A stretch of 64,000 bases of DNA, taken from positions 496,001 to 560,000 of the forward strand of contig NZ_QKWH01000001.1 of assembly GCF_003244315.1 (NCBI RefSeq). Reading direction: 5' to 3'. This document shows positions 1 through 64,000 of the stretch, in pieces (positions within the stretch are counted from its first letter, which is position 1; each line of letters begins with the position of its first letter). The notes beneath the pieces were generated by a model. It did not search any database. It was given only the letters and a program-made list of their open reading frames with translations, and was not told the origin of the DNA. A program made the translations under genes and the position numbers. Source of the DNA: Xylanimonas oleitrophica. GTDB lineage: Bacteria; Actinomycetota; Actinomycetes; Actinomycetales; Cellulomonadaceae.

Positions 1-777
1 GCGGGCGGACTGCATCCACTCGCCGGGCTGGCGGCCGAGGGGGTCGGTCTCTCCGGCGTCAGGGTCGTAGTCGGCCTGGGCGGGGATGTTGATGACGTGC
101 CAGCGGTGGCCTTCTTCGGAGGCGATGAGCCTGCCTGCGAGGTCGTCGTGGTGCCAGCGGGTCAGGATGAGGATGACCGGGGCGCCGGGCGCGAGGCGGG
201 TGCGGCCGACGGAGGTCCAGAATGACCAGGCGCGTTCGCGGTAGGTCTCGGACTCGGCTTGCTCCATGTTGGAGATCGGGTCGTCGATGAAGAGCACGTC
301 GGCGGGGCGGCCGGTGAGTCCACCCGCGATGCCGACTGAGCGGACGCCGCCGCGGCGGCCGGCGAGCTGCCAGGCGGTGACGGCGCCGTTGTCGGGTGCG
401 ATGCGCAGGCCGAGGTCGAGGGAGCCGTCGGCGCCGTTGTTCTCGGTGATGAAGCGGCGGATGTCGCGGCCGAACTCTTGGGCGAGGGACTCGGCGTAGG
501 ACGCGACGACGATGCGGCGGTCGGGGTTGCGGAGCAGGAACCAGAGCGGCCCGGTCTTGGTGACGCGGGTGCTCTTTCCCTCCTGCGGGGGCATGGAGAT
601 GATGAGCCGGTCGATCTTCCCGGCTTCGACGTCGACGAGGGCTTGGTCGATGACGTCGAGCGCGGGTGTCTGGATCGTGCCGGGGGTGATGGCCTGTGCG
701 AGGGCGCCGGGTGTCGGGAAGGGGTCGGTCTTGGGCTCGAACGCGCGGGCGGCGTGTTCGAGGAAGTCGAGGGACAC
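1..777 (-). CDS. terL: phage terminase large subunit, C-terminus cut by window edge
   Basis: ATPase motor that packages and cuts phage DNA. The visible 259 residues contain a Walker-A-like PPQEGKST, a Walker-B-like segment ending FIDDP, and the TRWHHDDLAG motif typical of siphophage terminases. The GTG start at 777 is supported by a GAGGAGG ribosome site at 784-790. It was read directly by translating the reverse strand, because the gene runs off the window; the nuclease domain and structural genes lie further left. It follows a separate promoter (967-995) and a leader of about 180 nt, so it probably heads the late operon. Family call is confident; completeness is unknown. Confidence 0.93.
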   Translation of the reverse strand, partial: MSLDFLEHAARAFEPKTDPFPTPGALAQAITPGTIQTPALDVIDQALVDVEAGKIDRLIISMPPQEGKSTRVTKTGPLWFLLRNPDRRIVVASYAESLAQEFGRDIRRFITENNGADGSLDLGLRIAPDNGAVTAWQLAGRRGGVRSVGIAGGLTGRPADVLFIDDPISNMEQAESETYRERAWSFWTSVGRTRLAPGAPVILILTRWHHDDLAGRLIASEEGHRWHVINIPAQADYDPDAGETDPLGRQPGEWMQSAR

Positions 778-873
778 GGTGTGCCTCCTCGCCTCCGTCC
801 GTGTGAGTCCCCAACCACGGCGTCCGGTGGCTGCGGCCGGTGGGCGTCGTTGGGTTGGGGCGTCATGGATGCC

Positions 874-917
874 GAACGCCCCGCCTGTGGGGCCGGTGGC
901 CTCGGGGCGGGGCGTTC
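874..917 (-). other. strong hairpin in the terL leader
   Basis: A perfect 12-bp inverted repeat (GAACGCCCCGCC at 874-885, its complement at 906-917) encloses a 20-nt loop that itself contains GGCC/GGCC. It lies between the terL promoter and start codon, with no T-run after it on either strand. It may be an attenuator, an antitermination site or an RNA-stability element; the function is not shown by sequence. The remainder of 778-1040 carries no convincing gene. Confidence 0.5.
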
Positions 918-966
918 GCGCTATGCGGTTGTGGTGGCCTCTTGTGCAGATCACCTATCAGAGCAC

Positions 967-1026
967 ACAGTAGCGTTGGTGATTCGGTGAGGCAAGGGAC
1001 ACGCCGGAATGTCACCGAACGTTCGG
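967..1026 (-). promoter_or_regulatory. terL promoter with two repressor-type operators
   Basis: On the minus strand a -35 TTGCCT (990-995) and -10 TACTGT (967-972) are 17 bp apart. TCACCGAAT (982-990) sits at the -35/spacer boundary. A second site, the perfect palindrome CCGAACGTTCGG (1015-1026), lies just upstream. The same core recurs at the heads of the three other prophage operons (13.55, 21.04 and 31.31 kb), which suggests control by one repressor. Confidence 0.65.
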
Positions 1027-1040
1027 GCGGATAGGTGTGC

Positions 1041-1409
1041 CTATCCGACGAGCTGGGAGACGCGGCCGCGGCTGACGCCGAGCACGACGGCGGTGTCGGT
1101 GACGGACAGGCCGCGCTCACGGAGGCTGGTGGCGACCTCGCGGGCGCGGCGGGCGGCGCGCTGCTGGGCGGCGGCGGCCTCGGCGCTCTCGCGGCGGGCT
1201 GCGGCCACCTCGACCTCGAAGCCGTCGAGGTCGACGTGAAGGTCGATCTCGACGGTCTCGGGGGCGACGTCGAGCATGGTGGCGACGAGGTCGCGGGCCT
1301 GGTCGGGGGCGTCGCGCAGGGTGCGCTCCTGAGTGACGCCGACGCCGTCGACGTCGATGACCCACCACTGACCCTCTCGGGTCGCGGTGGCCTTGTAGGT
1401 CGTGCTCAC
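1041..1409 (-). CDS. hicB: HicB antitoxin with C-terminal HTH
   Basis: 122 residues. The N-terminus (STTYKATATREGQWWVIDV) is the degenerate RNase-H-like HicB fold. It is followed by an Ala/Arg-rich helix, and the C-terminus (GLSVTDTAVVLGVSRGRVSQ) is a helix-turn-helix for autoregulation. The GTG start at 1409 overlaps the hicA stop by 4 nt (GTGA), the usual hicA-then-hicB order. HicB neutralises the HicA mRNA interferase and normally represses the operon. The CTGTCTAG repeats at the promoter are plausible operators. A longer reading frame upstream is only overlap with hicA. Confidence 0.85.
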   Translation of the reverse strand: MSTTYKATATREGQWWVIDVDGVGVTQERTLRDAPDQARDLVATMLDVAPETVEIDLHVDLDGFEVEVAAARRESAEAAAAQQRAARRAREVATSLRERGLSVTDTAVVLGVSRGRVSQLVG

Positions 1410-1615
1410 TGCAACCACCCCTCTGGGAGACATGCCATCTGCTTCTGGATCGAGCGGACGACGCCTGCGGTGACGTCGCCGTGCCGGGGAAGCGGGGCGG
1501 TGTGCTTTCCGCACGGGCACCCGTAGACGGTGTGGCGGCCGCCCTCTCGGATGACCTTGCACCCGTGGGCGGCGAGTGCGTCCTGCACCTCGCGGCGCTT
1601 CATCGGCTTGACCAT
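1406..1615 (-). CDS. hicA: HicA mRNA interferase toxin
   Basis: 69 residues with the HicA dsRNA-binding-like fold: KRREVQDALAAHGCKVIREG followed by GRHTVYG, where the conserved His (about residue 28) is the usual catalytic residue. HicA enzymes cleave mRNA on the ribosome. The ATG at 1615 lies 6 nt after the -10 box, so the transcript is probably leaderless. It sits between terL and the small-gene operon but has its own promoter without the prophage operator, so it is likely expressed in the lysogen, either as a maintenance cassette or as defence. Confidence 0.88.
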   Translation of the reverse strand: MVKPMKRREVQDALAAHGCKVIREGGRHTVYGCPCGKHTAPLPRHGDVTAGVVRSIQKQMACLPEGWLQ

Positions 1616-1621
1616 GACCCT

Positions 1622-1665
1622 AGTTTAGGGGGTCTAGACAGTCAATGTCAAGGGGGGCTAGACAG
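1622..1665 (-). promoter_or_regulatory. hicAB promoter and operator
   Basis: Reverse strand: TTGACA (1646-1651), 18 bp, TAAACT (1622-1627), then 6 nt to the hicA ATG. Two direct copies of CTGTCTAG (around 1634-1641 and 1658-1665) straddle the -35 box at 24-bp spacing and are candidate HicB operators. This is one of the few near-consensus promoters in the prophage. Confidence 0.75.
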
Positions 1666-1945
1666 GCCGGGTCGTCGGCCGCGGCGTCAGGTCGATGCCG
1701 ACACCGGCCAACGCCCGCTCCACCCCGGGCGTCATCTGCCCGGCCGCCGCGAGATGCAGCAGGGCCACCAGCGTGTCATCGTCCACGCCACCGCACTGCG
1801 CGATCATCACCGCCTGCTCCAGCCGGTGCAGGTAGTCGCCCGGACCCGTGGTGCACGCGGCCAGGCGGTCGAGCGCGGCCTGCTCGGCGTCCGTGCGTGC
1901 CCGCTGGAGGCCGACGGCGGCGAGCATCCGGTCGAGCGCGCTCAC
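1658..1945 (-). CDS. small phage protein, unknown
   Basis: 95 residues, GTG start at 1945 overlapping the upstream stop by 4 nt. Mostly helical and Ala/Leu-rich; no recognised domain. It is the last gene of the long leftward operon before the hicAB promoter. Function unknown. Confidence 0.6.
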   Translation of the reverse strand: MSALDRMLAAVGLQRARTDAEQAALDRLAACTTGPGDYLHRLEQAVMIAQCGGVDDDTLVALLHLAAAGQMTPGVERALAGVGIDLTPRPTTRPV

Positions 1946-2256
1946 GGCCGCCACGCCTCGTCGTAGTCCGGGTGACTGGCGTAGGGCAGGGCGAGCGCGC
2001 GCAGCACAGCGTGCGCGCTGTCCTGCCACCCGAGCGTGTAGCGGTCGTCGCCCTGCGGCCAGTCCGGTGCCGCGTTCACCCCGACGATGCGCCGCTTGGC
2101 CTCGCACTCGGCCAGGAGGCGGGCCGGCTGCCCGCAGTCGCATGGGTACGTGTAGCCCTGCTCGTCAGGGCTCGCGCCGCACCCGACGCGGTGAACGTCA
2201 TCAGCACCGGCCTCGTCCTCGGCGATGCGGGCCAGCAGGAACTCGGGCAGGGTCAC
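1942..2256 (-). CDS. DUF6221-like phage protein
   Basis: 104 residues. Core features match the DUF6221 family of actinophages and prophages: an N-terminal LPEFLLARIAEDE, a CxC zinc-like pair (PCDCG), the segment LLAECEAKRRIV and the C-terminus HPDYDEAWRP. Role in the phage is unknown. The GTG start at 2256 overlaps the upstream stop by 4 nt. Confidence 0.75.
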   Translation of the reverse strand: MTLPEFLLARIAEDEAGADDVHRVGCGASPDEQGYTYPCDCGQPARLLAECEAKRRIVGVNAAPDWPQGDDRYTLGWQDSAHAVLRALALPYASHPDYDEAWRP

Positions 2257-2609
2257 AGCACGCGCTCCGGTCTACTCGGCTTGTTCGTCCACCCGTCGCC
2301 GAACCCGGCGCGGTAGGCCCGCTCCATGTCGACAGCGGTGTACGTGCGGGTCTGGGCCGCTTCGCGGACGGCGTGGCGCTCGACCTCAACCTCATCAGTC
2401 ACCGCCACGATCCGCGCGAGCTCGTCGTCCGAAGCGGTGCGGCTGCGCCGGACATGTTCTCGACCCTCGGGGCCGTCGACCAGCTCGACCCACTCGACCC
2501 GGCCGCCGACATACACAGACAGCGTGCCCTCCACGGTGCGGGCGGGGTCCAGCCCCAGGATCTGCGCGAAGCGCGCGAAGATGGGGTCCGGCTCGATGAT
2601 GCGGGCCAT
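2253..2609 (-). CDS. small phage protein, unknown
   Basis: 118 residues from ATG 2609, preceded by a GGGAAGG site; a GTG six bases upstream is an alternative. Acidic and charged, no recognised domain. It ends in a GTGA overlap with the DUF6221-like gene. Confidence 0.6.
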   Translation of the reverse strand: MARIIEPDPIFARFAQILGLDPARTVEGTLSVYVGGRVEWVELVDGPEGREHVRRSRTASDDELARIVAVTDEVEVERHAVREAAQTRTYTAVDMERAYRAGFGDGWTNKPSRPERVL

Positions 2610-2646
2610 GCTCACACCTTCCCATCAGGGGCCGACATGGGCGCCT

Positions 2647-2901
2647 TCACCGGGCCACCTTGACCCGGGTGTCGCCCGGCAGGCCCGTCGCGGTCCACGG
2701 CCACACCGTCACCGTCACGGTCTTGCGCGTCGGGATCCGGGCCGCCTCGTCCGGGTCCTGCGTCATCGTGACCTCGGTGACGTAGTCCGTCTCGACCCGG
2801 AAGTCCGTCAGGTAGCCGGTCACGGTCGTGCCGTTCGTCTCGAACGTGACCCGCCGGCCGACGTCGTCGAGCTGGAGGGTGGCGAGCGTCTTGGCCGTCA
2901 C
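2647..2901 (-). CDS. small beta-rich phage protein, unknown
   Basis: 84 residues from GTG 2901, with GAGGAG upstream. The sequence alternates beta-prone stretches (RRVTFETNGTTVTGYL, KTVTVTVWPW), like small SH3- or KOW-type phage proteins. No function can be assigned. The longer ORF extending to 3246 is out-of-frame overlap with neighbours. Confidence 0.6.
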   Translation of the reverse strand: MTAKTLATLQLDDVGRRVTFETNGTTVTGYLTDFRVETDYVTEVTMTQDPDEAARIPTRKTVTVTVWPWTATGLPGDTRVKVAR

Positions 2902-3164
2902 GGTCGTGCTCCTCGCTGCCACGTGGTGCCGTGGCCGTCGTCGTGCTGCTGGTGTCGTGTCTCGGTCTGGCAGGGGCCGATGCGGAGCCCGAGCCGGTCG
3001 CCGCACGGGCGACGCTGGACGGGCCCCACGGTGGCCAGGTGCCCGTCGACCACGATGTGGGCGCCGGACTCGGCGGCGGCCCGCAGCGCCTCGAAGAGGC
3101 TGCCGTCGTCGGGCTCGGGCTCGGGTGGCTGATGCTCGGTGACCGGCTGGTAGTAGGCGTGCAT
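2898..3164 (-). CDS. small phage protein, unknown
   Basis: 88 residues from ATG 3164, which overlaps the stop of the DUF5664-like gene by one base (TGATG). Contains an acidic Pro/Glu-rich stretch and a Gly/Arg/His-rich tail. No recognised domain. Confidence 0.55.
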   Translation of the reverse strand: MHAYYQPVTEHQPPEPEPDDGSLFEALRAAAESGAHIVVDGHLATVGPVQRRPCGDRLGLRIGPCQTETRHQQHDDGHGTTWQRGARP

Positions 3165-3595
3165 CACGACCGCCGCCCCAGCGCCTGCTCGATGCCCTCG
3201 GACACTCTCGTGAGCCAAGCGGATGTCGCGTCGGCCGTGTCGCCACCGCCCCGCGCCGGCGGCCGGTACCGGTCGTCGAACTCGCCGCCCTCGCCCTGCT
3301 CCGCCAGCCACGTCAGCATGAACATCAGGTGGCAGCCCGCGTGCGCCAGGTGCGGCAGCCCCGACTCCGGGTCGAGCGTCTCGCCGTCCCAGTGCGCCGT
3401 CATGTGCCGCATCGCCGCCGCGTAGGACTTGCCCCACTCGTAGCCCTTGCGCCAGTTGTGGGCCGCGTACTTCTCCGCACCGAACGCCAGCACCTCGGCG
3501 ATGGCGTCCATGCCGGCCTTCGGCAGCAGGTCGTACCGCTGCGGCTTCGTGCCCTTGCGGCCACCGGTCGTGGACGTGGTCATGGTCTCGGTCAT
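3164..3595 (-). CDS. dATP/dGTP diphosphohydrolase-type protein (DUF5664)
   Basis: 143 residues carrying the family signature: KGTKPQRYDLLPKAG near the N-terminus, then AEVLAFGAEKYAAHNWRKGY, then a DPESGLPHLAHAGCHLMFM-type segment. Members are MazG-related all-alpha pyrophosphohydrolases of phages, some of which act on deoxypurine triphosphates. Its neighbour is a 5'(3')-deoxyribonucleotidase-like gene (4-nt overlap), so the pair likely adjusts nucleotide pools during infection. Substrate is inferred. Confidence 0.8.
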   Translation of the reverse strand: MTETMTTSTTGGRKGTKPQRYDLLPKAGMDAIAEVLAFGAEKYAAHNWRKGYEWGKSYAAAMRHMTAHWDGETLDPESGLPHLAHAGCHLMFMLTWLAEQGEGGEFDDRYRPPARGGGDTADATSAWLTRVSEGIEQALGRRS

Positions 3596-4149
3596 GCGAT
3601 CACCTCGGCGTAGTGCAGGAGGTCGCGCACACGGTGCGCGTCCTCGACGTGGGCGTTCCAGGGGCGGGTCAGGAGGTAGGTGGCCACACCGGCCGCGTTC
3701 AGGGCGTGGTAGTTCGCGGGCTTGTCGTCGACCATGACGTCGAGGCGGGCGATGGTCTTGTCCGCTGCGAACGTGATCGTGTCGAACGGCAGGGCGTGGG
3801 CGTCGAGCCAGCGCAGGGTCGCGGCCTCAGCCAGGCCCGGGCCGCCGAAGCGTCGGTCGGTGACGATGTGGATGGTGTGCCCGGCGGCGCGGATGCGGTC
3901 GAACGCCTCGGGCACGCCCTCGAACGGGGCGCCGTGCGTGAAGATCACCCCGGCGCGCACGCCCTCGTGGCACACGTCCAGGAACTCCGGCAGCGTCAGG
4001 TCCCAGTCCTCGTAGAACTCCCACCGGGTCGGGTCCGGGTAGTGGCGGCCGAGGCGCCCCGGGTCCCGCCCGGCCGAGCGGATGATGTGCTCGCGCACGG
4101 ACGCGGCGAAGTCGTAGCAGACGCCGTCGAGGTCGATGCCGACCCTCAT
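3592..4149 (-). CDS. HAD-type 5'(3')-deoxyribonucleotidase (NT5C family)
   Basis: 185 residues with all HAD motifs: DLDGVCYD (nucleophile and acid Asp) at residues 5-12, a Thr in IVTDRR, a downstream Lys, and VDDKPANY. This matches the NT5C family that removes phosphate from deoxynucleoside monophosphates. The ATG at 4149 overlaps the phosphoesterase stop by 4 nt. Together with the next gene it suggests phage control of dNMP/dNTP balance. Confidence 0.85.
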   Translation of the reverse strand: MRVGIDLDGVCYDFAASVREHIIRSAGRDPGRLGRHYPDPTRWEFYEDWDLTLPEFLDVCHEGVRAGVIFTHGAPFEGVPEAFDRIRAAGHTIHIVTDRRFGGPGLAEAATLRWLDAHALPFDTITFAADKTIARLDVMVDDKPANYHALNAAGVATYLLTRPWNAHVEDAHRVRDLLHYAEVIA

Positions 4150-5393
4150 GCCGCCTCCCCGGTCTCGGGCCTGCGGGTGTCGCGGATGAGTTCGAAGTCG
4201 GCCCAGTCGCCGGCGTCGTCCACGGTGAACGTGAGCAGGCCCGGCTGGGAGTCGCCCGCGCCGCCACCGTTCGCCCACCACGCCGACCCGTTGTCGAGCG
4301 TCGGCGCCTGGAACCACCACCGGTCACGGCCGTCGATCTGCCCGGTCGGCTCGACCTTGAGGTGGTGCCAGTGCCCGGTGACGAGGATCGTCGCGGCTGC
4401 CAGCGGCATGCCGCCGTGCGTCTGCCGCGCCCACCAGGCGGGCACCTGGTTCGCGTTCGTCCCGGCGCGGTGCCCGTGCGCGAGACCGATGACCGCGCCC
4501 CGCACCTGCAGGGCCAGGGTCTCGTCCCACGTCGACTCGGGGATGATGAACGTGACGTCGTCGCGACGCATGCGCGCGAACGTCTCGGCCACGCCCTGGT
4601 GGATCGCCAGCCCGAAGTCGTCCCCGGGCGTGCCCAGGAGCTCCTTCCCCTCCGACCAGCGGGAGTGGTTCGACGGGACGGCCGCCACCCGGGTCGAGCC
4701 CGGTACCCGGTCCGCGATGCGCTCGACCCACCGGGTCAGGAACCGCTGCGCGTCGAGGATCTGCTGCGGCAGGCTCCCGGTGTTCATCCGCGCCTGGCTC
4801 TTGGTGTTCGAGAACCCCTCGATCAGGTCGCCCGGGTCGAGGATCAGCGCGTCCTCGCACGGCACGGCACGCATGCGGTCCTCGAGCTGGGCCAGGAGGT
4901 GCTCGGTGCGGTCGAGGAACTGGGGCCAGCCGCCGCGGTGGTCCTGCTTGTGGATCTGCGCGTCCGCGACGACGACGACGCGGGTGCGGGCGCCGGCCTT
5001 GACCTTGGTCTTGCGGGTGCGGGCCGCGCGGGCGACCTTGGCCAGCTCGGTGAAGGTCTCCGCGCTGGCCGTCTCGGGCCGGTCGGTGATCGTGAACCGG
5101 GCGTAGTGGAACATGCGGGACGCGCCGGTCTCGGGGTCGGGCTCCGGGCGGCCCCACAGGCGCACCTGGGTGAGGGTGACCTGCCGATCCTCGGGCACGG
5201 TGATGCCGGCGTGCTCACGGATCGCGTCCCGCCACTGCTGCTCGTCGCCTTCGATCTTCGGCAGGTTGATCGAGACCTCGACGGCCTGCCCGGCGTCGTA
5301 GCGGATGTGCGGCTCGTACCCGGTGGGGACGGTGGGGCGCGGTCGGGGCACGCGGGTCGCGGCCTGTGCGGCGTGGAGGTCAGCGAGGCCCAT
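4146..5393 (-). CDS. calcineurin-like metallophosphoesterase of phage type
   Basis: 415 residues from ATG 5393. Metallophosphatase motifs appear in order: VVVADAQIHKQD (metal ligands), LDPGDLIEG (GD motif), a VPSNHSRW segment in place of GNH(D/E), GLAHGH and VTGHWHH. Such proteins occur next to nucleotide and DNA-metabolism genes in actinophages; nuclease or nucleotidase activity is likely but unproven. The first 12 residues resemble those of the next gene upstream. Confidence 0.75.
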   Translation of the reverse strand: MGLADLHAAQAATRVPRPRPTVPTGYEPHIRYDAGQAVEVSINLPKIEGDEQQWRDAIREHAGITVPEDRQVTLTQVRLWGRPEPDPETGASRMFHYARFTITDRPETASAETFTELAKVARAARTRKTKVKAGARTRVVVVADAQIHKQDHRGGWPQFLDRTEHLLAQLEDRMRAVPCEDALILDPGDLIEGFSNTKSQARMNTGSLPQQILDAQRFLTRWVERIADRVPGSTRVAAVPSNHSRWSEGKELLGTPGDDFGLAIHQGVAETFARMRRDDVTFIIPESTWDETLALQVRGAVIGLAHGHRAGTNANQVPAWWARQTHGGMPLAAATILVTGHWHHLKVEPTGQIDGRDRWWFQAPTLDNGSAWWANGGGAGDSQPGLLTFTVDDAGDWADFELIRDTRRPETGEAA

Positions 5394-5638
5394 CAGTCCT
5401 CCAGGTGCTTGCAGGAGCAGACGCCTGACCGGTGCCGCTGGATGACCTGGTGGCCGATGGTGTACCCGGCGCGCGTCAGGGTGTCGGCGATGGCGCGGTT
5501 GGTCTCCCCGGAGTCGGCGGCCAGGACGCGCGCGAGCCAGGCACGGTCGTCGTCGTCGAGGCGTTCGCGGATGCGTCGCAGGCCGCATCCCTGACGCTTG
5601 GCGTCGACGCTTGGCTGGTGGAGGTCAGCGAGGGCCAT
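5393..5638 (-). CDS. small putative DNA-binding protein
   Basis: 81 residues. A segment similar to LDDDDRAWLARVLAADSGET followed by NRAIADTLTRAGYTIGHQVI reads as a helix-turn-helix, ending in a CSC pair. Such small HTH proteins are common in actinophage operons. It starts MALADLH, almost the same as the following gene (MGLADLH). One-base TGATG overlap with it. Confidence 0.6.
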   Translation of the reverse strand: MALADLHQPSVDAKRQGCGLRRIRERLDDDDRAWLARVLAADSGETNRAIADTLTRAGYTIGHQVIQRHRSGVCSCKHLED

Positions 5639-5657
5639 GGTGGCAGGGGTCCCCTTC

Positions 5658-6719
5658 TCAGGCGGTCTTCTCGGCCTGCTTGGCGCGGGCGCGGGTGCGG
5701 GCGGAGTTGATGACGAGGTCGATGACGTCGCGGACGCGGTAGGTGTTGGCGCCGTTGCGGGCCTTCCCGGCCTCCAGGAGGCGGCCGGCGTGGTGCCACC
5801 AGCGGATGTTGTTCGCGAGGGTGTCGGCCTTGATGTCGATGCCGATCAGGCCGTGCACGGCGCGGGCCATCTCGGTGGCGGGCAGGAGCATGTCGGCGAC
5901 CTGGTCGAGGAGCCAGGCGCGGCGGTCGGCGAGGGCGTAGGTGGTGCCGCAGCCGGGGCAGGTGACGTCGGTGGCGCCGGGGCGGGCGTAGAGCTCGCCG
6001 TGGCAGGGTCGGACGGTCAGGTCGGTGACCTCGGTGCCGGCGACGATGCGGGTGGTGGTCTCCTCGACGTCGGCGGTGCAGGGTCCGGCGTACTGCATCT
6101 GCGGGGGCACGTCGATGGCGCGCTTCATGCGCTGGATGGCGTCGAGGAGTTCGCCGATGAGGTCGCCGCCGTCGGGCTGGGCGCGCATCCAGGCGATGTT
6201 GCCGGTGAGGAACCCGGCCAGGGCCTGGGGGGTGTTGAGGGGGCGGTACAGGCCGCGGCGCTTGGCGATGGTGTCGGCCACGGAGGTGAGGGTGATCAGG
6301 AGGTCCCAGCGCGCTTCGGACGGGGTGTACCGGTAGGGCAGGTGGGTGGCGCCTTCGGTGCCGGGCACGGTGTGGCCGTGCTCGTCCTTCTCGGAGGCGT
6401 CGACGGTCTGCCCGTGGGCGATGCGGTCTTCGGCGTCGGCCAGGAGTCCTGGTCGGGTCTGGGGCAGGCCGGTGCGGCGCAGGGGGTTGAGGTCGGGGTG
6501 GCCGATGCGGCGCCGCTCAGTCTTGGGCAGGTCGCAGAGCTCGCAGTGCTCGTGGTGGGGCTTGCTGGGGTGGGTGAGGACGGCGGGGTCGGGTTCGGGG
6601 GTGTCGGCGAGGGCGGTGAGGAGGGTGGTGAGGCGGGTGCCGCACTCGGCGCAGACGTAGCAGGTGTCCTCGACGTCGCGGCCGCACTCGAGGGTGCAGG
6701 GCTGCATGTTCCGGGTCAC
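5658..6719 (-). CDS. zinc-ribbon/HTH phage protein, unknown
   Basis: 353 residues from GTG 6719 (a 4-nt GTGA overlap with the upstream stop supports it; ATG 6707 is an alternative). The N-terminus has CTLEC, CYVCAEC and CELC pairs (zinc ribbons), the middle is helical, another ribbon (CPGCG) follows near residue 265, and the C-terminus (ADTLANNIRWWHHAGRL) resembles a winged-helix. Homologues in actinophages are unnamed. Probably a nucleic-acid-binding protein. Confidence 0.7.
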   Translation of the reverse strand: MTRNMQPCTLECGRDVEDTCYVCAECGTRLTTLLTALADTPEPDPAVLTHPSKPHHEHCELCDLPKTERRRIGHPDLNPLRRTGLPQTRPGLLADAEDRIAHGQTVDASEKDEHGHTVPGTEGATHLPYRYTPSEARWDLLITLTSVADTIAKRRGLYRPLNTPQALAGFLTGNIAWMRAQPDGGDLIGELLDAIQRMKRAIDVPPQMQYAGPCTADVEETTTRIVAGTEVTDLTVRPCHGELYARPGATDVTCPGCGTTYALADRRAWLLDQVADMLLPATEMARAVHGLIGIDIKADTLANNIRWWHHAGRLLEAGKARNGANTYRVRDVIDLVINSARTRARAKQAEKTA

Positions 6720-6886
6720 AGGCCGTTGACCTCTCGTTCCGGGGTGGGGGTGTCGGGCTGGTGGTGGCGGTGGCGGCGGAGCCAGCGGGCGGCGTCCGCG
6801 CTGGCGTGCTGCTGGTCGCGGGTGGTGGTGTAGGTGGCGCGGAAGGTGGCGCCGCAGGGGCAGGTGTGCGCGATGACGCCGTTCAC
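6716..6886 (-). CDS. 56-residue His/Cys-rich phage peptide
   Basis: Read directly: GTG 6886 to TGA 6716. Starts VNGVIAHTCPCGATFRATY, then a basic His/Arg-rich region (RRHRHHQP). One CxC pair. Both ends overlap neighbours by 4 nt (GTGA), which argues it is a real gene of the chain. Confidence 0.6.
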   Translation of the reverse strand: MNGVIAHTCPCGATFRATYTTTRDQQHASADAARWLRRHRHHQPDTPTPEREVNGL

Positions 6887-7071
6887 GTGAGGGCCTCCGT
6901 CCAGATCGCGGCGATGAAGAGGGCCATGGCGGCGATGCCGAAGCCGGCCGCGGTGCGGGTGGCGAGGCGGGCGCCGCGCTGGGTGCCGGTGAGGAACGCG
7001 ACCGATCCGGCGGTCCAGGTGGCGGCGGCGAACACGGCGGCGGTGGCGGCGAGGGCTCCGGTGATGGTCAT
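6883..7071 (-). CDS. small membrane protein, two TM helices
   Basis: 62 residues: hydrophobic helices at about residues 3-26 and 38-57, joined by a basic loop (TQRGARLATRT), a topology that puts the loop inside. The ATG at 7071 overlaps the upstream stop by 4 nt. Unknown function; no holin-lysin genes are adjacent. Confidence 0.6.
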   Translation of the reverse strand: MTITGALAATAAVFAAATWTAGSVAFLTGTQRGARLATRTAAGFGIAAMALFIAAIWTEALT

Positions 7072-7403
7072 GCGGTCCTCCCAGCGGTCAGGACCCAGCA
7101 CGCCATCCCGGCGGCGACCAGACCCCAGATCAGGTCGAACGAGGTGGGGGTCTTGCGCTGCCACCACTCGCGAAGGCTGACGACTGCGCCGATGGCGTTG
7201 AGGACGGTGAGCGCACCCGTGACCCACCCGTCACCGAGGGCGAGCACGCGTGCTGCGCCGTACAGGGTGAACAGTGCGTGGACTGCCGCGTGGACGAGGA
7301 AGACGGGGTGGCGTGGTGGCGTCGGCTTCTTGCCGCGGGTGCCGGTGTGGGCGTGGATGCCGAGGCGTTCCGCGGCGGTGGGGATGGTGTAGGTGTCGCT
7401 CAT
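7068..7403 (-). CDS. membrane protein, three TM helices
   Basis: 111 residues with a polar N-terminal 35 residues, then hydrophobic stretches starting near VFLVHAAVHALF, WVTGALTVLNAIGAVVSL and SFDLIWGLVAAGMACWVL. Typical of unnamed actinophage membrane proteins. ATGA overlaps at both ends. Confidence 0.6.
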   Translation of the reverse strand: MSDTYTIPTAAERLGIHAHTGTRGKKPTPPRHPVFLVHAAVHALFTLYGAARVLALGDGWVTGALTVLNAIGAVVSLREWWQRKTPTSFDLIWGLVAAGMACWVLTAGRTA

Positions 7404-7864
7404 GCGGGCACGTCCTCGGTGACCTCGACGACGGCGGTGGTGGTGATCATGGGTCCGGCCTCCTTGCGGGTGATGCCGTCGACGTGCAGGACACGGCGGA
7501 CGCTCAGCTCGAAGCGGCCGGCCTGGAGCTCGGCGAGGATCTCGTCGCAGCCCTCGCCTTCGGGTCCGAGGTCCCAGCCGCCGCCGAGGGTGTTGAGGCT
7601 GGAGCGCACGACGCCGGGGCCGACGCCGTTGTAGCGGTGGGTCCAGCCGGTGAGGTCGACGACGGTGTAGCGGAGGGTGCCGCCGGGCTCGAACGCGGCC
7701 TGCCGGGTGGCGATGATGAAGCGCTCGTCGCGGGCGCGGACGGTCCACCAGCGGGTGCTGGGGTCGCCGGTGAAGCGGATGCGGTCGCCGACGTGGATGG
7801 TGGCGGCCTGTTCGCGGGTGCGGCGGGTGCGGTCGTCGACCGGGGTGGTCTGGGTGGTGGTCAT
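7400..7864 (-). CDS. phage protein with beta-barrel-like core, unknown
   Basis: 154 residues from ATG 7864. The core (IHVGDRIRFTG, WWTVRARDERFII) resembles small beta-barrel domains, followed by Gly-rich and acidic parts. Not recognised beyond unnamed actinophage homologues. Confidence 0.6.
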   Translation of the reverse strand: MTTTQTTPVDDRTRRTREQAATIHVGDRIRFTGDPSTRWWTVRARDERFIIATRQAAFEPGGTLRYTVVDLTGWTHRYNGVGPGVVRSSLNTLGGGWDLGPEGEGCDEILAELQAGRFELSVRRVLHVDGITRKEAGPMITTTAVVEVTEDVPA

Positions 7865-8118
7865 GTCTGGTCCTCCTCGTCGGTGTAGCGGCCGAGCTCG
7901 GCCCTGACGCTCACGGGCGGCGGTGCGGGCGGCGGCGGAGGAGGTGTCGGCCACCACCTGGAGTCCCACGCGTCCTCGGGGATCGGCCAGCCGGGCCGGA
8001 CGGGCCCGAGCACGCGGACCCAGTGCCGGGCGGTGCGTCGCGCGCCGCACCGGCACTCGGCGTAGGCCCAGACGCCCTCGTACTCCCAGCCGGTCGGCCA
8101 GTGCAGGTGGAGCCTCAT
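7861..8118 (-). CDS. small phage protein with Cys pair and polyproline, unknown
   Basis: 85 residues from ATG 8118: WPTGWEYEGVWAYAECRCG, then Arg-rich, then a run of prolines near residues 65-76. Overlaps both neighbours by 4 nt (ATGA). Confidence 0.55.
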   Translation of the reverse strand: MRLHLHWPTGWEYEGVWAYAECRCGARRTARHWVRVLGPVRPGWPIPEDAWDSRWWPTPPPPPPAPPPVSVRAELGRYTDEEDQT

Positions 8119-8288
8119 CGGTCCACCACCTCCTCGCGCTCGGGGCGCAGCTCCCACGGCATGTCCTCGTCCCAGATGGACACGCCCGTCTCCGGGTGGA
8201 ACCAGACGTTCGGCTCCTGCTCGTAGCGGTAGTCGGCGGCGGTCACGGGATCAGCAGCGACGGCAGCCCACAGCCAGGCCGCCCTCAC
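8115..8288 (-). CDS. 57-residue acidic phage peptide
   Basis: Read directly from GTG 8288 to TGA 8115; starts VRAAWLWAAVAADPVTAADY and continues with EQEPNVWFHPETGVSIWDED. 4-nt overlaps at both ends fit the gene chain. An in-frame GTG at V15 is a possible alternative start. Unknown. Confidence 0.5.
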   Translation of the reverse strand: MRAAWLWAAVAADPVTAADYRYEQEPNVWFHPETGVSIWDEDMPWELRPEREEVVDR

Positions 8289-8965
8289 GAGCCCTCACCG
8301 CCCCCGACGCGCCGCAGCTCACGCGGCACGATCACCGGGACCTGCTCGTCCCACACCGCACGCATCGCCGGCGTTAACCCGGCCACGACCAGCGCCTCGA
8401 GCAGACCGTCCAGGATCCGCCGCAACGCGATCGACACCAGGTCGCCCTGCTGCTCGGCCAGGCGAACCTTCCGCTCCTCGACACCGGCCGCGATGGCCTT
8501 GGCCGCGAAGTCCACCAGGGCCCGCTCAGCCTCACCGAGCTTCGCCCACCAGATGTTCGTCTTGGCCTCGAACGTGGTGCCGGAGTCCTTCCCGCCCTGC
8601 ACGTCCTTCGTGACGCCCCAGACGCGCTCACGCTCCTCCAGGTCGGCGACCATGCGGCGCAACGCCAGGACCTCGGCGTGCTTCCACGACACGGCCCGCA
8701 GGATCGCCTCGGTCGGGTCGACCTTCGGCACGTCGTCCCCGTAGGCCTCGACCAGCAGGTCAGCGGCAGCCTTCTCCAGCCGGGCGGCCTCAGCACGGCG
8801 TGCCGCGGCGGCCTTCACCTGCGGGGCACGCCCACCGTGCGTGTCACAGTGCGTGCCACCCCGGATCGGGTACTTCGTGCACGGCTCGTCCGGCGCACCG
8901 GACCGGTGGCCCTGGCAGCCGCGCGGGTGGGTCTTGCCGCACTTCGGGCAGTCGAACGCGGGCAT
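8285..8965 (-). CDS. zinc-finger phage protein; terminase small subunit-like
   Basis: 226 residues. The N-terminus has FDCPKCGKTHPRGCQGH and a THCDTHGG element followed by RAPQVKAAAARRAE. This HGG-x-APQVK arrangement recurs in actinophage proteins, some annotated as small terminase or DNA-binding. The rest is helical. It is far from terL here, so the TerS call is only a possibility. Confidence 0.6.
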   Translation of the reverse strand: MPAFDCPKCGKTHPRGCQGHRSGAPDEPCTKYPIRGGTHCDTHGGRAPQVKAAAARRAEAARLEKAAADLLVEAYGDDVPKVDPTEAILRAVSWKHAEVLALRRMVADLEERERVWGVTKDVQGGKDSGTTFEAKTNIWWAKLGEAERALVDFAAKAIAAGVEERKVRLAEQQGDLVSIALRRILDGLLEALVVAGLTPAMRAVWDEQVPVIVPRELRRVGGGEGS

Positions 8966-9744
8966 CAGGCTCCCGCCTCATGGGTGTCGTCGCTGGTCGG
9001 CGCCCCATGGGTGTGGGCGTTCGTGTTGCACCTGTCGCGCTTCTGGTGTCGGCCATCGCAGCCGTGGCGGTGCTCGATGAAGTGGGGGAAGAACAGTCCC
9101 GGGAGGTCCTTGACGGTGTGCTCGTCAGCGGTGCCCAGGCAGCGGCAGCATGCGCAGGGTGTGGTGGTGTCGTAGTTCCACTGCCGGCCGACGGCGTCTC
9201 GGTGCCAGGTGGTGTCGTGCTGGTCGCGGACGCAGGGGATGCCGTCGCAGTTGCGGGCGGTGCACGGCGGGTGGCCGAGCGCGGTGCGGAGGTCGTTGAC
9301 GCGCACGACGGTGCCGCTGTAGCCGGTGCCGTCGATCCCGACGGTCGCGAAGTGGAACTCCTTGTCAGCGCGGTTGATCAGCGCCTGCACCCGCTCCACC
9401 TGGGTCTCGGCCTTCTCGGCGCGCCGCTTCCAGTAGTCGCCCCGCGCCTCGGGCGGGAGCGTCTTGGAGAACGGCGTGTGGCTGGCGCCCTCGAGTGCGG
9501 CGCGGACCCGCTCTACCCGGGCCTCGGCCTGGTCCGCGCGGGTCCACGCGTCGAGTCGGTCCTGGCGCGCGGACACGATGGAGCACTTCGCATCCAGGAA
9601 CCGGCTCTCCCACGTGTCCCTCTCGTCTGCCAGCGCGTCGGCTTCGACTGCCCGGGCGCGCAGGTCCAGGGCGAGGCCCCGCTTGGACCACCGGCGCTCG
9701 AACGTGTCGGCCATCGCTCGCAGCGCGTCTCCCAGCTCGCTCAT
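8965..9744 (-). CDS. coiled-coil and Cys/His-rich phage protein, unknown
   Basis: 259 residues from ATG 9744 (a longer frame overlaps the next gene). Residues 1-120 are helical/coiled coil rich in Arg, Glu and Ala; the C-terminal third has many Cys and His (for example PCTARNCDGIPCV, CACCRC, RHGCDGRH), suggesting metal binding. One-base TGATG overlap at the 3' end. Confidence 0.6.
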   Translation of the reverse strand: MSELGDALRAMADTFERRWSKRGLALDLRARAVEADALADERDTWESRFLDAKCSIVSARQDRLDAWTRADQAEARVERVRAALEGASHTPFSKTLPPEARGDYWKRRAEKAETQVERVQALINRADKEFHFATVGIDGTGYSGTVVRVNDLRTALGHPPCTARNCDGIPCVRDQHDTTWHRDAVGRQWNYDTTTPCACCRCLGTADEHTVKDLPGLFFPHFIEHRHGCDGRHQKRDRCNTNAHTHGAPTSDDTHEAGA

Positions 9745-10148
9745 CGCTTCCCCCCCTCGTCGGTACGGGCCAGGCGGTAGGCCACCTTGGCGATGCGGAG
9801 GGCGCGCCGGAACGCGTTGCGTCGGGCGATGGTCGCCTCCAGGTTCAGGCCGATGCGCCACGCCTCCTGGCGCGCTTCTTCTGCGGCCTCAACCTCACCG
9901 CCGATGAGGGTCAGCACCTCGTCCCGTGCGAGGGCCAGCGCGTCCCGCTCGGCCTCGGCCTCCCCGGCGCGGCGCTTCCACTCGTCGCGCTCCTCGTGGG
10001 CGGCCACGATCTCGTCGTTGTAGTCGGCCGCGACCTGGCGGGTAGAGGCCAGGTCCGCCTCTGCTCTCTCGGCGCGGTCGCGCCATGTGACGCCTGCGGC
10101 GACCGCCCCCAGGCCGAGCAGTGCCAGTCTCAACCTCTCGTCGCTCAT
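9741..10148 (-). CDS. membrane-anchored coiled-coil phage protein
   Basis: 135 residues from ATG 10148. A short hydrophobic N-terminal helix (LALLGLGAVAAGVTW), then a long charged coiled coil to residue 120. Resembles i-spanin-like or structural helpers by shape only; no lysis genes are seen nearby. Confidence 0.55.
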   Translation of the reverse strand: MSDERLRLALLGLGAVAAGVTWRDRAERAEADLASTRQVAADYNDEIVAAHEERDEWKRRAGEAEAERDALALARDEVLTLIGGEVEAAEEARQEAWRIGLNLEATIARRNAFRRALRIAKVAYRLARTDEGGKR

Positions 10149-10843
10149 CGCTTCTCCTCCTCGTCGGTGCCGGGCTGGCGGCGGCGTCCCCACCGCCGCC
10201 CGTCGATGCGGCAGCGGTGCAACCCGTCGCGGTGACCAGCGGGCAGGCGGCACTCGTGGTCCCCGTCTCGGGAGCGGCACAGGGTTCGGTCGGCACGCAT
10301 CGGCTCGGGCTCGACCCAGGGACCAAGGCCGTGCTGGGCGCACCCGTCCAGGATGCAGAGGCAGGTGAGGTCGTGGCCGGGGTCGCGGCGCTCGTCGGTG
10401 CCGGGCTCGTGGCACGGCGGCTCGTGTCCGTCGGGCAGCGTGCAGGGGATGCCGCCGACGCCCTCGCAGGGCGAGGGCTTCTCGTCGGTGCCGGGCTGGC
10501 GGTCGAACTCGCCTCGGAGCGCGCTGAGCAAGCCGCCCTCGTAGAACGCGGGGACACCCCAGCCGTCGGCGCTGGCGTGCTTGGCGAACGCCTCGCTGAT
10601 CTGGCCGACGGTGTACGCCTCCGCCTGCCCGCCCAGATGCCCGGCCTGGGTGAGCGCGGCCACGACGGCGGCGGAGATGCTGTCGAGGATCAGGTCCGAC
10701 ACCCCGTAGGTCATGGCGGGCCGGTCGCGCAACGCGGCCTTGACCACCTCCACGGCGTCGCGCTCGGGGGCGGTCACCTCGTCGCGGGACAGGTCGCAGC
10801 GGTAGCAGCCGGGCACGTGCTCAGTGTGCGTGTGGGCGGTCAT
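10145..10843 (-). CDS. Cys-rich phage protein with repeated PGTDE motif
   Basis: 232 residues from ATG 10843. The N-terminus has CYRCD; the middle is helical (VGQISEAFAKHASADGW); then come small Cys pairs (PCEGVGGIPCTLPDGHEPPC, CLCILDGC, CRSRDGDHEC, LHRC) separated by three PGTDE elements. The repeated cassettes look like short zinc- or disulfide-type modules built by duplication. Unknown function. Confidence 0.6.
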   Translation of the reverse strand: MTAHTHTEHVPGCYRCDLSRDEVTAPERDAVEVVKAALRDRPAMTYGVSDLILDSISAAVVAALTQAGHLGGQAEAYTVGQISEAFAKHASADGWGVPAFYEGGLLSALRGEFDRQPGTDEKPSPCEGVGGIPCTLPDGHEPPCHEPGTDERRDPGHDLTCLCILDGCAQHGLGPWVEPEPMRADRTLCRSRDGDHECRLPAGHRDGLHRCRIDGRRWGRRRQPGTDEEEKR

Positions 10844-11010
10844 GCGCCCCACCCCTCGTGCTGCACGCCCTCGGCCTCCAGGTCGGCCACGACGGTCTCC
10901 GCGATGGCTGCGCTCTCCGCCTCGCCGTGGTAGAGCCCCAGAGCCTCCGCCACGATGCCCAGCACGTCGTCGCGGGTGAGCGCGGTGCGGCCGTTCACGC
11001 GGGCGGTCAT
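10840..11010 (-). CDS. 56-residue phage peptide, unknown
   Basis: Read directly: ATG 11010 to TGA 10840. Begins MTARVNGRTALTRDDVLGIV and continues as an acidic helix ending VQHEGWGA. Preceded by a GGCGGTGAGGGC junction element at 11013-11024. Confidence 0.55.
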   Translation of the reverse strand: MTARVNGRTALTRDDVLGIVAEALGLYHGEAESAAIAETVVADLEAEGVQHEGWGA

Positions 11011-11273
11011 CGGCCCTCACCGCCCTTGGGCTTCCGCGACGCCTCGGGCATCACGACGATGAACAGGCCGGGGAGCCAGATGCGCCACGCGCTCCGGGCG
11101 GTGGCGACGGTCTCCGCCAGGTCGGCCTGTCGGTGCTCGGGCACGCGGGCGGGGCGCAGGCGGCGCAGCAGCGCCTCCCACCCGTCCCATGCGAGCCGGG
11201 CGAGGATCGACGCGAGGTAGAGCAGGCCGACGAATCCGACGACAGTCACGATCCACAGGGCGACGGTCTCCAT
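11007..11273 (-). CDS. small membrane protein, two TM helices
   Basis: 88 residues from ATG 11273 (GTG 11276 possible). Hydrophobic segment at residues 4-27, a basic middle (LLRRLRPARVPEHR), and a second hydrophobic segment (WLPGLFIVVMP). Its C-terminus (KGGEGR) is encoded by the next gene's ribosome-site cassette. Confidence 0.55.
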   Translation of the reverse strand: METVALWIVTVVGFVGLLYLASILARLAWDGWEALLRRLRPARVPEHRQADLAETVATARSAWRIWLPGLFIVVMPEASRKPKGGEGR

Positions 11274-11602
11274 CACGCCTCACCGCCCAGGTACGTCGCG
11301 GCGAGGGCGTGGATGTCGTCGCGGTCCACGTAGCCCGGCTCGAAGCGATGACGCTGCTTGTCATCCGCCAGCGCCAGCACCTCGCGGGCAAACGCCAGCA
11401 GCGCGGGCACGTCAGCGCGGGCGTGCGCGATGAACTCGGCGTCGGGCTTGCGGAGCCCATCCGCCACCGTCAGGCCGGGAGCGCGTACCGAGATGAGGTA
11501 GCACGCACCCAAGGCCGTCCGGTCCCGGTGCCATGGCCCGTCGGTCGCTGCGTCCGCTCGCGCCTGCATCTCCGCGAGCCGCTGCATCACGTCGGCGCTC
11601 AT
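11273..11602 (-). CDS. phage protein of the MQRLAEMQA family
   Basis: 109 residues. N-terminus [18 protein letters not shown]; then DAEFIAHARADVPALLAFAR and VLALADD, a pattern common in actinophage and Streptomyces prophage proteins of unknown role. A paralogue lies at 27,311-27,544; their first 36 bases are identical. Confidence 0.65.
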   Translation of the reverse strand: MSADVMQRLAEMQARADAATDGPWHRDRTALGACYLISVRAPGLTVADGLRKPDAEFIAHARADVPALLAFAREVLALADDKQRHRFEPGYVDRDDIHALAATYLGGEA

Positions 11603-11736
11603 CGCGCACCGCCCCGGCAGTAGATGCACTCGGGGTCGGAGCCCTGGTCGTCCAGGTGTGCGGCGTGCTCCGCCTTCTCGGGGTCGATGCCGGCGCGGTT
11701 GAGCAGCCAGTCGTAGCCGTACAGGAGGCCGCTCAT
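11599..11736 (-). CDS. 45-residue phage peptide with CxxC
   Basis: ATG 11736; MSGLLYGYDWLLNRAGID then a CIYC pair near the C-terminus. 4-nt overlaps at both ends. Unknown. Confidence 0.55.
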   Translation of the reverse strand: MSGLLYGYDWLLNRAGIDPEKAEHAAHLDDQGSDPECIYCRGGAR

Positions 11737-12197
11737 CGGTCGCCTCCCGCCTGCTCGGCGCGGAGCTGGATGAGGGCGGCTGCGAGAGCCTGCACGAGCG
11801 CGAAGACCACGCTGCTGCCCATGGCGGCGCCGTCGGGCTCCGGGAGCTCGTCGACACGGTCGAGGCAGGCTTCGACGAGGGCGTCGAGGGTGTCTCTGTC
11901 GTCGTTGATGGCGACGGCGAACATGCGGCCTGCCCAGTAGGCGTGCTCGGGTGCGTCCTGGTCGAAGGACGGCCTCGCGAAGGTGGCGCCGGCGCCGAAG
12001 CGGGCGTTGGTGGCGTTGCGGAGGATGACGCCAGCGGAGAGCGCGAGGGCGCGCATGGTCATGCCGACGTTCGTCCGGCACGGGTCGAACTTCAGAGCGG
12101 CGACCGCGGCCTGCGGATCGTCAGCGTCGATGCTCGCGACGACCCGGACCATCATGGTCTCGAGCTCGTCCAGGGTCATGACGTGCGGCTCAGCCAC
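11733..12197 (-). CDS. helical phage protein, unknown
   Basis: 154 residues from GTG 12197 with GGGGGC upstream; ATG 12179 is an alternative. Hydrophobic and helical, with TMRALALSAGVILRNATN and VVFALVQALAAALI. C-terminal RAEQAGGDR resembles that of the next gene. No domain recognised. Confidence 0.55.
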   Translation of the reverse strand: MAEPHVMTLDELETMMVRVVASIDADDPQAAVAALKFDPCRTNVGMTMRALALSAGVILRNATNARFGAGATFARPSFDQDAPEHAYWAGRMFAVAINDDRDTLDALVEACLDRVDELPEPDGAAMGSSVVFALVQALAAALIQLRAEQAGGDR

Positions 12198-12612
12198 GGT
12201 CGCCCCCAGCCTGCTCGGCGCGGGGCACCAGCGCGGCGCGGATCTCCTCGCAGACCGCACCCACGAGCACGGGGTACACGATCTCGCCAGCGGCTCGTGC
12301 CTGGGCGCCGGAGCGCTCGTGCTTCGTCACCACGGCCAGCACCGCGTCGACCACGGCTGCCACGTCGCGCAGTCCGCGCTCGGTCGCCTCCCGGGCGCCG
12401 CGCGCCTCCGCCTCGGCCAGGGCGCCGTGTACGCGCACTGCTATGTGGCGCGACAACGCGTTCCACTGGTCCTCGCGGTACACCTCGATGTACGAGTAGC
12501 CCTCGTCAAGGTTGTCGCGCCCGTGGTGCGCCGCAGGGCTCCCGGCGAGCCAGTCGCTCACCGTCTCCGCCAGGGCGTCCAGGGCGGCGGTGGTCTCGAT
12601 GCGGTCGGTCAT
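12190..12612 (-). CDS. phage protein of the RGAREA paralogue family
   Basis: 140 residues. Starts MTDRIETTAALDALAET and carries LAEAEARGAREATERGL. Related proteins occur at 27,541, 27,803 and 30,027 in this prophage. Helical; role unknown. Confidence 0.6.
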   Translation of the reverse strand: MTDRIETTAALDALAETVSDWLAGSPAAHHGRDNLDEGYSYIEVYREDQWNALSRHIAVRVHGALAEAEARGAREATERGLRDVAAVVDAVLAVVTKHERSGAQARAAGEIVYPVLVGAVCEEIRAALVPRAEQAGGDRG

Positions 12613-12615
12613 GAG

Positions 12616-13203
12616 TCAGTCCTTGCTCTCGGTGGTGATCCCGGCCGGGCACGGCTGGGCGAGACCCTCGGGCCAGGCGACCTTGGCCATGGCGTCGAGG
12701 TGGTTCTTGGGGAGCTCGTCGATCGGGCGGCCGAGGGCGCGGGCGCCCATGGCGGCCAGCACGAGCGCGTCGGCCTCGTCGTTGCCGGTGACGTCGACGT
12801 CGACGTAGCGGCGCACGACCGCGGCGAGCACGGTGTCCTTGCCGGCCGCGCCAGAGCCCGTGGCGTACTTGGCGCGGGCGGAGGGCGTGACGACGGCGAG
12901 CCGGTGGTCGTTGACGAGGAGGCGGTGGGCGAGCATCCACCACAGGCCAGCGCGCTCGGTGGCGTGCGGGCTCTTGGAGGCGTAGGCCAGGCCCTCGAGG
13001 ACGACGAGGTCGGTGTCGTCGGACACCCACGCCATGGCCTCGTCGACGATGTCGCGCAGGCGTGACCAGCGGGCCGGGTAGGTGTCGCCGGCGGGGCTGG
13101 TGCGGATGCGGTCAACCTGGGCGAGGTGGCCCGCGCGGGGGGCTGCCCAGACGACGGCGACGCCGGTGGAGGTCAGGGACAGGTCGAGGCCGACGACCTT
13201 CAT
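12616..13203 (-). CDS. RuvC-like Holliday-junction resolvase
   Basis: 195 residues with the RuvC/RNase-H fold motifs: GLDLSLTSTGVA (first catalytic Asp, residue 6), VVLEGLAYA (catalytic Glu near 69) and NDEADALVLAAMG (Asp pair near 145). Phage RuvC-like nucleases cut branched DNA to clear it before packaging, consistent with its place in the operon that leads toward terminase. Length fits the family. Confidence 0.88.
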   Translation of the reverse strand: MKVVGLDLSLTSTGVAVVWAAPRAGHLAQVDRIRTSPAGDTYPARWSRLRDIVDEAMAWVSDDTDLVVLEGLAYASKSPHATERAGLWWMLAHRLLVNDHRLAVVTPSARAKYATGSGAAGKDTVLAAVVRRYVDVDVTGNDEADALVLAAMGARALGRPIDELPKNHLDAMAKVAWPEGLAQPCPAGITTESKD

Positions 13204-13286
13204 GGCCGCCTGCGCTTCTGGTCCCAGGCGGCGTAGAGCGCGAGCACGGCGAGCATCAGGGCGCCGGCCCAGGTCGCGGTGCTCAT
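13200..13286 (-). CDS. 28-residue single-TM peptide
   Basis: Read directly, ATG 13286: MSTATWAGALMLAVLALYAA then a charged tail (WDQKRRRP). Exact ATGA overlaps with both neighbours support expression. Possibly a small membrane effector; unknown. Confidence 0.5.
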   Translation of the reverse strand: MSTATWAGALMLAVLALYAAWDQKRRRP

Positions 13287-13528
13287 GCGGCCTGCCGGGG
13301 TCGGCGGCTCAGGCGCGGGTTGGTGACGCCGGCGCGTGCGAGGATCCTCTGGACGCCCGGGCCGGACAGGTGCGCGGCCTGCGCGATGGCCTCTCGGGAG
13401 TAGCCCTCGGCGTGGGCGCGGATGACGTGGTGGTCGCGCACGGCGCGCGAGTGCCGCAGCTTGGTGGTGTCGCTGTCGACGGTGGAGGCTGCCTGGTGCA
13501 GGTCGTCGAGTGCGGTTCGTGCGGCCAT
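13283..13528 (-). CDS. small HTH protein heading the late-middle operon
   Basis: 81 residues; GYSREAIAQAAHLSGPGVQRILARAG is a helix-turn-helix (residues about 46-70). First gene of a roughly 12-kb chain of overlapping leftward genes. The ATG at 13528 is only 7 nt from the -10 box, so the message is probably leaderless. Possible regulator of the operon. Confidence 0.65.
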   Translation of the reverse strand: MAARTALDDLHQAASTVDSDTTKLRHSRAVRDHHVIRAHAEGYSREAIAQAAHLSGPGVQRILARAGVTNPRLSRRPRQAA

Positions 13529-13564
13529 GTGCCCCACATTACTGCATGTTCCCGAATGTTGGTA
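13529..13564 (-). promoter_or_regulatory. operon promoter with operator in the spacer
   Basis: Minus strand: TACCAA (13559-13564), 17 bp, TAATGT (13536-13541), 7 nt, ATG. The + strand reads CCCGAATGTTGG at 13551-13562. The arrangement CAACATTCGG-N11-GTAATGT is the same as at 21,024-21,052. Confidence 0.65.
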
Positions 13565-13757
13565 CCCCATTTCACCCGCTGTCGAGGTGACACGTTCCGA
13601 TTTGTTGCGTTACGTTCAGGGCATGCACCGGCTGATCAGGCCGCGTCCACCACCATGTCGTGGACGCGACAGACGCAACTCAATCGAATGGCACCACCAG
13701 GCCTGCGCGCGCACCCCTTGGGGCAGGCCGAAGCGTTCGCCGCGCCCGGAACGAACC

Positions 13758-13804
13758 GAGGCCCGAGACCCGCAGCAATGAAGCTCAACGGAGTCTCGGG
13801 CCTC
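13758..13804 (-). terminator. probable terminator after the SOS-box gene
   Basis: Perfect 12-bp inverted repeat (GAGGCCCGAGAC at 13758-13769, complement at 13793-13804) with a 23-nt loop, 28 nt after the stop of the gene at 13832. The rest of 13,529-13,831 shows only the promoter described above and no convincing gene. Confidence 0.55.
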
Positions 13805-13831
13805 TGTCGTGCCCTGGGGCTGGTTTCGGCT

Positions 13832-14173
13832 CTACGAGAGCGACATCCGGTCGTCGCACGTCGTGCCCATGAGCGCCTCGATGGCCCGGATGCGGGCCAG
13901 CTCTGGGTTGTCGTTCGCGGTCAGGGCGAGCATGGCCACGGCGATGCGCCGCTGGTAGTCCGCTACAGTCAGCGGCTGGAACACGGACGTCACAGAGCGA
14001 CTGCTGACATCATTGTGTGACACTGGCAGTTGCCTTCCTTCGGGAGTGGTTTTCAGCGGCCCGTACCCCTCGTCTTCTTGGCCGGAGTCTGTGGGGTGCG
14101 GGCCGTTTTCTGTCCTTCTGGTGGAGGGATCGTATGTCGGGTCGGGGGTGCTGTTGGCGTGTCCCTTCGTCAT
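13832..14173 (-). CDS. phage protein behind an SOS box, unknown
   Basis: 113 residues. The first 50 are polar and Pro/Thr-rich; the C-terminal half (LTVADYQRRIAVAMLALTAN, ELARIRAIEALMG) is a helical domain that looks genuine. A LexA-type palindrome lies 6 nt before the ATG at 14173. Transcribed alone between two terminators. Start is uncertain because the N-terminus has low complexity. Confidence 0.5.
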   Translation of the reverse strand: MTKGHANSTPDPTYDPSTRRTENGPHPTDSGQEDEGYGPLKTTPEGRQLPVSHNDVSSRSVTSVFQPLTVADYQRRIAVAMLALTANDNPELARIRAIEALMGTTCDDRMSLS

Positions 14174-14418
14174 GGCGTGTCGAACACATGTTCGAACGAG
14201 CAGGTGACACGCGACACTGTAGAGCCCGGTGCAGCGTCTGTCCTGGTCACCCGCCCGGGGGTCTTCCCGCAGGTCCCGGCCGTGACCGGAACGTTTTCAC
14301 CCACTGAGGGCCGAGAAGTGCAGCAGTTGCCGCCCCGGCGGGGTCGGCAGGTGCCGCCCCTGCACCTGCTGGTGCCTGACGGGTCGGGCACGGTGTTCGG
14401 CGGCCGTTCGCGCCTCAT
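14170..14418 (-). CDS. doubtful 82-residue Cys/Arg-rich ORF
   Basis: ATG 14418 to a TGA overlapping the next ATG by 4 nt, as in the true gene chains. The composition (repeated CRGGTC, GGNCC) is not protein-like, and the SOS box lies inside it. Apart from this ORF, 14,174-14,515 shows no gene. Confidence 0.2.
   Translation of the reverse strand: MRRERPPNTVPDPSGTSRCRGGTCRPRRGGNCCTSRPSVGENVPVTAGTCGKTPGRVTRTDAAPGSTVSRVTCSFEHVFDTP
14180..14195 (-). promoter_or_regulatory. LexA/SOS box
   Basis: TCGAACACATGTTCGA (+ strand) is an exact match to the actinobacterial SOS-box pattern TCGAAC-N4-GTTCGA. It lies immediately before the ATG at 14173, with a possible -10 TACAGT about 20 nt further upstream on the minus strand. 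Bound LexA would block this gene; DNA damage would release it. Confidence 0.75.
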
Positions 14419-14515
14419 GACGCGTCTCCTGTCCTGTCCGCGGTCCGCCCTGCTGCGGCCCGCGCCCGGCACTGTGCCGGTACCCCCCTGAATCTGCGAG
14501 TCGCAGCGGGTGAAA

Positions 14516-14577
14516 CAGCGGGTGAAGAGCATTCGGGGACACCTCGGGGGCGCCGTCCGGCCGCTCTTCACCCGCTG
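14516..14577 (-). terminator. terminator after the WhiB gene
   Basis: Perfect 15-bp inverted repeat (CAGCGGGTGAAGAGC at 14516-14530, complement at 14563-14577), 32-nt loop, six bases after the whiB-like stop and followed by TTTCACC on the transcribed strand. The half CAGCGGGTGAA is also repeated directly at 14504-14514. Confidence 0.65.
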
Positions 14578-14582
14578 CCGGG

Positions 14583-14915
14583 TCACGCCGCCACGAGCTC
14601 CTCGCCGTCGGCGGGGCGCCGCGCGCCTGCCGGCGGGTTCTTCCACATCCGCTCTCGCTCGCGCCGCGTGGTGCCGCCGTACACGCCGTCGCGCTCACCG
14701 CGGGTCAGGCCGACGGTCAGGCACGCCTCCCGCACCGGGCACTGAGCGCAGACCTGCTTGGCCGCCCGCGAGGACCCGCCCTGCTCGGGGAAGAACGCGT
14801 CAGGGTCGGTCTGGGAGCACAACGCCTGCGCCTGCTCGTCGAACGTCAGCCACCGGCGGGGCGTGAAGCCCTCCGGCCACACGTCCATCCGCGGCAGCGT
14901 GCCCGGCTGGCTCAC
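14583..14915 (-). CDS. phage-encoded WhiB-family iron-sulfur regulator
   Basis: 110 residues from GTG 14915, 4-nt overlap with the methyltransferase stop. It has the four WhiB cysteines (ALCSQTD, then QVCAQCPVREAC), the DPDAFFPE element, the turn GVYGGTT and a basic RRERERMWK tail. WhiB proteins bind a [4Fe-4S] cluster and sigma factor region 4; phage versions can take over or silence host WhiB functions. Last gene of the second operon. Confidence 0.9.
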   Translation of the reverse strand: MSQPGTLPRMDVWPEGFTPRRWLTFDEQAQALCSQTDPDAFFPEQGGSSRAAKQVCAQCPVREACLTVGLTRGERDGVYGGTTRRERERMWKNPPAGARRPADGEELVAA

Positions 14916-16561
14916 GCGGCCACCGCCTCGCCAGTGATGGCCTCGACCACGCACGCGATGAGGTCGCGCGCGGCCGGGGGCGTCACGGCGTTGCCGCTCA
15001 GCTTCACCTGCTCGCGCCGGTTGCCGACCATGACGTAGTCGCCGGGGAAGGCCATGGCGCGCTTGATCTCGTCGGGCTCGAGCATGCGGAACCGGACGTC
15101 CTCGACTTCGATGGTGGGCCGCTCCGCCTGCAGCACCGACTGGTGGCCGGCGGTGGTGACGGTGCGCACGGGCTCGGACGCGGGCGTGGTCATCTCGGCG
15201 CCGCCGCCGTTGTTCCGGTGGATCAGCGCGTAGGCCTCCCGGGTGAGCATGGTCGGCATGGGGCCCACGGTCGGACGGGCGTCCTCGTTCCACGTGCCGC
15301 CGGACGGGACGACGAGCCCGTGGTGGTTCCCCGAGGCGGTGACAGTCGCCAGCGCCTCGGACGCCGGCCGGGCCACGGACCCGCCACCACGGAGCTCGGC
15401 GAGGAACGGCGGGAACGCGAAGCCCGTCTCGGTGCGGGTCGTCATCGTGCGCATGGCCTCGGCGGCGATGCGCGCCTCCTTGCCCTCGCGGCCCTCGACA
15501 GGCACCGCCAGCGGGGGCAGGGCGATGCCCTTGGACTCGCGGGTGTGCATGGTCTGCGTCGGCTCGGACAGCGGCCACGCCCGGTAGTAGGAGTTCGGGT
15601 CGCCGTGGCGCGGGTGCCGCGGGTCGGCGGCGTCGTAGGGGTTGCCGCCGTTCTCGACCAGCAGGGGCGCCCAGTAGCGCTCGATGCCGACCTGGATGCG
15701 GCGCATGGTCTTCTCCGCCAACGGCTTGTCCCGGTCGCCGATGCGCTGGCCGGGGTTGGACCAGTCGATGATCGAGCTCGCGGGCATCCAGTACGGCTCG
15801 ACAACCTCGTTGCGGCACGAGCTCGACGGGCACCGGTAGAGGTACTGGGAGCGGTACCGGCCGGGCCGGGTCTGCCCGTCGCCCCTCTTCCACCACTGCA
15901 TGGCCTCGACGGTGGTCTCGCAGCGCGGGCACCACGCCTTCGGCCGCTGCATGCGCTCGAAGTCCGGGGCGCGCTCGCCCTCCTTCGTGAACGCGATGTA
16001 CACCCGGTCGCGCGACTGCGGGGCCGGCAGGCCCATCGCGGAGGCGTGCATGGAGTTCAGGCTGATGATGCGGTGCCGGTAGCCCATGGAGTGCATGGCG
16101 CCGAGCCACGCCTGGAACAGGCCGCCGCGGGTCCCGGTCGGGCTCGACCAGTCGACGACCTCGACGACGTTCTCCACGAGCACGGCGCGGTAGTCGTGTG
16201 CCTCGGTGAACCGCACGACGTCCCACATGGTCGCGCGCGAGCGCTCGGCCGCTGCGTCGGGCAGCACGTCGCCGAACAGGTCCGGCTGGATCGGCGCGGC
16301 CTTGCGGCCCTTGGCTCGGGAGTGGTTCGTGCACTCGGGGGACGCCCACAGCATGTCGGTGTGCGGCACGTAGCGGGGGTCCGTCTGCGAGATGTCGGCC
16401 TGCAGGTGGTCGACGTCGGGGTGGTTCGTGTTGTGGGTCTCGATGGCCTTGTCCCAGTGGTTCGCGGCCAGGCGCACCTGCACACCGGGCACCGAGACGG
16501 CTCCGGTGGAGCTGCCGCCGGCGCCGCAGAACAGGTCGGTCATCGTGAGGTTCGCGGTCAT
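14912..16561 (-). CDS. DNA (cytosine-5)-methyltransferase
   Basis: 549 residues. Motif I DLFCGAGGSSTG (9-20), motif IV SPECTNHS with the catalytic Cys at residue 77 (SPEC instead of the usual PPC), motif VI ENV (130-132), motif VIII QSRDRVY, and C-terminal motifs IX-X (EIKRAMAFPGDY, KLSGNAVTPPAAR). A CPRC...CPSSSC zinc-finger-like insertion lies in the middle. Such orphan enzymes protect phage DNA from host restriction. A stub of a second methyltransferase lies just upstream. Confidence 0.9.
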   Translation of the reverse strand: MTANLTMTDLFCGAGGSSTGAVSVPGVQVRLAANHWDKAIETHNTNHPDVDHLQADISQTDPRYVPHTDMLWASPECTNHSRAKGRKAAPIQPDLFGDVLPDAAAERSRATMWDVVRFTEAHDYRAVLVENVVEVVDWSSPTGTRGGLFQAWLGAMHSMGYRHRIISLNSMHASAMGLPAPQSRDRVYIAFTKEGERAPDFERMQRPKAWCPRCETTVEAMQWWKRGDGQTRPGRYRSQYLYRCPSSSCRNEVVEPYWMPASSIIDWSNPGQRIGDRDKPLAEKTMRRIQVGIERYWAPLLVENGGNPYDAADPRHPRHGDPNSYYRAWPLSEPTQTMHTRESKGIALPPLAVPVEGREGKEARIAAEAMRTMTTRTETGFAFPPFLAELRGGGSVARPASEALATVTASGNHHGLVVPSGGTWNEDARPTVGPMPTMLTREAYALIHRNNGGGAEMTTPASEPVRTVTTAGHQSVLQAERPTIEVEDVRFRMLEPDEIKRAMAFPGDYVMVGNRREQVKLSGNAVTPPAARDLIACVVEAITGEAVAA

Positions 16562-16764
16562 GCTGGGGTCTCCGTGCGGTCGATGTAGACGTGGATGGCC
16601 GTGCCGTCGTGGCGCAGCCCCTCGAGGCGGTAGGTGCCGTCGTTGAGGCGGACGCGTCGGTCGAGGACGAGCTGGCGGGTGCAGCCGCGGCCGTGGCAGG
16701 TGTGTTCGGTGTCGACGAGGTACTGGGGGGCGCCGAGGTAGGTGGCGGCCCGGACGGTCGTCAT
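16558..16764 (-). CDS. small phage protein with CxxxC pair
   Basis: 68 residues: a THTCHGRGC-like segment (TEHTCHGRGCTRQLVLD), then a beta-rich part (RLEGLRHDGTAIHVYID). Sits between the cytosine methyltransferase and the methyltransferase stub. Unknown. Confidence 0.55.
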   Translation of the reverse strand: MTTVRAATYLGAPQYLVDTEHTCHGRGCTRQLVLDRRVRLNDGTYRLEGLRHDGTAIHVYIDRTETPA

Positions 16765-16832
16765 GCGGTCGCCTCGAGGCAGTCGCCGTGGTGGAGCGTC
16801 ACGTGCTCGTCCGCGTAGTACGGGGCGGTCAC
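16761..16832 (-). pseudogene. 23-residue stub of an N6/N4 DNA methyltransferase
   Basis: Read directly from GTG 16832: VTAPYYADEHVTLHHGDCLE followed by ATA and stop. The segment YYADEHVTLHHGDCLE is the characteristic N-terminus of phage site-specific DNA methylases (DNA_methylase N-4/N-6 group), but no catalytic DPPY region follows in any frame before the next gene. Overlaps of 4 nt on both sides keep it in the translated chain. Probably a remnant left by deletion. Confidence 0.55.
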
Positions 16833-17014
16833 GGTCGGGCCTCCTCGTGGTTGCGGAGGTCGGTGTGCGCCGACTGCGCCGCGAGGGTGCGCTTGCGGTG
16901 CTGGTGGTGAGGGCCCGCCCAGCCGCAGGTGCTGCAGTGGGCGCGGGCGGTGTAGAGCCAGCCGCCTTCGCGGGCGAGGCCGGTCTTCACGGAGACGTGG
17001 GTGTCGTGGCTCAT
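16829..17014 (-). CDS. 61-residue zinc-finger-like phage protein
   Basis: CSTCGWAG followed by PHHQHRKRTL and a His-containing helix (HTDLRNHEE), a CxxC...H...H pattern. Common in actinophages; unknown role. Confidence 0.6.
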   Translation of the reverse strand: MSHDTHVSVKTGLAREGGWLYTARAHCSTCGWAGPHHQHRKRTLAAQSAHTDLRNHEEARP

Positions 17015-17259
17015 GCGCCCTCACCGCCCTGAGCTGGCTCGGCCAGGCGCGCCCGAACCACGTCGTGCACGGTGTTCGGCACGGCACCGACCGACGCCTC
17101 CCACTGCATGAGCTCCAGCAGGTTGCGGGTGCGGAGTTCGTGGGCGATGGCGAGGGTGGCGGAGACCTGGGCCTTGGCCGCGATGAGCGTGGCGGACTGG
17201 GCGGAGCCGAGGCCGTCGAGCGTGCGCTCGGCAGCGACGATGTGGGGGTTCCCGATCAC
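17011..17259 (-). CDS. small helical phage protein, unknown
   Basis: 82 residues, helical (ATLIAAKAQVSATLAIAHEL), ending AQGGEGA; the tail is encoded by the ribosome-site cassette GGCGGTGAGGGC of the next gene (17017-17028). Confidence 0.55.
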   Translation of the reverse strand: MIGNPHIVAAERTLDGLGSAQSATLIAAKAQVSATLAIAHELRTRNLLELMQWEASVGAVPNTVHDVVRARLAEPAQGGEGA

Positions 17260-17744
17260 TGGCCGGTCTCCGCCCTGGCGAGCGCCTCGCGCAGGCGCTG
17301 GGCGATGAGGTGCGCGGTGGCGTTGCCGACGTCCTGCGGGATGTCAGCGCTGGCCTCGGCGGCGATCTCGTGCACGTTGGCGGTGAGCACGTCGCGCTCG
17401 GTCTCGGCTGCCGCGCGGCGGGCCCGCTCCTCGGCGGCTTCCTGGCGTGCGGCGTCGAGGTCGTCGCGCAGGTCGGCCATCTGCCGTGCCCACGCGTTGC
17501 GCTCGGTGCCGAGGGCGTCCAGAGCGGTGCGTGCACGGCGGAGCTCGGCGACAAGGTCAGGGACGTCAGCCTGTGACTCGTCCACGGCGTTGCTCACGAG
17601 GCTCGGGACCATGCTGACGGCGTAGTTCTCGTCCGCGGAGTCCCGGCGGTCGACCTCGGCGAGGGCGGCGTCGACCGCCGTCGCGCGGGCCTCGATGGCG
17701 TCGAGGTCGAGCGCCTGCGGGTCCGTCTGCTCGACGGCGGTCAT
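17256..17744 (-). CDS. coiled-coil phage protein, unknown
   Basis: 162 residues from ATG 17744. N-terminus acidic; residues 70-130 form a coiled coil (LDAARQEAAEERARRAAAET). Overlaps neighbours by 4 nt. No domain recognised. Confidence 0.55.
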   Translation of the reverse strand: MTAVEQTDPQALDLDAIEARATAVDAALAEVDRRDSADENYAVSMVPSLVSNAVDESQADVPDLVAELRRARTALDALGTERNAWARQMADLRDDLDAARQEAAEERARRAAAETERDVLTANVHEIAAEASADIPQDVGNATAHLIAQRLREALARAETGQ

Positions 17745-18286
17745 GGCTTCACCGCCTCGCCCGTGTGGGCCTCCTTGGCCGCGTGCCACTCGGACGCGAG
17801 GATCTCCGCCCAGAGGTCGGCGTCGAACTCGCCCTTGCCCCAGCCGCCGGACTGGTCGGAGAGCGGGATGCCGCCGAGACCCATGTAGGCGACGCCGTCC
17901 TGCACGAACAGGATCGGGGTGTGCATGATCGTGGAGAAGTCGCGGTAGCCCGTGACGTAGCCGCCCTCGTCGATGCCGGGGACCTTCTCGGCCCGGAAGC
18001 GGACTGCCGTGAACTCGGTGTGGAGCGGGTTGTTCTTGAACGGCTTGGTCGCTCCCTGGTGATCTGGCTTGGTCCACCGGCCGTGCCCGTCCTTGGCCGG
18101 CCCGGCGATGCCGGTGAGGCTGTAGCTGCCAGCCCAGGAGTGGATCCAGGTGGCCGGCTTCTCGGCGGCGCTGTACTTCTGCGCGAACGCGCGCGCCTGG
18201 ACGCGGAAGTCGATGCGGCCCTGCTCGTTGCGCTGGACGGCCGCGATGACGTCCCGGTCCGTGCTCTTCGCGTACTGGGGGATCAC
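17741..18286 (-). CDS. conserved-looking phage protein, unknown fold
   Basis: 181 residues from GTG 18286 (GTGA overlap). Balanced, globular composition with Trp/Gly-rich parts (ATWIHSWAGSYSLTGIAGPA, YRDFSTIMHTPILFVQDGVA). Not recognised. Longer frame upstream is overlap. Confidence 0.6.
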   Translation of the reverse strand: MIPQYAKSTDRDVIAAVQRNEQGRIDFRVQARAFAQKYSAAEKPATWIHSWAGSYSLTGIAGPAKDGHGRWTKPDHQGATKPFKNNPLHTEFTAVRFRAEKVPGIDEGGYVTGYRDFSTIMHTPILFVQDGVAYMGLGGIPLSDQSGGWGKGEFDADLWAEILASEWHAAKEAHTGEAVKP

Positions 18287-18702
18287 TTCGACACCTCCAC
18301 GCGGACGCCGCGCTCGGCGAGACGGCGGGCGACCTCGGGCCGGTACTCGGCCTTGAGGAGCGTCGCGACCTCCTCCAGGACGCCGCTCAGCGCCTGCACC
18401 TGGGCCTCGTCCACGGGCGGGTGCTCGCGGAGGTGCACGGCGATGGCGAGGGCGGAGAGCGCGTACTGCATGTAGTCCTCGGCGCTGCCGAACGAGCGGG
18501 TCGCCGTGCCTGCCGTGTGGCCCCCGCCTCGCAGCGGCTTCACCTCCGGCAGGTCCTCGCACCGGATCACGATGGCGTCGAGCGGGACGACCTGGACCTC
18601 GGTGTAGCCCCCCTCGGTGATGTACTTCTCGGCCTCGTCGGCGTACTTGACCGGGATGGTCACCACCGTGTCTCCACGGCGCAGGTAACGGACCTCGCTC
18701 AC
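18283..18702 (-). CDS. small phage protein, unknown
   Basis: 139 residues from GTG 18702. N-terminus VSEVRYLRRGDTVVTIPVKY, central KPLRGGGHTAGTATRSFGSA, C-terminal helices. Neighbour overlaps of 4 nt. Confidence 0.55.
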   Translation of the reverse strand: MSEVRYLRRGDTVVTIPVKYADEAEKYITEGGYTEVQVVPLDAIVIRCEDLPEVKPLRGGGHTAGTATRSFGSAEDYMQYALSALAIAVHLREHPPVDEAQVQALSGVLEEVATLLKAEYRPEVARRLAERGVRVEVSK

Positions 18703-18758
18703 TTCGACGCACCCCCCTGCGGCGGGTCGATGTGGGTGATGTGGGCGTGGCGGGTCAT
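18699..18758 (-). CDS. 19-residue peptide in the gene chain
   Basis: ATG 18758 (GGAGGTG ribosome site): MTRHAHITHIDPPQGGASK. Its stop overlaps the next GTG (GTGA) and its ATG overlaps the upstream stop. His-rich. May be a real micro-protein or a coupling device that carries ribosomes to the next start. Confidence 0.4.
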   Translation of the reverse strand: MTRHAHITHIDPPQGGASK

Positions 18759-18904
18759 GCGGCACCTCCGGTGCTCTGGGTCGTGCTGGTCTGGGTGGCG
18801 GCCGGACGCACCGGCGGCCGGTCGCGCGGCACAAGCGGGCTCACGCCGTACTCGAGCGCGGCGAGGAACGCCTCGCGGCCCTCCGGGTCGGGATAGCGGC
18901 TCAT
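18755..18904 (-). CDS. 49-residue phage peptide, unknown
   Basis: ATG 18904: MSRYPDPEGREAFLAALEYG, then Pro/Arg-rich and Thr/Ser-rich tail. One-base overlap with the upstream stop. Confidence 0.5.
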   Translation of the reverse strand: MSRYPDPEGREAFLAALEYGVSPLVPRDRPPVRPAATQTSTTQSTGGAA

Positions 18905-19326
18905 CAGCGCACCGCCTCCCACCGCTGCGCCGCAGCGTTCAGGTCGGCGATCAGGACGTAGTCGAAGCCACGGCTGGTGAAGGCGTGCATGAACGCGACG
19001 GCGGCCTCGGCGGTCTCCTCGGCGACGCGGGACCGCTCGGCGGCCTTGTCGAGGGTGTGCTGGAGGCCGGGCGGGAGTTCGGTGGTGCCAGCCGGCGGGG
19101 CGGGAGCGGGCACCACCTCGCCGGCCGGGTCCAGCGCCTGGAGCTCGTGGGCCTCGAAGGCCCACCGCCCCTGACCGTCGACGTCGACCTGGTAGTAGGT
19201 GAAGTGCTGGCCGCGCCAGTTGGTGGCGAGCTCCTCGGCGACGGTGCCGTGCGCTCCGATCACGGAGCGGGGCACGTACTGCCCGGCGTGGATGCGGACC
19301 CGGGCGCCGAGCGTGAGGGCGGTCAT
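18904..19326 (-). CDS. phage protein with SH3/KOW-like N-terminus
   Basis: 140 residues. The first 65 (GARVRIHAGQYVPRSVIGAH, then YYQVDVDGQGRWAFEAHEL) resemble a small beta-barrel; after a Pro-rich linker the C-terminus is helical. Unknown role. Confidence 0.6.
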   Translation of the reverse strand: MTALTLGARVRIHAGQYVPRSVIGAHGTVAEELATNWRGQHFTYYQVDVDGQGRWAFEAHELQALDPAGEVVPAPAPPAGTTELPPGLQHTLDKAAERSRVAEETAEAAVAFMHAFTSRGFDYVLIADLNAAAQRWEAVR

Positions 19327-19745
19327 GACTGCACCTCCGCCAGGCGGTCGTGGGCGGCGATGAGGCTGCGGGCCGCCGGCCAGGTGTCCAGGGTGACGGC
19401 GCCAGTGCGGTCCATCTCGCGCAGGTCCCGCGCCAGCGCGGCCGTGGCGTCGAGCACGGCGCGCACGGCGTCCTCGTGGGCGTCGAGTTGCACGAGCGAG
19501 TTGCCCGGCACGGCCTGCGGGCCGAGCACTGTCGCCGCGTCCGGGCGGGTGAAGAGCGTCTCGTGGCGGCCGGTGGTCGGGATGGCAGCCGGGGACAGGG
19601 CGTCGACCTCACCGGCGATGCCGGCGGAGCGCGGGCCGGTGATCTGGACGATGCCGCCGGTGCGCTCGGCCTCGGCCAGGGCGTCGTGGCGGTGTGCCCA
19701 GCGGGCGCGGGCGCCGTCGTACTGGGTCTCGGGCAGGTGCTTCAT
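19323..19745 (-). CDS. small helical phage protein, unknown
   Basis: 140 residues. Charged, with DAVRAVLDATAALARDLREM. 4-nt overlap with the following gene. Not recognised. Confidence 0.55.
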   Translation of the reverse strand: MKHLPETQYDGARARWAHRHDALAEAERTGGIVQITGPRSAGIAGEVDALSPAAIPTTGRHETLFTRPDAATVLGPQAVPGNSLVQLDAHEDAVRAVLDATAALARDLREMDRTGAVTLDTWPAARSLIAAHDRLAEVQS

Positions 19746-19999
19746 CGGCCCTCACCGCCCAGCAGGTACGCGCGCACGGCCTCGGCCTGGGCGAGGAGTT
19801 CCTCCTGCACCTCGGGGTCCTGGACCGACCACGCGTACTCAGGCGAGACGCCCTCGCCTTGGGTCACCATGAGGAGCACCCGCGCGATCTCGTCGATGTC
19901 GTCGAGCGCGGCGGACAGGACAGCGCGGGCGGCGTCCTCGTCGGTGATGTGGGCCGGGTCGAGCAGTGCCGCGGTGGCGCGGTCGAGCGGGGCGGTCAT
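19742..19999 (-). CDS. small acidic phage protein, unknown
   Basis: 85 residues from ATG 19999; acidic helices (DEDAARAVLSAALDDIDEIA) and a C-terminal LLGGEGR encoded by a GGCGGTGAGGGC cassette (19748-19759). Confidence 0.55.
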   Translation of the reverse strand: MTAPLDRATAALLDPAHITDEDAARAVLSAALDDIDEIARVLLMVTQGEGVSPEYAWSVQDPEVQEELLAQAEAVRAYLLGGEGR

Positions 20000-20382
20000 G
20001 CTGCGCTCCCTCGGGGGGCCGCGTCCGCCAGCAGGCCGGACACCCTGGCGAGGGCGAGCTCGCGCAGCACGTCGGGCGCGCTGGCGGACGGCAGGGTCAG
20101 CACGTCGGCCAGGTCGCGGCGAAGCACCTGCGCCAGGCGGACGGCGACGGGCGCCTCGTGCCGCGGGCGCTCGACGGGGCGCCGGTTCTCGACGGGCTGC
20201 GGGGAGTAGAACGTGCCCGTGGCCAGACCGCGACCCTTGGCGAGGATGCGCCCGCGGTGGCTGGCGACGACCTCGGCGACCTGCTCGCGCACCTTGGCGT
20301 GCGGGTACGCCGTGGGGCTGTCGTCCGTGCTCGGGGCAGGAGCGCCGAGGTGCCGGGCGACGTAGCCGGATGGGGCGGTCAT
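19996..20382 (-). CDS. small phage protein, unknown
   Basis: 128 residues from ATG 20382 with basic stretches (HRGRILAKGRGLATG; ENRRPVERPRHEAPVA). No domain recognised. Confidence 0.55.
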   Translation of the reverse strand: MTAPSGYVARHLGAPAPSTDDSPTAYPHAKVREQVAEVVASHRGRILAKGRGLATGTFYSPQPVENRRPVERPRHEAPVAVRLAQVLRRDLADVLTLPSASAPDVLRELALARVSGLLADAAPRGSAA

Positions 20383-20813
20383 CGGGCCGCCTCCTCACGC
20401 TCGCGCCAGGTCTTGGCGTGGTCGTCGAGGATGAGGACCTCGCGCTCGTCGGTGATGTGCGCGATGCCCACCGACGTGCTGCCGAGGTAGGAGGACCTGC
20501 CGCCGTCGAACAGGACGATGACCTGCTTGCCGGGCAGCTTCTCCCACCGGTCGACGCCGACGGTGCGCATGATCCACATCAGGAGGTCGAGCCCGTAGGC
20601 GGAGCCCTCGCGGCCGAGGCTCTTGCCGACCTCGTCCTTGCGGGGCGTGTCGAGGACCATGCCGCCGACACCGATGCCCCCGCCGTCGAACTTGACGTGG
20701 AGCATCGCGGTGACGATGCCGTGGTCCGTGGTGCCGAACGTGGTCGACTCGATGGTGCCGACCTGGCCGCCGTAGGTCTTGCCGCCGTGCTCGACGGTGA
20801 TGGTGCGGCCCAT
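20379..20813 (-). CDS. Gly-rich globular phage protein, unknown
   Basis: 144 residues: beta-rich N-terminus (GRTITVEHGGKTYGGQVGTI), then GLDLLMWIMRTVGVDRWEKL and QVIVLFDGGRSSY. A conserved-looking actinophage protein without a named family. Confidence 0.6.
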   Translation of the reverse strand: MGRTITVEHGGKTYGGQVGTIESTTFGTTDHGIVTAMLHVKFDGGGIGVGGMVLDTPRKDEVGKSLGREGSAYGLDLLMWIMRTVGVDRWEKLPGKQVIVLFDGGRSSYLGSTSVGIAHITDEREVLILDDHAKTWREREEAAR

Positions 20814-20815
20814 GG

Positions 20816-20983
20816 TCAGCGCCCCCGGTTCACGGCACGGGCTCGGCGGGCCGCCTTGTTGGCGGCCCGGCGGCGGGCCTTGGCGTGGGCGGGCACGGTG
20901 CCCTGGTAGATCTCGCGGGACGACTTGTTGGACAGGCCGGCCAGGATCGCGGTCTGGAAGGAGGTGGGTCCGTCGGTGGACAT
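20816..20983 (-). CDS. 55-residue basic protein heading operon ii
   Basis: ATG 20983 after CTGGAG. Starts MSTDGPTSFQTAILAGLSNK and ends in a very basic region (KARRRAANKAARRARAVNRG), which suggests nucleic-acid binding. First gene downstream of the promoter at 21,024-21,052. The start region again contains CACCGAATGT. Confidence 0.6.
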   Translation of the reverse strand: MSTDGPTSFQTAILAGLSNKSSREIYQGTVPAHAKARRRAANKAARRARAVNRGR

Positions 20984-21023
20984 TCGGTGCTCCAGGTTCT
21001 GTGGTGGTGGTGGAACACCAGTG

Positions 21024-21052
21024 ACATTACCGAGTATCACCGAATGTTGCAA
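21024..21052 (-). promoter_or_regulatory. operon ii promoter with operator in the spacer
   Basis: Minus strand TTGCAA (21047-21052), 17 bp, TAATGT (21024-21029). The + strand carries TCACCGAATGTT at 21037-21048 inside the spacer, matching the motif at the other operon heads. Confidence 0.7.
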
Positions 21053-21083
21053 CGCCGAACATGGAGCATGAGCGGGTGACGGT

Positions 21084-22331
21084 TCAGCGGAGGTCGTGCT
21101 GGTAGTTGTCCAGACGCGCGTAGTGGCCGCGCTTGATCAGCTGGAACTCGCCCTTGGCCCCCCAGCGGTTCTTGTCCACGATCGTCAGCGTCTCTTCCGG
21201 GTGGTCCGGGTTCTCCGACAGGAGGATCACCACGTCCGCGTCCTGCTCCAGCGCGCCGGACTCCTTGAGGTCCGACATCATCGGCTTGGCCCCGGCACGG
21301 CCCATGGGGCCGCGGTTGAGCTGCGCCAGCACCAGGACCGGGACGTGGAGCTCCTTGGCGAGGATCTTGAGGTCGCGGGAGAACTCCGCCACGACCTCCG
21401 ACCGCATGCGCCTTCCGCCGGAGGGGTCGCGCATGAGCTGGATGTAGTCCACGACGACCGCGGCGAGCTTGCCCCGCCGGGCGACCGTGCGCGCGTGGGA
21501 CCGCACGTCGGTGGTGGTGACGCGCGGGTCGTCGATGATCGACAGCGGGAGCGCCTGCACGGCTGGCAGGACCCTGGCGACCTTCGCCCAGTCGTCCTCG
21601 GTGAGCCGGTGGTCGATCAGCGCCCCGAGGTTCACGCGGGCCGTCTGGGCGATGATCCGCGCGTCGACCTCGAACTTCGACATCTCGAGGTTGTTGACCG
21701 CGACGTGCCCGTGCTCGGCCAGGCCCAGGGCGGCCTGCACGGCCATGAGCGTCTTGCCGGCGCCGGGTCGCGCTCCGATGACGTACATGCACCCGGGCCG
21801 CCACCCGCCGATGAGGTGGTTCAGGTCAGCCCACGGGGTGGGCACCGCGTCCGGCTTGCTGTCGAGCTGGTCGACGAACTCGGACAGGTGCTCGCCGAGG
21901 TACCCGGTGGACGTCGTGATGTCGCGGGAGGTGCTGTCGATCCACCCGCGAGCCATCTCGACCAGGTCCGCCGCCGGGACGTTCTCGTCGACGCCTTGCC
22001 GGATGCGCGCTGCCGTCTCAGCGAGACGCCGGCGTGTCGCGGACTCCATGACCAGGCGGGCGTGGTGGTCGGCCAGTGCCCGCACGGGAGCCGCGCCCAC
22101 GAGGTCGGCCAGCCACGGCCCGTCCACGCCGCGGACATCGCCAGGCAGGGCCGCCAAGACCGTCAGCGGGTCCGTCGGCTGTCCCGCGGCGCGCAGGTTC
22201 CGCATCGTGGCCCACACGGCGCTGCACCGGGGGTCGGTGAAGTCGTCCGCCTGAACGGCGACGTCGTCGACGACGTCGTGGTGCAGCAGCGCCAGCCCGA
22301 CCAGGGCGTGGTCCGCCGTCATGGTCGTCAC
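21084..22331 (-). CDS. DnaB-type replicative helicase
   Basis: 415 residues from GTG 22331 (GTGA overlap; ATG 22322 possible). N-terminal DnaB domain (LVGLALLHHDVVDDVAV...), then the RecA-like ATPase with Walker A IGARPGAGKT, Walker B AVVVDYIQLM, and the H4-type LAQLNRG. It unwinds phage DNA with the initiator protein encoded just upstream. End of the first operon. Confidence 0.9.
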   Translation of the reverse strand: MTTMTADHALVGLALLHHDVVDDVAVQADDFTDPRCSAVWATMRNLRAAGQPTDPLTVLAALPGDVRGVDGPWLADLVGAAPVRALADHHARLVMESATRRRLAETAARIRQGVDENVPAADLVEMARGWIDSTSRDITTSTGYLGEHLSEFVDQLDSKPDAVPTPWADLNHLIGGWRPGCMYVIGARPGAGKTLMAVQAALGLAEHGHVAVNNLEMSKFEVDARIIAQTARVNLGALIDHRLTEDDWAKVARVLPAVQALPLSIIDDPRVTTTDVRSHARTVARRGKLAAVVVDYIQLMRDPSGGRRMRSEVVAEFSRDLKILAKELHVPVLVLAQLNRGPMGRAGAKPMMSDLKESGALEQDADVVILLSENPDHPEETLTIVDKNRWGAKGEFQLIKRGHYARLDNYQHDLR

Positions 22332-23422
22332 GCCCCACCGGCCTTCCGGGCGGCCCGGCGAGCAGCCTTCTCGGCCTCGCACCTCTCGCACTCAGGGTCG
22401 TGGAACGTCGTGCCGTGAGCACACCGGATGCCCGGACCGAACCCGTAGGGGTCGACCTCCGACACCGGCCTAGCCCCGGCCGCCGCCGCGGACACGCTGG
22501 CCGGCCCCGGCCGGAAGCCCTGCGACTCGGCCTCGCGCCGCAGCCAGTTGCGCCACGTCGCCACCCAGTCGAGCTTGATCCCCTGGTGCCCGGGCTTGGC
22601 CCGCCAGTAGTCCACGAACGCGTCCGTGACTCGCTTGTGGTCCAGGCCCGGGCACTCGGCACGCGCCCAGGCGACCATCTCGGTCGTGACCGGGAACGGG
22701 TCCGGGATCCGGGTGCCCCTCTTCGCCGCAGGCTTGCGCGCCGTCGTCGTCGCGGCGTCAGCCGCGCCCTGACCAGAGGTCGTAGACCTCTGGGGTGCCT
22801 GGTGCTGAGGTGCTGGTGTAGGTGCTGGTGATACCGGTGGGTAACCCGATGTGGAACCCGTACCCTCCGGCATCGCGGAACCCGAAGGGGAACCGGAAGG
22901 GTAAACCGATGGGTAAACCGTAGGGTTCGACTCGGCCAGGACCGCGGCCCCCTCGTCGAACGACAGCGCCCTCCGGTCCAGCAGCTCGGACACGGCCGGC
23001 ACGTCCCACGCCCGCAGGTCCGGCGCCGACTTCCGCAGCCGCACGAGCTGCCCGACGAGCACCTGCCGCAGCGTCTTGGACGACATGGCCTCGACAGCCT
23101 TGGCGAACGCGACGGCCATCTTCGGCTGCTTGAGGAGCCCGTCGTGCTTGGCGAACGACCGGATCAAGACCTCTTCGGTGGTCCGGTCGATCAGGATGAA
23201 CTGCCCGGCCTGGAGCTCGCCGGCGGCGGCCTCGACGAACGCGGGGGTGGCGTCCTTCGCGGCCTGCGCGATGCGTCCGGGGCGCCAGTCGGCGACGCCG
23301 GCGAACGTGAGGGACGGCGACGTCAGGAGGTACTCGTACAGCCACTGGGCACCGAACGACAGGTCCGTGTAGTCGTCGTCCGCCCACATGGCGGGGCGCA
23401 GCTGGGCGTACTCACGAGCCAT
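22328..23422 (-). CDS. phage replication initiator / primosomal protein
   Basis: 364 residues from ATG 23422. N-terminal winged-helix region (YAQLRPAMWADDDYTDLSFG), central Pro/Ser/Tyr-rich linker with YPSVYPSGSPSGS, and a C-terminal helical domain (FVDYWRAKPGHQGIKLDWVA) of the type that loads helicase; a CxxC pair near the end. Position next to dnaB supports a helicase-loader or organizer role. Confidence 0.75.
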   Translation of the reverse strand: MAREYAQLRPAMWADDDYTDLSFGAQWLYEYLLTSPSLTFAGVADWRPGRIAQAAKDATPAFVEAAAGELQAGQFILIDRTTEEVLIRSFAKHDGLLKQPKMAVAFAKAVEAMSSKTLRQVLVGQLVRLRKSAPDLRAWDVPAVSELLDRRALSFDEGAAVLAESNPTVYPSVYPSGSPSGSAMPEGTGSTSGYPPVSPAPTPAPQHQAPQRSTTSGQGAADAATTTARKPAAKRGTRIPDPFPVTTEMVAWARAECPGLDHKRVTDAFVDYWRAKPGHQGIKLDWVATWRNWLRREAESQGFRPGPASVSAAAAGARPVSEVDPYGFGPGIRCAHGTTFHDPECERCEAEKAARRAARKAGGA

Positions 23423-24326
23423 GGGCACTGCCCTCCCGGATCGAGTTGATGACGGCCTGACGCGCACGATCGACCGCGTCGACAGCGCGGCGGAGCTGCA
23501 TGAACGGGTGCTCGCCGTACCGGGAGACCAGGCCCCAGGCGGCCTCAGCGAGCGTGCCGTGGTGACGCAGGAGCGCGGCGACGTCGGCCAGGTCGGCCTC
23601 GGTGCACTCGCTGTCGCGAAAGGCGCGCTCCTCCGACGGCAGGACGCGCGTCACGCCGAGGGCACGGCGGATGCGGTCGAGCTCGGCGCTGATGGACTCG
23701 ACGTCGCCGCGGGCGCGCAGCCGCTGCTCCACCAGATCCTGGACGCGGGCCTCCTGGGCCTCGTAGACCTTCGCCGTGCCGGCCGCGATGCCCTCTCGGA
23801 TCGCGTCCTGTCGGAGGGTGTCCTGTCGGGCGATGACCGAGCGCACGGCGTCCCACGACGGCCGGTGGTCGGCGGGCTTGCGGCGAGCCGGCGTGACGAC
23901 CTGCATGCGGGTCTTGGACCGGCCGGGCACCATGAGGCCCCACCCGTCCGGGAGCTCGCCGTCGTGCACGACGCCAGGGACGGTGACGAGCCACCACTCG
24001 TGGCACTCGTCGGCCCAGGTGTCGGCCTTGCCGGGCTGGGCCAGCTCGGTGAGCCAGTCGGCGCGGGAGGCCTTGACCTCGTGGCCGACGAGCAGGCGCC
24101 CGCTGGTGCCGGTGAAGCCGACGTAGATCGCGTCGCAGCGGCGGCCGCGACCCCACGAGCCGTTCTGCCCGACCTCGGGGACGAAGACGCCGCCGGGCAG
24201 GGGCGCACCGGGCTTGATGTAGTGCCGCTTGAGCCGCGCCATCAGGTCCTCGGTGACCGCCCGGTCAGACGGCTTGGCCGGGACAGGCTCGGCGGCGGTG
24301 AACAGGTCCGCGGTCATGGCGCTCAC
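23412..24326 (-). CDS. PD-(D/E)XK nuclease-like (MmcB-related) protein
   Basis: 304 residues from GTG 24326. The segment RRCDAIYVGF, then LLVGHEVKASRADW, then WADECHEWWLVTVPG fits the D...ExK core of MmcB-type PD-(D/E)XK proteins (D near 58, E-x-K near 75). C-terminal half is helical. Likely acts on phage DNA during replication or recombination; activity is inferred. Confidence 0.65.
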   Translation of the reverse strand: MSAMTADLFTAAEPVPAKPSDRAVTEDLMARLKRHYIKPGAPLPGGVFVPEVGQNGSWGRGRRCDAIYVGFTGTSGRLLVGHEVKASRADWLTELAQPGKADTWADECHEWWLVTVPGVVHDGELPDGWGLMVPGRSKTRMQVVTPARRKPADHRPSWDAVRSVIARQDTLRQDAIREGIAAGTAKVYEAQEARVQDLVEQRLRARGDVESISAELDRIRRALGVTRVLPSEERAFRDSECTEADLADVAALLRHHGTLAEAAWGLVSRYGEHPFMQLRRAVDAVDRARQAVINSIREGSAHGS

Positions 24327-24841
24327 CGCCCCTGCTCGTGGGGGATGAAGCCCTGGGCGAGGGCGTCGCGGACGGTCACGGCTGGTCGGTCCCCGAGGAA
24401 CAGGGTCGCCTGGTCCAGAGCATCCTCCAGCAGGTCCTCCGAGGCGTCCTCGTCCTCGAGGTAGGCGTTGATGGCCATGGCGAGCGTGTCGATCGTCTGC
24501 AAGTGGTGGCGGGTCGCGCGCTTGCGGAACGCGCGCTGCTCGTCCTCGGTGCGCGCCACCGGCGGGTACTGCTCGTTGAGCTCGGCGATCCAGGTCTTGA
24601 CGTGCATCTCGTAGGCGGTCTGCCCGGCGAGCCAGCGGGCGTGGTCCTTGGGGTCGAGGTCGCCGGCCTGGACGAGGGCGCCCTTGATGGTGCGCTGGTC
24701 CTTGAGCTTGGCCTGCAGAGCGGCGAGGTCGGCGCGGACCTTGGCGGGCCCGACGCGCTCGGTGTACGCGGCGCGCTCCTCGGGCGTGCCGCGCAGGATC
24801 TGCTCGGTCGGGGTCTGCTGGGGTGCGGTGGTGGTGGTCAT
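24323..24841 (-). CDS. helical phage protein, unknown
   Basis: 172 residues from ATG 24841 (CGGAGAG upstream). Charged helices, including DQRTIKGALVQAGDLD and an acidic stretch (YLEDEDASEDLLEDALD). Unknown. Confidence 0.55.
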   Translation of the reverse strand: MTTTTAPQQTPTEQILRGTPEERAAYTERVGPAKVRADLAALQAKLKDQRTIKGALVQAGDLDPKDHARWLAGQTAYEMHVKTWIAELNEQYPPVARTEDEQRAFRKRATRHHLQTIDTLAMAINAYLEDEDASEDLLEDALDQATLFLGDRPAVTVRDALAQGFIPHEQGR

Positions 24842-24864
24842 GTCTCTCCGGTTGGTCTGGTCGT

Positions 24865-25143
24865 TCAGAGGGGGCGCCAGGTGGGTCTGGGCATGGGCTT
24901 GGTGTCGCACCATGCGCAGACGACCACGGCGGTGCGGACGAGTCGGGCAGTCTCGGCCCACTCGTCCCAGCGCCGCTCAAGCTCGTCGGCGTGGGCCAGG
25001 CAGAGGGTGCGGTTGCGCCGGCAACAGGACCGGGTCTCGACCCAGGTCCCGGGCTGCGCGCAGGCGTCGTCGGGGTAGGCGCAGCCGACGTGCGCGTTCA
25101 GGTCGACGTCGAGCGCCACGACGTCGGCGACGGCAGCGGGCAT
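24865..25143 (-). CDS. Cys-rich phage protein, copy A of a tandem pair
   Basis: 92 residues from ATG 25143. VALDVDLNAHVGCAYPDDAC, then CCRRNRTLCLAH, then VVVCAWCDTKPMPRPTWR. Shares this order of blocks with the adjacent gene, so the two arose by duplication. Likely zinc binding. Confidence 0.6.
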   Translation of the reverse strand: MPAAVADVVALDVDLNAHVGCAYPDDACAQPGTWVETRSCCRRNRTLCLAHADELERRWDEWAETARLVRTAVVVCAWCDTKPMPRPTWRPL

Positions 25144-25391
25144 CAGATCACCCGCCACTCGACCGGCGGCATCGGCAGCTGGTACTCGTGCTCGTCACAG
25201 ACGACGACGCCTTCCGGGGAGAGGGCGACGTCGATCCACCCGGCGATGAGCTGGGCCTGGTGGATGCCGCAGACGGGCTGGGAGGGGTGGCGGCCGGGGC
25301 AGATCGTCCGGCCGGCCACGACGGCTGGTCGCGTGCAGCCGTCGGCAGCGCAGCCGACGGTGAGGGTCAGGTCGACGTCGAGGGCGGTCAC
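25143..25391 (-). CDS. Cys-rich phage protein, copy B of a tandem pair
   Basis: 82 residues from GTG 25391: TALDVDLTLTVGCAADGCTR, TICPGRHPSQPVCGIHQ, VVVCDEHEYQLPMPPVEWR. Cys and His spacing suits a zinc finger. One-base overlap with copy A. Confidence 0.6.
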   Translation of the reverse strand: MTALDVDLTLTVGCAADGCTRPAVVAGRTICPGRHPSQPVCGIHQAQLIAGWIDVALSPEGVVVCDEHEYQLPMPPVEWRVI

Positions 25392-25711
25392 GAGGCACCG
25401 CCGTTCGCGAGCTCGAGGAGCACGTCGGCGTGGCAGGGCTGGTCGAGCGGGCACCAGCAGGCGAGGTCGTGGCCGGCGAGTTCCGTCACGTCCAGGTCGG
25501 GGACGGTCGGGAGGTACTCGCGGTATCGGTCGACGGACGCCTCGTGCGCGGACGTGGCGTCTGCGTACTTCACGTCCATGACCCACCACTCCGTAGGGAC
25601 GACGTGGGTGATGACGAAGGGGTTGCCCCACTTCGTGCCACGGGTGACGACGATCGCGCCCTCGGGCTTGCGCCAACCCTTCGTGCGGCGCAGCTGGATG
25701 CGCTCAGGCAT
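25388..25711 (-). CDS. DUF4326 protein
   Basis: 107 residues from ATG 25711 (GTG 25720 possible). Contains the DUF4326 pattern: RIQLRRTKGWRKPEGAIVV, TKWGNPF, and LACWCPLDQPCHADVLLEL. The Cys-x-Cys...Cys-His end suggests a metal site. Found in phages and bacteria; biochemical role not established. Confidence 0.75.
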   Translation of the reverse strand: MPERIQLRRTKGWRKPEGAIVVTRGTKWGNPFVITHVVPTEWWVMDVKYADATSAHEASVDRYREYLPTVPDLDVTELAGHDLACWCPLDQPCHADVLLELANGGAS

Positions 25712-26021
25712 CGTCGTCACCTGCCTCGGCCCGCAGTTCCTCGACGGGCGTGTTCAGGAGGGTGAGCAGGTCGGTGGCGGTCACGCTGGCGTCGACCATG
25801 CGGGCGTCGAGCAGGCCGGTGGCGTACTCACGGATCATCGCGAGCCGGGCGTGCGCCTCGACGTCGTGATTGGCGGCCAGGGCGGCCAGCAAGTCGGGCA
25901 CGTCGCACACCGAGTCCTGCAGGGCGGCGACCCCCTTCTCCGTGACTGGGCCCTTGCCCGGCTTCGAGTCGAGCGCGCGCGTGTAGCGGTCGGCGATGGC
26001 GCCGACGTCGAGGGCGGTCAT
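25704..26021 (-). CDS. small helical phage protein, unknown
   Basis: 105 residues, MTALDVGAIADRYTRALDSK, then helices and an acidic C-terminus (AEAGDDDA). The N-terminal TALDV echoes the tandem pair next door. Confidence 0.55.
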   Translation of the reverse strand: MTALDVGAIADRYTRALDSKPGKGPVTEKGVAALQDSVCDVPDLLAALAANHDVEAHARLAMIREYATGLLDARMVDASVTATDLLTLLNTPVEELRAEAGDDDA

Positions 26022-26209
26022 GCGCGGGCCTCCCTCGCCGCAGAGAGCCGTGACCGGGCCTGCTCAAGCTCTGTCAGCAGCTCCTGGTGCCGGGGCGTGC
26101 CGGGCAGGGTCCGCTCGAGCGCGCGGAGCAGGTGCCGGACGTCGCCGAGCGCGGCGTGCTCGCGCACGGCGGCCGTGGCCTGGTGCGCGGGTGCGGCTGG
26201 TCGGGTCAT
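26018..26209 (-). CDS. 63-residue coiled-coil phage peptide
   Basis: ATG 26209; helical (LRALERTLPGTPRHQELLTE) with Arg/Glu heptads. 4-nt overlaps at both ends. Confidence 0.5.
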   Translation of the reverse strand: MTRPAAPAHQATAAVREHAALGDVRHLLRALERTLPGTPRHQELLTELEQARSRLSAAREARA

Positions 26210-26298
26210 GCGGCACCACCCTCGGCCGGCGGAACCGACACGATGACCGCAGGCGGGTGCGCGGTGCTCGCGTGCGCGAGGAACAGGTAGCCGCCCAT
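26206..26298 (-). CDS. 30-residue phage peptide
   Basis: ATG 26298: [20 protein letters not shown] plus a short tail. One-base TGATG overlap with the ssb stop. Weakly hydrophobic; may serve mainly translational coupling. Confidence 0.4.
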   Translation of the reverse strand: MGGYLFLAHASTAHPPAVIVSVPPAEGGAA

Positions 26299-26768
26299 CA
26301 GAACGGCGGCTCGTCGGTCGCGAACCCGCCGCCACCACCGGTGGCCCACGGGTCGTTCTGCTGGCCGCCGGCCGCGCGCTGGCCGCCGCTGCTGCCGCCG
26401 GCGCGCTGGGCGCGGGTGACCTTGGCGGTCGCGTTGCGCAGCGACGGTCCGACCTCGTCCACCTGCAGCTCGACGACGGTGCGCTTCTCGCCCTCGCGGG
26501 TCTCGTAGGACCGCTGGGTGAGGCGGCCCTGGACGATGACGCGCATGCCCTTCGTCAGGGACTCGGCGACGTTCTCGGCGGCCTCCCGCCAGACCGAGCA
26601 GGCGAGGAACAGGCTCTCGCCGTCCTTCCACTCGTTGGCCTGCTTGTCGAACGTGCGGGGCGTGGACGCGATGCGGAAGTTCGCGACCGCGGCGCCGGAC
26701 GGCGTGAACCGCAGCTCCGGGTCCGCGACGAGGTTGCCGACGACGGTGATGGTGGTCTCTCCGGCCAT
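26298..26768 (-). CDS. ssb: single-stranded DNA-binding protein
   Basis: 156 residues from ATG 26768. OB-fold (residues 1-105) with [34 protein letters not shown] and [20 protein letters not shown]; Gly/Gln-rich linker; acidic tip DEPPF that recruits partners. Works with the RecT and exonuclease genes upstream and the helicase downstream. Confidence 0.93.
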
Positions 26769-26782
26769 GGTGATGGTCCCTT

Positions 26783-27049
26783 TCAGGCGGTGCGGGTGGA
26801 GGGCCCGGGGCGGGCGCCCAGAGCGATGAGTCGGGCGTCGATGCGGTCGCGCGCGGCGCGCAGCTCGATGACGCGTTGACGGCGGACGGACGGCTGCCGG
26901 GGTGGTCGGTGCTTGCCGTCCATGCCGGCGGCGGCCTGCTCGAGCAGGGCACGCCGGGTGGCGGTGATGGTGGGGGTGTCGCCGTGGGTGGCGGCGTACT
27001 CGTGGCGGAGGGCCTCGGCCTGGGCCCAGGTGAGGGTCCAGGGCTTCAT
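26783..27049 (-). CDS. small basic helical phage protein
   Basis: 88 residues: [20 protein letters not shown], then a basic region ([17 protein letters not shown]). Possible DNA binding; unnamed. Confidence 0.55.
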
Positions 27050-27318
27050 GGCCGCTCCCGCAGCAGGTGCGCGCGCAGGGCCTCGGCCAGCTCGCGGGCG
27101 TCAGACTCGTCCAGGTCGATTGGCTTGGTCGCCAAGACCAGAAGGGCCATCTCCTCGACGTCGAGCGCGGCGGTGAGGATCGGGCGCACGAACTCCACCC
27201 AGGACTCACGCACGGCGTCGGTGGTGCCGCCCCACAGGACTGCGGCGCCCTCGTGGTAGCCGCAGCGGGAGAGGTACGCCTCCTTGGCCGCGCGGTCGAG
27301 CGGGGTCGCGTCAGCCAC
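27046..27318 (-). CDS. small phage protein, unknown
   Basis: 90 residues from GTG 27318; GTG 27327 is an alternative. Acidic C-terminal helix ([17 protein letters not shown]). Not recognised. Confidence 0.55.
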
Positions 27319-27544
27319 GGCCCTCACCGCCCAGCGTCGTCGCGGCGATGTTGCGGACCTCCCGCACGAGCAGCGAGCCGGACACCGTCGGGTCGCGCTC
27401 GTCCGCCAGCGCCAGCACCTCGCGGGCGAACGCCACGAGACCGCGCACGTCGTCTGCCACCTCCTGCTCGATGCCACCGAAGCGGTGAACTCGCTCGGCC
27501 TGTGCCTGCATCTCCGCGAGCCGCTGCATCACGTCGGCGGTCAT
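27311..27544 (-). CDS. second member of the MQRLAEMQA family
   Basis: 77 residues: [36 protein letters not shown]. Paralogue of the gene at 11,273-11,602; the first 36 bases after the start region are identical though the middles differ. C-terminal LGGEGRG comes from the GGCGGTGAGGGC cassette at 27320-27331. Confidence 0.6.
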
Positions 27545-27810
27545 CGGTCGGCCACCGCCTCGATGGCGGCCACGGGCACGACCGCAGAGCGGATGCCGCC
27601 GGAGGTGATCTGCTCGGCGAGCACCTTGGCAATCGCCTCCCGGGCGCCGCGCGCCTCCGCCTCGGCTTCGACCTGGGCGAGCCAGCGGTCGAACCGGGCG
27701 CCGTCCTCCTCCTCCATGCCGCGCCACCGCGTACCGTCCACCCACCGACGGGCGGAGATGAACGCTCGACGCACCTCGTCGTTGGTCAGCCGCTCCACAC
27801 GCTCAGCCAC
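27541..27810 (-). CDS. RGAREA-family phage protein
   Basis: 89 residues: LTNDEVRRAFISARRWVDG, FDRWLAQVEAEAEARGAREA. One of four related proteins in this prophage. Unknown role. Confidence 0.55.
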   Translation of the reverse strand: MAERVERLTNDEVRRAFISARRWVDGTRWRGMEEEDGARFDRWLAQVEAEAEARGAREAIAKVLAEQITSGGIRSAVVPVAAIEAVADR

Positions 27811-28138
27811 GGCGGCCTCCCGGCTTCTCAGCGCGGGCGCGGATCTCCCGGGCGATGGCCGAGCCGTACTCGCGCGCCTCAGCCATCCGGGGGCCGTCCT
27901 CCATGCCCACGGTCCAGGCCGTCACAGCGGCGCGCTCCGTCGCCTCTCGGGCGGCGTGCGCCTCCACCTCGGCGTCGTGGCGGGCGAGCCACGCGTCGAA
28001 CTCAGACTCGGCGGCACGGCGCGTCACCGGCACGGTGTCGATGTTCATGCGGCACGCGACGAACGCGCTCCGCACCTGGGCGGTCGTCGGCGCCGGGCGG
28101 TCCCGGTCAGGGGCGGTGGCGATGTGCTCGGCGCTCAC
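27803..28138 (-). CDS. RGAREA-family phage protein
   Basis: 111 residues: TTAQVRSAFVACRMNID, FDAWLARHDAEVEAHAAREA. Clearly related to its neighbour at 27,541 (same order VRxAF...FDxWLA...AREA), so a tandem duplicate. Confidence 0.55.
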   Translation of the reverse strand: MSAEHIATAPDRDRPAPTTAQVRSAFVACRMNIDTVPVTRRAAESEFDAWLARHDAEVEAHAAREATERAAVTAWTVGMEDGPRMAEAREYGSAIAREIRARAEKPGGRRG

Positions 28139-29112
28139 GCTGCGCCCTCCATCTGCCCGATCTCGATGAGCAGGCCCTCGACCTCGTCAGCGGTCAGCTC
28201 GTCGGTCGCGCTCACCTCACGCCCGAGCTGTGCGGTCAGGAACGCGAGCACCTGCGGCTTGGTCGCCGCGATCTGCCGGGCGGCCAGCGCCTCCAGCAGC
28301 GCGGACCGCTGCGCGTTCGTTGCAGGCTTCGGCGCCGGGGTGGCGAACTCGTCGCCGGCCGCGGGGTCCTGCGGGTCGGGCGTGACGCGCTCGACCGCGT
28401 CCTCGACGACCTCGGCGTCGTGGACCTCCTCCGCCGGGCCGGCCGGACGCGGGGCCCGGCGGCCAGCGACCGCGGCCGCCAGCTTCGCCGAGCCCGAGCG
28501 CGGCGACGGCTCAGCCGGCTCGTCGACGGGCACGGCGGCCGACATCTCCTCCGGCGAGTACACGTCCGACAGGTCCTGCGGGAACGCGCGGCGCAGCGCC
28601 AGCGCCTCCGCGCACTTCGCGAGCATGAGCGCCGGCTTGGACGCCCACATCGAGTTCGGCTTCCCGTCACGCTTGAGCGCCACGTACTCCTGGTAGAGCG
28701 CGATCGCGGGGTAGCGCTGGCCGTCCCGCAGGACCGTGACCTTCGCGGCGACCGGCGCCTTGTTCGACAGCCACACGTCCTTCCACTGGCCGTCCTCGCC
28801 GCACCACAGGGTGTCCTCGTACCCGAACGTGCCCTTGGCCCGGTCAGTCGCACGGCGGGCCACGAGCCGGAACCCGTCGATCCCGGTCTGGATGGTCTGC
28901 TTGCCCTGCCGCTCGATCATGTAGATCTGCCGGGCGAACGGGTCCAGGCCGGTGCGGGTGGCGGTGTGGAAGAACACGGCCAGGTCGGCGTTGCTCGCGT
29001 TGGACACGCCGAGCTGGTGGAGGGCGGCGACCTGCTTCTCGGTGAAGAACGCCTGCCCGTCCTTGATGGTCAGGTCCGAGGCGGGCCCGCGGGTGGTGAT
29101 CTCGGTGGACAT
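28135..29112 (-). CDS. recT: RecT/Bet-type single-strand annealing protein
   Basis: 325 residues. The core (LAVFFHTATRTGLDPFARQI, then GKQTIQTGIDGFRLVARR, then PALMLAKCAEALALRRAFPQ) is the Bet/RecT signature; the C-terminal 120 residues are Pro/Ala-rich with a helical end. Anneals strands resected by the YqaJ exonuclease encoded immediately upstream. Together with SSB this forms a complete Red-like recombination module. Confidence 0.92.
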   Translation of the reverse strand: MSTEITTRGPASDLTIKDGQAFFTEKQVAALHQLGVSNASNADLAVFFHTATRTGLDPFARQIYMIERQGKQTIQTGIDGFRLVARRATDRAKGTFGYEDTLWCGEDGQWKDVWLSNKAPVAAKVTVLRDGQRYPAIALYQEYVALKRDGKPNSMWASKPALMLAKCAEALALRRAFPQDLSDVYSPEEMSAAVPVDEPAEPSPRSGSAKLAAAVAGRRAPRPAGPAEEVHDAEVVEDAVERVTPDPQDPAAGDEFATPAPKPATNAQRSALLEALAARQIAATKPQVLAFLTAQLGREVSATDELTADEVEGLLIEIGQMEGAA

Positions 29113-29118
29113 GGGGGG

Positions 29119-30030
29119 TCACTCCTTCGGTTCGGTGAGGGTCTTGGCGACGCCCACGAGGGACACGCCGGTCTTGTTGCCCTGGCGGCGCGCCACGACG
29201 ACGTCGCCGTACTTGGCGAGGCGGGCTGAGCCCATGGCCTCCAGGAGGCGGGACTTCGCGGCGCGCTCGGCGGCCTCGGCGGCCTTCTTCGCGGCCTGCG
29301 CCTCGACGAACTCGCGCGCGGCCGTCTCGGAGATCTCGACGCTGGTGTCGGGCTGGATCAGCGGGTGGAGGCGCTTGAGGGTGTCGAACGTCGCGACGTG
29401 GTCGTCGAGCGCTGGCGCCGCGGTCGGGTCCTGGGTGGAGAGCCAGAAGTCGTGCGCGATCTGCTCGAGCCCAGCCGCGGTGTCGGGGTCGTAGTCGAGG
29501 CGGTACTCGCGGAAGTCGAGGCGGGTGGTGAGCAGGGCGATGTAGCCGCGGCGGGCGCCGGTGACGTGCATCTGCCACTGCATCTGGGCGGCGTAGTAGG
29601 CCGGGACCTCGTCGGTGCCCGGGGCGCCCCACTCGTCGTCGTCGCGGGCGGTCTTGGCGTCGACGACGGCCTCGGGCGGCTGCACCTGGGCGAAGCGGGC
29701 GGGCCGGGTGCGCCACGCGGCGCCGTCGGGCGTCGCGGCGGCCCAGGTGCCGAGCTCGCGGTAGAACTGGCGCTTGACGTGCCCGAACTCGGGGTGCTGG
29801 TCGCACCACCAGCGGAGGATGCCGTCCTCGAGGTAGTGGCCGCGCGCCTTGACGTCGCCGTTGCGGCCGTCGTCGGCGGGGACTTCGCCGCGCAGGACGT
29901 GCCACACGGAGCGGGGCGAGTCCCAGGGCGAGAGCCCGAGGATCGCGGCGACCTTGGACGCGGTGACCAGGCGCTGCCACTCGGGCGTGCCGGGCGCGGG
30001 CGCGACGGGGCGGGTGTCGACGGCGGTCAC
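29119..30030 (-). CDS. YqaJ-type phage exonuclease
   Basis: 303 residues from GTG 30030. YqaJ viral recombinase domain: VTASKVAAILGLSPWDSPRS, GHYLEDGILRWW (catalytic Glu), and EAVVDAKTA (Asp-x-Lys of the PD-(D/E)XK site), plus QMQWQMHVTG. It resects double-strand ends 5' to 3' for the adjacent RecT. C-terminal helical region is Ala/Lys-rich. Confidence 0.9.
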   Translation of the reverse strand: MTAVDTRPVAPAPGTPEWQRLVTASKVAAILGLSPWDSPRSVWHVLRGEVPADDGRNGDVKARGHYLEDGILRWWCDQHPEFGHVKRQFYRELGTWAAATPDGAAWRTRPARFAQVQPPEAVVDAKTARDDDEWGAPGTDEVPAYYAAQMQWQMHVTGARRGYIALLTTRLDFREYRLDYDPDTAAGLEQIAHDFWLSTQDPTAAPALDDHVATFDTLKRLHPLIQPDTSVEISETAAREFVEAQAAKKAAEAAERAAKSRLLEAMGSARLAKYGDVVVARRQGNKTGVSLVGVAKTLTEPKE

Positions 30031-30335
30031 TGGTCGCCTCCGATCTGCACGGCGCGGGCGCGGATGACGCCCTGTGCGGCCACGATGGCTGCCCACGAGT
30101 TCAGGGCGGCCACGTCCTCGTAGGTCATGCCGTCCGTCAGGTGCTCGGCGGCCCAATCCAGCGCCTCCCGGGCGCCGCGCTCCTCCGCCTCGGCCAGCAG
30201 CGGAGCGAGGGCGGCGCGCAGGTCGGACACCAGGACGCACGACCCCACTACCTCCTCGTAGGCGTCGAAGTGGTCGAACTGGTGCTCGCTCACCCAGGCG
30301 TCCAGGGCGGCGGCGGTCTCGATGCGGGCGCTCAT
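30027..30335 (-). CDS. RGAREA-family phage protein
   Basis: 102 residues from ATG 30335: MSARIETAAALDAWVSEHQ and AEERGAREALDWAAEHL. Shares its N-terminus (RIETxAALDA) with the protein at 12,190. Confidence 0.55.
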   Translation of the reverse strand: MSARIETAAALDAWVSEHQFDHFDAYEEVVGSCVLVSDLRAALAPLLAEAEERGAREALDWAAEHLTDGMTYEDVAALNSWAAIVAAQGVIRARAVQIGGDQ

Positions 30336-30514
30336 CGGGCCACCCCCACCGGCTCGGCGGACACCACGCGGACCGTCTGCTCGATCAGGTGCGCGCGCCG
30401 GACACGGCACGACCGCAGATCCTCGAGCGCGGCCGCCCGGTCGTCCCACGGCAGGTGGTCGAGCTCGGTGTGGCGCCCGTCGGTGCACAGGCACGCGGCG
30501 AAGGTCGTGCTCAT
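30332..30514 (-). CDS. 60-residue phage peptide
   Basis: ATG 30514: MSTTFAACLCTDGRHTELDH, then basic helix (LEDLRSCRVRRAHLIEQ). CxC pair. 4-nt overlaps. Unknown. Confidence 0.5.
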   Translation of the reverse strand: MSTTFAACLCTDGRHTELDHLPWDDRAAALEDLRSCRVRRAHLIEQTVRVVSAEPVGVAR

Positions 30515-30951
30515 CGCGCACCACCGCCGGCCACGACGTAGCGGGCGGCGAACCAGCCGGCACCGACGAGGATGGTGAGCGCGGCGAGCGTGCCGCCCGA
30601 CAGCGGCGGCGCCGCGAACGCGACGACCAGCGCAGCGGCGGCCGCCGTCAGCACGACGATCAGGACCAGCGCGGCGCCGAGCACCGGCAGCCGCACGTGA
30701 CCGGCCTCGGCCAGCCCGTGCGCCGTGCGCAGCACCGGCCAGTCCAGGTAGAACGCGCGCGGGTGCGCGGCGGCCCAGGCGTCGAACTCGACGGCGTGCT
30801 GCCCGCACAGGTCCAGACCCAGGTCGATGCTGTGGTGCACGTCCTGCGTGGACTCGCAGTCGGGGACCTCGCACGCCGGGACGGCCTCGGCGGCGGCGAG
30901 CCGGGCGGCTCGGTCCTCGAGCGCGTCCCGCTTCCAGTCGTACCCGTTCAT
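30511..30951 (-). CDS. phage membrane protein with zinc-finger-like head
   Basis: 146 residues from ATG 30951, strong AAGGAGG site. Head: CEVPDCESTQDVHHSID...CGQH (C-C-H-C-H); then two TM helices (VLGAALVLIVVLTAAAAALV; GGTLAALTILVGAGWFAARY). Unknown. Confidence 0.6.
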   Translation of the reverse strand: MNGYDWKRDALEDRAARLAAAEAVPACEVPDCESTQDVHHSIDLGLDLCGQHAVEFDAWAAAHPRAFYLDWPVLRTAHGLAEAGHVRLPVLGAALVLIVVLTAAAAALVVAFAAPPLSGGTLAALTILVGAGWFAARYVVAGGGAR

Positions 30952-31041
30952 GGGTACCCTCCTTCGTGAGTGGTAGGCCAGGCCCCTGGTTGATCTGTGG
31001 TGGTGATGTCGGGGGTGCTGGCCTGCTGCTGTTCTGGGCTG

Positions 31042-31242
31042 TCAGGCGTCGACGAGGGAGTCCGTGAACTCCGCGGGCGTCGTGGTGATCAGGTACTTCG
31101 ACCGCAGGTCCAGGTCGGGGTTCAGGCGCTTGGCCTTGATCCGCCCGGCCCGGATGAGGTCGCGGACGCCCTGCTGGGAGATGCCGACGGCCTGGGCGAA
31201 CTCCGGGACAGACCAGGCGGCCTTCTCGAATCGGACGACCAT
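31042..31242 (-). CDS. excisionase-like HTH protein
   Basis: 66 residues from ATG 31242 (GAGGAGG site). SVPEFAQAVGISQQGVRDLI then RAGRIKAKRL is the MerR-like winged HTH of phage excisionases. It heads the first leftward operon beside the integrase. The longer frame to 31296 would run through the operator and is unlikely. Could instead be a Cro-like regulator. Confidence 0.7.
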   Translation of the reverse strand: MVVRFEKAAWSVPEFAQAVGISQQGVRDLIRAGRIKAKRLNPDLDLRSKYLITTTPAEFTDSLVDA

Positions 31243-31266
31243 GGGGGCCTCCTCAGGCTCAACTTC

Positions 31267-31324
31267 CACCGAATCTCGGTGCTCCAATGCACACAATGAT
31301 GCAGTGAACGTTCGGTGATGTCCA
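31267..31324 (-). promoter_or_regulatory. early operon promoter with two operators
   Basis: Minus strand TGGACA (31319-31324), 17 bp containing TCACCGAACGTTC, then CATCAT (31296-31301). A second palindrome CACCGAATCTCGGTG lies at 31267-31281 in the leader. Divergent from the putative repressor gene at 31,496, as in immunity regions. Confidence 0.6.
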
Positions 31325-31495
31325 GTAGGAGTGGCTGACGAGTCTGGACTTCACCCCACGGACGCGCCGTGAGGTGCAGCGCGGATGCGTGCGACACGCA
31401 GCAACCTGCGGCTACCCTCCGGGGTGTGTCCCCATCACCCTGGCAGTGCCACGATGTGACCCAACTGGAGCGAACATGACCCCGAGGACCCACTC

Positions 31496-31900
31496 ATGCC
31501 CGAAGCAACCCCCGAGGGGCGCGCCCGCGCGCGCCACGCCGTAGACGCCGCGATCACCGAGAGGGGCGTCTCCCGCACCCGCGCCGCAGCGCTCGCCGGC
31601 GTCGCCGACGTCACCGTGCTCCGCTTCCTGAACGGCGATCAGTGGCCCCGCACCCAGCCACTGGCCAAGATCGAACGCTGGCTCGGCTGGCCCGTCGGCT
31701 CCATCAACCGCATCGCCGAGGGCGGCGCCGTCCCGGACAGCCCCGAGGCCGCCACCGAGTCAGGCCGCATCGCTCTGCCGGCCGCCGCCGCCGACTACCA
31801 AGACCTGACCGAGTCGGAGCTCGCCGAGGCGATCACCGCGGCTCACGCGACCTTCATGGAGCGGGCCCGCACGATCCGCGCGACGCGACCCCGCGCATGA
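31496..31900 (+). CDS. HTH protein, candidate prophage repressor
   Basis: 134 residues, the only rightward prophage gene. VSRTRAAALAGVADVTVLRF then LNGDQWPRTQPLAKIERWLG is an XRE-type HTH; the C-terminus is acidic-helical. It faces the early operon promoter and shares a bidirectional terminator with the integrase. A -10-like TACCCT (about 31,414) precedes it. Assignment as repressor of the TCACCGAAY operators is inference from position. Confidence 0.65.
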   Translation: MPEATPEGRARARHAVDAAITERGVSRTRAAALAGVADVTVLRFLNGDQWPRTQPLAKIERWLGWPVGSINRIAEGGAVPDSPEAATESGRIALPAAAADYQDLTESELAEAITAAHATFMERARTIRATRPRA

Positions 31901-31903
31901 CGA

Positions 31904-31943
31904 AGAGCGCCCCACCTTCCCGCTCGGGAAGGTGGGGCGCTCT
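31904..31943. terminator. bidirectional terminator
   Basis: Perfect 18-bp inverted repeat with a GCTC loop (31904-31921 / 31926-31943) between the converging repressor-like gene and integrase. Confidence 0.85.
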
Positions 31944-31961
31944 GGTGTCTGGCAGGGCCGC

Positions 31962-33290
31962 TCAGTCGAGCGCGGCGGTCGCCTTGAGCAGCGCCGCCCG
32001 CGCGCGGTCCATGTCGGCGTGCAGGTACGCCTGCGTCGAGGCCAGGGACGCGTGGCCCATCATCGCGGTGATGACCTCCTCCGGCGTGCCCTCCGCGCGC
32101 AGGAGGTTCGCCGTCGTGTGCCGCATCTCGTGCCCGGTGTAGAGGCGGCCGGCCGGGTGGCGCGCGCCCGCCTGCTCCTGGATGGACCGCCAGGCATCGC
32201 CGTCGCCGTGCTTGTCCCACGGCAGACCGTCGGCGGGCCGCGCCCACACCAGCCCCAGCGGCGACGGCCCGGCGTCCCGCCACTCGAGCAGCGCCTCCTC
32301 CAGCTTCGGGGCCATGGGCAGCACGCGCTCGCCCGCGCGAGACTTCGGGCGCACCCAGTGCCACGTCAGGTGCGCCTGCCGTGCCTCGTACCCGTCCGGC
32401 ATGGCGAACCCCCGCGCCGGGCACGACGCCGCGCTCCTCTTCCCGCACGTCGGCGGCTGCGCCTTCTTGCAGCACCCGTGCTTGTAGGACAGGCGCTGCA
32501 TCTGCCAGGACACGAGCATCGTGTGGGCCTTGAAGTCGACGCGGTCCCACTCCATGCCCAGCGCCTCACCCTGACGCAGGCCGCCGTAGAACCCGGCCAG
32601 CCAGCGCGAGTAGTCCTCCCGCAGTGACGCGACCTTGAGGATCCGCCTGGCCTGGTCGAGGGGGATGTCCTTGCGGTCGTGCTTCGCCTTCTCCGGACGC
32701 GGCACCAGGAACACCCGCTGCGGCACCTGGTGCCCCTCGAGCGCCGCGGCCTTGCACAGCCGCATCAGGACCGACTGCGCGTACCCGGCGGTCGTCGTCG
32801 ACTTCCCGGCGTCGATGATCCGGCGCGTCAGGGTGCGCACGTCGGCCGGGGTGAGCTCGGCCAAGCGCCGCCCGCCGATCGTGGGCAAGATCCACTTGCG
32901 CACGATGGACGCGTCGGTGCGGTACGTGTTCGGCGTGACCCTGGTCTGGTAGATCGGCAGCCACGTCTCCGACCAGGCGTTGACGGTGGTGGAGGCGCGG
33001 ACGCCCGCCGTCGGCGCGCCGTGGGTCTCGACCTCGCGGCGCTTGACGCGCAGCTTGCGCTTCACCTCGGCCTCGGAGGAGCCGTAGACGCTGATGCGCC
33101 GGGGTGTGCCGTTCGCGGTGGTGCCGGCCATGAGGGCACCGCGCCAGTGGCCCTTGCAGGTGTGCGGTGGGCGCACCCGTGCGCGCTTGCCGGTCTCGTC
33201 GGTGACCCACTCCGAGGGCGGGCAGTCGGGGTGGTCGTGGATCGGGTAGACCGAGCCGGTCCCGTAGGCGACTCGACGCTCCTTGCTCAC
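31962..33290 (-). CDS. int: tyrosine-type phage integrase
   Basis: 442 residues from GTG 33290 with AAGGAG four bases upstream; the longer frame runs into the attachment site. N-terminal SAM-like core-binding domain, then the catalytic domain: Arg in GGLRQGEA (about 238), HEMRH box (about 388-391), MMGHASLASTQAYLH with the Tyr nucleophile (about 421). An unusual Cys-rich loop with five Cys (about 265-290) lies between the Arg and His boxes. It recombines at the adjacent tRNA-Pro sequence. Confidence 0.93.
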   Translation of the reverse strand: MSKERRVAYGTGSVYPIHDHPDCPPSEWVTDETGKRARVRPPHTCKGHWRGALMAGTTANGTPRRISVYGSSEAEVKRKLRVKRREVETHGAPTAGVRASTTVNAWSETWLPIYQTRVTPNTYRTDASIVRKWILPTIGGRRLAELTPADVRTLTRRIIDAGKSTTTAGYAQSVLMRLCKAAALEGHQVPQRVFLVPRPEKAKHDRKDIPLDQARRILKVASLREDYSRWLAGFYGGLRQGEALGMEWDRVDFKAHTMLVSWQMQRLSYKHGCCKKAQPPTCGKRSAASCPARGFAMPDGYEARQAHLTWHWVRPKSRAGERVLPMAPKLEEALLEWRDAGPSPLGLVWARPADGLPWDKHGDGDAWRSIQEQAGARHPAGRLYTGHEMRHTTANLLRAEGTPEEVITAMMGHASLASTQAYLHADMDRARAALLKATAALD

Positions 33291-33304
33291 TGTGCTCCTT
33301 CTGC

Positions 33305-33326
33305 AGCAATGTCCTGTAGCAATGTC
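33305..33326. repeat. 9-bp direct repeats by the integrase start
   Basis: AGCAATGTC occurs at 33305-33313 and 33318-33326 (13-bp period) between int and the attachment core; candidate integrase arm-binding sites. Confidence 0.4.
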
Positions 33327-33407
33327 ACCGTGCATATTGTGCCCTACTTGGGTACGAGGGCCGCATGAACGCGCGTCTCGCGCGGACCTACGTACAGTAA
33401 CATTTGG

Positions 33408-33451
<44 letters not shown>

Positions 33452-33456
33452 GAAAG

Positions 33457-33486
33457 GCCCCGACGAGAGAGAGCTCTCGTCGGGGC
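33457..33486 (+). terminator. terminator of the original tRNA-Pro
   Basis: 13-bp perfect stem (33457-33469 / 33474-33486), AGAG loop, just after the tRNA end. Confidence 0.85.
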
Positions 33487-33576
33487 TTCGTCGTTCGTGC
33501 CGGAGGGCCGACGCGGACCGTGACCGGCTGAGGCGCAGTGCCTGATTGCCTAGCACCTCCGCATCCAGCATCGCGG

Positions 33577-34605
33577 TCATGAGTCCGAGCGGAGGATCAC
33601 CTTCCCTTCGACCCCGCGGGCGAGCATGCGGTGGGCTTCCGCTGCACGTTCCATCGGAAGGGTGGCGGCGATGCGGGGAGCGATGCGCTCCTCTGCGGCG
33701 AGCTCGAGCAGCAGCGTGAGGTCGGAGGCGAACCATGCGGGGTGGTCCGCGACGAATCGGGTGGAGACGTAGCCCTGGATGCCGATACCGCGCACGAAGA
33801 GACCCATGGACGTCGCCCATGCGCTCCCGAGAGCAGCGCCCGCGAGGCCCACGATGCTGCGTCGGCCGTTGCGGAGAGCGCCCGTCGCGCCGTAGACCAC
33901 CAGCGTGCCGCCCGTGCGGAGCAGGGAGAGAGACCTCCGGCCCACGCGGCCACCGACACCGTCGAACGCGGCATCGACCCCATCGGACGCAGCGCGACGG
34001 ACTTCCGCGCTCCAGTCCCCGGCCCGGTCCACCCCGACGAAGTCGTCACCGGAGAGCGCCGCAAGGCGCCGCGACGAACCCGTCCCGATCACCCTCAGGC
34101 CGCGCAGCCGAGCGAGCTCCACCACCGCTTGCCCCACCGCACCTGTCGCTCCGTGGACCAGAATGGTCCCACCTTCTCCCACGGACGATGCCCGAGTGAG
34201 CATCTGCCAGGCTGTGATGTAGGTCAGCACGAGAGCCGAAGCCGTCTCATCTGTGACCGAGTCGGGGACGATGACCACGTACCGGTCGCTGACGAGAGCG
34301 CGGGTCGTGTATCCACCGGTGCCGCCCGTCCATGCCGCTACCCGGTCGCCCGGAGAGAAGCGCGCGGTCGGGCCCGCCTCCTCCACGACGCCGACGACGT
34401 CATACCCCGGGACGGGGGAGGAGCCGGCCCCTGGGACCAGGCCCTCCCGGAGGAGAAGGTCACCATAGGCGACTCCCGCCGTGGCCACCCGGATCAGCAC
34501 CTGATCCCCCTCGGGAACCGCCCGCTCGACCGTGCGCACGGCGAGCACGTCGGGGCCACCTCGCCGCGCCACGGCGATCTCCTGGGCGGAGATGATCCCT
34601 GGCAT
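33577..34605 (-). CDS. MDR-family NADPH:quinone oxidoreductase
   Basis: 342 residues. N-terminal GroES-like domain (DQVLIRVATAGVAYGDLLLR, PVPGYDVVGVV), Rossmann domain with ILVHGATGAVGQAVVELA. No structural zinc cysteines, as in quinone-oxidoreductase-like enzymes. Divergent from a MarR gene with two shared operators, so likely induced by an electrophile or quinone. Confidence 0.85.
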   Translation of the reverse strand: MPGIISAQEIAVARRGGPDVLAVRTVERAVPEGDQVLIRVATAGVAYGDLLLREGLVPGAGSSPVPGYDVVGVVEEAGPTARFSPGDRVAAWTGGTGGYTTRALVSDRYVVIVPDSVTDETASALVLTYITAWQMLTRASSVGEGGTILVHGATGAVGQAVVELARLRGLRVIGTGSSRRLAALSGDDFVGVDRAGDWSAEVRRAASDGVDAAFDGVGGRVGRRSLSLLRTGGTLVVYGATGALRNGRRSIVGLAGAALGSAWATSMGLFVRGIGIQGYVSTRFVADHPAWFASDLTLLLELAAEERIAPRIAATLPMERAAEAHRMLARGVEGKVILRSDS

Positions 34606-34619
34606 CCTGGACTCCTATC

Positions 34620-34663
34620 CTTGAATTCCTCAAGCAAAGCGAATTCACTTGAATTTTTCAAGT
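34620..34663. promoter_or_regulatory. two MarR-type operators
   Basis: CTTGAATTCCTCAAG (34620-34634) and the 17-bp palindrome ACTTGAATTTTTCAAGT (34647-34663) fill the 72-bp gap between divergent genes. Both contain CTTGAA...TCAAG half-sites and would cover both promoters. Confidence 0.8.
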
Positions 34664-34677
34664 AGGAGGTCGGGGTC

Positions 34678-35097
34678 ATGGATTGCGGAGAGACGGTCGT
34701 GCTGGCAGTGCTCGTCGACCAGGTGGCAGCACGACACCGCGAACTGGCCATGCGCGCGGCCGCGGGCGAGGGTCTGCCCGCGAATCTGGCCGAAGCCCTG
34801 TGGCTGCTCGGCGGTGCCGAGACGAGCCCGAGCATGCGGGAGCTCGCAGATCGTCTCCGGTGCGATCCCTCGAACGCCACGGTCTTGATCGGGGAGCTCG
34901 AGCGCCGCGGCCTCGTCGCCCGGGCCGCCGACGTCAGTGATCGACGGCGGCGAATCGTGACGGTCACGGAGGCGGGGGCGCGTGTCCTGGATCACATGGC
35001 CGCAGAAGTCACGGCGGCTTCACCGCTCCGGCGCCTGACCGACGAGCAGCACGCCGCCCTGATGTCGACACTCACCATCGCCAGCGCCACCGACTAG
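34678..35097 (+). CDS. MarR-family regulator
   Basis: 139 residues; AGGAGG site at 34664-34669. Winged HTH: SMRELADRLRCDPSNATVLI, then ERRGLVARAADVSDRRRRIV (wing DxRxRR). Probably represses itself and the divergent oxidoreductase through the palindromes at 34,620-34,663. The stop codon is inside the first unit of a 14-bp tandem repeat. Confidence 0.88.
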   Translation: MDCGETVVLAVLVDQVAARHRELAMRAAAGEGLPANLAEALWLLGGAETSPSMRELADRLRCDPSNATVLIGELERRGLVARAADVSDRRRRIVTVTEAGARVLDHMAAEVTAASPLRRLTDEQHAALMSTLTIASATD

Positions 35098-35128
35098 GTG
35101 CCACCGACGAGGTACCACCGACGAGGTG
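35087..35128 (+). repeat. 14-bp tandem repeat, three units
   Basis: CCACCGACTAGGTG, CCACCGACGAGGTA, CCACCGACGAGGTG, then a partial fourth. The MarR stop codon TAG lies in unit one. Looks like recent slippage. Confidence 0.8.
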
Positions 35129-35132
35129 CCAC

Positions 35133-35210
35133 CGGGTCGCCCTCGGCGAGCCGAAGATGCACGGCCCCTGGGGGCCAAGGGGGCGCAGGTTCAGATCCGG
35201 TCAGCCCGAC
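35133..35210 (+). pseudogene. degenerate tRNA-Pro-like sequence
   Basis: The last 27 bases (35184-35210) match 24 of 27 bases of the T-arm and acceptor end of the attachment-site tRNA-Pro. A 77-nt window ending at A35209 gives an acceptor stem with 5 Watson-Crick pairs, one G-U and one mismatch, but the anticodon and D arms do not pair properly. Probably a fossil attachment-site copy. The rest of 35,098-35,393 holds only this and the repeat. Confidence 0.5.
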
Positions 35211-35393
35211 GCCTGCCGACGGTTCCTCGCCAGGGGCCGGCCGCCGTCGTCTCCCGCCGCCTGCCGACCTGTGCGGCCGGCCCGTGGCAGGGAGGGGCCG
35301 ACCGGACAGGCGAGGCAGGCAGGGCAAGACCAGGGTCAGGCCAGGGAAGCACCCGATATCCGCCTGTCCCCGGCGTCTGGGAGCGTTGAGGGC

Positions 35394-36074
35394 GTGGACG
35401 CCCTCAACGCCTTCGTGCTCGACGCCGCCGCCGGGCCCTGGGCCCTCGGCGTCCTCTTCCTGACCGCGGTGGTCGACGGCGTCCTGCCGCCCGTGCCGAG
35501 CGAGGGCGTGCTCGTGGCTCTCGCGGCCGTCTCCGCCGCGGGCGGTGGCCCACCGCTCGCTCTCCTCGTCGCCGTCGCGGGTGCCGGCGCCTGGATCGGG
35601 GACAACCTCGCCTTCCTCACCGGGCGCTGGCTCGGCCGCAGGCCTGCCGCCGGTCACCCGCGGCTCGCCGCCGCCGTCGCCCGGGCGGCGCTCGCGCTCG
35701 AGCGGCGCGGCGGCTCCGTGGTGCTCACCGCCCGGTTCGTGCCCGTGGGCCGGGTGGCCGTCAGCCTCGCCGCCGGCGCGAGCGGCCTGGCCCACCGGCG
35801 CTTCGCGGCGCTCAGCGCGCTGGCCGCGCTCGCCTGGGCCGTGGTCACGACGGCGATCGGGCTGTGGGCGGGCTCGTGGCTCGGCGACCAGCCCCTGCTG
35901 GCCGTGGTGCTCGCCATCGCCGTCGGGCTGCTGCTCGGGACGGCCGTGGACGCCGTCGTGCGCCGTGCCCGGCCGGTGCCCGCCGACGTGCTCCCGGTGC
36001 CCGGGCCGCAGGTCGAGGAGGACCCGGACGCGGGGCTGGTGGGGGCCGCGCCGCCGCCCCCTCGCGGGCCCTGA
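35394..36074 (+). CDS. DedA-family membrane protein
   Basis: 226 residues from GTG 35394. DedA features: GVLPPVPSEGVLVA (re-entrant loop with acidic Glu), GDNLAFLTGRWLG, and LTARFVPVGRVAVSLAAGAS. About five hydrophobic segments; Pro-rich C-tail. DedA proteins are proton-coupled lipid scramblase/transport proteins of the inner membrane. Start chosen because upstream frame is repeat/tRNA-like sequence. Confidence 0.82.
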   Translation: MDALNAFVLDAAAGPWALGVLFLTAVVDGVLPPVPSEGVLVALAAVSAAGGGPPLALLVAVAGAGAWIGDNLAFLTGRWLGRRPAAGHPRLAAAVARAALALERRGGSVVLTARFVPVGRVAVSLAAGASGLAHRRFAALSALAALAWAVVTTAIGLWAGSWLGDQPLLAVVLAIAVGLLLGTAVDAVVRRARPVPADVLPVPGPQVEEDPDAGLVGAAPPPPRGP

Positions 36075-36085
36075 GCCCGACGACG

Positions 36086-36118
36086 CGGGCCGCCGCGCGA
36101 CCTGCGCGCGGCGGCCCG
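36086..36118 (+). terminator. terminator after the DedA gene
   Basis: 14-bp GC stem (36086-36099 / 36105-36118), 5-nt loop. Confidence 0.8.
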
Positions 36119-36287
36119 GGAGAGGCCCGGCGGACCCTGCCGCGAGCGGCATGCCGTTGCCGTAGGATGAACGGGTTGCCCGTACGCCTGTCGAACGCTG
36201 TCGTCGTACGGAACCTGCACCCCGTGCCGCGGAAACGCTGACGCAGACGCGCGCGCACGCACCCGATCACAGTTGGAGACCATCGAA

Positions 36288-37814
36288 GTGAAGAGCGCCG
36301 TCGAGACCCTGGAGCCCACCAAGGTCAAGCTGACCGTCGAGGTGGACTACGACGAGCTCAAGCCGAGCATCGACCACGCCTACAAGCACATCGCGGAGCA
36401 GGTGAACATCCCCGGCTTCCGCAAGGGCAAGGTCCCCCCGCAGATCATCAACCAGCGCGTGGGCTGGGGCGCCGTCGTCGAGCACGCCGTGAACGACGCC
36501 CTCTCGGGCTTCTACGGCCAGGCCGCCTCCGAGCAGAACCTGCGCCCGCTGGGCCAGCCGTCGGTCGAGGTCACCGAGATCCCCGCCAAGGCGGGCGAGG
36601 GCCAGCTGAAGTTCGTGGCCGAGGTCGAGGTCCGCCCGGAGATCGAGCTGCCCGAGCTGAGCACGTTCGACATCGCCGTCGAGTCGACCGAGGTCACCGA
36701 GGAGGACGTCAACGAGCGCCTCGACGCCCTGCGCGAGCGCTTCGGCACCCTGGTGGGCGTGGACCGCCCGGCAGCCGAGGGCGACTACGTCGTGATCGAC
36801 CTCAAGGCCGTCATCGGCGAGGAGGAGGTCGACTCCGTCTCCGGGATCTCCTACCAGATCGGCTCGGGCAACATGCTCGAGGGCCTGGACGAGGCGCTGA
36901 CCGGTCTCTCGGCCGGCGAGACCACCACCTTCCGCACCCAGCTCGCCGGTGGTGAGCACGAGGGCGAGGAGGCGGAGGTCACCGTCACCGCCACGACCGT
37001 CAAGCAGCGTGACCTGCCCGAGGCGGACGACGACTTCGCCCAGCTCGCCTCCGAGTTCGACACGCTCGAGGAGCTGACGGCCGACCTGCGCGAGCAGGTC
37101 GCCTCCATCAAGAAGTCGAACCAGGCCGTCACGGCTCGCGACGTGCTCCTCGAGAAGCTGCTCGAGGCCGTCGAGGTCCCCGTTCCGTCCGGTGCCGTCG
37201 AGGCCGAGGTGCACCGCCACCTGGAGTCCGAGGGCCGCCTCGAGGACGACGAGCACCGGGCCGAGGTCACGGTGGACGCCACCAAGGCGCTCAAGAACCA
37301 GATCCTGCTCGACACCCTCGCCGAGAAGCTCGAGGTCAAGGTCGGCCAGGGCGAGCTCGTGGAGTACCTCGTCCAGGCGTCGCGCCAGTACGGCATGGAG
37401 CCGCAGCAGTTCATCCAGACGCTCGACCAGGGCGGTCAGATCCCCGCGATGGTCGGCGAGGTCGCGCGCTCGAAGGCGCTGGCCGTGGCGCTGCGCAAGA
37501 TCGACGTCAAGGACGGCGAGGGCAACGTCGTCGACCTGAGCGAGTTCATCGGTTCGGACGAGGAGGACGCCGCGAGCTCGGCGCTCGAGTCGGCCGCCGC
37601 CGAGGCCGCTGAGGCCGAGGACGCTCCTGCCGAGGCGCCGGCCGCCGAGGCCGCCGCCGAGGAGAAGCCGGCCAAGAAGCCTGCTGCGAAGAAGGCTCCG
37701 GCGAAGAAGAAGGCCGCCGACGAGGCCGCTGCCGAGGAGAAGCCGGCCAAGAAGCCTGCTGCGAAGAAGGCCCCGGCGAAGAAGAAGGCTGCCGAGGAGA
37801 CCACCGAGGCCTGA
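36288..37814 (+). CDS. tig: trigger factor with long Lys/Ala tail
   Basis: 508 residues from GTG 36288 (GGAGAC site). Ribosome-docking GFRKGKVPP at 43-51, FKBP-type PPIase domain (about 160-245), C-terminal chaperone arms to about 425. After that comes a low-complexity tail: Ala/Glu-rich, then two near-identical blocks of EEKPAKKPAAKKAPAKKK. The tail resembles histone-H1/HU-like nucleic-acid-binding ends and makes the protein longer than typical (about 430-450). Confidence 0.95.
   Translation: MKSAVETLEPTKVKLTVEVDYDELKPSIDHAYKHIAEQVNIPGFRKGKVPPQIINQRVGWGAVVEHAVNDALSGFYGQAASEQNLRPLGQPSVEVTEIPAKAGEGQLKFVAEVEVRPEIELPELSTFDIAVESTEVTEEDVNERLDALRERFGTLVGVDRPAAEGDYVVIDLKAVIGEEEVDSVSGISYQIGSGNMLEGLDEALTGLSAGETTTFRTQLAGGEHEGEEAEVTVTATTVKQRDLPEADDDFAQLASEFDTLEELTADLREQVASIKKSNQAVTARDVLLEKLLEAVEVPVPSGAVEAEVHRHLESEGRLEDDEHRAEVTVDATKALKNQILLDTLAEKLEVKVGQGELVEYLVQASRQYGMEPQQFIQTLDQGGQIPAMVGEVARSKALAVALRKIDVKDGEGNVVDLSEFIGSDEEDAASSALESAAAEAAEAEDAPAEAPAAEAAAEEKPAKKPAAKKAPAKKKAADEAAAEEKPAKKPAAKKAPAKKKAAEETTEA
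37655..37797 (+). repeat. tandem coding repeat in the tig tail
   Basis: Two nearly identical copies of about 57 bp encoding EEKPAKKPAAKKAPAKKKAA, separated by codons for DEAA. Differences are mostly synonymous. Confidence 0.85.
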
Positions 37815-37830
37815 GCCTCCGGTCGAAGCG

Positions 37831-37876
37831 CGACGACGGCCGGCACCCTCCACAGGGAGGGTGCCGGCCGTCGTCG
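37831..37876 (+). terminator. terminator after tig
   Basis: 21-bp perfect stem (37831-37851 / 37856-37876), ACAG loop; also lies at the 3' end of the converging transporter gene. Confidence 0.9.
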
Positions 37877-37938
37877 TGCACACTGGGCCGTTCCCGGACG
37901 GCCCTCCCGGACGGCCGTCCTGGGGTGGTGCCGCGGGC

Positions 37939-38961
37939 TCAGCCCCGTGCGGCGCTGCCGGGCGCGTGCTCGCCCGCCCGGTCGGAGACCCCCTCGGGGG
38001 CGCCGCGGCGGCGCTCACCGCCGATGACGGCGGCGACCCCGGCGCCGGCGAGCACCAGCCCGGTGAGCGTCCCGACCGTGAAGGGCTCGTCGAAGAACGC
38101 GGCCCCGGCCAGCGTCGTCGTCGGCACGACGAGGAAGAGCAGCGCGTTGAGCACGGTGACATCGACCGAGCGCAGCAGGTGCCAGTACAAGGTGTAGGCC
38201 CCGAGCATCGGCACGAGGGCCGTGAAGGTGGCGTTGGCCCAGAACGTGGGGTCCCGGGGTGGGGTGGCCGTGCCCGTCGCGACGGCGACGAGCACGAGGA
38301 CGACGACGGACGCCGCGGTGTGCACGGTGAGCGCGGGCAGCGCGGGGCTGGTCACGGCCAGCCGTCGCTGCCAGAAGGTGGCAGCCACCAGGCTGGCTAC
38401 GGCGACGGCCGGCAGTCCGTAGGCGGCTGCGGGGGCGTCGGAGGCGCGCAGGTCGGCGCCCACCAGGAGGGCGACGCCGCCGGACGCCGCGACGAGCCCC
38501 GCCCACTGCGCCGCGTGCACGCGCACCCCGAGCAGCGGCCCGGCCAGGGTCGCCACGACCACCGGCTGGACGGCGTCGACCAGGGAGGCGGCCCCCGTGC
38601 TGACGCCGAGGGCGATCGCGCCGTACACGGGGAGCACATACCCCACCTGGGAGAGCACGCCGATGCCCGCCTGGTGCGCGAGCTGGCGTCCCCGCGGAGG
38701 GTTGCCGAGGCCGGGTGCGGCGCGGGCGTCGCCGGGTGTGCGGGGGCGGTTGCCCCCGCAGGTCGCGACGGCGTGGCGCGCCGCCAGCAGGAGGGCCAGG
38801 ACGGCGGCGGCGACGAGGAAGCGCCAGAGGGTCAGCGTGACCGCGGGGGCCTGAGCGGTGCCGACCTTCGCGGCGAGGAACCCCGAGCTCCAGCACGCGA
38901 CGAAGCCGACCGCGGCGGCAGCGAGTCGCACCCGCCCGTGTATACCGACCTGTATACCCAT
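37939..38961 (-). CDS. EamA/DMT-family transporter
   Basis: 340 residues, about ten TM helices in two EamA halves (VACWSSGFLAAKVGTAQAP... and FWANATFTALVPMLGAYTLY...LNALLFLVVPTTTLAGAAFF). Likely exports a small metabolite. Divergent from a TetR gene; inverted copies of a 16-bp operator cover its start, so it is almost certainly the target of that regulator. Confidence 0.85.
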   Translation of the reverse strand: MGIQVGIHGRVRLAAAAVGFVACWSSGFLAAKVGTAQAPAVTLTLWRFLVAAAVLALLLAARHAVATCGGNRPRTPGDARAAPGLGNPPRGRQLAHQAGIGVLSQVGYVLPVYGAIALGVSTGAASLVDAVQPVVVATLAGPLLGVRVHAAQWAGLVAASGGVALLVGADLRASDAPAAAYGLPAVAVASLVAATFWQRRLAVTSPALPALTVHTAASVVVLVLVAVATGTATPPRDPTFWANATFTALVPMLGAYTLYWHLLRSVDVTVLNALLFLVVPTTTLAGAAFFDEPFTVGTLTGLVLAGAGVAAVIGGERRRGAPEGVSDRAGEHAPGSAARG

Positions 38962-38985
38962 GCTGTGAATATACAGGTCGGTATA
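38941..38985. promoter_or_regulatory. TetR operator pair
   Basis: TATACCGACCTGTATA (38941-38956) and its exact reverse complement TATACAGGTCGGTATA (38970-38985) between divergent genes, 29 bp centre to centre. The first overlaps the EamA start codon region. Confidence 0.85.
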
Positions 38986-38993
38986 GTTCTCGC

Positions 38994-39575
38994 ATGGCCG
39001 ACCGGACAGCTCTCACCCCCGCCGCGCGCAAGGTGCTCGACGCGGCGTCGCGCCTGTTCTACGAGCACGGCCTCCACGCGGTGGGAGTCGACACCATCGC
39101 GGCCGAGGCCGGGGTCACCAAGAAGACCATCTACGACAGGTTCGGGTCCAAGGACGCCCTCGCAGTGGCCTACCTGCGCGCCCGCGACGAGGCCTGGCGC
39201 ACGCTCCTGGAGGAGACCCTGGCCGCCCGGCCGCAGCCAGGGCCCGAGCGCGTGCTGGCGCTCTTCGACGCCGCGCAGGCATGGTCCGGGCGGGGTATGG
39301 GCCGCGGCTGCGCGGCCATCAACGCGCGGGCCGAGGTGGCCGACCCGCAGCACCCCGTCGCGCTCGAGGTGGCCCGCCAGAAGGCGTGGGTCCGCGAGCG
39401 GGTCCGCGACCTGTGCGCCGAGGCTGGGCTGGCCCGGCCCGACACCCTCGCGGGAGCGCTCATGCTGCTGTACGACGGCGCGCTCGCCGAGGACGGCATG
39501 GGCACCGCTCCGGCCCCGTACGCGACGGCCCGCGCTGCCGCCCAGACGCTCCTCGGTGCGGCCGGCTCCGCCTGA
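38994..39575 (+). CDS. TetR/AcrR-family repressor
   Basis: 193 residues: N-terminal HTH (VGVDTIAAEAGVTKKTIYDR), then a ligand-binding helical domain with GRGCAAINARAEVAD. Pairs with the EamA transporter; the ATG lies 8 bp after the operator, so autoregulated. Confidence 0.9.
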   Translation: MADRTALTPAARKVLDAASRLFYEHGLHAVGVDTIAAEAGVTKKTIYDRFGSKDALAVAYLRARDEAWRTLLEETLAARPQPGPERVLALFDAAQAWSGRGMGRGCAAINARAEVADPQHPVALEVARQKAWVRERVRDLCAEAGLARPDTLAGALMLLYDGALAEDGMGTAPAPYATARAAAQTLLGAAGSA

Positions 39576-39688
39576 CGCTGCAGGCGGTGCGGGCACATGC
39601 GCCGTGAGCGAAACAGCCCCGTGCCTGGGACGTCGGCGGCAGCCGGTCACGTTAGGGTCGAGCGACACCGATCGCTAAGGAGACCGAC

Positions 39689-40327
39689 GTGAACGACCCG
39701 CTGCGGATGGACAGCAACGGTCCCGTGGCTCGCGCTGACGGACCCAGCTTCGGACTGAACGACTCCATCTACAACCGGCTCCTCAAGGAGCGCATCATCT
39801 GGCTCGGCTCGGAGGTGCGCGACGAGAACGCCAACGCCATCTGCGCGCAGATGATGCTCCTGGCCGCCGAGGACCCGACCAAGGACATCTGGCTGTACAT
39901 CAACAGCCCCGGCGGCTCGATCACGGCCGGCATGGCGATCTACGACACGATGCAGTTCATCGAGCCCGACGTCGCCACGGTGGCGATGGGCATGGCCGCC
40001 TCGATGGGGCAGTTCCTGCTCTCCTCGGGCGCCAAGGGCAAGCGCTACGCGACGCCCCACGCCCGCGTCATGATGCACCAGCCCTCGGGCGGCATCGGCG
40101 GCACGGCCACCGACGTGCGCATCAACGCGCAGCTCATCATGCACATGAAGCAGGTGCTGGCGGAGCTGACCGCGGAGCAGACCGGCAAGCCGCTGGAGCA
40201 GATCCTCAAGGACAACGACCGTGACAGCTGGTTCACGGCCTCCGAGGCGCTCGAGTACGGCTTCATCGACCACGTGGTCGAGAACGCCTCGCTCGCGGGC
40301 GGCGGCGGCATGAACACCGCGAGCTGA
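39689..40327 (+). CDS. clpP1: ATP-dependent Clp protease proteolytic subunit 1
   Basis: 212 residues from GTG 39689 (AAGGAG site). Ser of the catalytic triad in GMAASMGQF (about 104), His in MMHQPSGG (about 130). Forms a mixed ClpP1P2 barrel with the next gene; ClpX is encoded nearby. Candidate -10 TAGGGT at 39653-39658. Confidence 0.95.
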
Positions 40328-40356
40328 CCGGCGAACGCAGAGCGAAGGAGAAACAG

Positions 40357-41088
40357 GTGAGCCACATGAGCTCGGAGTCGATCAACCCCGTGCAGTTCGC
40401 TGCCACGGCCGGCCGCCTCGCCGGCGACTTCGCCCGTCCCGGCGGGATCGGGCTGCCCCACGGCGCCCCGTCCAGCCGGTACGTGCTGCCGCAGTTCGAG
40501 GAGCGCACCGCCTACGGCTTCAAGCGCCAGGACCCGTACACCAAGCTGTTCGAGGACCGCATCATCTTCCTCGGCGTGCAGGTGGACGACGCCTCGGCCG
40601 ACGACGTCATGGCGCAGCTGCTGGTCCTGGAGTCCCAGGACCCGGACCGCGACATCATGATGTACATCAACAGCCCCGGCGGCTCGTTCACCGCGATGAC
40701 GGCGCTGTACGACACGATGCAGTACATCAAGCCGCAGATCCAGACGGTCTGCCTCGGCCAGGCGGCCTCCGCCGCGGCCGTGCTGCTGGCCGCCGGCCAG
40801 CAGGGCAAGCGGTACGCGCTGCCGAACGCGCGCGTGCTGATCCACCAGCCGGCCATGGAGGGCGGCGGCTACGCGCAGGCGTCGGACATCGAGATCCACG
40901 CCAACGAGCTGATCCGCATGCGCGAGTGGCTCGAGGAGACCCTCGCGCACCACTCGGGCCGCACGGTCGAGCAGGTCCGCGAGGACATCGAGCGCGACAA
41001 GATCCTCACGGCGGCGCAGGCCAAGGACTACGGACTCGTCGACCTGGTGCTGGAGTCGCGCAAGCCGCAGGCGGTCACGGCCCGCTGA
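40357..41088 (+). CDS. clpP2: ATP-dependent Clp protease proteolytic subunit 2
   Basis: 243 residues from GTG 40357 (GAAGGAG) or ATG 40366. Ser in [10 protein letters not shown] (about 138), His in LIHQPAM (about 163). The longer N-terminal propeptide is usual for actinobacterial ClpP2. Confidence 0.95.
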
Positions 41089-41096
41089 GGCACGTC

Positions 41097-41138
41097 CCGA
41101 CGGCGTGACCGGGGGAAATCTCCTGGTCACGCCGTCGG
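41097..41138 (+). terminator. terminator after clpP2
   Basis: 14-bp perfect stem (41097-41110 / 41125-41138) with a 14-nt loop. Confidence 0.75.
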
Positions 41139-41163
41139 AGATGCGACGCACCGGGCAAACCGG

Positions 41164-41192
41164 CTGACAACGTCGCCGCGGTGGTGTGGAAT
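41164..41192 (+). promoter_or_regulatory. clpX promoter
   Basis: CTGACA (41164-41169), 17 bp, TGGAAT (41187-41192); about 37 nt leader with AGAAGGAG before the GTG. Confidence 0.5.
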
Positions 41193-41235
41193 GGTCGCAG
41201 TTGCATGACTCCCGCTGTAGAGAAGGAGACGCCTG

Positions 41236-42513
41236 GTGGCACGGATCGGTGACGGGGCTGACCTGCTCAAGTGCTCGTTCTGCGGCAAGTCGCAGAAGCA
41301 GGTCAAGAAGCTCATCGCAGGCCCAGGCGTGTACATCTGCGACGAGTGCATCGACCTGTGCAACGAGATCATCGAGGAGGAGCTCAACGAGGCGGCCGAG
41401 CTCGGGCTCACCGAGCTGCCCAAGCCGCGGGAGATCTTCGAGTTCCTCGAGCAGTACATCATCGGGCAGGACTCCGCGAAGCGGGCGCTGGCCGTGGCGG
41501 TGTACAACCACTACAAGCGCATCCAGGCCGCGGAGGCCGGGCGCACCGACGGCGAGGACGGCGTCGAGATCGCCAAGTCGAACATCCTGCTGATCGGCCC
41601 CACGGGCACCGGCAAGACGTACCTGGCGCAGACGCTCGCCAAGATGCTCAACGTCCCCTTCGCGATCGCGGACGCCACGGCCCTGACCGAGGCCGGGTAC
41701 GTGGGCGAGGACGTCGAGAACATCCTCCTCAAGCTCATCCAGGCCGCTGACTTCGACGTCAAGAAGGCCGAGACGGGCATCATCTACATCGACGAGGTCG
41801 ACAAGGTGGCCCGCAAGGCCGACAACCCGTCGATCACCCGTGACGTCTCGGGCGAGGGCGTGCAGCAGGCGCTCCTGAAGATCGTGGAGGGCACCACCGC
41901 GTCGGTACCCCCGCAGGGCGGGCGCAAGCACCCGCACCAGGAGTTCATCCAGATCGACACCACCAACGTGCTGTTCATCGTGGCCGGTGCCTTCGCCGGC
42001 CTCGACGACATCGTGGCCGCGCGGGCCCGCAAGCGCGGCATCGGCTTCGGGGCCCCCATGGAGACCGGTGCGGAGGAGGACCTCTTCGCCGAGGTCCGGC
42101 CCGAGGACCTGCAGAAGTACGGTCTCATCCCCGAGTTCATCGGCCGTCTGCCCGTGATCGCGTCCGTCTCGCCTCTCGACCGCGAGGCGCTCGTGCGGAT
42201 CCTCACCGAGCCGCGCAACGCCCTGGTGAAGCAGTACCAGCGGATGTTCGAGATCGATGGCGTCGAGCTGGAGTTCGAGGACGACGCGGTCGAGGCCATC
42301 GCCGAGCAGGCACTCCTGCGCGGCACGGGCGCCCGTGGTCTGCGCGCCATCATGGAAGAGGTGCTGCAGCAGGTCATGTTCGACGTGCCGAGCCGAGACG
42401 ACGTCGAGCGTGTGGTCATCACCCGCGCCGTGGTGCTCGAGAACGTGAACCCGACACTGGTGCCGCGCGCGAACCCCGTCCGGGGGCGCACGCCGCGCGA
42501 GAAGAGCGCCTGA
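41236..42513 (+). CDS. clpX: Clp ATPase subunit X
   Basis: 425 residues from GTG 41236. N-terminal C4 zinc domain ([11 protein letters not shown]...CDECIDLC), Walker A GPTGTGKT, Walker [10 protein letters not shown], ClpP-binding RGIGFG loop, C-terminal sensor domain. Unfolds substrates for the ClpP1P2 protease encoded upstream. Confidence 0.97.
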
Positions 42514-42519
42514 CCCGCT

Positions 42520-42590
42520 GCTCGTCCTCTCGGAGGGACGAGCCCGAGCGTGACGCTGCCGCCGTCCCTGAGCCAGGGGCGGCGGCAGCG
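42520..42590. terminator. double terminator between clpX and the acyl-CoA synthetase
   Basis: First stem 42520-42527/42536-42543 (8 bp), second 42554-42569/42575-42590 (16 bp, one G-T). Serves two converging genes. Confidence 0.8.
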
Positions 42591-42618
42591 TGCTGTGCAG
42601 GCTGTGCTGGGCGGGTCG

Positions 42619-44457
42619 TCAGCCCGTGACGTCGACGCTCTGGACGCTCGGCCTGGGGCCGCTCGTGTAGATCGCCTCGATCACGTCGGCGAAGTCTTGG
42701 AGCACCAGGGCGCGCTTGACCTTCAGCGACGGTGTCAGGTAGCCGTTCGCCTCGGTGAAGTCGTCCTCCAGCACGTGGATCTTGCGGATCGACTCGGCGC
42801 GGGACACGGCCTCGTTCGCACGAGAGACGGCCCGCTCCAGGTGCGCCAGCACGTCGGGGTGCGTGCGCGCCTCCTGGAGGGGCATGGCCGGCAGGCCACG
42901 GGTCGAGAGCCAGCCGGGAAGCATCTCGGCGTCCAGCGTGACCAGGGCGGCGATGAACGGCTTCTGGTCGCCGACCACCACCACCTGGGACACGATCGGG
43001 TGCGAGCGCAGGCGGTCCTCGAGCACGGCCGGTGCGACGTTCTTGCCGCCGGCGGTCACGATGATCTCCTTCTTGCGGCCCGTGATGCGCAGCCGGCCCT
43101 GGGCGTCGAGCGAGCCGATGTCGCCGGTGCGGAACCAGCCGTCCTGGATCGCCTCGGCCGTCAGCTCGGGCTGGTTGTGGTAGGCGCGGAACAGGTGGGG
43201 CCCGGCCAGGAGGATCTCGCCGTCGTCGTCGATGCGGATGCTCGTGCCCGGGAACGCGGGGCCGACGGTGCCGATCGCCACGGAGCGGGGCAGGTTCACG
43301 GCGGTGGGCGCCGTGGTCTCGGTGAGGCCGTAGCCCTCGAGCACGGTGACGCCGACGCCGCGGAAGAAGTGGCCCAGGCGCTCGCCCAGCGGCGCGCCGC
43401 CGGAGACGGCGTGCTCCACCCGCCCGCCCATGGCCTCGCGCAGCTTGCCCAGCACGAGCCGGTCGGCCAGGGAGTGCTGCACGCGCAGGCCCACGGGCAC
43501 CGTGCCGGCGTCCTGGGCGCGGGAGGTGGAGATGGCGGTACGGGCCGCCCAGTGGAAGATGCGGCGCTTGAGCGCGGAGGTGGCGGCCTTCTGCTCGGCC
43601 GAGTTGTAGACCTTCTCGAACACGCGCGGCACGGCGAGCAGGAAGGTCGGCTTGAACGAACCCAGGTCCGGCACGAGGTTCTTGACGTCCGGGGTGTGGC
43701 CCAGCACCGCGCTCGACGTGATGACGGCGACCTGGATCAGGCGGGCGAACACGTGGGCGAGCGGCAGGAACAGCAGCGTGCGGGCGCCGTCGCGCTCCAG
43801 GAGCTCGGGCAGCACCTCGCGGGCGTTGAGCGCCAGGTGCGCGAAGTTCCCGTGGGTCAGCTCGGTCCCCTTGGGGCGGCCGGTGGAACCAGAGGTGTAG
43901 ATGATCGTGGCCAGGTCGTCGCGACGCACCTGGGCGCGGCGCTCGGCCACCTTCTCGGCAGGGACCGCAGCACCGGCCTCCCGCAGCGCGTCGAGAGCGC
44001 CGGTGTCGATGACGGCGACGTCCTCGAGGGCCGGCAGCCGGTCACGGACCGAGGCCACGGCGTCGGCGTGCGCCGGCGTCTCCACCACGGCGAGGCGCAC
44101 CTCGGCGTCCGACAGGATCCAGTGCACCTGCTCGGGGGACGACGTCTCGTAGACGGGGACGGGCACGGCGCCCGCAGCCCACACGGCATAGTCGAGCAAG
44201 GTCCACTCGTAGCGCGTGCGGGACATGATCGCCACGCGGTCCCCGGCCGCGATGCCGCGGGCGAGCAGGCCGCGTGCGACGGAGAGCACGTCCGCGTCGA
44301 ACTCGGCAGCCGTCACCGGCAGCCACGGGCCGTCGGGCGTCTCCCGGCGCTCCAGGAGCGGTGCCTCACCGGCGCGTGCGACGCGGTCGGCCAGCAGCGT
44401 GCTGATGCTGGTGCTCTCGGGCACATCCACCAGAGCGGGCGTCGTGGCGGTGTTCAT
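42619..44457 (-). CDS. long-chain acyl-CoA synthetase (AMP-binding)
   Basis: 612 residues. ANL-superfamily motifs: TIIYTSGSTGRPKGTELTH (P-loop), YGLTETTAPT, WFRTGDIGSLD and the catalytic Lys in SLKVKRALV. Activates fatty acids with ATP and CoA for degradation or lipid synthesis (FadD15-like). Single gene. Confidence 0.92.
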   Translation of the reverse strand: MNTATTPALVDVPESTSISTLLADRVARAGEAPLLERRETPDGPWLPVTAAEFDADVLSVARGLLARGIAAGDRVAIMSRTRYEWTLLDYAVWAAGAVPVPVYETSSPEQVHWILSDAEVRLAVVETPAHADAVASVRDRLPALEDVAVIDTGALDALREAGAAVPAEKVAERRAQVRRDDLATIIYTSGSTGRPKGTELTHGNFAHLALNAREVLPELLERDGARTLLFLPLAHVFARLIQVAVITSSAVLGHTPDVKNLVPDLGSFKPTFLLAVPRVFEKVYNSAEQKAATSALKRRIFHWAARTAISTSRAQDAGTVPVGLRVQHSLADRLVLGKLREAMGGRVEHAVSGGAPLGERLGHFFRGVGVTVLEGYGLTETTAPTAVNLPRSVAIGTVGPAFPGTSIRIDDDGEILLAGPHLFRAYHNQPELTAEAIQDGWFRTGDIGSLDAQGRLRITGRKKEIIVTAGGKNVAPAVLEDRLRSHPIVSQVVVVGDQKPFIAALVTLDAEMLPGWLSTRGLPAMPLQEARTHPDVLAHLERAVSRANEAVSRAESIRKIHVLEDDFTEANGYLTPSLKVKRALVLQDFADVIEAIYTSGPRPSVQSVDVTG

Positions 44458-44582
44458 GCGGGGCTCGTCTCCTGCCGTCTGCGCCCGGGCAGGGGCGCCC
44501 GGACCGGGGGTGACCTTACACGGCCGCGCGAGAGGGCCGGACGGCGTCGGGCCGCCCAGGGGCGCGAACGTAGGATCGGGGC

Positions 44583-44927
44583 ATGGCGAACCCCGAGATG
44601 CCGGCCGAGATCCTCGGGCTGCGGCGCAGCATCGACAACATCGACGCGGCGCTGGTGCACCTGCTGGCCGAACGGTTCAAGCTCACACGGCGCGTGGGGG
44701 AGCTGAAGGCGCAGGGCGGGCTGCCGCCCGCCGACCCCTCGCGGGAGGACCAGCAGATCGCACGGCTGACGGGGATCGCCACGGAGTCGGGGCTGGACCC
44801 GGCGTTCGCGGAGGCCTTCCGTGCGTTCATCGTGGCCGAGGTGATCCGCCACCACGAGCTGATCGCCGCGGAGTACGAGGCGGGCCGCCGCGAGGGCGAC
44901 CTGCCGCCGCTCGACACGTTCTCTTGA
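44583..44927 (+). CDS. chorismate mutase, AroQ class
   Basis: 114 residues, all-alpha: ILGLRRSIDNIDAALVHLLA, ERFKLTRRVGELKAQ, then AFIVAEVIRHHELIAAEYE. Active-site Arg and Lys residues are in these helices. Converts chorismate to prephenate for Phe/Tyr synthesis; intracellular (no signal peptide). Confidence 0.87.
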   Translation: MANPEMPAEILGLRRSIDNIDAALVHLLAERFKLTRRVGELKAQGGLPPADPSREDQQIARLTGIATESGLDPAFAEAFRAFIVAEVIRHHELIAAEYEAGRREGDLPPLDTFS

Positions 44928-45081
44928 AGCGGGTAGGCAGCCCCGCACCTCTCGTCCCGCAGGGACACGTCCCGCCGTCGTGGGCCCAGGACGGTCGACG
45001 AGCGCCGCGCGCGGTGGCGTGGCCCTCCGGCCCGTCGCAGGCTGGAGGGACCGCCGAGAACAGCGAGGTGTGACTACAGCT

Positions 45082-46320
45082 ATGAAGATCGACTGGATCA
45101 AGCCGCTCATCGGCCACCCGGGCCCCTTCGCCACCGTCTACCTGGACTCGACCCGGTCGGCCGACGCCGCCGACAAGGACGTGGTGACCCGGTGGAACGG
45201 CGTGCGCCGGGCGCTCGCCGACCAGGGCGCACCCGACGGGGTTCTCGCCGCCGTCGAGGACGCCGCCCTGCGTCGCACGCGCAAGCCGGGCGCGCACGGG
45301 CGGGTGATCATCGCCGACGAGAGCGGCGTGCTGGTGGACAAGGCGCTGCGGACGCCCCCGGCGGTGCCGGCCGGCGTCTGGAGCACGACGCCGGCGCTGC
45401 TCCAGGCGGCTCTCGCCGCGGACGAGGAGGTCGACGCCCTCAAGGTGGAGGTCGACCGCACCGGCGCCGACCTGCGCCTGGTGGGTCAGCGGGCGTGGGA
45501 CGAGGCGCGCACCTTCGAGTCGCCGCACGACGAGATCACGCAGAGCGACCGGCGCAGCAACTCCCACGGCAACAACGCGGACCGGGGCGGCAGCGCCACG
45601 ATCGAGGCGCGAGCGCTCGACTCGTGGGAGCGCAACGCCGAGGCGGTGGCCCGGGAGATCGAGAAGGTCGTGGCCGACGAGCGGCCGGAGATCGTGCTGA
45701 TCACCGGTGACGTCCGGACCGTCAACCTCGTCAAGGACGAGCTGAACCGACCGGTCGCGGAGATCACCGTCGAGGTGCCGGGCGGTGGGCGCAACGCGGG
45801 GGTGCGTGAGGACACCTTCGTCGAGAACGTGGAGGACGCGCTCGACTCCTACCGCGAGCGGCGCCGCGAGAAGGCGCTCTCCGCGCTCCGTCAGGGGCTG
45901 GGCCGCGAGCAGGGCGCCGTCACGAGCCTGGACGACGTCGTGGCCGTGCTCGCCCGTGGTCAGGTCGAGGAGCTGGTGCTCAGCGAGGACGTCGCCTACG
46001 ACGCCCAGCTGCGTGTCGAGGACGAGGGCGCGGGCGGGCCGCTCAACGGGCGCTGCCTGTGGATCGGCCCTGACCCGCTCTCGATCGCGACGTCGAAGGA
46101 CACGCTGGTGGACGCGGGCGTGACGGACGGGATCGAGGAGCTGCCCGCCGCGGTGGCCCTGATCCGTGCCGCGTTCGGGCAGGACGCCGGGCTGACGTTC
46201 GCGCCCGAGGGCTCCGTCGAGCTGATCGACGGCGTCGGTGCGACGCTGAGGTGGGACGACGAGGGCACGCCGCGCGAGGTTGCGGCCACCATGAGCGGGG
46301 ACGACGAGCGCCTGCAGTGA
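45082..46320 (+). CDS. baeRF/Vms1-type release-factor-like protein (Rv2629-like)
   Basis: 412 residues from ATG 45082 (GTG 45070 possible). Opening IDWIKPLIGHPGPFATVYLD; middle eRF1-like domain with HGRVIIADESGVLVD, FESPHDEITQSDRRSNSHGN and RPEIVLITGDVRTV. Matches the bacterial archaeo-eukaryotic release factor family 2 type, relatives of the Vms1/eRF1 peptidyl-tRNA hydrolase fold and of Rv2629. Possible ribosome-rescue or hibernation role; not proven. Confidence 0.75.
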   Translation: MKIDWIKPLIGHPGPFATVYLDSTRSADAADKDVVTRWNGVRRALADQGAPDGVLAAVEDAALRRTRKPGAHGRVIIADESGVLVDKALRTPPAVPAGVWSTTPALLQAALAADEEVDALKVEVDRTGADLRLVGQRAWDEARTFESPHDEITQSDRRSNSHGNNADRGGSATIEARALDSWERNAEAVAREIEKVVADERPEIVLITGDVRTVNLVKDELNRPVAEITVEVPGGGRNAGVREDTFVENVEDALDSYRERRREKALSALRQGLGREQGAVTSLDDVVAVLARGQVEELVLSEDVAYDAQLRVEDEGAGGPLNGRCLWIGPDPLSIATSKDTLVDAGVTDGIEELPAAVALIRAAFGQDAGLTFAPEGSVELIDGVGATLRWDDEGTPREVAATMSGDDERLQ

Positions 46321-46362
46321 CGCGCGGCTGACGGCCGCAGCCGTGCAGGCACGGCTCCGGGA

Positions 46363-46402
46363 CGACGAGGCGCCCCGTCCGCAGGGACGGGGCGCCTCGT
46401 CG
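46363..46402. terminator. terminator between converging genes
   Basis: 18-bp perfect stem (46363-46380 / 46385-46402), GCAG loop. Confidence 0.9.
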
Positions 46403-46422
46403 GTCTCTGGCAGGTCTCGGGG

Positions 46423-49170
46423 TCAGGCCTTGGGGGCCTTCGCCGGCGGCTCGCCCAGCTCGCTGCTCACGACGACGATGCCGCCCTGGACATCGGCGTC
46501 GCCCTGGCCCTCGGCCGCGGCCACGAGCTCGAGCGGACCCTCGACCCGGCCGGCACCACGCACGTCGACCAGGGCCGACTCGACCCCGGTGAGCGCAGCG
46601 GACGGCACGGCGAGCGTCGCCGAGAGGATCGGCGTGCGCATCGAGACCTTCGCCTCGGACTTGATCTTGCGCAGCGCGGCCAGGGCGTTGCCGGCAGCGG
46701 AGAGCTGAGCAGGGTCGGCGTCACCCGCGGCGGCGCGCAGGCCCTCCGACGTCGGCCACGGCGCGCGGTGCACCGAGCCGTTGCGCCACCACGACCAGAC
46801 CTCCTCGGTCGCGAACGGCAGGAACGGCGCCAGCAGGCGCAGCATCGTGTCGAGCGCCAGGGCCAGGGCGGTGCGGGCGGAGGCCGTCTCCGCCGAGACC
46901 TCGTCGGCGGACAGGCCCGCGCCGTAGGCGCGGTCCTTGACCAGCTCGAGGTAGTCGTCGCAGAACGTCCAGAAGAACGTCTCCGTGGTCTCCAGGGCCC
47001 GCGTGTGGTCGTAGGACTCGAACGCGTCGGTGGCGGCGTCCACCACGGACGCGAGCCCGGCGAGCATGGCCCGGTCGAGCTCGACGGTCACGAGCGACGG
47101 GTCGAGCACGATCTCGCCGGTGCCCGACTCGGGGTCCACGCCGAACGACAGGGCGAACTTGGAGGCGTTGAGGACCTTGATCGCCAGGCGGCGACCGATC
47201 TTCATCTGGCCCTCCTCGAACGCCGCGTCGGTGCCCAGGCGCGCCGAGGCCGCCCAGTACCGCACCGCGTCCGAGCCGTGCGTCTCCAGCAGGCCCATGG
47301 GAGTGACCACGTTGCCCTTGGACTTGGACATCTTCTTGCGGTCCGGGTCGAGGATCCAGCCGCTGATGGCGGCGTTGGCCCAGGGGAGGGTGTCCAGCTC
47401 GAGGTGCGAGCGCACCACCGAGGAGAAGAGCCAGGTGCGGATGATGTCCTGGCCCTGGGGGCGCAGGTCCATCGGGTAGACACGCTCGAACAGGTCCTGG
47501 TCGCGGTCCCAGCCGCTGACGATCAGCGGGGAGAGCGACGAGGTCGCCCAGGTGTCCATGACGTCGGCGTCGCCGACGAACCCGCCCGGCACGCCGCGCT
47601 GGTCCTCGGTGTAGCCGGCGGGCGCCTGCGACGTCGGGTCGACGGGGAGCTGGTCCACGGACGGCACGATCGGGTGGTCGTGGTCGACCTCGCCCGACTC
47701 CAGCACCGGGTACCACAGGGGGATGGCGACGCCGAAGAAGCGCTGGCGGCTGATGAGCCAGTCGCCGTTGAGGCCGCCCACCCAGTTCTCGTAGCGCACG
47801 CGCATGAAGTCGGGGTGGAACTCGAGCTCCTTGCCGCGCTGCAGGAGCTGCTCGCGCAGCTCGGTGTCGCGGCCGCCGTTGCGGATGTACCACTGGCGGC
47901 TGGTGACGATCTCGAGGGGCTTGTCGCCCTTCTCGTAGAAGTTCGTCATGCGCTGGGTCGGCTTGGGCTCGCCGTCCAGGTCACCCGACTCGCGCAGGGC
48001 GTCGACGACGGCGGTGCGGGCGCTGAACGTCGTCTTGCCCGCCAGCGCCTCGGCGTACAGCGTCGCGCCGGGGCCGCCGGCGATCCACTCGGGCGTCTCA
48101 CGGGACAGGCGCCCGTCGCGCTGGATGACCGAGCGGGTCGGGAGCTGCAGCTCGCGCCACCACTGCACGTCGGTGAGGTCGCCGAAGGTGCAGCACATGG
48201 CGATGCCGGCGCCCTTGTCCATCGCGGCGGCCGGGTGGGCCAGCACGGGCACCTCCACGCCGAACAGCGGGGAGGTGACGGTGGTGCCGAACAGCGGCTG
48301 GTAGCGCTCGTCGTCGGGGTGCGCGATCAGGGCGACCACGGCGGGGATGAGCTCGGGGCGGGTGGTCTCGATGTAGACCTTCTCGCCGTCGGGCCGGTGG
48401 AACGCGACGCGGTGGAACGAGCCGGGGTACTCGCGGGCCTCGAGCTCGGCCTGGGCCACGGCCGTCTGGAACGTGACGTCCCACAGGCCGGGGGCCTCGG
48501 CCTGGTAGGCCTCCCCGCGCTCCAGGTTCTTCAGGAACGCCTTCTGCGCGGTGGCGCGCGAGGTCTCGTCGATCGTCTGGTACGTCTGCGACCAGTCCAC
48601 CGACAGGCCGAGGCGGCGCCACAGGGCCTCGAACTGCTTCTCGTCCTGGGCGGTGAGCCGCTCGCACAGCTCGATGAAGTTGCGGCGGCTGACGGGCACC
48701 TGGTCGGCCGGCTTCACGGCCTTGCCCTCGGTGCCCTCGTGCGGCGGCGTGAAGTCGGGGTCGTAGGGCAGCGAGAGGTCCACGCGCACGCCGTAGTAGT
48801 TCTGCACGCGGCGCTCGGTGGGCAGGCCGTTGTCGTCCCAGCCCATCGGGTAGAAGACCTCACGGCCGCGCATGCGCTGGAAGCGCGCGACGACGTCGGT
48901 GTGGGTGTAGCTGAAGACGTGGCCCACGTGGAGCGAGCCCGAGACGGTGGGCGGCGGCGTGTCGATGGAGAAGACCTGCTCGCGCGTCTTGCTGCGGTCG
49001 AACGCGAAGGTGCCCTCGGAGGTCCAGCGCTCGTCCAGCTTGGGCTCCAGGCCCTCGAGCGAGACCTTGTCCGGTACCTCCCGGACCACCGCGCGGACGA
49101 CGTCGCCGGATACCGCGTCGGTGGCGGGCTGCGGGGTCGTGGCGGGGGAGGGGGTCGGGAAGTCGCTCAT
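46423..49170 (-). CDS. valS: valyl-tRNA synthetase
   Basis: 915 residues. HVGH (residues 81-84) as the HIGH motif, CP1 editing domain, KMSKS motif (about 610) in KKMSKSKGNVVTP, C-terminal anticodon-binding domain. Compact class I enzyme without the long C-terminal coiled coil, common in actinomycetes. Confidence 0.95.
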   Translation of the reverse strand: MSDFPTPSPATTPQPATDAVSGDVVRAVVREVPDKVSLEGLEPKLDERWTSEGTFAFDRSKTREQVFSIDTPPPTVSGSLHVGHVFSYTHTDVVARFQRMRGREVFYPMGWDDNGLPTERRVQNYYGVRVDLSLPYDPDFTPPHEGTEGKAVKPADQVPVSRRNFIELCERLTAQDEKQFEALWRRLGLSVDWSQTYQTIDETSRATAQKAFLKNLERGEAYQAEAPGLWDVTFQTAVAQAELEAREYPGSFHRVAFHRPDGEKVYIETTRPELIPAVVALIAHPDDERYQPLFGTTVTSPLFGVEVPVLAHPAAAMDKGAGIAMCCTFGDLTDVQWWRELQLPTRSVIQRDGRLSRETPEWIAGGPGATLYAEALAGKTTFSARTAVVDALRESGDLDGEPKPTQRMTNFYEKGDKPLEIVTSRQWYIRNGGRDTELREQLLQRGKELEFHPDFMRVRYENWVGGLNGDWLISRQRFFGVAIPLWYPVLESGEVDHDHPIVPSVDQLPVDPTSQAPAGYTEDQRGVPGGFVGDADVMDTWATSSLSPLIVSGWDRDQDLFERVYPMDLRPQGQDIIRTWLFSSVVRSHLELDTLPWANAAISGWILDPDRKKMSKSKGNVVTPMGLLETHGSDAVRYWAASARLGTDAAFEEGQMKIGRRLAIKVLNASKFALSFGVDPESGTGEIVLDPSLVTVELDRAMLAGLASVVDAATDAFESYDHTRALETTETFFWTFCDDYLELVKDRAYGAGLSADEVSAETASARTALALALDTMLRLLAPFLPFATEEVWSWWRNGSVHRAPWPTSEGLRAAAGDADPAQLSAAGNALAALRKIKSEAKVSMRTPILSATLAVPSAALTGVESALVDVRGAGRVEGPLELVAAAEGQGDADVQGGIVVVSSELGEPPAKAPKA

Positions 49171-49223
49171 GGTCGCTCATTGTCCCAGATCCGCGACGGC
49201 GGATCGCACCTTCGCGCTGGTGT

Positions 49224-49259
49224 CAGAGGCCGCGCACGCCATGGTGTGCGCTACCTCTG
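49224..49259 (-). terminator. probable terminator of the oxidoreductase gene
   Basis: Imperfect hairpin: outer 6 bp (CAGAGG/CCTCTG) and inner 6 bp with a small bulge; 8 nt after the stop at 49267 and ahead of valS. Confidence 0.5.
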
Positions 49260-49266
49260 GCACGGG

Positions 49267-49980
49267 TCACATGTCGCGGTAGCGCTTCGCCCCCGCGATC
49301 AGCTCCGCCATCTGCTCGGCCGTGACCTGCCGGCCGTCGCTGCGCGGCGGCCAGTAGGCCAGCTCGTCCGGGTCGTAGGGCCGCACGTAGGCAGGTGTGT
49401 CCCGCTGGAACCGCCAGCCCTCGGCGAGCGGCCCGACGTCGTAGGCGCCCCAGCCCACCCGGTCGAGGAACGCGATCACGAGCTGCTTGGCCCGTGCCGC
49501 CTCCGGCGTCGGGTCGTCGCCCGCGACGGGCAGCACGGACCGCTCGGTGCTCCCCGTCGGCCGGGCCAGGGTCCACATGTGGTGGAAGTTGATGTTGTTG
49601 AACGCCTTGATCACGTGCGCCCCGGGAAGCGCCCGGGCGAGGAGCTCCGACGTCGTCGTCTCCTCGGAGTCCAGCTCGGGGATGCGCCCGTCGCGGTCCG
49701 GGTAGTAGTTGCAGGTGTCGAGCACGGGCTTGCCCGCCAGCTCGGCGGCGGGCAGCGAGCCGAACGCGGTGAGCGGCACCGAGACGACGACGAGGTCCGC
49801 CCGTGCGGCAGCCTCGGCCGCCGTCGCCGCGCTCGCGCCAGGCCCGAGATCCTCGACCAGGCCCTGCAACGTCTCCGGGCCGCGGCTGTTGGCCAGCACC
49901 ACCTCGTCCCCGGCGCCGAGCGCCAGGCGTGCGATGGTGCTGCCGACGTGACCGCTGCCGATGATGCCGGTGATCGCCAT
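49267..49980 (-). CDS. NADP/F420-dependent oxidoreductase-like protein
   Basis: 237 residues from ATG 49980 (GGAGG site). Rossmann start ITGIIGSGHVGSTIARLALG, ADLVVVSVPLTAF, VLDTCNYYPDRDG, and VIKAFNNINFHHM are those of the F420-dependent NADP reductase fold (PF03807). Substrate unknown. Divergent from a MarR-GNAT gene. Confidence 0.82.
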   Translation of the reverse strand: MAITGIIGSGHVGSTIARLALGAGDEVVLANSRGPETLQGLVEDLGPGASAATAAEAAARADLVVVSVPLTAFGSLPAAELAGKPVLDTCNYYPDRDGRIPELDSEETTTSELLARALPGAHVIKAFNNINFHHMWTLARPTGSTERSVLPVAGDDPTPEAARAKQLVIAFLDRVGWGAYDVGPLAEGWRFQRDTPAYVRPYDPDELAYWPPRSDGRQVTAEQMAELIAGAKRYRDM

Positions 49981-50062
49981 GCCTCCAACTGTGCGCCCCG
50001 ACGGGCTCGTGCGCCACGGTGGGTGCCGAGCGACTCGTGCGGAATTACTGGTCATGGAGCAG

Positions 50063-50084
50063 ATCTCTGACTAATGTCAGAGAT
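50063..50084. promoter_or_regulatory. autoregulatory operator
   Basis: ATCTCTGAC-TAAT-GTCAGAGAT, a 9-bp perfect inverted repeat, covers the TAATGT -10-like box and the ATG of the MarR-GNAT gene. Confidence 0.75.
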
Positions 50085-50979
50085 TGTGACCACGGATTCC
50101 TATGACGTCGGTGTGCTGCGACGGTTCAACCGCTCCTACACCCAGCGCATCGGCGTGCTCGACGACTCGTTCCTGGGCACCGGCATGCCGCTGGGCACCG
50201 CCCGGCTGCTCTTCGAGATCGGTACCCAGCCCGGCACCACGCGTGCCCTGCGTGCCCGGCTCGGCCTGGACTCCGGATACCTCTCCCGGCTCCTGCGCCG
50301 GCTCGAGCGCGAGGGACTCGTCGCCGTCGTGCCCGATCCGGCGGACCGCCGCCGGAGGCTCGTGGACCTCACGGACCCCGGGCGGGCCGCATGGGAGGAG
50401 CTCGACCGCCGCTCCGAGCGCACCGCACGGACGCTCCTCGACCCCCTCACCTCCCGCCAGCGGGAGCGGCTCGCCGCGGCGCTCGCAGAGGCGGACCTCC
50501 TGGTGCGTGCGGCGACCGTCGAGCTCGGGGTCGTCGACCCGCGCGACCCGGCGGCACGTGCCGCCGTCGGCGCCTACTTCGCCGAGCTCGCCCGTCGGTT
50601 CCGCGAGGACAACGTCGTCGACGTCGGCGCGGCCGTGGCTGCCGACGCCCGCAAGCTCGCGGCGCCGCACGGCGCGTTCGTCGTCGCGGTGTCCGACGGC
50701 GAGGCCGTGGCGTGCGGGGGAGTGCACCGGATCGCCGACGGTGTGGCCGAGATCAAGCGCATGTGGGTGCACGGTGGCTGGCGCGGTGCCGGCCTGGGAT
50801 CACGCCTGCTGCGCCACCTGGAAGGCCTGGCCGCCGAGCGCGGGCTCGGCGTCGTGCGGCTCGACACGAACGAGGAGCTCGTCGAGGCGATCGCGATGTA
50901 CGAGCGGGCCGGCTACCGCCGCATCGACCGGTACAACGACAACCCGAACGCGACGCACTTCTACGAGAAGGTGCTCTGA
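50074..50979 (+). CDS. MarR-type regulator fused to GNAT acetyltransferase
   Basis: 301 residues. Residues 1-145: winged HTH (TTRALRARLGLDSGYLSRLL, PDPADRRRRLVDLTD). Residues 155-300: GNAT fold with acetyl-CoA loop GGWRGAGLGSRLLRHLEGLA and a C-terminal AIAMYERAGYRRIDRY. ATG 50074 lies within the operator; the in-frame GTG 50086, 8 nt after TAATGT, would give a leaderless start. Such fusions control neighbouring metabolic genes. Confidence 0.85.
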   Translation: MSEIVTTDSYDVGVLRRFNRSYTQRIGVLDDSFLGTGMPLGTARLLFEIGTQPGTTRALRARLGLDSGYLSRLLRRLEREGLVAVVPDPADRRRRLVDLTDPGRAAWEELDRRSERTARTLLDPLTSRQRERLAAALAEADLLVRAATVELGVVDPRDPAARAAVGAYFAELARRFREDNVVDVGAAVAADARKLAAPHGAFVVAVSDGEAVACGGVHRIADGVAEIKRMWVHGGWRGAGLGSRLLRHLEGLAAERGLGVVRLDTNEELVEAIAMYERAGYRRIDRYNDNPNATHFYEKVL

Positions 50980-51233
50980 CTCCTCGCTGTGTCAGAACCA
51001 GCGGAGGGTTGCGCGTGCGCTGCCTCTGGCGCGGGGTCCCAGCGCAGGAGGTCGCCCGGCTGGCAGTCGAGCGCGACGCACAGCGCCTCCAGCGTGGTGA
51101 ACCGGACGGCCTTGGCCCGCCCGTTCTTGAGCACCGCCAGGTTCGCCGGCGTGATCCCCACGCGCTCGGCGAGCTCGCCCACCGACATCTTGCGGCGGGC
51201 GAGCATGACGTCGATGTCGACAACGATCGGCAT
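50961..51233 (-). CDS. small XRE-family regulator
   Basis: 90 residues from ATG 51233. KMSVGELAERVGITPANLAV, then KNGRAKAVRFTTLEALCVAL and CQPGDLLRW are the YozG/Cro-C1 type HTH. Its 3' end overlaps the end of the MarR-GNAT gene by 19 bp on the other strand. Pairs with DUF2975. Confidence 0.87.
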   Translation of the reverse strand: MPIVVDIDVMLARRKMSVGELAERVGITPANLAVLKNGRAKAVRFTTLEALCVALDCQPGDLLRWDPAPEAAHAQPSAGSDTARSQSTFS

Positions 51234-51730
51234 CAGACGACCCCGTCGAGCTCGGCGTGCAGCGCGGTGGTCTCGGCGTCGAGCGCCACGGCCCGCTGGA
51301 GCAGCAGGCGTAGCACGTACACCAGCAGGGCGACGCCTGCGCCCACCGCCGTCGCGAAACCGAGCATGAGCATGACGCCCGGCTGGCCGGCACCGGCGGC
51401 GACCAGGCCCACGTTCAGCCCCGCCGCGACCACGGCGGCCACGATGCCGCTGGCGATGACGACGTCGACCCACCGGAACGCCGCCGGGGAGAACACGGTG
51501 TCGTCTCGGACCATCGTCAGCAGCCGCCAGAGGCACACGACGACCACCTGGGCGGGGACGAGCCCGAGCGCGGCGATCGTGAGGACCGGGTAGCGCAGGT
51601 GAGCGAGCTCGGGCGCCTGCGAGGCCATCCAGGCGGCCTGCTCAGGCAGCACGACGAGCTGGACCAGCAGCACACCGCCCATCGCCACCACGAGCAGCAC
51701 CTTGAGGAAGTTGACCGCTACCGCACCCAT
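51233..51730 (-). CDS. DUF2975 membrane protein
   Basis: 165 residues, four TM helices (FLKVLLVVAMGGVLLVQLVV; PVLTIAALGLVPAQVVVVCL; VVIASGIVAAVVAAGLNVGL; MLGFATAVGAGVALLVYVL). Always beside an XRE regulator in many bacteria; one-base overlap with it here. Role unknown. Confidence 0.85.
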   Translation of the reverse strand: MGAVAVNFLKVLLVVAMGGVLLVQLVVLPEQAAWMASQAPELAHLRYPVLTIAALGLVPAQVVVVCLWRLLTMVRDDTVFSPAAFRWVDVVIASGIVAAVVAAGLNVGLVAAGAGQPGVMLMLGFATAVGAGVALLVYVLRLLLQRAVALDAETTALHAELDGVV

Positions 51731-51752
51731 CGCCGGCTCCCCGGATCGACAC

Positions 51753-51779
51753 CTATCGAATAACGATAGAAACCTATCG
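51753..51779 (-). promoter_or_regulatory. operator of the DUF2975-XRE operon
   Basis: CTATCGAATAACGATAG palindrome (51753-51769) plus a third CTATCG (51774-51779), 23-50 bp before the start codon; TATCG half-sites typical of this regulator type. Confidence 0.7.
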
Positions 51780-51831
51780 CGAGACGGTCATGACAGGAAG
51801 CCCTCGCGTCGAGCCGGACCAGGCTGCCCTG

Positions 51832-52956
51832 TCACGGCACGCGGGCGAGCCAGGCGGGATCCGCGTACTTGCCGTCGGCCAGCTCCTGCGCCTCGGCTCG
51901 GGTCTCGTCGTCCAGCTTCACCGGGCGCAGCCCGTACGAAGCCGTGAACTCCGCGACCATCGCCGCGATCACATCCTCCCGCGGCAGCCCGGTCTGGGAC
52001 CGCAGCGGGTCCACCCGCTTGACCGCGCTCTTGATGCCCTTGTCCGAGAGCTTCTCCCGCCCGATACGCAGCACGTCCAGCATCTTCTGGGCGTCGATGT
52101 CGTAGCTCATCGTGACGTGGTGCAGCACCCCGCCGGCGGCCAGGCGCTTCTGGGCCGCCCCGCCGATCTTGCCCTGCGGCGAGGCGATGTCGTTGAGCGG
52201 CTGGTAGGTGGCGTCCACGCCCACGGTGCGCAGCGCCCGCAGCACCCACTGGTCGAGGAACGCGTAGGAGTCGGCGAACGACATCCCCGCCACGAGTGTG
52301 TCCGGCACGTAGAGGGAGTACGTGATCGCGTTGCCCGGCTCCACGAACATCGCTCCGCCGCCCGTGATGCGCCGAACCACCTCCAGGCCGAACCGGTCGG
52401 CCGCCTCGACGTCCACCTCGTTGCGCAGCGACTGGAACGAGCCGATGATCACGGACCCCGCCGCCCAGTCCCAGAACCGCAGGGTGGGGCGGCGGCGGCC
52501 CTCGGCCACCTGCCGGGCCAGCACCTCGTCGAGCGCCATCTGCATGCGCGGGCCCTGGTAGCCGGCGTCGAGCAGCTCGAACGTGTGGTCCTCCCACGTG
52601 GAGGCGCGGCCCAGGGCCCGCATCGTGGCGAGCACCAGGTCGCGGGGCGAGAAGCCGATGAGCGCGGTTCCCGCGGCGGCTCGTTCGACCGCCTGGACGA
52701 GCGCGTCGAAGGGGGCGTCGACGGCGGCGCCCTCCAGCGCCGCCGTCAGCCGGGCGAGCGCGTCGTCCTCGCCCCACGGGTCCTGCCCGTGCTGAGGGCT
52801 CCCGTCACGCTGCGGGTCAGGCTCCAGGAAGAAGTCACCCGAGACGACGACGTCGCGCAGGCGCGGCGTGCCGCTCTCGGGGGCCGCCCCGCCGTCGTCC
52901 ACCACCGCCTCGACGACGACCAGCTTGCCACCGGGCACCTTGCGCTCACCATGCAC
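51832..52956 (-). CDS. lipoate-protein ligase A-like protein
   Basis: 374 residues from GTG 52956, giving the family start VHGERKVPGGKLVVVEAVV. The first 110 residues are the accessory (LplA-C-like) domain, followed by the catalytic BPL/LplA domain: WAAGSVIIGSFQ, RRITGGGAMFVEPGNAITYS and the Lys of QGKIGGAAQKR. The usual His after RRxxGGG is changed (MFVEPGN). Octanoyl/lipoyl transfer is likely; substrate unverified. Confidence 0.83.
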   Translation of the reverse strand: MHGERKVPGGKLVVVEAVVDDGGAAPESGTPRLRDVVVSGDFFLEPDPQRDGSPQHGQDPWGEDDALARLTAALEGAAVDAPFDALVQAVERAAAGTALIGFSPRDLVLATMRALGRASTWEDHTFELLDAGYQGPRMQMALDEVLARQVAEGRRRPTLRFWDWAAGSVIIGSFQSLRNEVDVEAADRFGLEVVRRITGGGAMFVEPGNAITYSLYVPDTLVAGMSFADSYAFLDQWVLRALRTVGVDATYQPLNDIASPQGKIGGAAQKRLAAGGVLHHVTMSYDIDAQKMLDVLRIGREKLSDKGIKSAVKRVDPLRSQTGLPREDVIAAMVAEFTASYGLRPVKLDDETRAEAQELADGKYADPAWLARVP

Positions 52957-53082
52957 ACGTCTCACCGGAGCACTGTGCACCACGGGGGCGCCCCGGCACA
53001 GCCCGCGGGGGTGTGTCCAGCGGCACGCCCCGGGCAGGGCCGCCGGGGGCGTCTCGCCGGGCCGCCCACGGTCGCCCTGCCG

Positions 53083-53097
53083 TACTGTGACCGCGTG
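53083..53097 (+). promoter_or_regulatory. rsbQ -10 box with leaderless start
   Basis: TACTGT (53083-53088) ends 6 nt before the GTG of rsbQ; there is no ribosome site. A clear -35 is not seen. Confidence 0.5.
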
Positions 53098-53892
53098 ACC
53101 CTACGAGAGCGCCACAACGTCAAGCTGTCCGGCCTGCCGGACGGCACCCCCATGGTCTTCGCGCACGGGTTCGGGTGCGACCAGTCGATGTGGCGCCTGG
53201 TGGCCCCCGCCTTCGAGGCGGACCACCACGTCGTGCTCTTCGACCACGCCGGCGCCGGCGGTGCGCACCCCGACGCCTATGACGCGGAGCGTCACGCGAC
53301 CCTCGACGGGTACGCCGACGACGTGGTGGACCTGCTGGACGAGCTCGCCCTCGGCCCGGTCGTCTTCGCCGGGCACTCGGTGAGCGCGACCATCGGCATC
53401 CTCGCCGCTGCCCGCCGCCCCGACCTGTTCGAGCGGCTGGTGCTCGTGGGCCCCAGCCCCCGCTACATCGACGACGACGGCTACCGCGGCGGGTTCTCCG
53501 CCGAGGAGATCGACGAGCTGCTGGCCACGATGGAGACGAACTACCTGGGGTGGTCGGCCGTCATGGCGCCGGCCATCATGGGCAACCCGGACCGGCCCGA
53601 GCTCGGCAGCGAGCTGACCGAGCTGTTCTGCCGCACCGACCCCAAGGTGGCCCACCGGTTCGCCCGCGCCACGTTCCTCTCCGACAACCGCGCCGACCTC
53701 GCCGCCGTGCGCACACCGAGCCTGGTGGTCCAGTGCCGGGAGGACGTCATCGCGCCCGTCGAGGTGGGCCGGTACGTGCACGAGAACCTGGCGGGCTCGG
53801 AGTTCGCCCTCATCGACGCCGTCGGCCACTGCCCCAACCTGAGCGCCCCCGACGAGCTCGTCGGTGCCATGCGGGAGTACCTCACCGTATGA
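53095..53892 (+). CDS. rsbQ: RsbQ-type alpha/beta hydrolase
   Basis: 265 residues from GTG 53095. RsbQ signature: RHNVKLSG, MVFAHGFGCDQSMWRLVAPA, VVLFDHAGAGG, RHATLDGYADDV; triad Ser in AGHSVSA (about 95), Asp in REDVIAP (about 215), His in VGHCPN (about 244). RsbQ makes a hydrophobic ligand for the PAS domain of RsbP and so reports energy stress. Overlaps rsbP by 4 nt (ATGA). Confidence 0.87.
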   Translation: MTLRERHNVKLSGLPDGTPMVFAHGFGCDQSMWRLVAPAFEADHHVVLFDHAGAGGAHPDAYDAERHATLDGYADDVVDLLDELALGPVVFAGHSVSATIGILAAARRPDLFERLVLVGPSPRYIDDDGYRGGFSAEEIDELLATMETNYLGWSAVMAPAIMGNPDRPELGSELTELFCRTDPKVAHRFARATFLSDNRADLAAVRTPSLVVQCREDVIAPVEVGRYVHENLAGSEFALIDAVGHCPNLSAPDELVGAMREYLTV

Positions 53893-55463
53893 CACCCGCC
53901 GGCCGTGCCCGATCGTGGGACAACAGTCCCGTGGCGCTCCTGCGCCTGGACGGCGACGGCCGCATCCTCGACGCGAACGACACCTTCCTCGCCTGGGCGG
54001 GCGGTGACGGCCCGGGGGAGCGGCCCGACGTCCGCGGCCGACGTCTGAGCGATCTGCTCACCGTGGGCGGGCGCATCTACTGGGAGACCCACCTGGCACC
54101 GTTCCTCACCCTCCAGGGACGGGTCGACGAGGTGGCGGTCGAGCTGCGCACGCCCGCCGGGCCGCTCCCGGTGCTGCTGTCCCTGGTGGCACGCCGTGAC
54201 GAGCGGCAGGCCGTCGTCGACGTCGCCCTCTTCGCCGCCCGCGAGCGGGTGCGGTTCGACAGGGAGCTCGTGGCCGCCCGCACGGCGGCGGAGGAGGCGG
54301 CCGAGCGCCTGCACTGGGTGCACGACGCGCTGACGGTGCTGTCCCGGGCGGCGACCGTGCCGCAGGTCGAGCAGGCCCTGACCGACAGCGTGGCGCGTCA
54401 CCCCGCGATCGCCGCAGCGGCGCTGCACGCCGTCGGGGCGGGGCACGGCGGGCCGGGGCAAGGTAGGGCGGGGCACGGCGGGGAGGCGCTCGCGACCGGG
54501 GACGACGCGATCCAGGGCGGTACGGCGGGCGGTGCCGTCGTCGTCCCGGTGGCAGGCACCGGCGAGACGTACGCGCACCTGGAGGTCACGCTGCACGGCC
54601 GCCCAGGAGACCCCCCGCTCGACCACGAGGCCCTGCGCACGATCGCCCAGCAGGGCGGCGTGGCCCTGGAGCGGGCGCTGCTGCACGAGCAGAGCGTCTC
54701 CGTCGCTCACGAGCTGCAACGTGCGATGCTCACGCAGGACCTGCCCAGCGACGGGCAGGTGGAGGTGCTGGCCGAGTACCGCCCCGCCGTCAGCGGGCTC
54801 GAGGTGGGCGGCGACTGGTACGACGCGTTCCCCGTCGACGACACCACCCTGGCCGTGGCCGTGGGGGACGTCGTCGGCCACGGGCTGCACGCCGCGACCG
54901 CGATGGGGCAGCTGCGCACCGCGACCCGGGCGCTCGCGGCCCCGGGCCTGGGGCCGGCCGGAACGCTCGGTCTCGTCGACCAGTTCGTGGCCCGGCGGAA
55001 GGTGGGCTACGCCTCCACCCTCGTCTACGCGGAGCTGGACACCGTCGTCGGGACGCTGCGGTACGCCTGCGCGGGCCATCTGCCACCCCTCCTGGTCCGC
55101 GTGGACGGGACGGTCGAGTACCTGTGGGGCGGCCGGTCCTCGCCGCTGGGAGTGCCCGCAGGCGGGGGGCTGCGGGCCGAGGGCGAGGTGCGGCTCGCGC
55201 CGGGGGACGTGGTGCTCTTCTACACCGACGGCGTGGTGGAGCGGCGCGACCGCCGGCTGCGTGACGGCCTCGACCAGCTCGCGCGGGTGGCGGCCCGCCG
55301 CGACCCTGTCGACGAGGGGGACGTGCTGGGGCAGTTCTTCGACCTGGAGGCGAACCAGCGCGACGACGCCTGCGTGCTCCACGTCGCGTGGCGCGGCACC
55401 GGAGCCGTGCCGGCCGTCGAGGTGCCGGCGGACGTGGGGGCCGTGGCGGGACTAGGCTCCTGA
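53889..55463 (+). CDS. rsbP: RsbP-like PAS-PPM phosphatase
   Basis: 524 residues. PAS domain (about 14-110, LLRLDGDGRILDANDTFLAW), a coiled coil, a GAF-like stretch (about 150-265), then SpoIIE-type PP2C phosphatase: GGDWYDAF (about 308), VGDVVGHG, AGHLPPLL, LFYTDGVVE. In Bacillus, RsbP dephosphorylates the anti-anti-sigma factor to free sigma-B. The GAF-like insert is not in the Bacillus protein. No sigma, anti-sigma or anti-anti-sigma gene is in the window. Confidence 0.85.
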   Translation: MTPAGRARSWDNSPVALLRLDGDGRILDANDTFLAWAGGDGPGERPDVRGRRLSDLLTVGGRIYWETHLAPFLTLQGRVDEVAVELRTPAGPLPVLLSLVARRDERQAVVDVALFAARERVRFDRELVAARTAAEEAAERLHWVHDALTVLSRAATVPQVEQALTDSVARHPAIAAAALHAVGAGHGGPGQGRAGHGGEALATGDDAIQGGTAGGAVVVPVAGTGETYAHLEVTLHGRPGDPPLDHEALRTIAQQGGVALERALLHEQSVSVAHELQRAMLTQDLPSDGQVEVLAEYRPAVSGLEVGGDWYDAFPVDDTTLAVAVGDVVGHGLHAATAMGQLRTATRALAAPGLGPAGTLGLVDQFVARRKVGYASTLVYAELDTVVGTLRYACAGHLPPLLVRVDGTVEYLWGGRSSPLGVPAGGGLRAEGEVRLAPGDVVLFYTDGVVERRDRRLRDGLDQLARVAARRDPVDEGDVLGQFFDLEANQRDDACVLHVAWRGTGAVPAVEVPADVGAVAGLGS

Positions 55464-55465
55464 GC

Positions 55466-56476
55466 ATGGCTGCTTCCTCTCGTCTGACCGTCGGCTATGC
55501 CGCGATGCTCGAGCAGTTCCACCCCACCGAGGTGGTCGAGCTCTCGGCCTACGCGGAGGAGCACGGCTTCTCCGGCGTCATGGCTGCCGACCACTTCCAG
55601 CCGTGGGTGCCGCAGCAGGGCCAGGCGGCGTTCGTGTGGAACGTGCTGACCGCGCTGGGCGAGCGCACCCGCGGCGACATCGGCCCCGGCGTCACGGCCC
55701 CCACGTTCCGCTGGCACCCCGCGATGGTGGCGCAGGCGTCCGCGACGCTGGCCGCCATGTACCCCGGCCGCCACTGGCTGGGTCTCGGGTCGGGTGAGGC
55801 GCTCAACGAGCACGTCGTGGCGGGCTACTGGCCCGAGGCTCCCGAGCGCATCAACCGGATGTTCGAGGCCATCGACATCATCAAGAAGCTCTTCCAGTCC
55901 GGCATCGAGGGCAAGGACGTCAAGCACTCGGGCCAGTTCTACAAGCTCGAGTCGACGCGGCTGTGGACCATGCCCGAGGTGGCCCCGGAGATCCTCGTGG
56001 CCACCGCGGGCCCTGTCACCGCCAAGCGGGCCGGCAAGCACGCCGACGGCCTCATCACCGTGGGCGCGCCGCTGGAGAAGATCGAGATGCTGTTCGGCAA
56101 GTTCGACGACGGCGTGCGCGAGTCCGGCCGCGACCCCGAGGGCATGCCCAAGGTGCTCCAGGTGCACATGTCGTGGGCCGAGACCGACGAGGAGGCCCTC
56201 GCCAACGCCATGACCGAGTGGCCCAACGGTGGCATGAAGTTCCCCAAGGCCGACATCCGCTCCCCGCACGACTTCGCGCAGATGGCCAAGCTGGTGCGCC
56301 CGGAGGACTTCGAGGGCCGCATGGTCATCTCCTCCGACCCGGACAAGCACCGCGAGGCCATCCAGAGGTACGTGGACCTCGGGTTCGACCGCATCTACCT
56401 GCACAACGTCGGGCGCAACCAGCGCGAGTGGATCGAGGTCTTCGGCCGCGAGGTGCTGCCGAAGCTCTCCCGGTGA
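55466..56476 (+). CDS. F420-dependent LLM-class oxidoreductase
   Basis: 336 residues from ATG 55466, 2 nt after rsbP. TIM-barrel luciferase-like: [84 protein letters not shown]. Close to the Fgd-like TIGR03557 group (F420-dependent glucose-6-phosphate or similar dehydrogenase). Next to the F420 ligase gene. Confidence 0.85.
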
Positions 56477-57333
56477 CCGTGCCCGTGGGTGAGCCGGCCG
56501 GCGAGCGGCTGGCCGTGTGGGCCCCCGCCGGGCTCGGCGAGGTGCGTCCCGGCGACGACCTCGCCGAGCTCGTCGGTGACCTGCTCGACCGCCCCGCCGG
56601 CGATCCCGACGCGCTGGCCGAGGGCGACGTCGTGGTCGTCACGTCCAAGATCGTGTCCAAGGCCGAGGGGCGCGTGGTGGCCGCGGACGACCGCGAGCAG
56701 GCCATCACCGACGAGACCGTCCGGGTGGTGGCCACGCGCGAACGTCCCGGGCTGCCGCCGCTGCGCGTCGTGGAGAACCGGCTCGGCCTGGTCATGGCCG
56801 CCGCCGGCGTGGACGCCTCCAACACGCCCGAGGGCACGGTGCTGCTGCTGCCCGAGGACCCGGACGCCTCCGCGCGTGCGCTCCGCGACGCCCTGCGGTC
56901 GCGGTTCGGCATCGACCGGCTCGGCGTCGTCGTCACGGACACCGCCGGGCGTGCCTGGCGCGACGGGCTCGTGGACATCGCCATCGGTGCCGCGGGCGTC
57001 CAGGTGGCCGACGACCTGCGTGGGGGCGTCGACTCCCACGGGCGGCCGCTGTCGGTGACCGTGACCGCCGTCGTCGACGAGATCGCCTCGGCGTCGGAGC
57101 TGGTGCGCGGCAAGGCCGGTGGGAGGCCCGTCGCCGTCGTCCGCGGGCTCGGGCGGTTCGTCCCCGCCGCGTGGGGCGAGGCGTCCGACGGCGGTGCACC
57201 CGGCGGCGGCCCCGCCGTCGCCCCCGTCGGCGCACGGTCGCTGGTGCGGCCCAGCCAGGACGACCTCTTCCGGGAAGGCTCCGCCGAGGCGTACGCGCGC
57301 GGCTACGCCGACGGGCTGGCCGCGCACGACTGA
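56473..57333 (+). CDS. cofE: coenzyme F420-0:L-glutamate ligase
   Basis: 286 residues from GTG 56473 (GTGA overlap). CofE features: [64 protein letters not shown]. Adds the glutamate tail to F420. The mycobacterial FbiB has an extra C-terminal nitroreductase domain that is absent here; a short Gly/Pro-rich tail is present. Confidence 0.88.
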
Positions 57334-57467
57334 GCGGCGATCACGGCGCGCCACCTCGTCGGGGGAGCGGGTGAGGTCTGCGGGCGGGTTCCACGCTGTC
57401 CACCCAGGTCAGAGCCGTATCTGAGGTCGGCCTGAGCGCCGTTCGGCAAGCCTGCGCTTGCTGGCGC

Positions 57468-57493
57468 GAACCCCCCAGCAGGGGTTCTGCTGG
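57468..57493 (+). promoter_or_regulatory. two mutually exclusive hairpins before the VIT gene
   Basis: GAACCCC (57468-57474) pairs with GGGGTTC (57481-57487); CCAGCAG (57475-57481) pairs with CTGCTGG (57487-57493). They share bases, so only one can form. The only SD-like run (GGGG at 57481-57484) is paired in the first and mostly in the loop of the second. ATG is 4 nt later. Switch-like behaviour is a hypothesis. Confidence 0.4.
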
Positions 57494-57497
57494 TCCC

Positions 57498-58115
57498 ATG
57501 AGCGTCGCCGACCTTCTCCACCTGCCCGGTTCGCGCGTGCGCCCCGAGGCTTCGAGCGCCGCGGGGCTCGAAGCCCGCGGGAGCCTCGCCCAACGCCTCA
57601 ACTGGCTGCGCGCCGGCGTGCTCGGCGCCAACGACGGCATCGTCTCCGTGGCGGCCGTCGTCGTCGGCGTCGCCGGAGCCACCACCTCCCGCTCCGCCCT
57701 GCTCACCGCCGGCATCGCAGCCCTCGTCGGCGGAGCCATCTCCATGGCGCTCGGGGAGTACGTCTCCGTCTCCAGCCAGCGCGACTCCGAGAAGGCCCAC
57801 ATCGCCCGCGGCGAGCTCGAGCTCGCCGACGCCGACGTCGTCAGCCCCTGGCACGCCGCGTTCGCCTCCGCCGTCGCCTTCCTCACCGGCGGGGTGCTGC
57901 CGCTGCTCGCGGTGCTCGCCGTCGCCGTGCCGTGGAAGGTGCCCGTCACCGTGGCCGTGGTGCTGGCGGCGCTCGCCGTCGCCGGGTGGGTGGCCGCGTG
58001 GATCGGCGGGTCGGCGCCCGGGCGCTCCACCCTCCGCGTGGTGATCGGCGGGGCGCTCGCGCTCGCGGTGACGTACGGGATCGGGTCCCTGCTGGGGGTC
58101 ACCGGGGTGGTGTGA
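57498..58115 (+). CDS. VIT/CCC1-family transporter
   Basis: 205 residues. NWLRAGVLGANDGIVSVAAV and LVGGAISMALGEYVSVSSQR are the VIT1/CCC1 hallmarks; five TM helices. These carry Fe2+/Mn2+ across membranes. Confidence 0.9.
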   Translation: MSVADLLHLPGSRVRPEASSAAGLEARGSLAQRLNWLRAGVLGANDGIVSVAAVVVGVAGATTSRSALLTAGIAALVGGAISMALGEYVSVSSQRDSEKAHIARGELELADADVVSPWHAAFASAVAFLTGGVLPLLAVLAVAVPWKVPVTVAVVLAALAVAGWVAAWIGGSAPGRSTLRVVIGGALALAVTYGIGSLLGVTGVV

Positions 58116-58209
58116 GCCGCGCCCGCTGCTGGCGCGTGAGCACGAGCGGATGCAGTGTCGTCCTGACAGCGCACCCACCCGTGCCAGGTGACAACAAAGG
58201 AGTTGTGCC

Positions 58210-59100
58210 ATGCGCCGTGCACACCGTCGTGCCGCCCGCCTGATCTCGCTGCTCGCAGCAGCCGGTTTGACGGCCACCGCCACCGCTGCCACCCCTGCCA
58301 CCGCCGTCTCGGCGTCGGCCGCCGAGGAGCCCGCCCGCTATGTCGCGATGGGCGACTCGTTCTCGGCCGGGTCGGGCGTGTGGCCGCCTGACAGGTCCGC
58401 CCCCGCGATCTGCCTGCGATCGACGGCGAGCTACCCCCGCATCATCGCCACCACGACAGGGGCGGTGCTCGCCGACGTCACCTGCGGCGGAGCGGACACC
58501 GCCGACCTCGCCCGCGCCCAGTACCCGGGCCTCGTGCGTCCGCAGTTCGACGCGCTGAGCGAGGACACCGACCTCGTCACCATCACGATCGGCGGCAACG
58601 ACAGCAACGTGTTCGTCGGCGCGCTCCTGGCGTGCGCGGCCAAGGGAGCGACCACGGCCGGCTACGGCAACCCGTGTCAGCGCTGGTACGGCAGCCACTT
58701 CCACGACGTCGTCCGCTCGACCACCTACCCCGCAGTGCGCCAGGCGCTGACCGACATCCACGCGCGGGCCCCGCACGCCCAGGTCGCGATCCTCGGGTAC
58801 CCGTGGATCCTGCCGGCACAGGAGGGCTGCTACACCAAGATGCCCGTCGCACGCGGTGACGTGCCGTACCTGCGCGACCTGCAGGCCACGCTCAACGGCG
58901 TCATCGCCCAGGCCGCCGCCGAGACCGGCACCACGTTCGTCGACCTGTCCGAGGCGAGCGAGGGACGCGACGCCTGTGCGCCCGCAGGGACCCGCTGGGT
59001 GGAGCCGGTGCTGTGGGGCACCAGCGCGGTGCCCGTGCACCCCAACGCGCTCGGGGCGTCCGAGATGGCGGCGGAGGCGATGCGCGTGCTCGGGCTGTGA
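58210..59100 (+). CDS. secreted SGNH-hydrolase (lipase/esterase type)
   Basis: 296 residues. Signal peptide (basic MRRAHRRAARL, hydrophobic core, cleavage near ASA-AEE). GDSFSAGSG (nucleophile Ser), GGADT, GGNDSN (Asn), and the C-terminal HPNALG with catalytic His. Six Cys, consistent with disulfides after export. Resembles Streptomyces-type secreted lipases; substrate unknown. Confidence 0.87.
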   Translation: MRRAHRRAARLISLLAAAGLTATATAATPATAVSASAAEEPARYVAMGDSFSAGSGVWPPDRSAPAICLRSTASYPRIIATTTGAVLADVTCGGADTADLARAQYPGLVRPQFDALSEDTDLVTITIGGNDSNVFVGALLACAAKGATTAGYGNPCQRWYGSHFHDVVRSTTYPAVRQALTDIHARAPHAQVAILGYPWILPAQEGCYTKMPVARGDVPYLRDLQATLNGVIAQAAAETGTTFVDLSEASEGRDACAPAGTRWVEPVLWGTSAVPVHPNALGASEMAAEAMRVLGL

Positions 59101-59198
59101 CTGCGTCGCGTGCACGATTTCCCTCATCGTGCGGGGTGCGCTGCCGATGAGTACGGTGCACGAGGTAGATCGGAGTCGCAGTCAGGGGGCAGCGCGTC

Positions 59199-59345
59199 AT
59201 GCAGTTTCTCGACGTCAACAACGTGCAGGACGTGACCGTGCTGGACCAGTGGTCCGCCGCGATCGAGGAGTGGGCCAGGGCCGACGACGCCGTCGACTGG
59301 CGGCTGCCGACGCTCGAGCAGCAGAGCCACGAGTCCGCCGCCTGA
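59199..59345 (+). CDS. 48-residue acidic orphan protein
   Basis: Read directly from ATG 59199 (AGGGGGC upstream): MQFLDVNNVQDVTVLDQWSA, then acidic helix EEWARADDAVDWRLP. Followed by a strong terminator, a sign of a real transcript. No family recognised. Confidence 0.55.
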   Translation: MQFLDVNNVQDVTVLDQWSAAIEEWARADDAVDWRLPTLEQQSHESAA

Positions 59346-59353
59346 GGTGAGAC

Positions 59354-59396
59354 GACGAAGGAGGGGCCGGCGCCGCGCGCCGGCCCCTCCTTCGTC
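59354..59396. terminator. terminator between converging genes
   Basis: 20-bp perfect stem (59354-59373 / 59377-59396), 3-nt loop. Confidence 0.9.
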
Positions 59397-59437
59397 TGTG
59401 CCGCGGCGGTGCCGCGGCGGTCGCCCGCGCCAGGCGG

Positions 59438-60658
59438 TCATGCCTGGGTGGCCCCCGGGGCGTACGGCAGCCGGACCCGTTCGAGCACCGGGCGCGGCGC
59501 CATCCCATAGCTGTAGATCTCGATGCGGTCCGCGCCGGCCTCGGTCGCGGCCGCGACCTTCGAGCGCAGGTGCTCGGCCGAGCGCGTGTCCGGGTGGCCG
59601 GGCCGCAGGATCACGCGCAGCTCGGCGCTCCCGACGGCCTCGCGCACGGAGGCGACGTCGGCCGCGAGGCGCTCCGGGTCGGCCGCGTAGCCGAGCACCA
59701 CGTAGGCGTCGCTCTCGCGGGCGACGGCGGCGGGGTCGATCGCCAGGCGCCATGCCTGCGCGGCGGCGGGCGCGCCCTCGGGCAGGCCGTCGTCGTACCC
59801 CAGGACGGCGCCGGTGAGGTCCATGAACGCCAGCCGCTGCCCGTGGCTGCGCACGACGGCCGCGACCTGCGCGGCGAGCGAGGTGACGGCGGAGCTCCGG
59901 GCGCGCAGCAGGTGCCCGAGGTCCTCGCCCAGCACCTCGGTGAGCGCGTCGAGGGTGGCGGGGAACGGCGCAGCGCCGTCGAACGCCGCGTCGACGACGG
60001 CGCGGGCGCTCGCCGCGAGACGCTCGACGTCCGCGCCGGCGTCGGCAGCTCCGGTGCTGCAACCGGTGCAGAAGCACAGGCCCAGCACCGCCTCGGCACC
60101 GGGCCCGACGGGGGCGAAGGACCGCTCGTGGTGGTGGCCGTGGGCGAAGGTCTGCGCGCTGAGGGCCTCGGCGACCACGTCGGTGCCGCGGGAGGCGACC
60201 TCGTCGGCCAGCGCGGTCGCGTAGGCGCGGACGGCGGGGGAGGAGGGGCACAGGTTGGACAGCAGCGCGTCCCCGAAGCAGGTCTGCGAGGCGGAGCCCG
60301 GGTGCTGGGCGCCGAGCGAGGTGTTGTGCAGGAACACGGTCCAGGCCTCGACGGCGGGGCGGTCGTCCAGGGCGAGGAGCTCCTGGACGGCGCGCGTCTC
60401 GTCGGCGGGCTGGGGGAGCGGGCGCAGGGATGCGCCGTGCCACCGGCGCTCGTCGAGGGTGAGGAAGACGCCGTCCTGCCTGTAACGCAGGCGGCGGGGT
60501 CCCGCGTGCGGCACCACGTCCCGGGCCTGGTGGTAGGCCACCGCCACGGCGAGGGACCCGAACCCGAGGTCCCGTGCCTGGTGGGCGACCTGCGCGGGTC
60601 CCTCGTCCAGCAGGTCGGAGGGGAAGGCGTAGAGGCTGCCGAGCGGTGCGAGGCCCAT
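59438..60658 (-). CDS. conserved protein of unknown function, TIM-barrel-like
   Basis: 406 residues from ATG 60658 (AAGGAGAA site). Alternating strand/helix with HNTSLGAQHPGSASQTCFGD, LCFCTGC, RLAFMDLTGAVLGYDDGL, RLAIDPAAVARESDAYVVLG and IEIYSYGMAP. Its order suggests a beta/alpha barrel like glycosidases; two Cys close together may bind metal. Divergent from a ribose-type ABC importer, so possibly works on the imported sugar. Function not assigned. Confidence 0.65.
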   Translation of the reverse strand: MGLAPLGSLYAFPSDLLDEGPAQVAHQARDLGFGSLAVAVAYHQARDVVPHAGPRRLRYRQDGVFLTLDERRWHGASLRPLPQPADETRAVQELLALDDRPAVEAWTVFLHNTSLGAQHPGSASQTCFGDALLSNLCPSSPAVRAYATALADEVASRGTDVVAEALSAQTFAHGHHHERSFAPVGPGAEAVLGLCFCTGCSTGAADAGADVERLAASARAVVDAAFDGAAPFPATLDALTEVLGEDLGHLLRARSSAVTSLAAQVAAVVRSHGQRLAFMDLTGAVLGYDDGLPEGAPAAAQAWRLAIDPAAVARESDAYVVLGYAADPERLAADVASVREAVGSAELRVILRPGHPDTRSAEHLRSKVAAATEAGADRIEIYSYGMAPRPVLERVRLPYAPGATQA

Positions 60659-60786
60659 CAGTTCTCCTTGAAGGTGGGTTGCAGAAAGGTAAAGACTGTG
60701 TTTCGCCGGTTGACGGGTTGACCGGACAACTGCGAGCGTACTGGTGATCCACCCCACATCCAGCCCCCGACGGAAAGCGGATCACC

Positions 60787-61830
60787 ATGAAGACCTGGAA
60801 GCACGCCGCAGCCACCGCGGCCGCCGCCGCTGCCGCCCTCGGCCTCGCCGCCTGCTCGTCCGAGACCGTCGCCGGAGGCGGCCAGGACGACGGCACCTAC
60901 GTCATCGGCTACGACTCCTACTTCGTCGGCAACACGTGGTCGGCCCAGCTCGAGGCGGAGTTCACCTCGGCGACCCAGCGCGAGGCGGACCGCATCGCGG
61001 ACGTCATCGTCACGCAGTCCGACAACGACGCCCAGCGACAGATCTCCAACGTGCAGTCGATGATCGCCCGCAACGTCGACGCCATCATCGTCACGCCCAT
61101 CTCCCCCGAGGGCATCGCCCCCGTGCTGCAGCAGGCCGAGCAGGCCGGCATCACCGTGGTCCTCAACGCCCAGGGGGCGGACACCGACGCGTACGCCTCG
61201 TACGTGAACGTCGACGACGAGGACTTCGGTGCCACCGGTGCCGAGTGGCTCGTCGACAAGCTCGGTGGCAACGGCCGCATCATCGCCATCAACGGCCTCG
61301 CCGGCGTCCCCACCAGCGACCTGCGGTTCGCCGGTGCCAAGAAGGTCTTCGACGCGGCGCCCGGCATCGAGATCGTCTCCACCGTGGACGGCGGCTGGGA
61401 CCAGGCCACCACCAAGACGGCGGTCGAGTCGGTGCTCGCCGCGAACCCGGACATCGACGGCGTGTGGTCGCAGGGGGGCTCCATGACGCTCGGTGCCATC
61501 GAGGCGTTCGAGGCAGCCGGCGTCCCGCTGGTCCCCATGACCGGTGAGGACAGCAACGGCCTGCTCAAGAAGTGGCAGGCGCTGACCGAGGCCGGCGACA
61601 CCGGCTTCGACTGCATCGCCGTCGCCAAGCCCACCTGGATCTCGGCCCGGGCGCTGGAGAACACGCTCGCCGTGCTCGACGGCGAGGACGTCCCCAAGGA
61701 CGAGATCCTCGACCCCGAGGTCATCACGGCGGAGAACGTCGGCGAGTTCGTCCGCCCGGACCTGCCCGACAGCCTCTGGGTCAACACCGAGATGACCGAC
61801 GACGAGATCCGGGCGCTCTTCGCGAGCTGA
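60787..61830 (+). CDS. sugar ABC transporter substrate-binding lipoprotein
   Basis: 347 residues. Lipobox LGLAAC (Cys about 22) after a hydrophobic leader; periplasmic binding fold of the RbsB type (YVIGYDSYFVGNTWSAQLEA, QISNVQSMIARNVDAIIVTP). Captures a sugar for the next two proteins. Confidence 0.9.
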   Translation: MKTWKHAAATAAAAAAALGLAACSSETVAGGGQDDGTYVIGYDSYFVGNTWSAQLEAEFTSATQREADRIADVIVTQSDNDAQRQISNVQSMIARNVDAIIVTPISPEGIAPVLQQAEQAGITVVLNAQGADTDAYASYVNVDDEDFGATGAEWLVDKLGGNGRIIAINGLAGVPTSDLRFAGAKKVFDAAPGIEIVSTVDGGWDQATTKTAVESVLAANPDIDGVWSQGGSMTLGAIEAFEAAGVPLVPMTGEDSNGLLKKWQALTEAGDTGFDCIAVAKPTWISARALENTLAVLDGEDVPKDEILDPEVITAENVGEFVRPDLPDSLWVNTEMTDDEIRALFAS

Positions 61831-61860
61831 CCCGCCGTGACGGAGCAGAGGACCTCACCA

Positions 61861-63381
61861 GTGAGCCAGAAGACCCACGGAACGCGACCCGGTGAACGAC
61901 GGGAGGCGCTGACGTGCACGCACGTGTCCAAGTCGTTCGGACCGACCCGGGCCGTCGCCGACGTCGACTTCCACCTGGACGCTGGTGAGGTCCTCGCCCT
62001 CGTCGGCGAGAACGGGGCCGGCAAGTCGACCCTCATGAACATGCTGTCCGGCGGCCTCGCCCCGGACACCGGCGAGATCACCGTCGCCGAGCCGACCGGC
62101 GAGCTCGGGCGCCGCGTGGCGATGGTCCACCAGGAGCTGAGCCTCTTCGCCAACCTCACGGTGGCGGAGAACCTCGCCCTCGACCACGCGGAGCCCGCGA
62201 GCGAGCCAGAGAGCCGGGCCCGCGCCCGGGCCGTGCTCGACCGGCTCGGCGTCGACATCGACGAGGACGCGACCGTCGGTGACCTGAGCGTCGGCCAGCG
62301 CCAGCTCGTCGAGATCGCCAAGGCGATCACCGTGGCCCCCGTGCTGCTGATCCTCGACGAGCCGACGTCCTCCCTGGAGGGGCCGCAGGTCGAGCTGCTC
62401 TTCCGCGCGGTGCGCCGGCTCGCCGCCGCCGGCACCGCCGTCGTGTTCGTCTCGCACCGCATGGACGAGCTCTTCGAGCTCTGCGACCGGGTGCTGGTCA
62501 TGCGCGACGGCGCCCAGGTCGACTTCGGCGACCTGGCCACCCGCACCCGTGCGGACCTGGTCGCGTCGATGGTGGGGCGTGAGACGACGTCGTTCTACCC
62601 CGACCGGGCCGCGCCCGACGCGGTCCGGGCAGCCGACGAGGCCACCGCGGCGGTCGAGCTCGACGGCGTGAGCGTCGCCGGGCGGCTGCACGACGTGAGC
62701 GTCTCCTTCCCCGCCGGGGTCATCACCGCCGTCGCCGGGCTCGAAGGGCACGGTCAGTCCGACCTGGCCGAGGTCGTGGCCGGCGTGCGCCGTCCCGACC
62801 ACGGGACCGTGCGCCGCTCCGGCCGGGCGGTGCGGTTCGCCACCCCGAGGGCTGCCGTCCGGGCGGGCATCGGGTACGTGGCCCCGGACCGCCGCCTCGA
62901 CGGGCTGCTGCTCGACCAGTCGATCACCGCCAACGCGATGCTCGCCGCCGCTCCGCGCATCTTCCGCTCCGGGTTCGTCTCCGCCCGCAAGGAGCGGGCC
63001 ACCGTGCTCGGCGTCGTCCAGACCCTCGCCGTCCGGTGCGCCTCGGTGCTCCAGCCCGTCGTCGAGCTGTCCGGCGGCAACCAGCAGAAGGTGCTCGTGG
63101 GCCGCTGGCTCATCGACGACGACCTGCAGGTGCTGGTCCTCAACGACCCGACCCGCGGCGTCGACGTCGGCTCGCGGGCGCAGATCTACGACGTCGTGCG
63201 GGCGCTCGCCGACCGGGGCGTCGCCGTGCTGCTCGTGTCCACCGACCTCCAGGAGATCCTCGGCCTCGCCGACCAGGTGTACGTCATGTACGCCGGTCGC
63301 GTCACCGGCCGCCTGCCCGCCGACGGCGCCACCGAGCAGTCCGTCATGCACCTCGCCACCGGAGGGAACGACCATGTCTAG
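61861..63381 (+). CDS. sugar ABC transporter, double ATPase
   Basis: 506 residues from GTG 61861 (GAGGA site). Two NBDs as in RbsA/MglA: first with Walker A GENGAGKST, signature LSVGQRQ, ILDEPTSSL; second with degenerate Walker A GLEGHGQSD, signature LSGGNQQKV, LNDPTRGVDVG. Energises import. Confidence 0.93.
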   Translation: MSQKTHGTRPGERREALTCTHVSKSFGPTRAVADVDFHLDAGEVLALVGENGAGKSTLMNMLSGGLAPDTGEITVAEPTGELGRRVAMVHQELSLFANLTVAENLALDHAEPASEPESRARARAVLDRLGVDIDEDATVGDLSVGQRQLVEIAKAITVAPVLLILDEPTSSLEGPQVELLFRAVRRLAAAGTAVVFVSHRMDELFELCDRVLVMRDGAQVDFGDLATRTRADLVASMVGRETTSFYPDRAAPDAVRAADEATAAVELDGVSVAGRLHDVSVSFPAGVITAVAGLEGHGQSDLAEVVAGVRRPDHGTVRRSGRAVRFATPRAAVRAGIGYVAPDRRLDGLLLDQSITANAMLAAAPRIFRSGFVSARKERATVLGVVQTLAVRCASVLQPVVELSGGNQQKVLVGRWLIDDDLQVLVLNDPTRGVDVGSRAQIYDVVRALADRGVAVLLVSTDLQEILGLADQVYVMYAGRVTGRLPADGATEQSVMHLATGGNDHV

Positions 63382-64000
63382 CGCCGCAGGATCCCTGCTC
63401 CCGCGCGTCTCCACCACCTCGCTCAGGTCCGTCGGCAGCGCACGCTTCCTGTGGCTCGTGGCCGCGCTCGTGGTCGTCGTCGCCGCGGTCGCCCTGCCCG
63501 CGTTCCGCAACCCCGTCAGCGTGGGCTCGCTGCTCGCCAGCCTCACCCCGATCCTGCTCATCGCCGTCGGCCAGGCCGTCGTGGTCATGTACGGCGGGAT
63601 CGACCTGAGCGTCGGTGCCACGGCAGGCCTGGCGACCGTGCTCGTGGCCCTCAGCCCCGTGCTCCCCGGCGGCGCGCCGCTCGCCCTGGCGCTCGTCCTC
63701 GCCGGCGGCCTCGTCGTGGGCCTGCTCAACGCCGCGGGCGTCGTCGCCGGGATCAACCCGCTGCTCATGACGTTCGCGATGTCCGGCGTCGTCCAGGGCG
63801 TGGCCCTGCTCCTGCAGGGCACCGAGGGAGCCCGCATCCCGGGCGCCGTGTTCGACGTGCTCGGGGCGAGCGTGGGACCGGTGCCGCTGCTCGCCGTCGT
63901 CGCGCTCGTGGTGCTCGTCGCGACCTGGCTCTGGGTGGGGCAGACCCGCACCGGGCGGGTCGTGCAGGCCGCCGGGTACGACCGCCGGACCGCCACCCGC
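63374..64000 (+). CDS. sugar ABC transporter permease, 3' end outside window
   Basis: 209 residues visible from ATG 63374 (8-nt overlap with the ATPase). RbsC-like: GQAVVVMYGGIDLSVGATAG and INPLLMTFAMSGVVQGVA, several TM helices. The gene continues past the window. Confidence 0.9.
   Translation, partial: MSSAAGSLLPRVSTTSLRSVGSARFLWLVAALVVVVAAVALPAFRNPVSVGSLLASLTPILLIAVGQAVVVMYGGIDLSVGATAGLATVLVALSPVLPGGAPLALALVLAGGLVVGLLNAAGVVAGINPLLMTFAMSGVVQGVALLLQGTEGARIPGAVFDVLGASVGPVPLLAVVALVVLVATWLWVGQTRTGRVVQAAGYDRRTATR

Follow-up and report, generated by a model that had tools for sequence, protein, structure and literature searches.

A candidate SOS-controlled small gene in an actinobacterial prophage, with its switch conserved and its product exchanged in two related prophages

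A small gene of an actinobacterial prophage carries an exact LexA (SOS) box and is very probably under LexA control. In this respect the first-pass annotation, which had proposed an SOS box on a lone prophage gene, finds good support in the motif itself, in the comparison with sites of the host, and in conservation in three prophages. The function of the gene can be stated less firmly. The explanation developed below as a whole, namely that a small gene run by LexA gives rise, during the SOS response, to a protein that triggers prophage induction in an antirepressor-like manner, seems to us a reasonable prospect, if short of a probable one.

The window, i.e. the whole 64-kb stretch of DNA that was analysed, corresponds to C11:496001-560000 of genome G000 (3.49 Mb). 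Its left half is part of a prophage, which is present as a 57,262-base IMG/VR record and extends, as calculated by offset, over approximately C11:472,030-529,290, with an end near the integrase at 31962-33434 of the window. The features considered in the following are:

13283-13570, minus strand: gene for a 95-aa HTH-like protein (weak HTH matches only), flanking the locus and used as synteny marker
13758-13804, minus strand: terminator-like hairpin just after the small gene, with a 12-pair stem and no T run
13832-14023, minus strand: candidate SOS-controlled small gene, 63 aa, GTG start (MSHNDVSSRSVTSVFQPLTVADYQRR...), delimited from codon-position GC, relatives and start-site conservation
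14033-14041, minus strand: Shine-Dalgarno sequence GAAGGAAGG, recognized from the sequence
14057-14105, minus strand: predicted mRNA leader hairpin with loop TCCGGCCAAGAAG, whose stem letters differ in the relatives in G033 and G050 while pairing is kept
14129-14134, minus strand: TACGAT, putative -10 element, exactly 45 nt after the box in three loci
14180-14195, minus strand: LexA (SOS) box TCGAACATGTGTTCGA, exact palindrome TCGAAC-N4-GTTCGA
14583-14915, minus strand: WhiB-like gene, flanking the locus and used as synteny marker
31496-31900, plus strand: gene for a 134-aa HTH protein, putative immunity repressor, without S24 domain

The box had been described as an exact instance of the actinobacterial LexA pattern, and this was confirmed: it is the only exact match to TCGAAC-N4-GTTCGA in the window, and no match was found in 100 dinucleotide shuffles. 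In the whole genome the full palindrome occurs at three places, and its core, CGAAC-N4-GTTCG, is exact at seven, this site included. Core sites adjoin recA (Pfam RecA) and lexA (Pfam LexA_DNA_bind and Peptidase_S24); further ones are found at a radical-SAM gene and at a HEPN_SAV_6107 gene followed by a gene for a DinB-like polymerase (named by inspection), and one precedes an ORF without Pfam match which we take to be ImuA-like. A core site within an NRPS-like coding sequence, recognized as such by inspection, was regarded as due to chance. The box also fits fully the LexA ChIP motif of the Streptomyces venezuelae SOS regulon, given as tCGAAC-N4-GNNCGa in the accessible part of that report (PMC9380542). 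The presence of the core at the host recA and lexA, together with this agreement, identifies the motif of the box as the SOS motif of the host, so that LexA would be expected to bind there.

Conservation points in the same direction. Two related prophages, in the genomes G033 and G050, were available for comparison, and each of the stretches searched (the window, 40 kb of G033 and 38 kb of G050) contains one TCGAAC-N4-GTTCGA, at the orthologous place. Among the three loci all 12 positions of the box arms and all 6 of TACGAT are identical, while pairwise identity is 26, 30 and 35 of 100 in the 100 nt upstream of the box and 18-20 of 45 in the gap itself. Since the same switch stands at the same place in two related prophages, the box probably serves to tell the virus of the host's trouble. 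The core is found 16 times in the G033 genome and 12 times in that of G050. A second, core-only place in G050 (ACGAACGGGCGTTCGT, C1:1780684), 24 kb left of the SOS locus, was discounted because the outer T and A are absent; it lies perhaps within the G050 prophage, and in no open frame of more than 150 codons.

The relationship of the three prophages extends beyond the box. An integrase (46-47% identical to that of the window prophage), a 134-aa HTH protein adjoining it, YqaJ, RecT, a DNA methylase and WhiB are common to all three, as are the replication genes, which are more fragmentary in G033. On the minus strand the order at the three loci is WhiB gene, gene B (in G033 and G050 only, see below), box, 45 nt, TACGAT, leader hairpin, Shine-Dalgarno sequence, small gene, and small HTH-like gene, the last being only 32% identical in G033, where it was missed by tblastn.

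Some further observations concern the surroundings of the locus. The C-5 DNA methylase (window 14912-16561, minus strand) is matched by 264 phage records, 68 of them at 60-80% identity, mainly from phages of Gordonia, Mycobacterium and Arthrobacter. Homology to the methylase stops in G033 at L021:2527-3159 (minus strand), and its last 17 residues recur at the end of a 210-aa ORF, HNH endonuclease-like by inspection, as if a homing-type gene had entered the methylase gene. A 353-aa PHROG 908 protein (window 5658-6719, minus strand) is 66-68% identical in G033 and G050 and is among the better-kept genes of the region. Both relatives have a tRNA-Gln (TTG) gene 14-15 kb left of the box (L243:3905-3976 and L245:1392-1465, minus strand); none was found within the window.

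The gene itself had been read as coding for 113 residues, from a start 6 nt after the box. That start, the ATG at 14173, is probably wrong, as it is supported neither by codon-position GC, nor by the alignment of the relatives, nor by the stops upstream of the latter. In the 113-codon reading, GC at the three codon positions is 0.58/0.58/0.70 over the first 50 codons vs 0.62/0.48/0.87 over the last 63. The accepted relatives from G033 and G050 align only to residues 49-111 and 42-110, respectively. Neither of them can start near the box, its frame being closed by a stop codon 42 or 36 nt ahead of the corresponding start. In the window the frame is open back beyond the box, so that there no stop excludes the long ORF. 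Each of the three loci has a Shine-Dalgarno-like run and, 9-10 nt further on, [G/T]TG TCA CAC; from codon-position GC and comparison we are confident that the true start is the GTG at 14023, with the box 156 nt upstream, and that the product has 63 residues rather than 113. The start in G050 is less certain, because its TTG has an in-frame ATG 24 nt ahead of it. Neither the 113-aa nor the 63-aa reading gave a match to a Pfam or PHROG family, and the predicted structure of the 63-aa protein, a two-helix hairpin with a pLDDT of 65, says little.

The isolation of the gene by terminators, which had likewise been suggested, holds in part. Its downstream end is plausibly terminated, given the strong hairpin at 13758-13804 (z -4.44 for the fold of 13740-13835). 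No upstream terminator emerged: a simple scan of 13500-14650 found none on the strand of the gene, and two weak matches on the plus strand against 0.7 expected in shuffles; the same scan also passed over the long-looped hairpin at 13758-13804, in which a T run is missing. A cysteine/arginine-rich ORF with a Shine-Dalgarno sequence (window 14170-14420, minus strand) was weighed as a possible coupled partner and discarded on account of its odd composition; it passes through the LexA box, ends in an ATGA overlapping the ATG at 14173, and is probably due to chance.

The cassette shared by the three loci is composed of the box, a gap of exactly 45 nt, TACGAT, the leader hairpin, the Shine-Dalgarno sequence and then [G/T]TGTCACAC. 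TACGAT is the only -10-like element common to all three, and if it marks the promoter, as we infer, the box would be at about -65. Of the host sites, those at recA and lexA have a TAnnnT 2 and 12 nt downstream of the 14-base core; the present gene differs from these host SOS genes in being a phage gene and in the placement of its box with respect to the putative -10. No TAnnnT lies within 96 nt downstream of the remaining three, and the host boxes are therefore no clean yardstick for the spacing. A simple sigma-70 scan detected no promoter at the locus.

Each leader has one main hairpin, with z-scores of -1.18 in the window and of -2.96 and -2.15 in the relatives, and the loop motif TCC[C/G]GC[C/T]AAGAAG is common to the three loci. 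From an alignment of five leaders, RNAalifold predicted 12 pairs, 4 of them changed on both sides, with an unfavourable covariation term (+1.72). A conserved leader structure is likely on these data. Three Rfam matches were rejected, all being far below the gathering scores.

What follows the cassette is not the same in the three prophages. In G033 and G050 it drives a gene, here called gene A, listed with 104 and 112 aa and 44% identical between the two. The window's protein is related to the product of gene B (62-63 aa; identity 34 and 29%), a gene which in both genomes sits upstream of the box with a TACGAT and a leader of its own. In the window a B-type body stands behind the switch, leader and MSH start of the A type. 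The gene B leader (L021:1676-1785 and L023:1676-1790, minus strand) is predicted to form a very stable hairpin (z about -5), and a palindrome, TTCACG-N4-CGTGAA, is found 8 nt before the TACGAT of gene B, exact in G050 and with one mismatch in G033. One more one-mismatch site occurs in G033, at position 13011 of the joined stretch; no repeated operator of this type was seen in either genome. The loop of the gene B leader, CTTGGCGGA, is complementary to that of the SOS leader, and 9 bases can pair in G033 as well as in G050. This loop-loop pairing was matched by 37 and 45 of 5000 shuffles and, in terms of duplex energy, by 5 and 29 of 1000, the tests for the two genomes not being independent and the pairing having been noticed after the fact. 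Weak matches of genes A and B (RimM, E 0.0057; phrog_28759, E 0.058; Putative_PNPOx_2, E 0.12) were ignored, and the structure model of gene A, with a pLDDT of 48, was too poor for use.

The relatives were found by searching 149 genomes (that of the window included) with the 113-aa query, which gave a match at E up to 0.1 in 27 of them; the presence of a box was considered in four of the 27, namely the window's own genome, G033, G050 and G115. The matches in G033 (5e-8) and G050 (0.0015) were accepted on the grounds of the small frame, synteny and the box. That in G115 (8.9e-4), although better than the one in G050, was dropped, as it falls in an 844-aa frame at a locus without box. Phage records contained no match to the 113-aa protein, gene A or gene B, nor did a search of them at the DNA level give any. 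Among viral contigs the 113-aa query was recovered in 1 of 32 candidate stretches, from the same prophage, and among genome contigs in none of 66 candidates. The succession of box, gap and TACGAT is present in 4 of 221 genomes of the family; the fourth, G004 (L068), was taken as a chance occurrence, having G...C as outer letters and lacking the loop motif. A profile of gene A matched weakly in 3 of 396 genomes of the order, none with a box at the locus, and the leader pattern in 1 of 394 genomes of the class, the window's own; both sets are samples, into which G033 and G050, carriers of gene A and of the leader, were evidently not drawn.

Forty-five stretches of viral contigs contained the leader pattern, and two of them are the window's prophage and that of G033; seven of the other 43 have a GC content above 0.55, and these were read as chance, having no box upstream. 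The pattern Box-N35-55-TACGAT occurs in 28 viral stretches, where L051 (the window's own prophage) and L053 (that of G033) represent this locus. Gene B was found by its profile in 2 of 50 viral candidates, again the own prophage and that of G033, the small HTH-like gene in the own prophage only, and gene A of G050 gave no match in viral contigs. Two viral stretches of another kind were noted among the 20 with a GC content of at least 0.60, from at least 120 matches listed: at L136:7468-7483 and L142:462-477 a LexA box overlaps TAGTAT, and an ORF of 53 or 55 aa, both starting with MGQ, begins 59 nt after it. Judging from such arrangements, SOS-driven tiny genes may be recurrent in GC-rich prophages of this kind. 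On a further viral contig a LexA box (L095:2073-2088) lies 116 nt upstream of an ORF that by inspection is WhiB-like.

How the locus may be connected with induction depends on the repressor. From its place and orientation, the 134-aa protein at 31496, for which HTH is the sole domain matched, would be the immunity repressor. Its counterparts in the G033 and G050 prophages, also of 134 aa and 52 and 55% identical to it, had no Pfam match at all. Within none of the three prophages was there a match to Peptidase_S24, or to Peptidase_M78 (ImmA) at E up to 0.1. Cleavage of the lambda type and of the ImmA type is therefore unlikely, and a small LexA-controlled product from outside the immunity region becomes the obvious link to DNA damage. 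The small gene is 17 kb from the gene at 31496, after the replication genes, and outside what appears to be the immunity region.

On this basis the following course of events can be envisaged. The LexA operator would set the small phage gene (63 aa) under the SOS response of the host, and in the lysogen LexA would hold the transcript low. Upon DNA damage RecA would make LexA cleave itself, the transcript would rise, and the small, presumably helical protein would bring about induction of the prophage, the putative repressor of which lacks any domain cleavable by way of RecA. The most likely route would be neutralization of the putative repressor by the 63-aa protein, according to the logic of an antirepressor. 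That the small protein triggers induction by antirepression is possible rather than probable, and both the antirepressor action and the damage-inducibility of the prophage are presumed here. The idea fits the anatomy of the prophage: the putative repressor is short and has no S24 domain, the locus follows the replication genes and is not part of the presumed immunity region, and the product is small. The main evidence to the contrary is that the SOS-driven product has been exchanged while the putative repressors are still 52-55% identical.

The exchange also bears on a different reading, in which the SOS operator is real and the gene is an accessory one, with a role other than antirepression (for example in host replication, division or the SOS response) and a cargo swapped between phages. 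Conservation of the box, spacing, leader and MSH start, against a coding part that differs between the window and G033/G050, argues for it, and so does the occurrence in other GC-rich viral contigs of a box near quite different ORFs (L136, L142, L095). An accessory role, however, leaves damage sensing unexplained in prophages with no S24 or M78 match, if the prophage is damage-inducible at all, and we consider it a serious, if somewhat doubtful, alternative to antirepression. It is very improbable, on the other hand, that the box merely resembles the LexA motif and is unused by LexA, serving another regulator or having no function: its distance of 45 nt from the putative -10, unlike that at the host recA and lexA, would suit such a view, but both arms are preserved letter for letter in three diverged prophages, and the core is present at the host recA and lexA.

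The leader might matter in its own right. A hairpin kept in three loci despite changed stem letters, with a common loop for which a 9-base pairing with the gene B leader is possible in G033 and G050, is what would be seen if the structured leader RNA were, wholly or partly, the working product, its loop acting in trans or controlling its own translation. This is decidedly unlikely, considering that no gene of the window is preceded by a B-type loop motif, that the fold of its leader is weak (z -1.18), that only three loci are concerned and the pairing was a post hoc observation, and that the covariation term over the five leaders (+1.72) is net unfavourable. A more elaborate proposal combines several of these elements in a portable SOS cassette (box, 45 nt, -10 and structured leader) with an exchangeable coding part, in which LexA, by itself, together with a phage factor or as an activator, would exert its effect from about -65 rather than simply cover the promoter, and the leader hairpin would be an RNA switch pairing loop to loop with the gene B leader in the relatives; we regard this proposal as unlikely.

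For the antirepressor reading there are known systems with which the locus can be compared. The Tum protein of coliphage 186 is a LexA-controlled antirepressor, and the present locus is like it in offering a candidate SOS-controlled small induction gene outside the immunity region; it differs in matching no PHROG or Pfam family, and is set beside Tum by description. In the Gifsy prophages of Salmonella, as described in the portion of the report accessible to us, the LexA box is not part of the immunity region but follows the replication genes; terminator-like palindromes precede it, and the locus under its control comprises a dinI homologue and a small antirepressor gene with a GUG start (PMC3121763). 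Like the loci of GftA, GfoA and GfhA, the present one has its LexA box at a distance from the immunity region, behind the replication genes, and a small product with a non-ATG start; the prophage repressor, shown in Gifsy not to be cleaved, is comparable here in that the putative repressor lacks an S24 domain. As far as that portion of the report goes, two differences are apparent (PMC3121763): the Gifsy LexA box stands before a dinI homologue adjoining the antirepressor gene, whereas here the gene is alone; and the distances of the box here, 156 nt to the start codon and 45 nt to the putative -10, as well as the structured leader, set the locus apart. Membership in an antirepressor family of the Gifsy or Tum type was not found, neither the 113-aa nor the 63-aa reading belonging to any PHROG or Pfam family. 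As no family is recognized, the locus cannot be filed in a known antirepressor family, and would only work like a member of one.

A search of the mostly open-access literature retrieved no report of such an arrangement in actinobacterial prophages, and nothing on damage sensing by actinobacterial prophages without cleavable repressors. The locus described here represents a defined, small and testable candidate trigger for the sensing of damage by a prophage, and, because two relatives keep the switch and exchange the product, the roles of switch, leader and protein would be separable.
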